Below are positions 1 to 34,495 of a stretch of DNA of 34,495 nt, piece by piece. Position 1 is the stretch's first letter, and the number at the start of each line of letters is the position of its first letter. The DNA lies in assembly GCA_903912485.1 (NCBI GenBank), contig CAIWHR010000418.1:1-34495 (forward strand), written 5' to 3'. Origin of the DNA: an uncultured beta proteobacterium. Lineage in GTDB: Bacteria; Pseudomonadota; Gammaproteobacteria; Burkholderiales; Casimicrobiaceae. The translations under genes and the position numbers were made by a program. Under the pieces are notes generated by a model. It was not told the origin of the DNA. It was given only the letters and a program-made list of their open reading frames with translations, and ran no database searches.

Positions 1-528
1 AGCCGGACCGCCGGCGTCGCCCCCGGCGTCGCCCCCGGCGGCGGCGAGACGGCGCGCCCGCGCGTCGTGGCGGACGCGCGCTTGGCGGGCGTCGTCGGCT
101 GTCCACGCGCGGCGCGCGGGGACGATGTCGATGCAGTCGACCGGACAGGGCGCGACGCACAGGTCGCAGCCCGAACACAGCGCCGCCAGAACCGTGTGCA
201 TGCGCTTCGCGGCGCCGGCGATGGCGTCGACCGGGCAGGCCTCCCGGCAGAGCGTGCAGCCGATGCAGCGCGCCTCGTCGATGCGGGCGACCGTCAACGG
301 CGCATGCCGGCCGTGCGCCGGATCGAGCGCGACCCGCGGCCTGGCGGTCAGCGCCGCGAGCGCAGCGATCACCGCGTCGCCGCCGGGCGGGCAGCGGTTG
401 ATCGCGTCGCCGGCGGCGATCGCCTCGGCGTACGGGCGGCAGCCGACGTGGCCGCAGCGCCGGCACTGCGTCTGCGGCAGCGCGGCGTCCAGCCGGTCGG
501 CGAGAGATCGGGTCGGGGAAGCGTCCAT
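1..528 (-). CDS. rsxB: RsxB/RnfB-type iron-sulfur electron-transfer protein (3' end outside window)
   Basis: Reading leftward from the ATG at 526-528, the frame stays open to the window edge (176 codons). It encodes a soluble ferredoxin-like protein without the N-terminal membrane helix of classical RnfB, the form common in betaproteobacteria. Seen: an N-terminal [12 protein letters not shown] segment (Cys22, 25, 30) followed by NRCPPGG, the Fe-S motif of the RnfB N-domain, then two 4Fe-4S motifs, [12 protein letters not shown] and [12 protein letters not shown]. The family passes electrons to or from the Rnf/Rsx membrane complex or acts as a cytosolic ferredoxin. No other rnf genes are in the window, so the partner is unknown. 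The visible C-terminal part is low-complexity Ala/Gly/Asp with a repeated GGDA. The true C-terminus is not seen. Confidence 0.85.
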
Positions 529-608
529 GAACGCGCAATTCTAGCGCCACGACGGCCCCGGGGCCGCGCGTTTGCTAGACTTCCGTTGCCCTCACCGATC
601 GCGCCGCC

Positions 609-1217
609 ATGTCCTCCCATCATTTCCGGCCCCCGCCCGATGCGGGATTTCTTCCGCGTATGGCGGCGCGCGCGCTGGCATTGCTGCGGTGGCACGTCGT
701 GCTGCCGCAGCCGGTGCCGGCGCGCTGCGTGATCGTGTTCTACCCGCACACGTCGAACTGGGATTTTCCCATCGGCCTGATCGCGAAATGGGCGATGCGC
801 CTGCACGTCGGCTGGGTCGGCAAGGACTCGATGTTCCGCGGGCCCACCGGCCCGATCCTGCGGCGCTGGGGCGGCATCCCGGTCAACCGCCGCGAGCGCA
901 CGGGATTCACCGAGCGGCTGGTGCAGCAGTTCGCGCGCGGCGACGACTTTCGTCTCGCGATCGCCCCCGAAGGCACGCGCGGACGGACGGCGGGGTGGAA
1001 GTCCGGCTTCTACCGCATCGCGAGCGCCGCGCGGGTGCCCGTCGCGCTGGCGTTCATCGACTACCCGCGGCGCGAAGTCGGCATCGGCGCCTGCGTCGAA
1101 CTGACCGGCGACGCGAACGCCGACATGGCGAGGATCGCCGAGTTCTACGCCGACAAGACCGGGTGCCGGCCGGAGCGGCAGGGGCCGGTGCAGCTGGCCG
1201 AGCGCGGGTCGCGATAG
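609..1217 (+). CDS. Lysophospholipid acyltransferase family protein (PlsC-like)
   Basis: A 202-residue PlsC-superfamily protein that should transfer an acyl chain from acyl-ACP or acyl-CoA to a lysolipid or glycerolipid acceptor at the inner membrane. Seen: the catalytic HX4D box HTSNWD (His47, Asp52), then GGIPVNR near residue 90 and APEGTR near residues 117-122, the second and third acyltransferase blocks. It is short for a 1-acylglycerol-3-phosphate acyltransferase (about 240) and lacks a clear N-terminal membrane segment. The related small acyltransferases found beside housekeeping genes have no settled acceptor, so the substrate is open. The ATG at 609 precedes the conserved core by about 45 residues. 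It is divergent from rsxB (80 bp apart) and convergent with corA (13 bp between stops). Confidence 0.8.
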   Translation: MSSHHFRPPPDAGFLPRMAARALALLRWHVVLPQPVPARCVIVFYPHTSNWDFPIGLIAKWAMRLHVGWVGKDSMFRGPTGPILRRWGGIPVNRRERTGFTERLVQQFARGDDFRLAIAPEGTRGRTAGWKSGFYRIASAARVPVALAFIDYPRREVGIGACVELTGDANADMARIAEFYADKTGCRPERQGPVQLAERGSR

Positions 1218-1230
1218 CGCAGGCGAGGCG

Positions 1231-2208
1231 TCAGAGCCACTTCGCGCGGCGGAAGCGCCAGAACAGGAAGCTGTCGATGACCAGCATCACCGCGAGCGCG
1301 AACGGATAGCCCGCGACCCACTTGAGTTCGGGCATCTGCTCGAAATTCATGCCGTAGACGCCGGCGATCAGCGTCGGCACCGTGATCAGCGCGCCCCACG
1401 CCGCGAGGCGCTTGGTCACCTCGCTCTCGCCGAGGCTGATCATCGCGATGTTGACGGTGATCGCGGTGGCCAGCATTTCCCGGATGTTCTCGATCGCGGC
1501 GTTGATCCGCGACAGGTGGTCGTAGACGTCGCGGAAGTACTCCTGCGTGCCGACGCACAGCTGCGGCACGCGGCCGCCGTAGAGCTTACCGACGGCTTCC
1601 ATCAGCGGCGCCGTCGCGTGTTTCAGCGTCATCAGGCGCCGCTTCAGCGCGTAGAGCTCCTCGAAGCGGTCCTGCGTCGACGAGCCGTCGAAAAGGCGGC
1701 TTTCGGCGTCCTCGAGCGACGATTCGAGCTCGTCGACGACCGGGAAATAGCGGTCGACGACGGCGTCGATGATCGCGTAGAGAACGAAGCCCGAGCCGAC
1801 GCGCAGCAGCTCGGGCTCGCGCTCGCAGCGCGCGCGCACGTCGACGAAGCCCTTCTGCGTCCGTTGGCGGATCGACAGGATGTAATTGCGCCCGGCGAAG
1901 ACGTCGATCTCGCCGACCAGGAGGCCGTCGTCGGCGTCGTCGACGGCGGGTTCGATCGTCTGCAGGACGGCGAACAGCGAGTCCTCGTACTCCTCGATCT
2001 TCGGCCGCTGGTGTCCCTTGCGCGCGTCCTCGACCGCGAGCGGGTGCAGCCCGAACTCCTCCGCCATCTGGTCGAGCTCCTCGGGCGTCGGCTGAACCAG
2101 CGCGACCCACACGAAGCAGTCGGGGCGGCCGACGTACTCGCTGATGTCCTCGACGGCGATGTCGGCGAGCTTCCTGCCGTCCTGGTAGGCAGCGCAATTG
2201 GCGAGCAT
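1231..2208 (-). CDS. corA: CorA-family magnesium/cobalt transporter
   Basis: A 325-residue divalent-cation channel of the CorA/MIT family. A long acidic, helical cytoplasmic domain (about residues 1-260) is followed by two membrane helices (about 267-284 and 300-318) with the signature YGMNFE between them (GMN at 286-288) and a basic C-terminus, RFRRAKWL. The GMN loop is the ion-selectivity motif of the pentameric pore, and Mg2+ is the usual substrate. I chose the ATG at 2206-2208 (MLANCAAYQDG...) because the family begins there; the frame is open further upstream but that part is low-complexity and Arg/Pro-rich. It is divergent from pncB with about 235 bp between them. The function is well supported; preference for Mg2+ over Co2+ cannot be read from the sequence. 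Confidence 0.9.
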   Translation of the reverse strand: MLANCAAYQDGRKLADIAVEDISEYVGRPDCFVWVALVQPTPEELDQMAEEFGLHPLAVEDARKGHQRPKIEEYEDSLFAVLQTIEPAVDDADDGLLVGEIDVFAGRNYILSIRQRTQKGFVDVRARCEREPELLRVGSGFVLYAIIDAVVDRYFPVVDELESSLEDAESRLFDGSSTQDRFEELYALKRRLMTLKHATAPLMEAVGKLYGGRVPQLCVGTQEYFRDVYDHLSRINAAIENIREMLATAITVNIAMISLGESEVTKRLAAWGALITVPTLIAGVYGMNFEQMPELKWVAGYPFALAVMLVIDSFLFWRFRRAKWL

Positions 2209-2444
2209 GGGCGGGTCGCGTGGATGGGATGGACCCGATGATAGCGAGGACCGGGCGCGACCGCCATGCGGGTCCGCCCGGCCCGGGCTCGCCGGCCGCC
2301 AGGCGCCCCGCGGCATGCGCTTGCCGCTGCCGCCGGCACCGCACCCGTGCCGCACCCGTGGCAGCGGCGCGCCCGAGCGGGTAACATCTCACGCCTCTTC
2401 CGCCAAACGCTGCGACGCGAAGCCCGGCGCGTCGTCACTCCCCG

Positions 2445-3617
2445 ATGATCATCCAGTCGCTGCTCGACACCGACCTCTACAAGTTCACGATGATGCAGGT
2501 CGTCCTGCATCACTTTCCCGGCGCGCAGGTCGAGTACCGGTTCCGGTGCCGCAACGCGACCGTCGATCTCACGCCGCACATCGACGAGATCCGCGACGAG
2601 GTCCGCGCGCTCACCCGCCTGCGCTTCACCGCCGACGAGCTCGCGTACCTGCGCGGCTGGCGATTCCTCAAGAGCGACTTCGTCGACCTCCTCGGGCTGT
2701 TCCAGCTCGACGAGCGCTTCATCACCGTGAGCCGCCTGCCCGACAGCGACCGCGAGATCGACATCACCATCAGGGGGCCGTGGCTGCACACGATCCTGTT
2801 CGAGGTGCCGCTGCTCGCGATCGTCAGCGAAGTCTTCTTCCGCAATCGCTGTCCCGACATGGACCTCACCGAAGGCCGCCGCCGGCTCGCGGCGAAGGTC
2901 GAGACGATCAACGGCGTCGCGGATCCCGAATTCCGCATCGCCGACTACGGCACGCGGCGGCGCTTCTCGCGCGCGTGGCAGGACGAGGTCGTGCAGACGC
3001 TGAAGAACGGCATCGGCGAGAAGTTCGTCGGCACCAGCAACGTGCTGTTCGCGATGCGCCACGGGCTGACGCCGCTGGGCACGATGGCGCACGAATACCT
3101 GCAGGCCTGCCAGGCCGTGGGTCCGCGCCTGCGCGACTCGCAGGTGTTCGCGTTCAACACCTGGGCGCGCGAATACCGCGGCGACCTCGGCATCGCGCTG
3201 TCCGACGTCTGCGGCATGGACTCGTTTCTCCGCGACTTCGACCTCTTCTTCTGCAAGCTGTTCGACGGCGTCCGCCACGACTCGGGCGACCCTTTCGAGT
3301 GGGGCGAAAAGCTGATCGCGCACTACCGGAAGATGCGCATCGACCCGCACACCAAGACGATGGTGTTCTCCGACAGCCTCGACGTTCCGCTGGCGATCCG
3401 GCTGTTCGATTACTTTCGGGGCAGGACGCACACCGCGTTCGGCATCGGCACCAACCTCACCAACGACGTCGGCGTCGAGCCGCTGCAGATCGTCGTCAAG
3501 ATGACGCGCTGCAACGGCCAGCCGGTGGCCAAGATCAGCGACGAGCCGTCGAAGGCGATGGACTACGATCCGTCGTACGTCGCCTACCTGCGCGAGGTGT
3601 TCCAGGTCCGGGGCTAG
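2445..3617 (+). CDS. pncB: Nicotinate phosphoribosyltransferase
   Basis: A 390-residue enzyme of the NAD salvage (Preiss-Handler) pathway. It joins nicotinate and PRPP to give nicotinate mononucleotide and PPi, with ATP hydrolysis, in the cytoplasm. Seen: the N-terminal [13 protein letters not shown] block, [22 protein letters not shown] (split here by eye into GTSNV and GTMAHE) with His216 where PncB carries its autophosphorylated histidine, and the Asp/Ser-rich C-terminal blocks [12 protein letters not shown] and [10 protein letters not shown]. Length matches the E. coli enzyme (400). The ATG at 2445 has no obvious Shine-Dalgarno sequence but matches the family N-terminus. Its TAG shares bases with the stop codon of the convergent M48-like gene, so no terminator fits between them. 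Confidence 0.95.
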
Positions 3618-4534
3618 TGGCGCATCGGCGGGTCGGGCGTTCCGCCCACCGGCATCGGCGGCCTCGGTTCGCGCGGCGTGCGACCGGCGACCACCTCGTC
3701 GTACACCGGCAGCACCAGCGGCAGCTGCGCCTCGATGGCGGCGATCTGCTCGGCTCCGGCGGGGTGCAGCGCGAGGAAGCCCGGCGGCGACGCGCCGCCT
3801 GCCCGCGCGACCTTGCGCCATGCGTCGAGCGCCGCCCGCGGATCGACTCCGGCCCGCGCCATCAGGTCCAGCGCCAGCGTGGCGGCGGCCTTCTCGGCGG
3901 CGGTGTCGTAGTGCGCGGTGGCGGTCAGCGCGGCGAGAACGTCGGCCAGCTGCAGCGCCGCGCGGTTCACGTCGGGATCGGCGCGGGTGCTGCCGCGCAT
4001 GCGCTCGTACGCCGCCGCCGCGTCGCGGGCGTCGTCGCCCGAAAGCGCGTGCGCGATGACGTGGGCGACGATCGCCGCGAACTCGTGATCGGTGAGGCGC
4101 ATGCGGTCGAACAGACCGCTGCTGATCAGGATCTTCCCCGCCGGCAGGCACACGGCGATCGGCTCGTCGCGCTTGACCACGTTGACCGCCCAGTCCCAGT
4201 TCGCCGCCTCCGGGAAATTCCGGCTGACGTAGCCGATCAGCGGCTTCGTGGCGTAGCGGGCGCGCCGGATCAGCTCGGGATCGGTGTTGCGGATGCCCGC
4301 GGGGACGGGACGGGTGATCTCCCGCCGGTAGGCGATCTCGGCGGCGCGGGCCAGGAGTTCGGGCTCGACCGACGGCGCCTGCGGCACCGGCGTCTGCGCG
4401 GATGCCGCGACCGCGGCGAGCAGCAGCGCTGCGACGGCCAGCAGGCCGCCGCATGGCCGCCGACGAACGCGCTCCGGCAGCCAGTCGAAGCGGCGGCGCG
4501 GGCGAAGGCGAACGGGGGAGAGGAGGGCCTGCAT
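3614..4534 (-). CDS. Secreted M48-like (Zn-peptidase fold) protein lacking the catalytic Glu
   Basis: A 306-residue exported protein of the peptidase M48 (BepA/Oma1-like) family. Start chosen at the ATG 4532-4534 because it gives an N-terminal signal sequence (Arg-rich n-region, hydrophobic [13 protein letters not shown] at about 31-43, SAQ cleavage region). Seen: the family blocks [23 protein letters not shown] and [12 protein letters not shown] are well kept, but the metal/catalytic motif is HVIAH (residues 158-162) instead of HExxH. The general-base Glu is Val, codon GTC, which is two changes from either Glu codon. The third ligand Glu is probably Glu214, but the Asp four residues later in the usual ExxxD is Ala. 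The C-terminal LMARAGVDP and LHP blocks are present. I infer a metal-binding or scaffold pseudo-peptidase in the periplasm. It is divergent from the GspE-like gene. Confidence 0.75.
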
Positions 4535-4708
4535 CGTGGCTCGGTGCGGCGATGGTCGGAACGCCGAGGGTAATGGCATTGCGCGCTTTCGTCCAGACGA
4601 CGCCGCCTGCCCGCGCCGCCGGGCGCGCGGCGCCGGCAGCGAAAGCCGCGCCGCCGGGTGCCTTCTGCCCCGGAGACAATCGGCAACGGTTCGGTGTAGA
4701 GTTGAGCG

Positions 4709-6523
4709 GTGGCTACCCACATCCCTGATCCGGCGGCGTCGTCAGCGGCCGCCCCGCCGGCAGGCGGCGCTCCGGCGCAGCGGCAGGACCGCCGCCTTCG
4801 CCTCGACGAAATCCTGACGCTGATGGTCGCCGACGGCCTGGTCGCGTCGGGCGACGCCGAGAAGTTCGGCAAGCTGCGTTCGTCGCGCGTCGAGCACCCG
4901 CTCGAGATCGTCGCCGAGCAGAAGTGGAAATCGCTCGTCCCGCCGCACCGGCTGCTGGGGCTCGAGTGGCTGGTCGAATGGCTCGCCGGCAAGCTCGGCG
5001 TCCGCTACCTGCACATCGATCCGCTCAAGATCGACCTCAACGCCGTCACGCAGTCGATGTCGAACGCGTACGCCGAGCGCTACCGGATCCTGCCGGTCGC
5101 CGTCACGCGGGAGAAGCTGACCGTCGCGACGTCCGAGCCCTTCGTCCGGTCGTGGGCCGACGAGCTCGCGCAGATGCTGCGCACGCGCGTCGAGCTGGTG
5201 TTCGCCAATCCCGCCGACATCAGGCGCTACCTCGGCGAGTTCTACAACCTCGCGCGGTCGATGAAGAAGGCGCAGGAGAACGCGCCCGGCGAAGTGTCGC
5301 TCGCGCGCAACTTCGAGCAGCTGGTCGCGCTGGGCGGCCAGCTCGACGCCAACGACAGCCACGTCATCCACATCGTCGACTGGCTGTGGCAGTACGCGTT
5401 CGAGCAGCGCGCTTCCGACATCCACGTCGAGCCGCGGCGCGACATGGGCGCCGTGCGGTTCCGGATCGACGGCATCCTGCACCAGGTGTACACGATTCCC
5501 ACGCCGGTGCTGATCGCGATGACGTCGCGGATCAAGCTGCTGGCGCGGATGGAGATCGTCGAGAAGCGCCGCCCGCAGGACGGGCGGATCAAGACGGTGA
5601 CGCCGGAAGGCGACGAGGTCGAGCTGCGGATCTCGACGATGCCGACCGCGTTCGGCGAGAAGCTGGTGATGCGCATCTTCAGCCGCGAGGTGCTGGTTCG
5701 CGACTTCAGCGAGCTCGGATTCTCGAGCGGCGACTGGGAGCGCTGGGAACAGATGACGCGGGAGCCGAACGGCGTCATCCTGGTCACCGGGCCCACCGGC
5801 TCCGGCAAGACGACCACGCTGTACTCGACGCTGAAGCAGCTGGCGACGCCGGAAGTCAACGTCTGCACCATCGAGGACCCGATCGAGATGATCGAGCCCG
5901 CGTTCAACCAGATGCAGGTGCAGCCGCTGATCGGCGTCGATTTCGCGCACGGCGTGCGCACGCTGCTGCGGCAGGACCCCGACATCATCATGGTCGGCGA
6001 GGTGCGCGACCGCGAGACCGCCGACATGGCGGTGCAGGCGGCGCTGACCGGCCACCTCGTGCTGTCGACGTTGCACACCAACGACGCGCCGACGGCAGTG
6101 ACGCGGATGCTCGACCTCGGCGTCCCCCGCTACCTCATCAACTCGACGCTGCTGGGCGTGATGGCGCAGCGGCTGGTGCGCACGCTGTGCCCGCACTGCA
6201 AGGCGCCCGCCGAGCCGCCCGACGACGACACCTGGCACGCGATCACCGCGCCGTGGCGCGCCGAGAAGCCCACGCAGGTCATGGGGCCCGTCGGCTGCCT
6301 CGAATGCCGGATGACCGGCTTCCTGGGACGCGTCGGGCTCTACGAGATCATGCTGATGTCGCCGGCGATCCGGAAGATCGTCGTCGGCGATTACGACGAC
6401 GCCAGGATCCGCGACCAGGCGTACAAGGACGGGATGAAGCCGCTGCGCGTCTCCGGGGCGATGAAGGTCGCCGCCGGCATCACGACCGCCGAGGAAGTGG
6501 TGAAGGTCGCTCCGCTCGGGTAG
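4709..6523 (+). CDS. GspE/PilB-family secretion/pilus assembly ATPase (orphan)
   Basis: A 604-residue AAA-like ATPase of the type II secretion/type IV pilus motor family, a cytoplasmic hexamer that drives pilin assembly. Seen in order: an N-terminal N1/N2 region (about 30-190, MshE/T2SSE-N like), the ASDIHVEP block (235-242), Walker A GPTGSGKTTT (361-370), Asp box TIEDPIE (388-394), Walker B DPDIIMVGEVRD (423-434), His box TGHLVLSTLHTND (447-459), and a zinc site of two CxxC pairs (Cys494/497, Cys530/533). The start is GTG at 4709, the first possible start giving the full N-domain; the ribosome site is weak. No pilin, GspF/PilC or secretin gene is nearby, so it works with partners encoded elsewhere or in another process. 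All catalytic residues are present. Confidence 0.88.
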   Translation: MATHIPDPAASSAAAPPAGGAPAQRQDRRLRLDEILTLMVADGLVASGDAEKFGKLRSSRVEHPLEIVAEQKWKSLVPPHRLLGLEWLVEWLAGKLGVRYLHIDPLKIDLNAVTQSMSNAYAERYRILPVAVTREKLTVATSEPFVRSWADELAQMLRTRVELVFANPADIRRYLGEFYNLARSMKKAQENAPGEVSLARNFEQLVALGGQLDANDSHVIHIVDWLWQYAFEQRASDIHVEPRRDMGAVRFRIDGILHQVYTIPTPVLIAMTSRIKLLARMEIVEKRRPQDGRIKTVTPEGDEVELRISTMPTAFGEKLVMRIFSREVLVRDFSELGFSSGDWERWEQMTREPNGVILVTGPTGSGKTTTLYSTLKQLATPEVNVCTIEDPIEMIEPAFNQMQVQPLIGVDFAHGVRTLLRQDPDIIMVGEVRDRETADMAVQAALTGHLVLSTLHTNDAPTAVTRMLDLGVPRYLINSTLLGVMAQRLVRTLCPHCKAPAEPPDDDTWHAITAPWRAEKPTQVMGPVGCLECRMTGFLGRVGLYEIMLMSPAIRKIVVGDYDDARIRDQAYKDGMKPLRVSGAMKVAAGITTAEEVVKVAPLG

Positions 6524-6603
6524 CGGCCGTGCAGCGCGGCCGGACGCGGTCCCCCGCCCGGTGCGCGCGGCCGCTTTTCCGGTATCGTATCCTGTCGCAA
6601 TTC

Positions 6604-6625
6604 AAAGGGGTCAGGCTTGAATTCA
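6604..6625. repeat. Possible short dispersed repeat (RAYT/REP-like) at the gshA start
   Basis: The stretch AAAGGGGTCAGGCTTGAATT followed by CA sits directly before the gshA ATG and contains the palindrome TTGAATTCAA. From memory, the string GGGGTCAGGCTTGAAT resembles short repeats found beside Y1/RAYT transposases in several proteobacteria. Only one copy is in this window, so repeat status cannot be shown from the sequence given. It also supplies the AAGGGG and CAGG elements that could serve as the gshA ribosome-binding site. Confidence 0.25.
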
Positions 6626-8206
6626 ATGGACAAGCGCCTGCGCGCACTCGCCCCCGGCGTTCTCGCAGGGCTGCTGCGCGGGATCGAGAAGGAAGGTCTG
6701 CGCGTGAAGCCGAACGGAATGCTCGCCGACACGCCGCATCCGCGAGCGCTGGGGTCGGCGCTGACGCACCCGCACATCACCACCGATTTCAGCGAGTCGC
6801 AGCTCGAGCTGATCACCGGTGTCCACGCCGACGTCGACGCCTGTCTTGCCGAGCTGACCGAGCTCCACCAGGTCGTGTACCGGCAGATCGGCGACGAAAT
6901 GCTCTGGTGCGCGAGCATGCCGTGCTGGCTGCCGGCGGAGGACGACATTCCGCTGGGGCAGTACGGAAGCTCGAACGTCGCCCGGCTCAAGACCGCGTAC
7001 CGCCAGGGGCTGGCGCACCGCTACGGCCGGCGGATGCAGACGATTTCCGGGATCCACTACAACTTCTCGCTGCCCGACGAGGCGTGGCCGACGCTCCAGG
7101 CCGCCGACGCCGACGCGGGCGACGCGGGCGCATACCAGGACCGCGGCTACTTCGCGCTGATCCGCAACTTCCGGCGCCATTCGTGGCTGCTGCTGGTGCT
7201 GTTCGGCTCGTCTCCCGCGGTGTGCGGAACGTTCGTCGGCGAGCACCCGCACACGCTGACCGCGTGGGACACGGGAACGCTGATCGCGCCGTACGGGACG
7301 TCGCTGCGCATGGGGCGGCTGGGCTACCAGAGCGACGCGCAGGCTTCGCTGGCGGTGAGCTTCAACAGCCTCGGCGGCTATGCGAGGGCGCTCGAGCGTT
7401 CGCTGACCGAGCCCTATCCGCCCTACGAGGCGATCGGCGTCTTCGACGGCACCGGCTATCGGCAGCTCGCGACGACGCTGCTGCAGATCGAAAGCGAGTT
7501 CTACGGGACGATCCGGCCGAAGCGGCGCATCCGTCCGGGCGAGCGGCCGCTGCGCGCGCTCGGCGAGCGCGGCGTCGAGTACGTCGAGGTCCGCTGCGTC
7601 GACATCGATCCCTTCCATCCGCTCGGCATCGACGCCGACGAGATCCGGTTCATGGACATCTTCCTGCTCCACTGCCTGCTGCAGGACAGCCCCGACGATT
7701 CGCCGCCGGAAATCGCCGCGATGGCGCGCAACCAGCACCTTGCTGCCGAACGCGGCCGCGACCCGGAGCTTCGGCTTGACCGCGACGGCGCTCGGATCGC
7801 GCCGGCCGAATGGGGCGCCTCGCTGCTGCGCGAATGCGAACCCATCGCCGCGGCGCTCGACGACGCGCACGGCGGCACGGCGTATCGCAGCGTGCTGTCC
7901 GCCGCCGCGGACGCGCTGCGCGACGCGGCGGCGCTACCCTCGGCGCGTGTTCTCCGCGCGACCGAACGGGACTGCGGCAGGTCGTTCCCGCGCTTCGCGC
8001 TGGCGCACTCCGAGCGTCACCGGCGCGCGCTGCTCGACCTCCCGCTTCCGGCGGCGGCGGCGGCGCGTTACGCAAGAATGGCCGACGAATCGCTGGCCGC
8101 GCAGCGCGACATCGAGGCGGCGGATACCGTTGCCTTCGAAGTGCATCGCCAGCGCTACCTGGCGCAGGATCTGCTCGGCGGCGCCCATTTCCGGGCGCCG
8201 GGCTGA
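6626..8206 (+). CDS. gshA: Glutamate-cysteine ligase, type 1
   Basis: A 526-residue ATP-dependent enzyme joining L-glutamate and L-cysteine, the first committed step of glutathione synthesis in the cytoplasm. Seen: GIEKEGLRV near the N-terminus, ALGSALTHPHITTDFSESQLELITG (long block; key parts ALGSALTH and TDFSE), SMPCWLP, QYGSSN, QTISGIHYNFSLP, SLRMGRLGYQS, IRPKRRIR, GVEYVEVRCVDIDPF and the C-terminal ERE/AADT region. These follow the E. coli-type GshA order, and the length matches it (518). The in-frame TTG at 6617 is an alternative start three codons upstream with AAGGGG six bases before it; I prefer the ATG at 6626. gshB is not in the window. The gene may be read from its own promoter in the 100 bp after the GspE-like gene. 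Confidence 0.93.
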   Translation: MDKRLRALAPGVLAGLLRGIEKEGLRVKPNGMLADTPHPRALGSALTHPHITTDFSESQLELITGVHADVDACLAELTELHQVVYRQIGDEMLWCASMPCWLPAEDDIPLGQYGSSNVARLKTAYRQGLAHRYGRRMQTISGIHYNFSLPDEAWPTLQAADADAGDAGAYQDRGYFALIRNFRRHSWLLLVLFGSSPAVCGTFVGEHPHTLTAWDTGTLIAPYGTSLRMGRLGYQSDAQASLAVSFNSLGGYARALERSLTEPYPPYEAIGVFDGTGYRQLATTLLQIESEFYGTIRPKRRIRPGERPLRALGERGVEYVEVRCVDIDPFHPLGIDADEIRFMDIFLLHCLLQDSPDDSPPEIAAMARNQHLAAERGRDPELRLDRDGARIAPAEWGASLLRECEPIAAALDDAHGGTAYRSVLSAAADALRDAAALPSARVLRATERDCGRSFPRFALAHSERHRRALLDLPLPAAAAARYARMADESLAAQRDIEAADTVAFEVHRQRYLAQDLLGGAHFRAPG

Positions 8207-8268
8207 CGATCACCGAACCGGGGGTGCGGGATCGGGCCGGCCCTGCGCGGCCGCCGGCGCCGCAGCGT

Positions 8269-8898
8269 TCAGGGTTTCAGGCGCCCGAACCACTTCCGGT
8301 CGTCGTTGCTGAGGTGCATGGCGATGACGTCGTGCGTGAGGATGGAGACCAGCTCGCTGTCCCCCGCCGCGCCTTCGCGGTATTGCGCGAACGCCGCCGA
8401 GGCCTTCACGCGCAGCTCCCGGTGGGACGCCGCGTGGGCCAGCGCAAGCGCAGGGCTGTTCGTCCGCAGAAGGCTCTCCTCGCTGCGGAAATGATGGTCG
8501 ACGTCGTCGCTCAACGTGGCGAGCAGATGCAGGATATCCTCCCGCGATTGCCCGGTCCGCACCGCCTCGACTATCGTCTTGGCGGCCGCGAGCAGCGCGC
8601 GGTGCTGCGCGTCGATGACCGGATGGCCGCACACATACTCGGCACGCCAGGCGAAATCGCCGGACACGGGCCGGCCGCTGCGGGGCAGACGGCCGGTCAC
8701 CGTCGACGGTCCGTTGCGACCGGTGCTCCGGTACGCCTTGCGCATCGTCCACACGGTGGCGCCGGCCGAAACCAGCATCAGCCCGCTGAAAAAGGCCATC
8801 GCGTTCTGGAGGACGAGCATGGTGGCCAGACCGGATGTCATGTAGACATACGGAAGAATGTCGTACAACCACTTGGGCTTGTTCCCGTTGAACCACAT
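8269..8898 (-). CDS. Membrane-anchored bacteriohemerythrin
   Basis: A 209-residue protein with two hydrophobic segments near the N-terminus (about residues 13-30 and 33-50), a basic linker, and a hemerythrin domain at about 82-205. The di-iron O2-binding ligands can be placed: DAQH (His99), HHFRSEE (His136, Glu140), HAASHREL (His155, His159) and HLSND (His195, Asp199), so the site looks complete. Hemerythrins bind O2 at a non-heme di-iron centre for storage, delivery or sensing, and a membrane anchor suggests supply of O2 to a membrane oxidase or O2 sensing. The start at 8896-8898 has GGAGG five to six bases upstream, and a stable hairpin lies just upstream in the leader. It lies downstream of the lipoprotein gene on the same strand and is convergent with gshA. 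Confidence 0.88.
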   Translation of the reverse strand: MWFNGNKPKWLYDILPYVYMTSGLATMLVLQNAMAFFSGLMLVSAGATVWTMRKAYRSTGRNGPSTVTGRLPRSGRPVSGDFAWRAEYVCGHPVIDAQHRALLAAAKTIVEAVRTGQSREDILHLLATLSDDVDHHFRSEESLLRTNSPALALAHAASHRELRVKASAAFAQYREGAAGDSELVSILTHDVIAMHLSNDDRKWFGRLKP

Positions 8899-8923
8899 GG
8901 CATCCTCCGACCGCGCTCGATGG

Positions 8924-8960
8924 GCGCGTCGATCCTGCGGTTCCTGCAGGACCGACGCGC
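8924..8960 (-). promoter_or_regulatory. Strong hairpin in the bacteriohemerythrin leader
   Basis: Inverted arms GCGCGTCG/CGACGCGC (8924-8931 and 8953-8960) and TCCTGC/GCAGGA (8933-8938 and 8946-8951) form a 14-bp stem with one A-C mismatch and a 7-nt loop. It lies 25 bases before the hemerythrin ATG. A second small inverted repeat (CCGCGAT-CGAT-ATCGCGG) follows at about 8960-8977. No T-run follows on the minus strand, so it is not a standard terminator for the upstream lipoprotein gene. A leader structure or processing site is more likely. Confidence 0.5.
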
Positions 8961-9065
8961 CGCGATCGATATCGCGGGAGTCTGCACCACGCGGCCGGCC
9001 TTGCCAAGCGCTGCGCGACAGCGCTCAGGCAGCGCTGCCGGGCGGGGGCGCCGCCGGAGCGAAAA

Positions 9066-10724
9066 TCACCGCAGATAAAGCGGCATCTGGGTGAAGACGC
9101 CGTCGACCCGGTCGGGCACGTTGCGGAGTTTCTGCCAAGACCACGACGAGGTGCTCCAGACGAACGGCTGCCCGGCCACCTTGGGCGTTCCGAACAGCAT
9201 CCAGAAGCCGAGCCCCGCCGGCGAGACATCCAGCGTGCCGGACAGCTTCATGAAATCGCGGACCATGGCGCCGGAGGCGACCTTGGCGTCGACCGAACCG
9301 TCGGGAATCTGCTTGGGGAAGGGCGTCTCGCCGTAGCCGAGATCCCAGCGTCCGAAGATGGACAGCGGATTGGCGGGATCGGTGTAGGTGATGACCGCCT
9401 TGGCCTGTTCGACGTCGTTCACGCCGGGCAGCAGCTTCTTGAACTGCTGGCGCCTGGCCGGGCGGTTGTCGGTGGACCCCAGGTCCTGCACGACCTGGTA
9501 GGACGCCGGGTAGTTGATCCCCATCAGGTAGCTCGGGGTCACCAATTCCGGGTCGTAGTCGGTCGAGCAGGTGCCTCCGGCCGTCGCCTTGGCGGTGACC
9601 GAGTACGGCCCGCCGGTCGAACGATAGAAGATGAAGCAGCGATCCGACATCTCCACCAGGCCGGTCTCGCTGTTCTTCACGTCGACCACCATGTAGCCGT
9701 TGAGGTAGGTGCCGCTGTTGTCCAGCGAGATGTAATTGAAGAATTCGGTGATCGAGGCGGCGAACTGCTCGGCCAGCGACGCGCGCCAGAACATCCACAG
9801 CCCGCTTGCGTTGGTGTTGCTGTGCTCCAGGCGATGCGTCGTTTCGTTGAACATCATCCCCTTGTTGTTGTAGCCGAAGTCGGTGGCCGACCCGATCTGT
9901 CCGGGCGTCGGGGTGTTCATCGTGATCAGGTCGCCGTTCACCGCCAGCGTCTGCGTCATGGTCTGCGACAGGAACCCCATCCAGCTGTTGTGCGTCAGGA
10001 TGATGTCGTTCGCGGTCCGCTTCACGAAGGCCGAGCACTTGTCGGCGCGATCGCCCGGCAACGGCGCGCCGAGTTCGGGAGAGTACGAGATCACGTACGT
10101 CAGGTCGTTGTAGGCGTTGATGAAATAGACGTCCATGAAGCTCGGCTTGGCGGTCTCGTAGCCCAGCGTCAGTTCAGCGGGCGTCAGGTAGCTGCCGTCG
10201 GGCAGCCAGGCCCCGGAGAAGTCGAGGCCCTGCGGCTGGTCCAGCGTCGCGCCGTGGTAGATCCCGAGCATCCGGAACAGCAGCCGCTTCAGACGAGCGG
10301 CGACCACCGGATCGGTCGCCGGCGCTTTCAGGTACTGCAGGAAGGCGCCGTAGTTGATCGCCAGGATGCCCGCGGCCTTCTGCAGTTCCGCCTGCGTCGG
10401 CCCCGGCTGCTGGGGAAAGCTGTGCTCCGGATCGGTCAGGTAGCTGTTGTCCCAGGTGTTGTCGCGGGCAGCGGCGATCGTCCCGCCCTGGAGCTTGCCC
10501 TGGACGAAACCGGCGCGGTATTCGGCCTTCAGGTCGTTCGCGTCGCGGGAGGCGACGGTCATGTTCAGGATGTTGTTACGGGTCTCGATCACGCCGGAGG
10601 CATTGGCGTCGAGGGAGTAGCTGACCAGGTTGTCGGCCGGCGTGTCGCCGCCTCCGCCTCCGCACGCCGACAGCGCCGCCAGCAAGCCGAAACCACCGAT
10701 CAATAGCCAGAACCGTTTGGTCAT
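9066..10724 (-). CDS. Lipoprotein resembling phospholipase B-like Ntn hydrolases
   Basis: A 552-residue lipoprotein. The start ATG at 10722-10724 is preceded by GAGGAGAACCTC, a strong ribosome site, and is preferred over the ATG six codons upstream. The signal peptide ends in the lipobox LSAC (Cys21) followed by a Gly run. Seen further on: KCSAFVKR (Cys230), then ILTHNSW, then PGQIGSATDF and MMFNETTHR. This order (Cys nucleophile, H-N/S-x-W, S-x-PG...DF, TT) recalls phospholipase B-like proteins (PLBD family), in which the Cys becomes the N-terminal nucleophile after self-cleavage. Assignment is by eye and moderate. Mature location would be the outer membrane or periplasm and the substrate is unknown. 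An FNR-type box lies upstream and bacteriohemerythrin is the next gene on the same strand. The alternative is an unclassified lipoprotein. Confidence 0.65.
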   Translation of the reverse strand: MTKRFWLLIGGFGLLAALSACGGGGGDTPADNLVSYSLDANASGVIETRNNILNMTVASRDANDLKAEYRAGFVQGKLQGGTIAAARDNTWDNSYLTDPEHSFPQQPGPTQAELQKAAGILAINYGAFLQYLKAPATDPVVAARLKRLLFRMLGIYHGATLDQPQGLDFSGAWLPDGSYLTPAELTLGYETAKPSFMDVYFINAYNDLTYVISYSPELGAPLPGDRADKCSAFVKRTANDIILTHNSWMGFLSQTMTQTLAVNGDLITMNTPTPGQIGSATDFGYNNKGMMFNETTHRLEHSNTNASGLWMFWRASLAEQFAASITEFFNYISLDNSGTYLNGYMVVDVKNSETGLVEMSDRCFIFYRSTGGPYSVTAKATAGGTCSTDYDPELVTPSYLMGINYPASYQVVQDLGSTDNRPARRQQFKKLLPGVNDVEQAKAVITYTDPANPLSIFGRWDLGYGETPFPKQIPDGSVDAKVASGAMVRDFMKLSGTLDVSPAGLGFWMLFGTPKVAGQPFVWSTSSWSWQKLRNVPDRVDGVFTQMPLYLR

Positions 10725-10804
10725 GAGGTTCTCCTCAATCATCCGCGAATTCCCGGAGCGGCGCCGGCCCGGTCAGGGCGAGCACTCCTGGAGACAGCCA
10801 TTTC

Positions 10805-10846
10805 AAACTACTCCGCGGGGACTCCGGGGATACTGATCGTGATCAA
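10805..10846 (-). promoter_or_regulatory. Putative FNR/Anr-type box and -10 for the lipoprotein gene
   Basis: On the minus strand 10846-10833 reads TTGATCACGATCAG, matching nine of ten defined positions of the FNR consensus TTGAT-N4-ATCAA. A weak -10 (TAGTTT, 10810-10805) has its centre 32 bases downstream of the box centre, the geometry of a class II FNR promoter (box at -41.5). The start codon is at 10724, giving a leader of about 75 bases. This suggests low-oxygen induction. Confidence 0.5.
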
Positions 10847-10874
10847 GCCGGCGCTGCGCGCCGGCGACACGCGT

Positions 10875-10902
10875 CGGCAACTTGATGTCACGGCAACTTG
10901 AT
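10875..10902. repeat. 12-bp direct repeat upstream of the glycosyltransferase gene
   Basis: CGGCAACTTGAT occurs at 10875-10886 and again at 10891-10902, a perfect 12-bp direct repeat with a 16-bp period. It sits between the divergent lipoprotein and glycosyltransferase genes, about 105 bp before the latter's earliest likely start, and could be a binding site. No protein can be assigned to it. Confidence 0.5.
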
Positions 10903-11004
10903 TGACCCCCGGAACCGGTACGCTTAAGCTGATCGGCCGCCGCGCCCGGTCGCGACACGGCGGCGGAGGGTCGAGGGCTGCCCGGCGCCGCCTTTCGCCC
11001 TCCT

Positions 11005-14000
11005 TTGAACGGCCCGTACGGAAGCCTGCCCCCATTGAGCGCCCCTTCTCGAAATGCTGCCTGCCCATGCGGCAGCGGCAAGCGGTTCAAGTCCTGCTGC
11101 GGCGTGCCGGCCCGGGGCCGCGAGCCGGAGGTTTCGGTGACCGACACCATGTTCGCCGCGCTGGCGCGCCAGACCGCCAGGGATCTGGCCGGTGCGGAAG
11201 CGCTGTATCGCGAGGTGCTGTCGGTCCGGCCGGAGGAGCCGGACTGCCTGCACATGCTCGGCGTGATCTGTCTCGAAACCGGGAGGACGCGCGAGGCGTT
11301 CGCAGCCATTTTCGCGGCGCTGTCGCTCACCGAATGGCAGTTTGCGGCGATGCGACACAATCTGAAGCTGGTCCTGGAAAGCCTGAGGACGGGCACCTCC
11401 AGGCATGCCGCGCGGGTGCGCAAGCGGTATCTGGAGTTCTGCTGGGAGCGCGATGCCCGGCGGGAGGACGTCGATCCGCTGGTCAGCATCGTCGTTCCTT
11501 CGCATGACCACGCGCGATGGATTCGCGAAGCGCTGGAATCCGTCTACGCGCAGACGTATCGCCGGCTGGAACTGGTCGTCGTCGACGACGGATCCGCCGA
11601 CGGTTCGCCGGAGATCATCCGCCGGATGCTCGCGGCGTGCCCGTTTCCCTGCCGCTTCGTCGCGCGGGCCAACCGCGGCGCGCACGCGACGATCAACGAT
11701 GCCGTCGCGCTCGCGTCCGGGGAATACGTCAACGTCCTGAATTCCGACGACCGCTTTCCGGCCGACCGCATCGCCGTCATGGTCGAGCACGTGGCGCGAA
11801 GGCAGGCGGACTGGGGCTTCGGGGAGGTCGCCTTCGTCGGCGAGAACGGACAGGCGATCGGCGCCAGGGACGACAGGCACGTCCTCGGCCTGACGGTGAA
11901 CCTGGCCAGGATGAACGATCGGGAAACGCTGGGTGCAGCGCTGCTCCACTTCAACGGCTCGATCAGCAGCGGCAACCTGTTCGTGCGCAAGGCGTTCTTC
12001 GAGGCGCTCGGCGGGATGCGCGACTATCGCTACAACCACGACTGGGATTTCTGCCTGCGCGCGGTCCTCGAGTCCGAGCCGGTGTTTGTCCCCCGCAAGC
12101 TCTACGACTACAGGAAGCACGGGTCGAACACGATCAGCGAGCCCGGCGTCGAGGAGCAGTGCGCGCTCGAGCGCGCGCGGTTCCTGCGCGACTACCTCGC
12201 CATCGCGACCGCCCCCGGCGTGCCGGCGAATCGCTTCGCGCCGACCGCGGGCACCTGGGGGATGCGCTTCGTCGAGTGGATCCTGGAGAGCGGGCAGGGA
12301 CCCTTTCTCCCGCGGCAGGCGTGGCGGCAGCTGGCGGACCGGGTCGCGCCTTCGTCCGCAGCCGGCACCGGCGACGCCCAGGACAAGGAGAGCGTTCGCC
12401 GCAACGCGCATGCCGCGCTGCTGCGCCACCTCGCGTCGGGGGAGTCGCTGCGCATCCCGCAGGCGCCCGAGGGCACGCTGCCGCGCGTCTCGGTCATCGT
12501 CGTCCTGTACAACCAGGCGGGGCTGACGCTGGATTGCCTGAAGGCGCTCAGCCTCTGCCGCGAGTCGGCACTGCAGACGATCGTCGTCGACAATGCGTCG
12601 ACCGACGAAACGCCGGAACTCATGGCGCGCGTCTCCGGCGTGCGCTACGTCCGCAACGCCGGGAACCTGCACTTCCTCGAAGCCGTCAACCAGGCTGCGG
12701 CAATCGCCACCGGCGAGTTCCTGCTGCTGCTGAACAACGACGCCGTGCTCGACGCCAACGCGCTGACGCGTGCCGTTCGCCGCCTGGAGTCTTCGGCGCG
12801 CATCGGCGCGGTCGGCGGCAAGGTGCTGCTGTACGACGGTTCGCTGCAGGAGGCGGGCTGCATCGTCTGGAGCGACGGAAGCTGCCTCGGCTACGGCCGC
12901 GGCATGGATCCCGAGGACGGTCCGTATCAATTCGTGCGCAACGTCGATTACGTTTCCGGGGCGTTCTTGCTCACCCGCCGGTCGCTGTTCGAGGAGTTCG
13001 GGCGGTTCGACTCGCGGTTCGCTCCCGCGTACTACGAGGAGACCGATTACTGCGTGCGCCTGCAGGAGGCGGGCTTCGACGTCGTCTACGACCCGTCGGT
13101 GCAGATACGCCACGTCGAGTTCGGCAGTTCGGCCATCGGCCAGGATGCGCTCGAATTGCAGACCCGCAACAAGTCCCGCTTCGTCGACAAGCACCGGTCG
13201 TTCCTGGCGCGGCAAGCCCCGCCGCGGCTCGCCGACGCGCTCGGCGCGCGGCAGCGTCGGCCGGCGGGATCCAGGCGAATACTGATCCTCGACGATCGCG
13301 TTCCGCACCTGCATCTGGGCAGCGGCAACCCGCGGGCGAACCTGATCGTCCGGCTGCTGGCCGAGCAGGGCCACGAGGTCACGTTCTACCCGATGTCGAC
13401 GCCGCACGACGACTGGCACGCGGTCTACCGGAGCCTTCCGGACACGGTGGAGGTGATGCTGGACCGCGGCGTTGCCTGCCTTGCCGACTTTCTGGCATCC
13501 CGCCGCGACCATTACGACGTGCTGCTCGTGAGCCGTCCGCACAACCTGGAGACTCTCAGGAACGTGCTGGCGGCGAACCCGCAGCTGTTCGCTTCCGGTC
13601 AGTGGCAGATGCCGCCTCTGATCTACGACGCCGAGGCGGTGGTCTCGCTGCGCCAGCGGATCGAGGCCGAACTGGCGGGGCGCCCGCTGGCCGAATCCGT
13701 CGCGGCCGCAGCGCTGGCGTCGGAGCTGTCGCTGGCCGAGGACGCCCGGCTCGTGCTGGCGGTATCCGACGCGGAGGCCGAGCATTTCCGCGGGTCCGGA
13801 AAGGCCGAGGTCGTCGTGCTGGGGCACGGCCTCGCGCAGCGGCCCACCGCCACCGCGTTTGCCGACCGCAGCGGCTTCCTGTTCGTCGGCGCCATGCACA
13901 GCGACGAGTCCCCCAACGCCGACAGCATGCGATGGTTCGTCCGGCAGGTGTGGCCGCTGATTCGCGCCCAGCTGGGTGAAGGCGTCGAGCTCGACATCGT

Positions 14001-14430
14001 CGGTCCCTGCCATGCGGACAGCATCCGGGCGCTGGGCGGCGGCGACGTCCACGTCCACGGCGCCGTGGCGTCGCTGGACGATTTCTTCGAGCGGGCCCGC
14101 GTGTTCGTCGTCCCCACCCGCTTTGCCGCGGGGATCGCGCTGAAGGCGCAGGAGGCCGCCTCGCGCGGCGTGCCGATGGTGGTGACGCCGGTGATCGCGG
14201 AGCAGTTGCGCTGGGACGACGCGGTGCTGTCCGCCGGCGGCGCGGCGGAGTTCGCCGGGCACTGCGTCACGCTCTACCGCGACGAATCGGCATGGACGCG
14301 CCTGCGGACGCTGGCGCTGCAGCGCGCCGAACTCGATTGCAGCGTCGACCGGTTCCGGGCCACGCTGCACGCCGCCGTCGGCGCCGCGTGCAGCCGCCCG
14401 CAATCGGCAGGCGCGGTCGATGGCGCCTGA
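11005..14430 (+). CDS. Multidomain glycosyltransferase: SEC-C, TPR-like, GT2, GT2, GT4-like
   Basis: About 1141 residues. Order seen: a SEC-C zinc motif near the N-terminus (CPCGSGKRFKSCCG, Cys20/22/31/32); a helical TPR-like segment (about 45-125); a first GT-A/GT2 domain (about 158-380) with VVVDDGS (Asp194/195) and NSDD (246-249); a second GT2 domain (about 494-735) with VVDNAST (529-533) and NNDA (577-580); and a C-terminal GT-B, GT4-like domain (about 756-1125) with IALKAQEAASRG (Glu1050). Three transferase modules in one chain suggest stepwise assembly of a surface glycan such as O-antigen, capsule or a glycoprotein glycan. No ATG precedes the SEC-C motif. TTG at 11005 or TTG at 11035 (GGAAG ten bases before it) are the candidate starts, and CTG at 10978 is also possible. 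No other glycan genes adjoin it. Confidence 0.85.
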   Translation: MNGPYGSLPPLSAPSRNAACPCGSGKRFKSCCGVPARGREPEVSVTDTMFAALARQTARDLAGAEALYREVLSVRPEEPDCLHMLGVICLETGRTREAFAAIFAALSLTEWQFAAMRHNLKLVLESLRTGTSRHAARVRKRYLEFCWERDARREDVDPLVSIVVPSHDHARWIREALESVYAQTYRRLELVVVDDGSADGSPEIIRRMLAACPFPCRFVARANRGAHATINDAVALASGEYVNVLNSDDRFPADRIAVMVEHVARRQADWGFGEVAFVGENGQAIGARDDRHVLGLTVNLARMNDRETLGAALLHFNGSISSGNLFVRKAFFEALGGMRDYRYNHDWDFCLRAVLESEPVFVPRKLYDYRKHGSNTISEPGVEEQCALERARFLRDYLAIATAPGVPANRFAPTAGTWGMRFVEWILESGQGPFLPRQAWRQLADRVAPSSAAGTGDAQDKESVRRNAHAALLRHLASGESLRIPQAPEGTLPRVSVIVVLYNQAGLTLDCLKALSLCRESALQTIVVDNASTDETPELMARVSGVRYVRNAGNLHFLEAVNQAAAIATGEFLLLLNNDAVLDANALTRAVRRLESSARIGAVGGKVLLYDGSLQEAGCIVWSDGSCLGYGRGMDPEDGPYQFVRNVDYVSGAFLLTRRSLFEEFGRFDSRFAPAYYEETDYCVRLQEAGFDVVYDPSVQIRHVEFGSSAIGQDALELQTRNKSRFVDKHRSFLARQAPPRLADALGARQRRPAGSRRILILDDRVPHLHLGSGNPRANLIVRLLAEQGHEVTFYPMSTPHDDWHAVYRSLPDTVEVMLDRGVACLADFLASRRDHYDVLLVSRPHNLETLRNVLAANPQLFASGQWQMPPLIYDAEAVVSLRQRIEAELAGRPLAESVAAAALASELSLAEDARLVLAVSDAEAEHFRGSGKAEVVVLGHGLAQRPTATAFADRSGFLFVGAMHSDESPNADSMRWFVRQVWPLIRAQLGEGVELDIVGPCHADSIRALGGGDVHVHGAVASLDDFFERARVFVVPTRFAAGIALKAQEAASRGVPMVVTPVIAEQLRWDDAVLSAGGAAEFAGHCVTLYRDESAWTRLRTLALQRAELDCSVDRFRATLHAAVGAACSRPQSAGAVDGA

Positions 14431-14559
14431 ACCGCCGCGACGGGCTTGCCGGCCGAAGGCTGCGGAAGCCGGGTCGGGCGATGCCGGCCGACGACCCGCA
14501 GCCCGAGCGCGCCGGATTCGTGCTACGGTCCGATGCGATCAATCGTGGAGAACAGGGGC

Positions 14560-14739
14560 ATGAAGCCGATCCGCAGCAATGCACGCGACGCCCTCGCTGT
14601 CGCGTTCCTCGCTTTGGCGCTTGGCGGCTGTGCTGCCGGAACCTCCGCCACGGCGACCGATCCCGCCGCCAGGCAGGAGGTCAACAGGGAGAAGCAGAAG
14701 GCGCTCACCGAGATGCTGGAGGAAGGCAAGCGGGATTAG
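14560..14739 (+). CDS. Small lipoprotein of unknown function
   Basis: A 59-residue protein starting at the ATG 14560, five bases after an AGGGG ribosome site. Its signal sequence ends in the lipobox LGGC (ALALGGCAAG), followed by a short polar, Lys/Glu-rich tail that ends in EMLEEGKRD and is probably helical. I do not recognise a family. It follows the glycosyltransferase gene by 129 bp on the same strand. Its TAG overlaps the stop codon of the convergent sulfotransferase gene. Confidence 0.65.
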   Translation: MKPIRSNARDALAVAFLALALGGCAAGTSATATDPAARQEVNREKQKALTEMLEEGKRD

Positions 14740-15752
14740 GGCGCCGGCCTTCCGACGGGCAACCGCGCGCGCAGCGCCTCGAGCGCCCGATAGTGAGGCA
14801 TGGCGTGCGCCTCGACGGCGGCGCGCAGCGCCGTGCTCGCCTCCCGCTGCTTCCTTGCCGAGTCGGGCTCGAACGGGAACCGCGGCGCCTTGGCATCGCG
14901 CCGCGTCGCGGGGCGCATTTCTTGGAGCGAGAAGGCGTCCGTGTCGATGCCGAAGGTGGTCGCCAGAGTCCCGCTCACGATCGCCGGCAGTTCGTCGTAA
15001 TTCACCGGTCGGCCGCCAGCCATGGCGGTGCAGTGCAGGGCGCCCGCCTCCAGGATTCTGCCTAGCGTTCGTGCGACGTACTCTTCGCGGGGCATCCGAA
15101 GCGCCGCCTCCAGCGGCACCAGCGCCGCCGCGGGATTCAGCATTCCCGGCACCAGGTGCATGCCCGGCCTGCGCCACTGCGACGCGGCAATCTCGACCGG
15201 ATCGCGATAGAGAAAGATCCAGGGCGTATCGGGAAAGGCCCGCCGGATCAACGGCAGATTGACGACGTTCCAGGCATCGAACTTGACGATGAAGCGTGCT
15301 TCGGCGCCGGTCCGCGGCTGGGCCAGTGCCGACACCAGCGCCCGCAACCAGGTCACCCGGACGCCGCCGTCGAAGTCCGGCAGCGCCGGACTCCTGTTCA
15401 GCAGCAGGTCGAGCATCGTCGGCTCGGATACCACGACGTGCGTCTCGAGGCTCGTCAGCATCTGCGTCATCAGCGTCGAGCCGCAGCGGGAGGCGTGGAA
15501 CACGAACGCCGTAGGCGCGATTCCCGGGCGCTCCCGCGCCAGCGCGACCAGCGCCTCGATCGGGGTCTGCCGGCGGAAAGCCCGATTGAAGGGCAGCTTC
15601 AGCGCCGAGTCGATCGTGTCGCGGAAGAAGGGCAGTTCGAAGCGACGCGGTCCGAGATGGCACCAGTCGACCATCAGCGACTGTCCGCCCGGAAAGACGC
15701 GTATCGGAACCCAGCCGTCGAAGCGACTCACGCCAGCCATTGGCTCATCCAT
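14736..15752 (-). CDS. Sulfotransferase family protein
   Basis: A 338-residue PAPS-dependent sulfotransferase-fold protein. Seen: the 5'-phosphosulfate loop FHASRCGSTL (85-94), and FLYRDPVEIAAS further on, which carries the Arg/Ser of the 3'-phosphate-binding motif. The N-terminal section (WVPIRVF, MVDWCHLG, FFRDTI) is of a type I recall from bacterial sulfotransferases linked to aspartyl/asparaginyl hydroxylases. The substrate is not known. The start lies inside the Nif11-type gene: ATG at 15750-15752, with a second ATG four codons on at 15740. The overlap is thus 13-25 bp in a different frame, implying translational coupling and a joint role. Confidence 0.82.
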   Translation of the reverse strand: MDEPMAGVSRFDGWVPIRVFPGGQSLMVDWCHLGPRRFELPFFRDTIDSALKLPFNRAFRRQTPIEALVALARERPGIAPTAFVFHASRCGSTLMTQMLTSLETHVVVSEPTMLDLLLNRSPALPDFDGGVRVTWLRALVSALAQPRTGAEARFIVKFDAWNVVNLPLIRRAFPDTPWIFLYRDPVEIAASQWRRPGMHLVPGMLNPAAALVPLEAALRMPREEYVARTLGRILEAGALHCTAMAGGRPVNYDELPAIVSGTLATTFGIDTDAFSLQEMRPATRRDAKAPRFPFEPDSARKQREASTALRAAVEAHAMPHYRALEALRARLPVGRPAP

Positions 15753-15964
15753 TCGCTGCGCCCCGCGGCCAGCGCTGCCCGCACGTCCGCGGCATCAAAG
15801 CGAAACCCGGCGGCCAGACCTTCCGCGACGGCGGCAGCGGCGAAGGCTTCGTCGCCGGTGATGGCGCGCAGCCGCGAGCCGAGACCATCGTCGGACCAGA
15901 CCCGTTCGCGGAAGCGCGCAAATTCCCCGGCCCCGCAGGCGGCCGATCCCGCGGCGATGGTCAT
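15728..15964 (-). CDS. Nif11-domain small protein, possible RiPP-type precursor
   Basis: A 78-residue protein from the ATG at 15962-15964, with GAGGA eleven bases upstream. The segment EFARFRERVWSDDGLGSRLR, then EAFAAAAVAEGLAAGFRFDAADVRAAL, matches the Nif11 pattern: helix, 'D..L...L', acidic-aromatic helix, 'A...GF.F...D...AL'. The Nif11 family includes nitrogen-fixation-associated proteins of unknown role and leader peptides of ribosomally made natural products. After the domain only a short tail (AAGRSEWMSQWLA) remains, with no Gly-Gly cleavage site and no Cys-rich core. It may therefore be a carrier or regulatory peptide rather than a classical precursor. It overlaps the sulfotransferase gene downstream, making sulfation or binding by that enzyme a reasonable guess. 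Confidence 0.65.
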   Translation of the reverse strand: MTIAAGSAACGAGEFARFRERVWSDDGLGSRLRAITGDEAFAAAAVAEGLAAGFRFDAADVRAALAAGRSEWMSQWLA

Positions 15965-16090
15965 GATGGCGCAGGTCCTCGACTTGAAGCCGCCGGCGAG
16001 TGGCGGCGGTTGACCGGCACGACGGTGCCCCGGATACTCCGGCTCGCGTGACCTGGACACGTGTTCGTTCCCGCGGGAGGAAGCGACTTG

Positions 16091-16459
16091 GTGGGTGCCC
16101 GTGGCCTGGATGCGTTCACGCTCAAGATTGTGGCCCTCGCCGCCATGACCGTCGATCACGTCGGCGCTCTGCTCTATCCCGAGGCGCTCTGGCTGCGGGT
16201 CATCGGCAGGCTGGCCATGCCGATCATCGCTTTCCTCCTGCTCGTGGTCGTGAGCGCGCTGGTCTTCGTCGGCGTGAGTGCCGGGACCGGCGACAACAGC
16301 TATGCGGTCATCAACGCCATCAACCTGGGCTGCGCATTGGCGCTTCCGCTCCTCCGCGGCTACGACGGCCGGCGCGGACGCGACTTCCGATACTTCTTCT
16401 ATGCGTACTATCCCGCTCACCTGCTCGCGCTGTGCGCGATCAGGGCGCTCTGGTTCTGA
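16091..16459 (+). CDS. Short TraX-like membrane protein
   Basis: About 122 residues from the GTG at 16091, chosen because GGAGGA lies nine bases upstream; a GTG at 16061 in the same frame lacks such a site. The N-terminal block [22 protein letters not shown] and the following [16 protein letters not shown] match the TraX family (TraX acetylates F pilin), as does the C-terminal [15 protein letters not shown]. Full TraX proteins are nearly twice as long with more membrane helices. Here the middle part of the family appears to be absent, with block one running straight into a helix ([11 protein letters not shown]) and the C-terminal block. It is either an internally deleted derivative or a naturally compact form. 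It lies 67 bp before the ubiquitin-like gene on the same strand. Confidence 0.6.
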
Positions 16460-16526
16460 GGACGCGCGGGCCTTGCATTCGATTCCCGTTGCCGGCACCG
16501 GGAAACCGCCCTACACTTCGGCCACC

Positions 16527-17009
16527 ATGCCGACAGCCCAGCCATGCAGATGCGCGCCTGAAGCGCAGGATCGAAGCGCCGACCATCGGTCGCGCCGACT
16601 CCCCCGGCTGCTCCTTGCCTGCGTCGCGGTCGTCGCCATGCTGCTGCCGCTCGCCGCCTCGGCGTCCGGGATGCAGATGTTCGTCAAGACCATGACCGGC
16701 AGCACGATCACTCTCGACGTCGACGAAAGCGACACCATCGCGACCGTCAAGGCGAAGATTCAGGAGAAGGAAGGCATTCCTCCCGATCGGCAGACGCTGA
16801 TCTTTGCCGGCGAGGTGCTCGTGGACAATCGCACGCTCGCCGACTACAACATCCAGAAGGAATCGACGCTGCATCTCGTCGTCATTCCGCTGGCTCAGCC
16901 GGTTCCTGCCCTGGGCGGGCTGGGTGCCGCGGGCGCGGCCCTGCTGCTCCTTCTGGCCGGTTTCGGCCGCCTGCGATGGCGGCCCGGAATGCCTCCGCGC
17001 GGCAGTTAG
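16527..17009 (+). CDS. Secreted ubiquitin-like protein with C-terminal sorting-type tail
   Basis: A 160-residue protein. Residues 1-46 form a Sec signal peptide (RR-rich n-region, hydrophobic [16 protein letters not shown], cleavage after ASA). Residues 49-118 align without gaps to ubiquitin residues 1-70, about 54 of 70 identical by eye against the eukaryotic sequence I remember: for example [32 protein letters not shown] and [13 protein letters not shown]. Lys6, 27, 29, 33 and 63, Ile44 and Val70 are kept; Lys11 is Ser, Lys48 is Glu and Leu8 is Met. The RLRGG tail used in conjugation is missing. Instead [13 protein letters not shown] leads into a hydrophobic helix and an RLRWR basic end, an IPTL/PEP-CTERM-like arrangement read by exosortase-type systems. 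I infer an exported, envelope-anchored or released ubiquitin fold. No E1/E2/E3-like genes or protease are nearby. Confidence 0.85.
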
Positions 17010-18645
17010 CATCGGCTGAGCGGTCGCGCCCCTCCCGACCCCCTCAGGCTATCGGGGGAGCGATCGGCGACGACGGCGCCGTTCCGATCGGGCGCCGTGC
17101 CGTCGCTCGCCGTCGCACGCCCGACCCGGTCGAGCCAGATCGTCACCTCGGTGCCGGCGCCGGGCGCACTGCGGACGTCGATGCGACCGCGGTGGAGGTC
17201 GACGATCTCCTTGGCGATGCACATTCCGAGTCCGATCCCCGGGAGCTTGCCGGAGATGTCGCCACGGTAGAAGCGCTCGAAGCAGCGCGCCTGCTGCTCG
17301 GGGGTCATGCCGATGCCGCGGTCGCGAATCCCGATGCCGACCCTGCGCGCGCCGTCGTCGGCCACCGCACGGCAGGAAACGGTCACTTCGCCGCCTTCGG
17401 GCGAGCACCTGTACGCATTCGCCAGCAGGTGGGTGACGGCGAGCTGAATCCTCGCCCGGTCCGCGCTCACCCACAGCGGCGCCTCGGGCAGCAGCACCAC
17501 GGGAGGCTCGCGGCCGTCGGGCAATTCGCAGGCCGATGCCGCGCCGGCCGCCGCTTCGGCCAGGTTCATCGTCTCGAACGCGAAGTCTCGGCCCCGACGC
17601 GCGTCGAGCTCGACCAGTTCGACGAGTTCGTCGATGATCGACGCCAGAACCTTCGCCTGGCGATGCGCCGTGGCCAGCAGCTCGCGGCCCTGCTCGCGGT
17701 CGAGTTCGTGCGTCAGCAGGAGTTCGGTGAAGCCCATGACGCTCGTCATCGGCGTGCGCAGCTCATGCGCCGCCACCACCATGAATTCGCCCTTCAGCCG
17801 GGCGACCTCGATCTCGTGGCTGACGTCGTGGAGGTAGAGCACCTGCGACACGGTGCCGGCGTCGCCCTGCCGCAGCCTGACCTCGAGCACACGGCCCGGG
17901 GGGCGCGCCAACTCGATCAATTCGCGGTCGGCTTCGGCGCGTCCCGGCGGCGGCAGGCGTGATGCCAGCGCGTGGATGCCGCGGAAGCGGGCCGACGCAA
18001 CGCACAGGTCCGCCAGCCGTTCCGAGAACGCGGCTTCGTCGTGCCCGATCACCGCGTCTTCGGCCAGCCCGGTCATGCCCGAGAACGACGGAGAGACGTC
18101 GCTGACCCGGCGGTCGCGACCGAAGGAGACGAAGCCGTCCGGCGACAGTGCGAAGATGGCGTCGAGCTGCTGCACGCGATCGGTCAGCTGCGCCGTGCGC
18201 TCGGCGACCGTCTGCTGCAGCTCGTCGCGCTGCGCCTCGACCTTCCTGCGCAGATGCTCGCGCTCGAGGAGGTTGCGGAGCCTCTGCCGCGCGACGTCGG
18301 CGTTGATCGGCTTGGTGATGTAGTCGACGGCGCCCAGAGCGAGGCCGGCGCTTTCGGCGCCGCTCTCGGTGAGAGCGGTGACGAAGACCGCCGGGATGTC
18401 GCGCAGCCGGGGGTCGGCCTTGAGCCGGCGGCAGGTCTCGTAACCGTCCATTTCCGGCATCATCACGTCGAGCAGGATGAGGTCGGGCGGCGTGGCTTCC
18501 GCCAGCGCCAGGCCCATCGCGCCCGAGGTGGCGATTCGAAGATCGAACTCGGATGCCAGCGCAGCCCCCAGCGTCAGCAGATTTTCCGGCGTGTCGTCGA
18601 TCGCCAGAATGTTGGGTCTCGGCCCGATCCCTGGATCCGCAGCGG

Positions 18646-18649
<4 letters not shown>
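17006..18649 (-). CDS. Response-receiver/PAS histidine kinase (REC-PAS-HisKA-HATPase)
   Basis: A 547-residue cytoplasmic kinase with no membrane segment. Seen: an N-terminal receiver (about 10-130, phosphoacceptor Asp61 in LILLDVMMP, Thr91 and Lys113), a coiled-coil linker (about 132-160), a PAS-like domain (about 160-280), HisKA with AAHELRTP (His295), and HATPase_c with N-box LLANAY (Asn411), DRGIG (443-447) and GIGLGM (471-476). The start ATG at 18647-18649 has GGAGGAGAGCGC upstream and overlaps the preceding kinase gene by 4 bp (ATGA), so the two are coupled. The receiver could take a phosphoryl group from the upstream hybrid kinase, making a relay in which this protein is both target and kinase. 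Its stop overlaps that of the convergent ubiquitin-like gene. Confidence 0.88.
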
Positions 18650-22047
<3,398 letters not shown>

Positions 22048-22200
22048 ACGTTCTCATTCACGGCCGAAGCCACTTCCTCCGCGGCTGATGCACACTCGAT
22101 CAGTCCGTAAGTCTGCCGGCGCAGGAAGCGGCCCGACGTTCGCAGCATGCAACAGCAGGACGGGCGGGCAGGGACTGCTCATGGACGCGCTATCGTAGTC

Positions 22201-22230
22201 CTAATATCGCAAGAAGTGCACTTATTTGAA
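22201..22230 (-). promoter_or_regulatory. Possible promoter of the two-kinase operon
   Basis: In the only AT-rich patch upstream of the hybrid kinase, the minus strand reads TTCAAA (22230-22225), 18 bases, then TATTAG (22206-22201): four of six matches to each sigma-70 hexamer. A perfect 10-bp palindrome, AAGTGCACTT (22214-22223), lies in the spacer. The leader to the start at 22047 would be about 150 bases. This is weak evidence only. Confidence 0.3.
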
Positions 22231-22322
22231 AATTTTCGGCAACCCGCCCCACGCAGCGAGGCCCCGCGGTGGAACCGCCCCTTGCCGGCAGTCCGCACGC
22301 TGTCACGACCTGGGTCGCGGCT

Positions 22323-22394
22323 TGACAGGAAATGATGGAAATTAGTATGAAGTGATAGGAAATGATAGGCTCGCCGACGTCGCCCTCGTATGAT
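22323..22394 (+). promoter_or_regulatory. GATAGG-type tandem operator and promoter of the repeat-protein gene
   Basis: Five consecutive decamers run from 22323 to 22372: TGACAGGAAA, TGATGGAAAT, TAGTATGAAG, TGATAGGAAA and TGATAGGCTC. Four of them fit a TGATAGG half-site and the middle one is degenerate. After the last GATAGG (22364-22369) come 19 bases and then TATGAT (22389-22394), a good -10 with no separate -35. Tandem half-sites at one helical turn that replace the -35 are typical of OmpR-family activators. The same layout recurs at 28581 and 29243. It drives the gene starting at 22639 through a leader of about 240 bases. The rest of the gap 22048-22638 holds nothing else I recognise. Confidence 0.65.
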
Positions 22395-22638
22395 TCCCCC
22401 CGGTGGCGGTTCCCCGCAAGGCAGGCCGATCGGGGTTCGTCATCGCAACCATCATTCGAAAGGCGAGAGCGGGAGCCTGCGCGAAGCAACGTCGGCTCGA
22501 GCTCGCAGGCGCCGGGAACCGCTGCTACGGCGTGCTTGCTGCGCCCGGGCGCGCGGCTCCCGGGCCGCGCCCGAGTGCCAAGTGCAGCGGCGGATGATCC
22601 GGCTCTGCCCCGCCCCACAACCCACCGAGAGAGCCCCA

Positions 22639-25218
22639 ATGTCGTCGATCACCGTGCGCCGTATCGCGCTCGCCGCCTCAGCCGCGGCTGCGCTCATCGT
22701 TGCGGTGGCCATGCCGGCCGCTGCACAGCAGCCAACGTCGGCGCAGTCGAGCGCGATCAAGCAGGCCTGCCGCGCCGATTTCCAGGCGCGCTGCGCCGGT
22801 GTGCCGGCGGGTACTTCAGCCGCGCTCGCCTGCTTGCAGCAGAACGCGGCGCAGGTGTCGCCGGGCTGCCAACAGGCGCTGCGCGCGGTCCAGGGCAGTG
22901 CATCGGCGCCTGCCGCCGCAGTGGCGGCACCCGGCGGCAGCGCCAAGCCCGCCGCGCCGCGCGCCGCGGCAGCCAAGCCGGTCGCCGGCACGTGGCCGCA
23001 CACCGTTGATACCGGCGCCGGCGTAGCCACCGTCTACCAGCCCCAGGTGATCGCGTGGCCCGAACGGCAGACGCTCAACGCGCGCGCGGTCATCGGCATC
23101 ACGCCGAAAGGCGCGAGTGCACCCATGCTCGGCACGATGGAAATGGCGTTTGCCACTTCCACCGACCTCGCAAACCGGGTCGTGACGCTGTCCGAGGCAC
23201 GCCTGGTGTCGACGCACTTCCCTTCGCTGGAAGCCGCCCGGGCTGCCGCGATCGGGGAGCGTATCCGTGACGCGCTCTCCCGGATGGGCAACAAGGAAGT
23301 GCCGCTCGACAGCTTGCTGATCAGCCTCCGCCAGCAGTCCGAAAAGCCGCCCGAAATCGCGGTGAACAACGATCCGCCCGCGATCTACTACAGCGACAAA
23401 CCGGCGAGCCTGCTGGTGTTCGACGGCGAACCGGTCCTCGCGCCGATCGCCGGCTCTCCCCTTTCGTTCGTGGTCAACACCAACTGGGACGTGTTCAGGG
23501 ACGCGGGCAGCGGTGCCTGGTACTGGCTCAACAACGGTGTGTGGTTCACGTCGGGCAGCATCGGGGACCGCTGGCGACCGGCGGCCAAGCTGCCGCCGGC
23601 ACTGCTTGCGCTGCCCAACGACCGGAATTTCGCCGACGTTCGCAAGTCGATTCCGGGGAAGACGATCGCCACCAAGGACGCGCCCGCGATCTTCGTCTCG
23701 ACCAGGCCGGCCGAGATTGTCGTGACGCTGGGTCCGCCGCAGTACGCGGCCATTCCCGGCACCGTGCTGCAGTACGTGGCGAACACAGGAGCCGCACTGT
23801 TCCGTGACGGTGCCGACGCGCACTTCTATTTCCTGGTTTCCGGTCGCTGGTTCGCCGCCGCCTCGCTCGCCGGACCCTGGATCTATGCGACGCCGACTCT
23901 CCCCGCCGATTTCGCGCGCATCCCCCCCGGCAGTCCGCGCGGCTTCGTGCGGGTGTCGGTACCCGGCACGCCGGAGGCGCAGGAGGCGCTGCTGTTCGCT
24001 CAGGTTCCGCAACAGGCCACGCTGAGCAGGGCGGCCGCGAAGGTCGAGGTGACCTATGCCGGTGTGCCGAAGTTCGAGCCGATACCGGGAACGTCGATGC
24101 TCTACGCGGTGAACACGCCGTTCAGCGTCATCCAGGCCGCGGGCGCGTACTACGCGTGCTACCAGGGCGCGTGGTTCAACGCGCCCACGCCGACCGGGCC
24201 GTGGGTGCCGGCGGCGGCGGTGCCGGGCGTGATCTACACGATTCCGCCCGGCAGTCCGCTCTATCCGGTCACCTATGTGCGAATCTACACGGCCACTCCC
24301 ACCACGATCACCTACGGCTATACGGCCGGCTATACGATGGGCTACGTGAGCGCGGGCGTCGTGGTGTACGGCACGGGCTGGTACTACCCGCCGGTGATCG
24401 TGCCCGGCCCGATGCCGGTCTACTACCCGTACCCGTACTCGTACGCGAGCGCTGCCTACTACAACCCGGCCACCGGCGCGTGGGCGCACGGCGGCGAGAT
24501 CTACGGGTCCTACGGTGGCGCGGCGCAGGCCGGCACCGCCTACAACCCGGCCACCGGCGCGTGGGCCCACGGCGCCGCGGTGTACGGCCCCAACGGCGGT
24601 GCCGGCGCGGTCTCGGCGTACAATCCCGGCACCGGCAGTTACGCCCACGGCAGCGCGGTGTACGGGCCCGACGGCGCCTCGGCCAACGCGAGCTGGTACA
24701 ACGCGCGCACCGGCGTGTCGGGAACGACCAATCAGAACAGCAACGCCTACGGTCGCTGGGGGTCGAGCACCGTCACCACGCAGAACCAGACCGTTCACAC
24801 CCAGAGCCAGAGCAACGCACAGGGTTCGGCGGGCTCGTTCAGCTCCAGCACCGGGGCCAAGGGCGCAGGCGTTTCGGGCGCCGACGGCAACAGCGCAGGC
24901 GCGGTGAAGACCGCCAACGGCAACGTGTACGCGGGCGCCGACGGCAATGTCTACAAGAAGACCGACGACGGCTGGCAGAAGTACGACAACGGCTCGTGGA
25001 ACTCGGCGCCGAAGCCGGCGTCGGAGAGCGCGAGCACGGCGCAGCAGCGCACGACGCAGACAACGCAGGGCGGCGGCGACTCCGGCCCGCGCTCCGGGGG
25101 TTCGAGCCAGCTCGATAGCGACCACGAAGCGCGAACGACGGGCGGTCAGCGTCAGCAGCAGGCAGGTGCGGCGCGCGGCGGCGGTGGAACCCAGCGCGGC
25201 GGCGGATTCCGGCGCTGA
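22639..25218 (+). CDS. Large secreted protein with Cys-rich N-terminus and YNPATG repeats
   Basis: 859 residues from the ATG at 22639. The signal peptide is 1-30 (AVAMPAAAQ). A Cys-rich segment follows (Cys44, 52, 65, 77; spacing like the GLG1-type cysteine-rich repeat). Then come a Pro/Ala-rich linker, a long central region (about 115-550) with recurring Tyr/Trp units (for example AWYWLNNGVWF, AHFYFLVSGRWF, AYYACYQGAWF, each followed by GPW or similar), a Tyr/Pro-rich section (YYPYPYSYASAAYY), four YNPATG units (from residue 608), and a Gly/Ser/Gln-rich, disordered C-terminus ending in GGGFRR. Similar proteins are often labelled 'carbohydrate-binding family V/XII', a weak label. A surface or matrix role is plausible. 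It is preceded by the GATAGG operator and followed by a small periplasmic protein gene 67 bp on. Confidence 0.8.
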   Translation: MSSITVRRIALAASAAAALIVAVAMPAAAQQPTSAQSSAIKQACRADFQARCAGVPAGTSAALACLQQNAAQVSPGCQQALRAVQGSASAPAAAVAAPGGSAKPAAPRAAAAKPVAGTWPHTVDTGAGVATVYQPQVIAWPERQTLNARAVIGITPKGASAPMLGTMEMAFATSTDLANRVVTLSEARLVSTHFPSLEAARAAAIGERIRDALSRMGNKEVPLDSLLISLRQQSEKPPEIAVNNDPPAIYYSDKPASLLVFDGEPVLAPIAGSPLSFVVNTNWDVFRDAGSGAWYWLNNGVWFTSGSIGDRWRPAAKLPPALLALPNDRNFADVRKSIPGKTIATKDAPAIFVSTRPAEIVVTLGPPQYAAIPGTVLQYVANTGAALFRDGADAHFYFLVSGRWFAAASLAGPWIYATPTLPADFARIPPGSPRGFVRVSVPGTPEAQEALLFAQVPQQATLSRAAAKVEVTYAGVPKFEPIPGTSMLYAVNTPFSVIQAAGAYYACYQGAWFNAPTPTGPWVPAAAVPGVIYTIPPGSPLYPVTYVRIYTATPTTITYGYTAGYTMGYVSAGVVVYGTGWYYPPVIVPGPMPVYYPYPYSYASAAYYNPATGAWAHGGEIYGSYGGAAQAGTAYNPATGAWAHGAAVYGPNGGAGAVSAYNPGTGSYAHGSAVYGPDGASANASWYNARTGVSGTTNQNSNAYGRWGSSTVTTQNQTVHTQSQSNAQGSAGSFSSSTGAKGAGVSGADGNSAGAVKTANGNVYAGADGNVYKKTDDGWQKYDNGSWNSAPKPASESASTAQQRTTQTTQGGGDSGPRSGGSSQLDSDHEARTTGGQRQQQAGAARGGGGTQRGGGFRR
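24460..24774 (+). repeat. Four tandem 26-27-residue YNPATG coding repeats
   Basis: Units begin at 24460, 24541, 24619 and 24697, so the period is 81, 78 and 78 bp. The protein consensus is about YNPATGAWAHGAAVYGPNGG. The first two share a stretch of DNA around TACAACCCGGCCACCGGCGC, suggesting recent duplication, while the fourth (YNARTGVSG) is degenerate. Confidence 0.8.
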
Positions 25219-25285
25219 ACATCGCCGCTCGCCCGCCGCGCGCGAAACTGCGCACAACCCTTCAACAACCCGAGGAGCACCCGCC

Positions 25286-25744
25286 ATGATCAGAAGCCGC
25301 GTTCGTCCCGTCATCGTCGTCATCGGCATGTCCGCGCTGTTCGCGACGCAACTCGCCCAGGCGCAATGGGTGATGGTGGCCAAGCGCGCGATAGGCAAGG
25401 TCGAGCAGATGTCGCAATCGCAGCCGAACGGCGCGAGCTACGATGCGGCCGCGGTGATGATCGAAGCGCCCGCCGACAAGGTGTACGCGGCGGTGGTGAA
25501 CGGCGTGCGGAACAAGGAGGGCGTCAGGGTCACCAGCGAAGACGCGCCGAAGCGCTCGATCCAGTTCACGAACGGCACGCAGATCGCGGGCATCAAGGTG
25601 AGCATGCTGGGCGACAACCTCTCGCACCTGCTCGTGTCCTCCGCGCACACCGGACCGGACTCCAACGCCGCGGCCATGGTGTCGGACAGCATCCTGCGCG
25701 TGTGCAAGGAAATGCAGGTGGAGTGTTCGCGCGCGACCCAGTAG
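25286..25744 (+). CDS. Small periplasmic protein of unknown function
   Basis: A 152-residue protein starting at the ATG 25286, nine bases after GAGGAG. It has a signal peptide 1-26 (ALFATQLAQAQ) and a mature domain of about 125 residues that starts near ASYDAAAVMIEAPADKVYAA. The pattern (a strand with 'V.I.AP...VY', then 'RSIQFTNG') recalls the START/SRPBCC-like or DUF3568-type exported domains, but I cannot place it firmly. It lies 67 bp after the large repeat protein and probably shares its transcript, so it would fall under the same GATAGG promoter. Two Cys near the C-terminus (VCKEMQVEC) could form a disulfide. Confidence 0.7.
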   Translation: MIRSRVRPVIVVIGMSALFATQLAQAQWVMVAKRAIGKVEQMSQSQPNGASYDAAAVMIEAPADKVYAAVVNGVRNKEGVRVTSEDAPKRSIQFTNGTQIAGIKVSMLGDNLSHLLVSSAHTGPDSNAAAMVSDSILRVCKEMQVECSRATQ

Positions 25745-25932
25745 CCGCGCATGCCGGTCAGGCGGAGCGAAGGCTCGGCTCCGGCGCATCGGCGAGGGGA
25801 TGTGCAGGCCTTCGGGCATCCGGAATCGACACGCGGCGACGGAGTGCTTGACGCGCACCGGCCGGCGCGGCACATTCGACCCGTACCGCACAGCGTCGGC
25901 CCGGCGCCGCGGAGCATCGGATCGGTCGCGAC

Positions 25933-27816
25933 GTGGTCATCAATCTCCCCGCATGGCTGCTGGGGGCGCTCGTCGCCCTGGCGGTGCCGGCATTCGCCGC
26001 CGACGATCTGATCGAATCGCGCGGCCTGCTCGAGGATCCGGGCGGGCGCCTCGCGATCGGCGACGTCGTCGCGTCCGACTTCGAGCCGGGCGGCCGCCTG
26101 CTGGCGAAGGGCTACACCGATGCGGCCCTCTGGCTGCGGCTGAAGCTGCGCGCCCCCGGGGGCGACGGCGGCGTCGTGCTGCGCATCGAGCCGATGCAAC
26201 TCGACGACCTGCGCCTCTACGGACAAGGCCCGGACGGCTGGAGCGAGCGCGTCGGCGGCGACCGGCACCCGTTTGCGCAGCGCGAGAGCAGCGATGTCGC
26301 CGCCACCTTTCTCGTGCACCCCGATCCGCGCGAGGGCAGCGTCTACTACCTGCGGCTGCACACGACCAGCACCGCCGTCCTGCGGGTGATGGGGCTGGCC
26401 TCCAGGGACGCGGGCGAAGCCGCCGGCCGCGCGCACCTGCTGTCCGGGCTCTACCTCGGCGTGATGGGCGGGATCGTGCTCTGGGTCGCCCTGCAGCACG
26501 GCCTGATGCCCCCGTTGCTGTGGCGCCGATTCCTGGCCTGGCAGGGCAACAGCTTCGCGATGAGCTTCTGCCTGATGGGGTTCGCGTCGAAGTACCTGTT
26601 CCCGGAGCTGCCGCTGCTTGCGGACGCGCTGACGAGCCTGCTGATCTGCGCGCAGACCGTCCTTGCTTTCCGGTTCAACCAGGCGCTGCTGGACAGGTTC
26701 GGTGCGCCGAGCTGGCTGGCGCGGGTCGGCCGGGGGCTGATCCCCGCCTTCATTGCCATGGCGGCGGCGATCCTGTCCGGCCATCCCCGACCGGTGCTGC
26801 AGCTGAACCTGATGCTGGCCCCCGTGCTCGCGCTGCTGCTGACGGTCGCCGCGTTCCGGCTCGGTCCGCTGCCGCGCAGGATCCGGCGGCTGCTCATCGG
26901 CAGCTATACGCTGGTCCCCTTGCTGGTGGTGGTCACGATGCTGCCGCTCTTCGGCCTGGCGCTGACCGATTGGTTCACGCTCTACGGGTGGACGGTGCGC
27001 AGCGCCGTGGCCGCGCTGCTGCTGGCGCTGCTGCTGCGCTACGTTGCAGCGCAGGCGAGCCAGGACCTCGTCGCCATGCAGGCCGAGGCGCTGGCTTCCC
27101 GCCGGCTCGCCGAGTGGGAGCGCCGCGAGCGCGAAACCCAGGGCCGGTTCGTCGACATGCTGACGCACGAACTGCGCGGGCCGCTGTCGGTGATACGGAT
27201 GGCGATCAGCTCGCTGAAGGGCGGGCTGGCCGGGGACCCCGCCGAAAGCGGTGCGCGGCTCGCCGCCATCGGTCGCGCCGTCGCCGACGTCAACGCGATC
27301 GTCGAGCGCTGTGCCGACGCCAACCGTATCGATCAGGGCGGGTTCGCTCCGCAGGTGGCGCGCTGCTCGGTCGCAACGCTGCTGAACACCGTCCTCGCCG
27401 GTCGCGCCGATGCCGGACGAGTCGACCTCACCGTCGAACCGAGCGCGCCGGACGTCGAGACCGACACCCGGCTGCTCGGCATCGCCGTGGGCAACCTCGT
27501 CGACAATGCGCTCAAGTACGCGCCGGCGTCGGCCCGCGTGAGGGTCGACGTCGCCGCGTGCAGTGCCGCGGGCGCCGCGGCAACGCCGGGGGTCGGCATC
27601 GAGGTCAGCAACGCGCTGGCCGACGGCGATTTCCCCGATCCGCAGCAGATCTTCCAGCGCTACTACCGCGGTCCGCAGGCGCACGCGAAGACCGGCACCG
27701 GGCTCGGGCTGCACCTCGTCCACGCGATCGCCAATCTGCTCGGCGGCGCCGCCAGCTATCGTCCCGCGACGGGCAGTGTCACCTTCGCGCTGTGGGTGCC
27801 GCTGCGCCTGCCGTGA
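25933..27816 (+). CDS. Sensor histidine kinase with 7TMR-DISM sensor
   Basis: 627 residues from the GTG at 25933. It has a signal peptide 1-23, an extracellular 7TMR-DISMED2-type beta domain (about 24-160, with TDAALWLRLKL and DLRLYG), then about seven membrane helices (168-372), a short linker, HisKA with MLTHELRGPLSV (His412), and HATPase_c with NLVDNALKYAP and GTGLGLHLV. The DISMED2 fold is thought to bind carbohydrates or related small ligands. The gene starts 188 bp after the small periplasmic protein, and the regulator gene starts 22 bp after its stop, so kinase and regulator are co-transcribed. No GATAGG element precedes it, so the pair may not be autoregulated. Together with the neighbouring secreted repeat protein the sensor may monitor envelope or matrix carbohydrate. 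Confidence 0.88.
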   Translation: MVINLPAWLLGALVALAVPAFAADDLIESRGLLEDPGGRLAIGDVVASDFEPGGRLLAKGYTDAALWLRLKLRAPGGDGGVVLRIEPMQLDDLRLYGQGPDGWSERVGGDRHPFAQRESSDVAATFLVHPDPREGSVYYLRLHTTSTAVLRVMGLASRDAGEAAGRAHLLSGLYLGVMGGIVLWVALQHGLMPPLLWRRFLAWQGNSFAMSFCLMGFASKYLFPELPLLADALTSLLICAQTVLAFRFNQALLDRFGAPSWLARVGRGLIPAFIAMAAAILSGHPRPVLQLNLMLAPVLALLLTVAAFRLGPLPRRIRRLLIGSYTLVPLLVVVTMLPLFGLALTDWFTLYGWTVRSAVAALLLALLLRYVAAQASQDLVAMQAEALASRRLAEWERRERETQGRFVDMLTHELRGPLSVIRMAISSLKGGLAGDPAESGARLAAIGRAVADVNAIVERCADANRIDQGGFAPQVARCSVATLLNTVLAGRADAGRVDLTVEPSAPDVETDTRLLGIAVGNLVDNALKYAPASARVRVDVAACSAAGAAATPGVGIEVSNALADGDFPDPQQIFQRYYRGPQAHAKTGTGLGLHLVHAIANLLGGAASYRPATGSVTFALWVPLRLP

Positions 27817-27838
27817 CCCGCCGGAACTCGCACCCGTC

Positions 27839-28543
27839 GTGAACCCTGCCCCGTCCGCCGCACTGCGGGTGATCGTCGTCGAGGACCACGATCTGCTGCG
27901 CGAGGAGATCGTCCACCATCTGCGCCAGCAGGGCTTTGCCGCGGAAGGCGCGATGTGTGCGGCCGATCTCGACGAACGGCTGGCGCAGGGGGGCGCCGAC
28001 GCCGTCGTGCTCGACCTCAACCTGCCCGGCGAGGATGGCCTGTCGATCGCCCGGCGCCTGCGCCAGGCGATGCCGCAGATCGGCATCGTGATGCTGACGG
28101 GGCGCGGGGGCGTGCCGGACCGCGTGCGTGGCTATGAGAGCGGCGCCGACATCTACCTGCCGAAGCCGGTCGGCGGCGAGGAGCTGGTCGCCGCCCTCGG
28201 CAGCCTGCACCGGCGCATCGCGCCGCCGGCACCGGAGCCGTGGCAGCTGGACCGCGCCGCGCGGCGGCTGACCGGACCCGCGGGACGCGCGGTCGCGCTG
28301 TCGGACCGGGAGGCGACGGTGATCGCCGCTCTGGCGTTGGCGCCTCAGCGCACGCTCGAGACGCCGGCCCTGCTGCTGCTCGTCGGCGGCGACGACGAGG
28401 AGTTCGAGAAGTCGTATCTGGAGAACCTCCTCAGTCGGCTGCGCCGCAAGCTGGCCGACCTGGCGACCGATCCTGCGCTGCCGACGGTCAGGGTCGTGCG
28501 CAACGTCGGCTACCAGCTCTGCCTGCCGGTCGAAGTGCGCTGA
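27839..28543 (+). CDS. OmpR-family response regulator
   Basis: 234 residues from the GTG at 27839, 22 bp after the kinase gene. The N-terminal receiver (about 9-125) has the acidic pair VVEDHD, phosphoacceptor Asp59 in VVLDLNLPG, Thr87 in VMLTGRG and Lys109 in LPKPVGG. A C-terminal winged helix (about 135-230) is recognisable by the recognition-helix region LLSRLRRKL and the wing TVRVVRNVGYQL typical of Trans_reg_C. It is the natural partner of the 7TM-DISM kinase. Regulators of this type bind tandem half-sites about 10 bp apart, so it is the leading candidate for binding the three GATAGG promoters of this region. Direct evidence for that binding is lacking. Confidence 0.9.
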   Translation: MNPAPSAALRVIVVEDHDLLREEIVHHLRQQGFAAEGAMCAADLDERLAQGGADAVVLDLNLPGEDGLSIARRLRQAMPQIGIVMLTGRGGVPDRVRGYESGADIYLPKPVGGEELVAALGSLHRRIAPPAPEPWQLDRAARRLTGPAGRAVALSDREATVIAALALAPQRTLETPALLLLVGGDDEEFEKSYLENLLSRLRRKLADLATDPALPTVRVVRNVGYQLCLPVEVR

Positions 28544-28580
28544 CGGGGCTCGCTCGCCCGGCCGCGTTCCGCACGGCCGA

Positions 28581-28623
28581 TGATAGGCCGCGATAGGTTC
28601 GCCCGGTCGGCCGGCGCTAGGAT
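28581..28623 (+). promoter_or_regulatory. GATAGG-type operator and promoter of the pseudo-receiver gene
   Basis: Half-sites TGATAGG (28581) and CGATAGG (28591) lie exactly 10 bp apart. TTCGC follows, and TAGGAT (28618-28623) lies 20 bases after the second GATAGG as the -10. The leader to the ATG at 28825 would be about 195 bases. The arrangement matches the sites at 22323 and 29243. The remainder of the 281-bp gap 28544-28824 shows nothing else I recognise. Confidence 0.6.
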
Positions 28624-28824
28624 CGCGTCGTCGGTGCGTCGCCGTTCGCGTGGTCGCTGCCGCCGCTGCGTGCTGCAGCCGCTGCGCGCAAGGGCGCTCA
28701 CCGCGCCGTCTCCACCCTTGCCGAGAGCTCCGATGCCTGCGCCTGCCGTGTCCGATTCGCCGCTCCCCGTCCGTGCCTAGGCCGGCTTGGGCATAGGCCC
28801 GGATTCCTTCCCGCCAGGACCCCC

Positions 28825-29214
28825 ATGACGCCCGCCGCGCTCCGGGTGGTCGTCGTCGAGGAGCACGATCTCCTGCGCGGCGAGATCATCCGCCGCCTGC
28901 GCCTTGGCGGCTGCACGGTCGCCGGGGCCGGGCGGGCGGGCGACCTCCCGCTCCTGCTGTCGCAGTCGGCGCCCGACGCCGTAGTCCTGGGCGACGGACC
29001 TGCCACCGACGAGGGTTTCCGCCTCGCGCGGCGGCTACGGCGGACGATGCCGTCGCTCGGCATCCTGATGCTCACTGCCCGGAACGACGAAGCGGACCGC
29101 GTGCGCGGCTACCAGAGCGGCGCCGACGTCTGCCTGGCCAAGTCCGTGGACGGCGCCGAACTGGTCGCCGCGCTGCGCAGCATTGCGTCGCGCTGCGCCG
29201 CGGCAGGCTCGTGA
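28825..29214 (+). CDS. Stand-alone pseudo-receiver (phosphoacceptor Asp lost)
   Basis: A 129-residue receiver-only protein closely related to the receiver of the regulator 280 bp upstream (same blocks VVVEEHDLLRGEI, GILMLTAR, RVRGYQSGAD, AELVAALRSI). The phosphoacceptor position is Gly56 (DAVVLGDG in place of DAVVLDLN, same length, no gap), while the switch Thr84 and Lys106 are kept and the acidic pair is Glu12/Glu13. It has no DNA-binding domain and ends shortly after the receiver. It looks like a duplication of the upstream receiver that became a phosphorylation-independent form. It might bind the kinase or regulator and titrate them. It has its own GATAGG promoter. Asp57, one residue later, might stand in, but this is unlikely. 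Confidence 0.8.
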   Translation: MTPAALRVVVVEEHDLLRGEIIRRLRLGGCTVAGAGRAGDLPLLLSQSAPDAVVLGDGPATDEGFRLARRLRRTMPSLGILMLTARNDEADRVRGYQSGADVCLAKSVDGAELVAALRSIASRCAAAGS

Positions 29215-29242
29215 CCGCGCGCCGGGCCCGGCGCCGGCACAT

Positions 29243-29285
29243 CGATGGCAATTGATAGGTTCGCGACGTGCCGTGCCCGTAGCAT
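29243..29285 (+). promoter_or_regulatory. GATAGG-type operator and promoter of the EF-hand gene
   Basis: Half-sites CGATGG (29243) and TGATAGG (29253) have GAT cores 10 bp apart. TTCGC follows, and TAGCAT (29280-29285) lies 20 bases after the last GATAGG. The leader to the ATG at 29506 would be about 215 bases. The geometry is the same as at 22323 and 28581. Confidence 0.6.
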
Positions 29286-29336
29286 GCGGTTTCCCCTCGC
29301 GCGCCGCGCCGCGCGCGAAACGCCCTCCGATCCATC

Positions 29337-29355
29337 ATGCCGACGACGTCGGCAT
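29337..29355. promoter_or_regulatory. 19-bp perfect dyad in the EF-hand leader
   Basis: ATGCCGACG-A-CGTCGGCAT is a perfect 9-bp inverted repeat around one central base. It lies about 50 bases downstream of the predicted transcription start and 150 bases before the EF-hand gene. With almost no loop it fits a dimeric repressor site better than an RNA hairpin. Confidence 0.45.
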
Positions 29356-29505
29356 CGGCAGAGCATTCCCGCGCCCGCCGACGAGTTGCATCCTTCACCC
29401 CGCCGGGAGTTCGTCGTGCATGAGCCGGGTGCGGGCAAAAGACCTGCCGCTCGGGGCAAGATCGTTTCGATGTACAACCGGTCCCATTTTTCGAAGGAGA
29501 TTTCC

Positions 29506-29790
29506 ATGTTCAAGACTCGCCCCCCCTATGCGACGCTGGCGCTCGGTCTGCTGCTGTGCTGCGGCCCGCTGGCAACCCCGACCGCCTTCGCCGACGACGC
29601 GCAAAAGCGCGACGTCGACATCGACGCGCGGTTCAAGGCGGCCGACAAGAACAACGACGGGCACCTGACGCTCGAGGAGGCCAAGGCCGGGATGCCGCGC
29701 GTCGCCAAGGGCTTCGACCGCATCGACGTCGACAGGAAAGGCTACGTCACCGCCGACCAGATCAAGGCGTTCGCCGCGAAGAACCCCTGA
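29506..29790 (+). CDS. Secreted EF-hand calcium-binding protein
   Basis: A 94-residue exported protein from the ATG at 29506 with a strong GAAGGAGA site upstream. The signal peptide is about 1-29 (LALGLLLCCG...TAFA). The first EF-hand loop, 47-58 (DKNNDGHLTLEE), is canonical with Asp1, Asn3, Asp5, Gly6 and Glu12. The second, 74-85 (DVDRKGYVTADQ), has Lys at position 5 and Gln at position 12, so Ca2+ binding there is probably weak. Small periplasmic EF-hand proteins of this kind may buffer or sense Ca2+. Its GATAGG promoter places it with the secreted repeat protein. An in-frame ATG at 29470 is possible but would put 12 extra residues before the signal. Confidence 0.85.
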   Translation: MFKTRPPYATLALGLLLCCGPLATPTAFADDAQKRDVDIDARFKAADKNNDGHLTLEEAKAGMPRVAKGFDRIDVDRKGYVTADQIKAFAAKNP

Positions 29791-30307
29791 CCGCGCGGCG
29801 CGCGCGCCGGTCCGGCTGTCGATCGCCCGGTCCAGAAGCCTGCGCGCGCGTTTGCCCTTGAAGCGCAGTTCGGGTCGGCAGCCAAGCGCCTGACCCGCGC
29901 TGCTCGGCGGCGCGATGATGACGCAGGGTAGCGCCGGATTCATGCCATGTTCGTTCTCCGACGTGATGGTGAAGGAGAGCGGCGATGCAGACGAGAACGG
30001 GAGACGTGCGGGAAGGATCGAGCCCAGGCCGTCGCGGCACAGCAGCAATCGGGTTGGTCGGCGGTGGAATTCTGCCGGCAGCGGCGCAGGGCCGGGTCAA
30101 TCCGACCGAGAAAATTGCACGTTGAAGGAAACCTCGCCGCGCACGGCGCCGAAGTGAGAACCGCCGGGCCTCGAGCCCTGCTCGACCGGAGAGCGACGAA
30201 ACCGGTGGTCTGGCGCGGTTGCGTTGCGGGAGCCGTGACCGCCACGGTTGGGTCGCGGCATTGAGACCAGCCGGCTTTTCCTGCTGACCGAGCCACGCGG
30301 ACCCTCC
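29791..30307. other. Intergenic stretch without recognised gene
   Basis: About 515 bp between the EF-hand gene and the terminator of the cytochrome gene. Open frames exist on both strands but are short, Arg/Pro-rich and lack plausible starts or families. No promoter, repeat or RNA was recognised. It could hold decayed sequence. Confidence 0.5.
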
Positions 30308-30345
30308 AAGAAAACGGCCCGGCCGCTTTTCAGCGGACCGGGCCG
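30308..30345 (-). terminator. Rho-independent terminator of the decaheme cytochrome gene
   Basis: On the minus strand, arms 30345-30333 (CGGCCCGGTCCGC) and 30326-30315 (GCGGCCGGGCCG) form a 12-bp GC stem with one bulged base and a 6-base loop, followed by TTTTCTT (30314-30308). It lies 29 bases after the stop of the cytochrome gene. Confidence 0.85.
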
Positions 30346-30373
30346 TGCCGAGAGTCAGCCGGCGAAGTTCAGC

Positions 30374-33076
30374 TTACCACCAGCGGTGAACCGCCTTGAT
30401 CGCCGGAGGCGTCTCGTTGAACAGCGCGTTGTTCGCCGGACCATGGCAGATCAGGCAGGTTTCTTTCTGCCCCGCCGCCACGCTGCGCGGGTCGAACACC
30501 GTGCCGCCGTTCTGCTGCATGTGCGCCCGGGCCGTCGGGGAGTCGTGGCAGCCGGAGCACGCCGCACTGATCGGCGACAGCACCAGCGTCGTCGCCGCCG
30601 CCGGCGTGGTCACCCCGGTGTTGGCGTTGTAGGAGAAAGCCGAACCGTAATTCGTTCCCGGAACCACGAACGGCGAGATCACGCTGCTGGTGCTGGTGAC
30701 GGTCTCGTTGCCCGTGATGATCGGGAATCCGGTTGCGCTGATCGCACCGCTTGCGGCCGTCGTCATCAGCATGTTGTTGACCAGCGCGCCGCTGTTCGCG
30801 GTATATGCGCTGTTGCTGAAGTCGTACATCCCCGGGATGTGGCACAGCTCGCAGTTCTTGAGCAGCCCGGGATAAGTGACCTGCCAGTACTTCGCGCCGG
30901 CCGGGGCTTCCCACGAGAACTTGTTCTGGCGCATCGAACTGCCGTGGATGGCGTGCACGTCGTAGTTGATGTTCACCGCCCAGCCGCTGTTGGTGCGATT
31001 GACGTTGTGGCAGAACGTGCAGGTCGGCGCGTCGTTGCGCTGACCCGCGTGGAACGTCGGCCTGACGCCGAGCGCGCCGTGGCAGGCATTGCACTTCGCG
31101 TTGTCGACGATGAGGCGACGGCCGGTGAAGCCCGTCGCAACCTTCCACACGTTCGGCGCCGGAACGCCGAGGCCGCCGATGCCGCCCACTCCGGCGTTGA
31201 CCGTGGCAGGATTCGGCGCGTACGGGTACGCCGGAAGATCGATCTGCGTGAGCGGTTGCGTGTTGGAGAGGCCGTAGCTGTAGCCGACGCCGCCGGTGAG
31301 CATCTTCGCAGCTGCCACCACGTTCACGCCGGTCAGCGTGATCGTGTAGAAGCCGCTGCCGTCGGGTCCCGTCATCGTGCCGACGGCAGCCGCCGACAGC
31401 GCCGAGCCCTTGACGTCCTTGCCGTCGCCGCGCCAGATGTTCTTGATGTAAGTGTTGGCGCTTGCGTTGTAGTCGACCGGGGCGGTAATCCCGTCCTGCG
31501 GCACGGACCACGCGAAATAGACGCTTGGCGAGCCGACGAAGCCGGCCAGCAGCTCGTTCTTGCCGCTTGCGGAGTAGGTGCCGAACGCCACGTCCGTGCC
31601 GTTCTGCTGCAGCTTGAACGTGATCGACGGATTGCCGTTCGTCGCATTGCGCGTCACCGACGACACCACGTACGTGATCTTCGCGGCACCCGTAGGCACG
31701 ACGCCGAGCGAGGCGAGGAAGGACGCGTTGGTGTTGTTGTTGCCCGTGGTCGGGTTGGCGTAGATGTTGTTCGGGTCCGGCGGAACGACCGGCGTATGGT
31801 AGACGGGGATGTTCGCCGCGCTGTGGCACGACGCGCACCGCGCGTCGTTCTGCTGGTCGCCGCCGAAGTGGTTCGCGCCCGAGGTCCAGTTGATGTTGGT
31901 GTGGCAGGAGCCGCACGCCTTGCGCGTGGGCTGGGTCTTCCACGCGTCGGGTTGCGTCACGTTACTGTGGCACTTGACGCAGTTGCGCACGTCCTGCGGA
32001 TACGTGACCTCGTTGGCCGCGATGCCAACCGGGTTCTGGGTATTCGGCAGTTCCTCGCCCATGTGGATGGTGTGGAGGAAGGACGTGAAGTCACCCTGGC
32101 CGTTTGACGCCTTGGTGGCGGCGTCGTAGGCGTTCTGCGGGGTGTGGCAGACGTCGCAGGTCTTGACGTCGGTGCGCGAGCCGAAGTGGCCGCTCGTGTT
32201 GTTGCCACGCGGGAAACCGTACTGGATCTTGTAGTGGCAGGTGTTGCAATTGGCCGTGGACACGATGTCGCGGGCGTAGACCTGGTTGCCGGCGGCGTCC
32301 ACCTGGATCGTGCCGGGGCCGCTGGTGGACGGCTTGAAGTCGGCGATCAGATTGACGCCGTTCGTATTGGTGAACTGCCCCATGTTGGCGCCGGTGTTCG
32401 GGTTGATCGGGCCGGCATAGGCACCGGGCGTCTTGCCGACCACGCCGGGCACGACGATGCTGCGCACGCCGACCACGACGCGATGAATCAGCGTCGCGTC
32501 GAACGGCACCTTGGTATTGGCCTTGACGTTGGCGCCGAAGGTCGCCGTGTAGGTGCCGTCCAGGTTGTCGACCACCTTGTAGCCCTGGGCCTTCAGCGTG
32601 CCGTCGGTGTTGAAGGACGAGACCGCGTCGGTCGAGGGGTTGGTGGCCGCAGCCGTCGCTGCCGGCATGGCCGTCTGCGGCAGGCCGTCGGCGATGTAGT
32701 TGAGCCAGTACGACGAGGTGCCATCCACCGGCGGCTTCAACTGCGCGAGGTGCAGGGAGAACGTGCGCAATCCCATGACGCCTTCCCCGGTGGCCGCCAT
32801 GGCGACCTGGAACTTGACGACGGGCTGGTTGCCGCTCGTATCGATGCTGATGACCTTGCCGGCCAGAGCGAGGTTCTCGAGGTCGGCGTAGGTCAACTGC
32901 GCCGCGTCGACGACGGTCGCCGCGCTGGGTCCTGCAGGCCCCGTCGGACCTGTCGGTCCCGTCGGTCCCGTCGCCCCCGTGTCACCCTTGTCGCCACCAC
33001 CGCAACCCGCCAGACCGACAACCAGCAGGCAGGTGCCCACCCATTTCAACCAACCGTACGTCCTTCCTGTAGCCAT
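30374..33076 (-). CDS. OmcA/MtrC-family decaheme c-type cytochrome, lipoprotein
   Basis: A 900-residue outer-membrane multiheme cytochrome. The start ATG at 33074-33076 has GGGGAGAG eight bases upstream. The signal peptide ends in the lipobox LAGC (Cys25), then GGGDKG and a collagen-like Gly-x-x run (about residues 28-50; GPTGPTGPTGPAG). Ten CxxCH heme motifs are present in two groups of five: CNTCH (277), CDVCH, CVKCH, CGSCH, CASCH, then CNACH, CTFCH, CELCH, CSGCH, CLICH (874). This 5+5 split, with beta-rich sections between, is the architecture of MtrC/OmcA, which move electrons from the outer membrane to minerals or other extracellular acceptors. No MtrA/MtrB or other cytochrome partners are in the window. 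An FNR-type box upstream suggests induction without oxygen, and a terminator follows. Confidence 0.93.
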   Translation of the reverse strand: MATGRTYGWLKWVGTCLLVVGLAGCGGGDKGDTGATGPTGPTGPTGPAGPSAATVVDAAQLTYADLENLALAGKVISIDTSGNQPVVKFQVAMAATGEGVMGLRTFSLHLAQLKPPVDGTSSYWLNYIADGLPQTAMPAATAAATNPSTDAVSSFNTDGTLKAQGYKVVDNLDGTYTATFGANVKANTKVPFDATLIHRVVVGVRSIVVPGVVGKTPGAYAGPINPNTGANMGQFTNTNGVNLIADFKPSTSGPGTIQVDAAGNQVYARDIVSTANCNTCHYKIQYGFPRGNNTSGHFGSRTDVKTCDVCHTPQNAYDAATKASNGQGDFTSFLHTIHMGEELPNTQNPVGIAANEVTYPQDVRNCVKCHSNVTQPDAWKTQPTRKACGSCHTNINWTSGANHFGGDQQNDARCASCHSAANIPVYHTPVVPPDPNNIYANPTTGNNNTNASFLASLGVVPTGAAKITYVVSSVTRNATNGNPSITFKLQQNGTDVAFGTYSASGKNELLAGFVGSPSVYFAWSVPQDGITAPVDYNASANTYIKNIWRGDGKDVKGSALSAAAVGTMTGPDGSGFYTITLTGVNVVAAAKMLTGGVGYSYGLSNTQPLTQIDLPAYPYAPNPATVNAGVGGIGGLGVPAPNVWKVATGFTGRRLIVDNAKCNACHGALGVRPTFHAGQRNDAPTCTFCHNVNRTNSGWAVNINYDVHAIHGSSMRQNKFSWEAPAGAKYWQVTYPGLLKNCELCHIPGMYDFSNSAYTANSGALVNNMLMTTAASGAISATGFPIITGNETVTSTSSVISPFVVPGTNYGSAFSYNANTGVTTPAAATTLVLSPISAACSGCHDSPTARAHMQQNGGTVFDPRSVAAGQKETCLICHGPANNALFNETPPAIKAVHRWW

Positions 33077-33166
33077 CACGACTCTCCCCAAGATCGGCTT
33101 CACATCGCCCGTGTCACGGCGTTCACGGTTTTCCGGTAAATCCCTGCCAGCAAGCCCGATCCGCAG

Positions 33167-33208
33167 ATTCTGATTGTTACAGGTCGGTCGCATCTTGATC
33201 GATGTCAA
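33167..33208 (-). promoter_or_regulatory. Putative FNR/Anr-type promoter of the decaheme cytochrome gene
   Basis: On the minus strand 33208-33195 reads TTGACATCGATCAA, nine of ten defined positions of TTGAT-N4-ATCAA. CAGAAT (33172-33167) is a 4-of-6 -10 whose centre is exactly 32 bases from the box centre, as expected for a class II FNR promoter. The leader to 33076 is about 85 bases. Confidence 0.6.
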
Positions 33209-33503
33209 CATGTCCGAAATGGTTGCCTCGCGGCTCATGCCCGGTCGGGCAGCTTCTTGGGAGCGGCCGGCGCAGATCGATGCCGGGGCCTGCCCCCACC
33301 AGGCCGCCATGGCAGCGAAGTTGCAGACCGCCGAAGGCCGTGCGCGGGGAATCCGCCCGGATGTTGCCGAGGGCGTCGTCGGGCTGGTCGCGCAGCTCGC
33401 TCATCTTGTAGACGCCGATGTCCGCTGCGTTGCGCGCGGGCCCGACCGTCGGTGCGCCAGCGCAGCCGGCGAGCATGCCGGCAAGGAGCCCGGCGCCGAG
33501 CAA
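33177..33503 (-). pseudogene. Truncated lipoprotein gene fragment
   Basis: The frame from about 33510 begins inside a lipoprotein signal (GAGLLAGMLAGCAG; lipobox LAGC) and continues 90 residues with no recognised family. It has no proper start: it abuts directly the transposase fragment upstream. Its last third overlaps the cytochrome promoter and FNR box, so that part is unlikely to be coding. I read it as a gene that lost its 5' end, and perhaps its 3' end, in a rearrangement. The alternative is a real 108-residue lipoprotein starting at the internal ATG 33503. Confidence 0.35.
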
Positions 33504-33664
33504 CGCCCGCGGCCGTCGTGGATCGACTCGAACAGCACGTCCACGTCGCGCAGCGCCCGGCTGAGGATCTCCCTGATCGCGATCAGCGGATGATCCGCAG
33601 GAACAAGGTCCATTGTCTGCCGGATCACAAACCGGCTTTCTTGCGTTACCTCGGCTCCGTGCAT
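33503..33664 (-). pseudogene. N-terminal fragment of an IS1182/IS5-like transposase
   Basis: From the ATG at 33664 the minus strand encodes about 54 residues including DLVPADHPLIAIREILSRAL and FESIHDGRGR, the pattern at the start of IS1182/IS5-type DDE transposases (..P.DHPLR.IR..vd..L..l...f...Y...GRPS). The frame is then lost at the lipoprotein fragment: the DDE catalytic core is absent. The outer sequence has a possible inverted pair, CAATTGC/GCAATTG (about 33728-33772), that might be the remains of an IS end. Confidence 0.5.
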
Positions 33665-33867
33665 CACCTTGACCCCGAATACCTTCAGGTCAAAGCCCCC
33701 ATCGGGACGATGGACGAGAACCCGCCAATTGCAGGGCGCAATGCATCGGGCTGTCAGACCTCGCAATTGTGAAGGCACTGTGGAGATTCATCCATGAGTT
33801 CTCCACATTGCTTCGTCAGAATCCAGGCATCGGCAGCCAGGTTCCTGTCCAACTCACGACTGATCTC

Positions 33868-34149
33868 ATGAAGACCGCAAACAAGATACTGATTCGGCTT
33901 GGCCTCCTCACGGCGCTCACATGTTCGTCCGGCATTCTCTCGGCGCAAACGACCGAGGGTCCGGATGGTCCGCGCAGACCACCGCAGGAAGCGCTCGACG
34001 CCTGCAAGTCCGTGAGCGCCGGCCAGGAGTGCAGTTTTGCGTCGCCTCATGGAACTGTCAGGGGATCGTGCTGGGCGCCCGAAGGCAAACCGCTGGCGTG
34101 CAGGCCCAAAGATGCGCCGAGCGATGGATCACAGCCAATGAAGAAGTAA
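33868..34149 (+). CDS. Small secreted Cys-containing protein
   Basis: 93 residues from the ATG at 33868, where a signal peptide begins (LIRLGLLTALTCSSGILSAQ). The mature part is polar, with PPQEALDACKSVSAGQECSF and a later GSCWAPEGKPLACRP: four Cys likely in two disulfides. Short periplasmic proteins with the same 'ACxxxxxGxxCSF..P.G...G.C..P....ACxP' pattern are common in proteobacteria without known function. A longer start at 33769 would put 33 residues before the signal, so I rejected it. It sits among gene fragments and has no clear ribosome site. Confidence 0.65.
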   Translation: MKTANKILIRLGLLTALTCSSGILSAQTTEGPDGPRRPPQEALDACKSVSAGQECSFASPHGTVRGSCWAPEGKPLACRPKDAPSDGSQPMKK

Positions 34150-34202
34150 CCGAGCCGCTCTACTTTGCGTGGTATGTCGCCTTCGGACGAGCAGTCGATG
34201 CC

Positions 34203-34350
34203 TCAGATCAGTGTCTGGCCACCGCCGACGGAGAGGAGCCGTCCGGTGCAGTTCATCGGGCCGGAGAATCCGCCCGCTGAGACGAGCCACGTCGGCCGGC
34301 CGTGGAGCCAGCGACGAACCGCTCATGCGTTCGAGTTCCTCCGGCCTTTG
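34203..34350 (-). pseudogene. Frameshifted C-terminal remnant of a short-chain dehydrogenase
   Basis: On the minus strand one frame reads PEELERMSGSSLAPRPADVA, like the SDR stretch before the last helix, and the neighbouring frame then reads LVSAGG...CTGRLLSVGGGQTLI and a stop at 34203-34205, like the SDR ending 'FLASDxxxYVTGQxLSVDGG'. A frame change at about 34290 separates the two halves. The upstream, cofactor-binding part of an SDR is not found. This is a decayed fragment. Confidence 0.4.
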
Positions 34351-34427
34351 GGTATGCCAGCAACCTTCATGGAAGCAGAACGCAAGATCTGTGATACTTG
34401 GGCGGGCGACGGGGAGGGCCACGCGGC

Positions 34428-34495
34428 ATGATTGTCAAGGACATTGAAGCTTGCCGCGCCGCCATCGCGGCACTGGAAGGCCAGCGCGCCACGCT
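34428..34495 (+). CDS. Start of a gene running off the window
   Basis: ATG at 34428 with GGGGAGGG about ten bases upstream. The 22 visible codons read MIVKDIEACRAAIAALEGQR and on. Helical 'AAIAALE.QR..L' openings are common in bacterial adenylate/guanylate cyclase-type proteins, but too little is visible to assign a function. Confidence 0.5.
   Translation, partial: MIVKDIEACRAAIAALEGQRAT

Follow-up and report, generated by a model that had tools for sequence, protein, structure and literature searches.

An uncultured beta proteobacterium of the Casimicrobiaceae (Burkholderiales) carries, on contig CAIWHR010000418.1, a gene in which a ubiquitin domain is joined to a predicted export signal and to a C-terminal tail of sorting type. 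The whole stretch of DNA that was analysed, 34,495 nucleotides long, is called the window in the following. The features of the locus, with the evidence for each given in brackets, are:

16010..16038, plus strand: promoter-like site (a match to the consensus at 9/12 and no more), 22 bases upstream of the TraX-like start (scan: 1 found against 0.1 expected in shuffles)
16061..16459, plus strand: TraX-like membrane protein, 67 bases upstream of the ubiquitin start and possibly co-transcribed with it (Pfam; shorter than the model)
16527..17009, plus strand: intact gene for a predicted exported ubiquitin with a sorting tail, 160 aa (ORF and Pfam profile search)
16527..16664, plus strand: predicted signal peptide, residues 1-46, with a predicted signal peptidase I cut after A-S-A at 44-46 (sequence, hydropathy)
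16671..16883, plus strand: ubiquitin domain, residues 49-119, corresponding to ubiquitin positions 1-71 (Pfam, human alignment, AlphaFold, Foldseek)
16884..16901, plus strand: six-residue linker IPLAQP, which replaces RLRGG (sequence, alignment with relatives)
16902..16982, plus strand: divergent IPTL-CTERM-like sorting tail, residues 126-152, composed of VPALG, a hydrophobic stretch and RLRWR (hydropathy, own-genome matrix)
17006..19096, minus strand: convergent response-regulator/histidine-kinase gene, its last 4 bases shared with the end of the ubiquitin gene (ORF and Pfam)

Residues 52-119 match the Pfam ubiquitin profile (PF00240) with 100 bits (E 6e-29; cut-off 25.4), a score that rules out chance for the domain, and the model has the ubiquitin fold, with block-mean AlphaFold pLDDT values of 94-97 over residues 51-120 and a solved ubiquitin as the best Foldseek match (target TM 0.97). 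The score above the curated cut-off and the fold together place the protein in the ubiquitin family, and its ORF is the sole Pfam-ubiquitin match in the genome. Met49 corresponds to ubiquitin M1, and 54 of the 71 positions in residues 49-119 are identical to those of human ubiquitin (76%). The profile search of 16527-17009 and the structure prediction thus bear out the original prediction, which was made from the letters alone and spoke of a eukaryotic-type ubiquitin with about three-quarters identity. The alignment likewise agrees with its list of lost residues (Lys11 and Lys48, by K11S and K48E) and of kept ones (Lys63, Ile44 and Val70); H68 is kept as well, and further changes relative to human ubiquitin are L8M, R42T, Q49V and E51V.

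The C-terminal end of ubiquitin is where the window protein departs most from a conjugatable form: R72, R74, G75 and G76 are all missing, positions 72-76 reading IPLAQ in place of RLRGG, which agrees with the predicted absence of a di-glycine at the conjugation position. The RLRGG junction at which deubiquitinases cleave ubiquitin-extension effectors is absent as well, there being no GG at 75-76. Since this end is lost, conjugation is ruled out for the protein as it is encoded, and the claim that the locus is not a protein-tagging system stands. The further suggestion that processing might expose the Gly-Gly of PALGG (residues 130-131) fared worse, as this Gly-Gly lies inside the sorting motif and is not kept by most aligned relatives, so that it looks incidental.

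Upstream of the domain, residues 28-46 form a hydrophobic segment (mean Kyte-Doolittle 2.54) that ends A-S-A and is followed by S-G and Met1; in the predicted structure of the window protein, a helix lies at residues 24-43. Sequence and hydropathy thus point to an export signal just before ubiquitin Met1, as in the secreted ubiquitin BfUbb (see below), and uphold the predicted Sec signal peptide.

The promoter-like site before the TraX-like gene suggests that this gene and the ubiquitin gene may share a transcript. The TraX-like protein (132 aa) matches its 217-position model in two pieces, and its middle is ~90-100 residues shorter than that of a homologue in the locus L038. The convergent response-regulator/histidine-kinase gene probably has no share in the device. 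Farther neighbours in the window encode CorA, NAPRTase, a type II/IV secretion ATPase, glutamate-cysteine ligase and an MtrC/MtrF-like cytochrome, and the expectation that the flanking genes are bacterial was confirmed on both sides. The protein encoded at 9066-10742 on the minus strand begins like a lipoprotein and matches the Pfam phospholipase B family (E 2e-16), which is mainly eukaryotic. The GC fraction is 0.667 for the ubiquitin gene, 0.577 for the ubiquitin domain alone and 0.688 for the window; the codon scores of 12 window genes span a range that includes the score of the domain and lies just above that of the whole gene. The window copy does not lie on a recognisable phage.

The sorting tail and the exosortase XrtH

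The claim of an IPTL/PEP-CTERM-like tail held in part. The curated IPTL-CTERM models (TIGR04174 / PF18203) matched neither the whole window protein nor its tail, which is absent from the 12 IPTL-CTERM model matches in the genome. When likeness to the genome's own tails was examined, an HMM made from six of them counted against the assignment, leaving the window tail unlisted and ranking that of the relative L099 55th, whereas a position matrix recovered it. This matrix, with 27 ungapped columns, was derived from seven of the 12 IPTL-CTERM tails in the genome, none of them from a ubiquitin protein, and was run over 1627 distinct ORF C-termini of the examined loci (spurious ORFs in, tail-source loci out). 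The window tail ranked 4th of the 1627 with a score of 21.3; the top eight were all ubiquitin proteins (in order L110, L057, L101, window, L102, L103, L109 and L048), and the best non-ubiquitin tail came ninth with a score of 0.8. None of 5000 shuffles of the window tail, with register free, reached its score, and the L099 tail was recovered by the ungapped matrix, unlike its rank in the six-tail HMM. The tails of L098, L048, L057, L110 and the phage contig L119 pass the Pfam IPTL-CTERM model, and those of L099 and L100 stay below its cut-off. From its sequence, we read the window tail as a divergent IPTL-CTERM tail.

The exosortase that would be expected beside such a tail gave a similarly divided result, so that the outcome was mixed for both conditions, a tail unlike any CTERM model and a genome without exosortase, which the original prediction had named as refuting it. 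Neither XrtH (TIGR04177) nor a Pfam exosortase was found in the window's assembly, a metagenome-assembled genome (MAG) of 644 contigs, whereas XrtH scored above its cut-off in 3/3 other genomes of the same genus. In a survey of 150 genomes of the order, an IPTL-CTERM match occurred in 12 and three or more matches in six; XrtH was above cut-off in five of the 150, all of them among these six, the sole exception being the window's MAG, and ten weaker XrtH matches were found elsewhere among the 150 genomes. XrtH is likely missing from the assembly through an assembly gap.

Relatives in cellular genomes and on phage contigs

A scan of 84,980 species genomes yielded 204 relatives, the best 80 of which were kept, so that the set leans to the most query-like. 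Their loci, together with L097-L100, L110 and the window, gave 88 ubiquitin ORFs in 86 loci. A hydrophobic segment lies within 60 residues upstream of ubiquitin in 83 of the 88, often ending A-x-A at Met1 (the five ORFs without it are L053, L068, L082, L093 and L098). Position 72 is Arg in 60/88, and a complete RLRGG is found in 8/88. The C-terminal modules comprise dockerin (16/88), autotransporter (7/88), Pfam IPTL-CTERM (4/88) and SLH (3/88, with E up to 0.01). Eleven phyla occur among the tree labels and exported forms in ten of them, one being archaeal and several being represented by single MAGs; Nitrospirota was left out of the ten, as its one row has no signal peptide. Because most carriers are MAGs, single cases may be mis-binned; those that are isolates by title include Ruminococcus albus, Hoeflea marina, Leeia oryzae and Neptunomonas antarctica, and one of three records in the plasmid collection is the Ruminococcus albus 7 gene annotated as 'ubiquitin family protein'. 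Carriage above the Pfam cut-off is patchy, with 2/369 genomes in the class, 4/399 in the order, 5/64 in the family and 1/4 in the genus, and 2/398 in the phylum sample, one of these two being weak.

No gene context common to all was found when the neighbours of seven loci were compared. TraX-like homology was confined to L038 among the compared loci, ~1.9 kb from ubiquitin and possibly by chance; this complete Verrucomicrobia genome has two adjacent exported ubiquitin genes (4989-6768 and 8672-9328) with the TraX homologue nearby. The locus L094, from an order-mate, matches that of Leeia oryzae (L085) over the compared stretch, with equal ORF lengths. In a Brevundimonas MAG (L057), a ubiquitin-IPTL-CTERM gene lies ~0.5 kb from an integrase gene. 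The exported ubiquitin at L033:4968-5288 ends exactly in RLRGG, as does L122:4811-5137, encoded on a predicted phage contig with tail and baseplate genes; judging from their sequences, these two may present a free end of conjugation type outside the cytosol. At L068:3167-3580, in a Verrucomicrobiaceae MAG, ubiquitin with RLRGG is followed by a haem-motif stretch (CAQCH); this ubiquitin may be eukaryotic contamination.

A search of 2.9 million viral contigs (IMG/VR) placed ubiquitin relatives on 12 distinct contigs, seven of which encode the exported form; in four others a signal peptide is not clear, two of these being low-GC polyubiquitins, and one more is a weak match. Phage genes were scanned on six of the seven exported-form contigs (L127 was left out), and all six are predicted phage contigs with terminase, portal, head, baseplate or tape-measure genes. 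Three of them (L119, L120 and L121) have the design of signal peptide, ubiquitin and IPTL-CTERM tail, the L119 tail scoring 28.6 bits against the Pfam cut-off of 20.8, and in all three the ubiquitin gene (about 2382-2768 in L119) lies within ~0.7 kb before terminase, followed by portal and head or structural genes. The ubiquitin region is 99.5% alike in L119 and L120 and the terminases are different, a like cassette before differing packaging modules being what is expected of mosaic cargo. Near the L119 gene, a promoter scan found none, and a terminator-like site upstream is at about chance level; the GenBank phage collection held no match to the L119-type protein. Other anchors also occur on phage contigs: L126:10001-11446 is a ubiquitin-autotransporter gene between tail chaperone and tape-measure genes, and L125:8442-9383, on a contig with portal and terminase, encodes a ubiquitin protein with an autotransporter match just under the Pfam cut-off. 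The original prediction had held acquisition from a eukaryote followed by addition of export signals to be the simplest origin. With the combination of signal peptide and ubiquitin in ten phyla and on predicted phage contigs, this is not supported, as transfer between bacteria or via phage is at least as simple.

Closest to the window by taxonomy are four relatives from its own family (L097-L100), all with ubiquitin followed by a VPA- or VPT-type tail and with a domain identity to human ubiquitin of 59-66%. In three of these four, ubiquitin is encoded immediately 3' of pntB and in the same orientation (L101:7734-11218, L103:7893-11478 and L109:3-904, by gene order), with a 1-base gap in L101 and an ATGA overlap in L103 and L109. 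The gene pntA is present in L101 and L103, and the L109 contig is cut inside pntB. No pntB was found in the stretches examined of the window and of the remaining family locus, L102, whose ubiquitin protein has the sorting tail and no visible signal peptide. Macro-domain and T2SSN-like genes lie near the latter, the T2SSN-like match being just under the Pfam cut-off, and the macro-domain gene is ~700 bases from the ubiquitin gene (6763-7287 and 7987-8316). As the PntB proteins of L101 and L103 are only 52% identical, the order of pntB and ubiquitin is either old or re-formed.

The loci L101 and L109, from two genomes of one genus, allowed rates to be compared. PntB had a dN of 0.008 and a dS of 0.41 (dN/dS 0.01-0.02), and the ubiquitin domain a dN of 0.31-0.32 and a dS of 0.59-0.62, with a dN/dS of 0.52 (bootstrap 0.26-1.02). 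When the domain was split by a list of core sites, dN/dS was 0.13 for the 22 core sites and 0.74 (0.30-1.81) for the 49 non-core sites, which suggests, for this one genome pair, that the fold is kept while the surface changes fast. Three other ORF pairs of the same stretch gave 0.15, 0.20 and 0.24; a fourth gave 1.39, probably in a wrong frame. The phylogeny of the ubiquitins that had been proposed was obtained (89 rows, 71 columns) and left most forks open; the four family relatives fall on one side of a branch (94/76) which the window row does not join, so that separate acquisition and fast change cannot be distinguished.

A proposed display outside the cell

Ubiquitin is usually seen as a eukaryotic intracellular protein tag. 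Its bacterial beta-grasp relatives, such as ThiS, MoaD, TtuB and the ubiquitin-like proteins of bacterial conjugation systems, are cytosolic proteins that work through a C-terminal GG and resemble ubiquitin far less in sequence. The closest known counterpart of the window protein is the secreted ubiquitin of Bacteroides fragilis (BfUbb, gene ubb), which has no terminal glycine and inhibits other B. fragilis strains (PMC5705921). Both proteins have a bacterial signal peptide before ubiquitin, no terminal Gly-Gly and a patchy presence; they differ in that mature BfUbb starts exactly at Met1, two residues after the cut predicted here, and in their identity to human ubiquitin, 63% for BfUbb and 76% over 71 residues for the window protein (PMC3352274, PMC5705921). 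BfUbb is released, and no sorting tail is described for it, whereas the window protein has the IPTL-CTERM-like one. BfUbb also has a C-terminal cysteine, glycosylation and a shown antibacterial activity. A 2024 paper reportedly names a BfUbb target. With the IPTL-CTERM/XrtH proteins (TIGR04174, PF18203, TIGR04177), the window protein shares the proline motif, the hydrophobic stretch and the C-terminal arginines, as well as a setting with 12 other such tails in the genome and XrtH in the genus; it differs in a tail too divergent for the curated cut-offs and in having ubiquitin as cargo. The secreted ubiquitin-extension effector of Globodera rostochiensis also combines a signal peptide, ubiquitin and a short C-terminal extension, but its 12-residue peptide is cleaved off in the plant (PMC5705921), whereas the window protein has a membrane tail and no GG junction.

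The reading that we favour, with a probability of about 0.55, is that the window gene makes a Sec-exported ubiquitin which undergoes IPTL-CTERM-like sorting, is displayed on the envelope and serves as a competition factor, as one of a scattered set of proteins with swapped parts. Signal peptidase would cut after ASA, the ubiquitin would fold in the periplasm, and the tail would be held in the inner membrane until XrtH cuts near VPAL, a step proposed because XrtH is coupled with such tails; the protein would then be passed to the cell surface or matrix. The gene would belong to the scattered exported bacterial ubiquitins, in which anchors are swapped and which would move between lineages, partly on phages. 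The last element, taken by itself, is doubtful: the displayed domain might contribute to antagonism or exclusion of related bacteria or phages, acting via its surface and not by conjugation. Such a role is favoured by analogy with BfUbb combined with phage carriage and fast surface change; the fast evolution was seen in one genome pair, and among the neighbours of the window gene, none was recognised as encoding a toxin, an immunity protein or a receptor.

Among the alternatives, mimicry survives best, unlikely as it is. As the original prediction suggested, the displayed ubiquitin would act as a mimic or decoy for those proteins of protists or other eukaryotic hosts that recognise ubiquitin; the window copy keeps I44, H68 and V70. 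In 57 non-redundant ORFs of 84, a set that excludes the four family relatives, mean identity to human is 0.85 for the Ile44 patch against 0.78 for a list of tolerant sites; judging by their titles, many relatives were sampled from rumen or gut, and the window also encodes the phospholipase B-like protein, of a family presumably mainly eukaryotic. Human E1 is bound in vitro by B. fragilis ubiquitin (PMC3352274). Against this, the window copy is without R42, K48, Q49 and R72, and the case for mimicry suffers from the eroded Ile44 patch of the four relatives in the family, which never have Leu at position 8 and have Y, V, F and F at position 44. Ubiquitin receptors, moreover, are cytosolic.

It is improbable that the protein is an envelope accessory, i.e., a stable periplasmic ubiquitin domain which, in this bacterial family, is made with the NAD(P) transhydrogenase and helps this complex or its surroundings. 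The position directly 3' of pntB in 3/4 same-family relatives would fit, as would an order that is old or re-formed at 52% PntB identity, but there is no pntB in the stretches examined around the window copy and L102, the ubiquitin diverges far faster than PntB, unlike a fitted subunit, and co-location may reflect co-expression alone. A decaying or neutral acquired domain, i.e., a very stable fold of little function which exported proteins tolerate, is improbable as well: it would agree with the patchy carriage in order, family and genus and with the non-core dN/dS in the one genome pair, but the core is constrained, the frame, the export signal (in 3/4) and the tail have been kept at 59-66% domain identity to human, and the repeated occurrence of the domain on phage contigs and with many anchors speaks for a use. 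An exported conjugating tag, with a Gly-Gly end after processing and extracellular ubiquitination, is barely credible, since the Gly-Gly at 130-131 and the RLRGG ends of L033 and L122 are outweighed by the loss of R72, R74, G75 and G76 in the window protein and by the position of the unconserved distal GG in the sorting motif. Eukaryotic contamination or a chimeric contig is just as hard to credit: the MAG is estimated to be 4.92% contaminated and the domain GC is below that of the window, but the neighbours on either side are bacterial, gene GC and domain codon use resemble the host, signal peptide and tail are of bacterial type, and same-family homologues exist, one on a 756-kb contig.

Secreted bacterial ubiquitin, in B. 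fragilis, and IPTL-CTERM sorting, as a named family, are already known. The open-access literature yielded no report of their union, nor was a report of the pntB linkage or of a phage-borne exported ubiquitin met there, neither of these two being searched by name. Extending the favoured reading of a sorted and displayed ubiquitin, it may tentatively be proposed that bacteria and phages share exported ubiquitin as a mobile module for surface display, with interchangeable anchors (IPTL-CTERM with XrtH sorting, autotransporter barrel, dockerin), a conserved fold and a diversifying face, used in phage exclusion or bacterial rivalry; in one family, it would have been drafted behind pntB and be sorted to the envelope by XrtH. 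Ubiquitins of exported type were met in loci of ten phyla and in predicted phages, and their C-terminal anchors are of three kinds or more. If the proposal is true, ubiquitin would have a second life as an extracellular bacterial module, its natural variants would reveal which faces matter once conjugation is gone, and phage cargo, exosortase sorting and ubiquitin would be linked in a way that can be tested.
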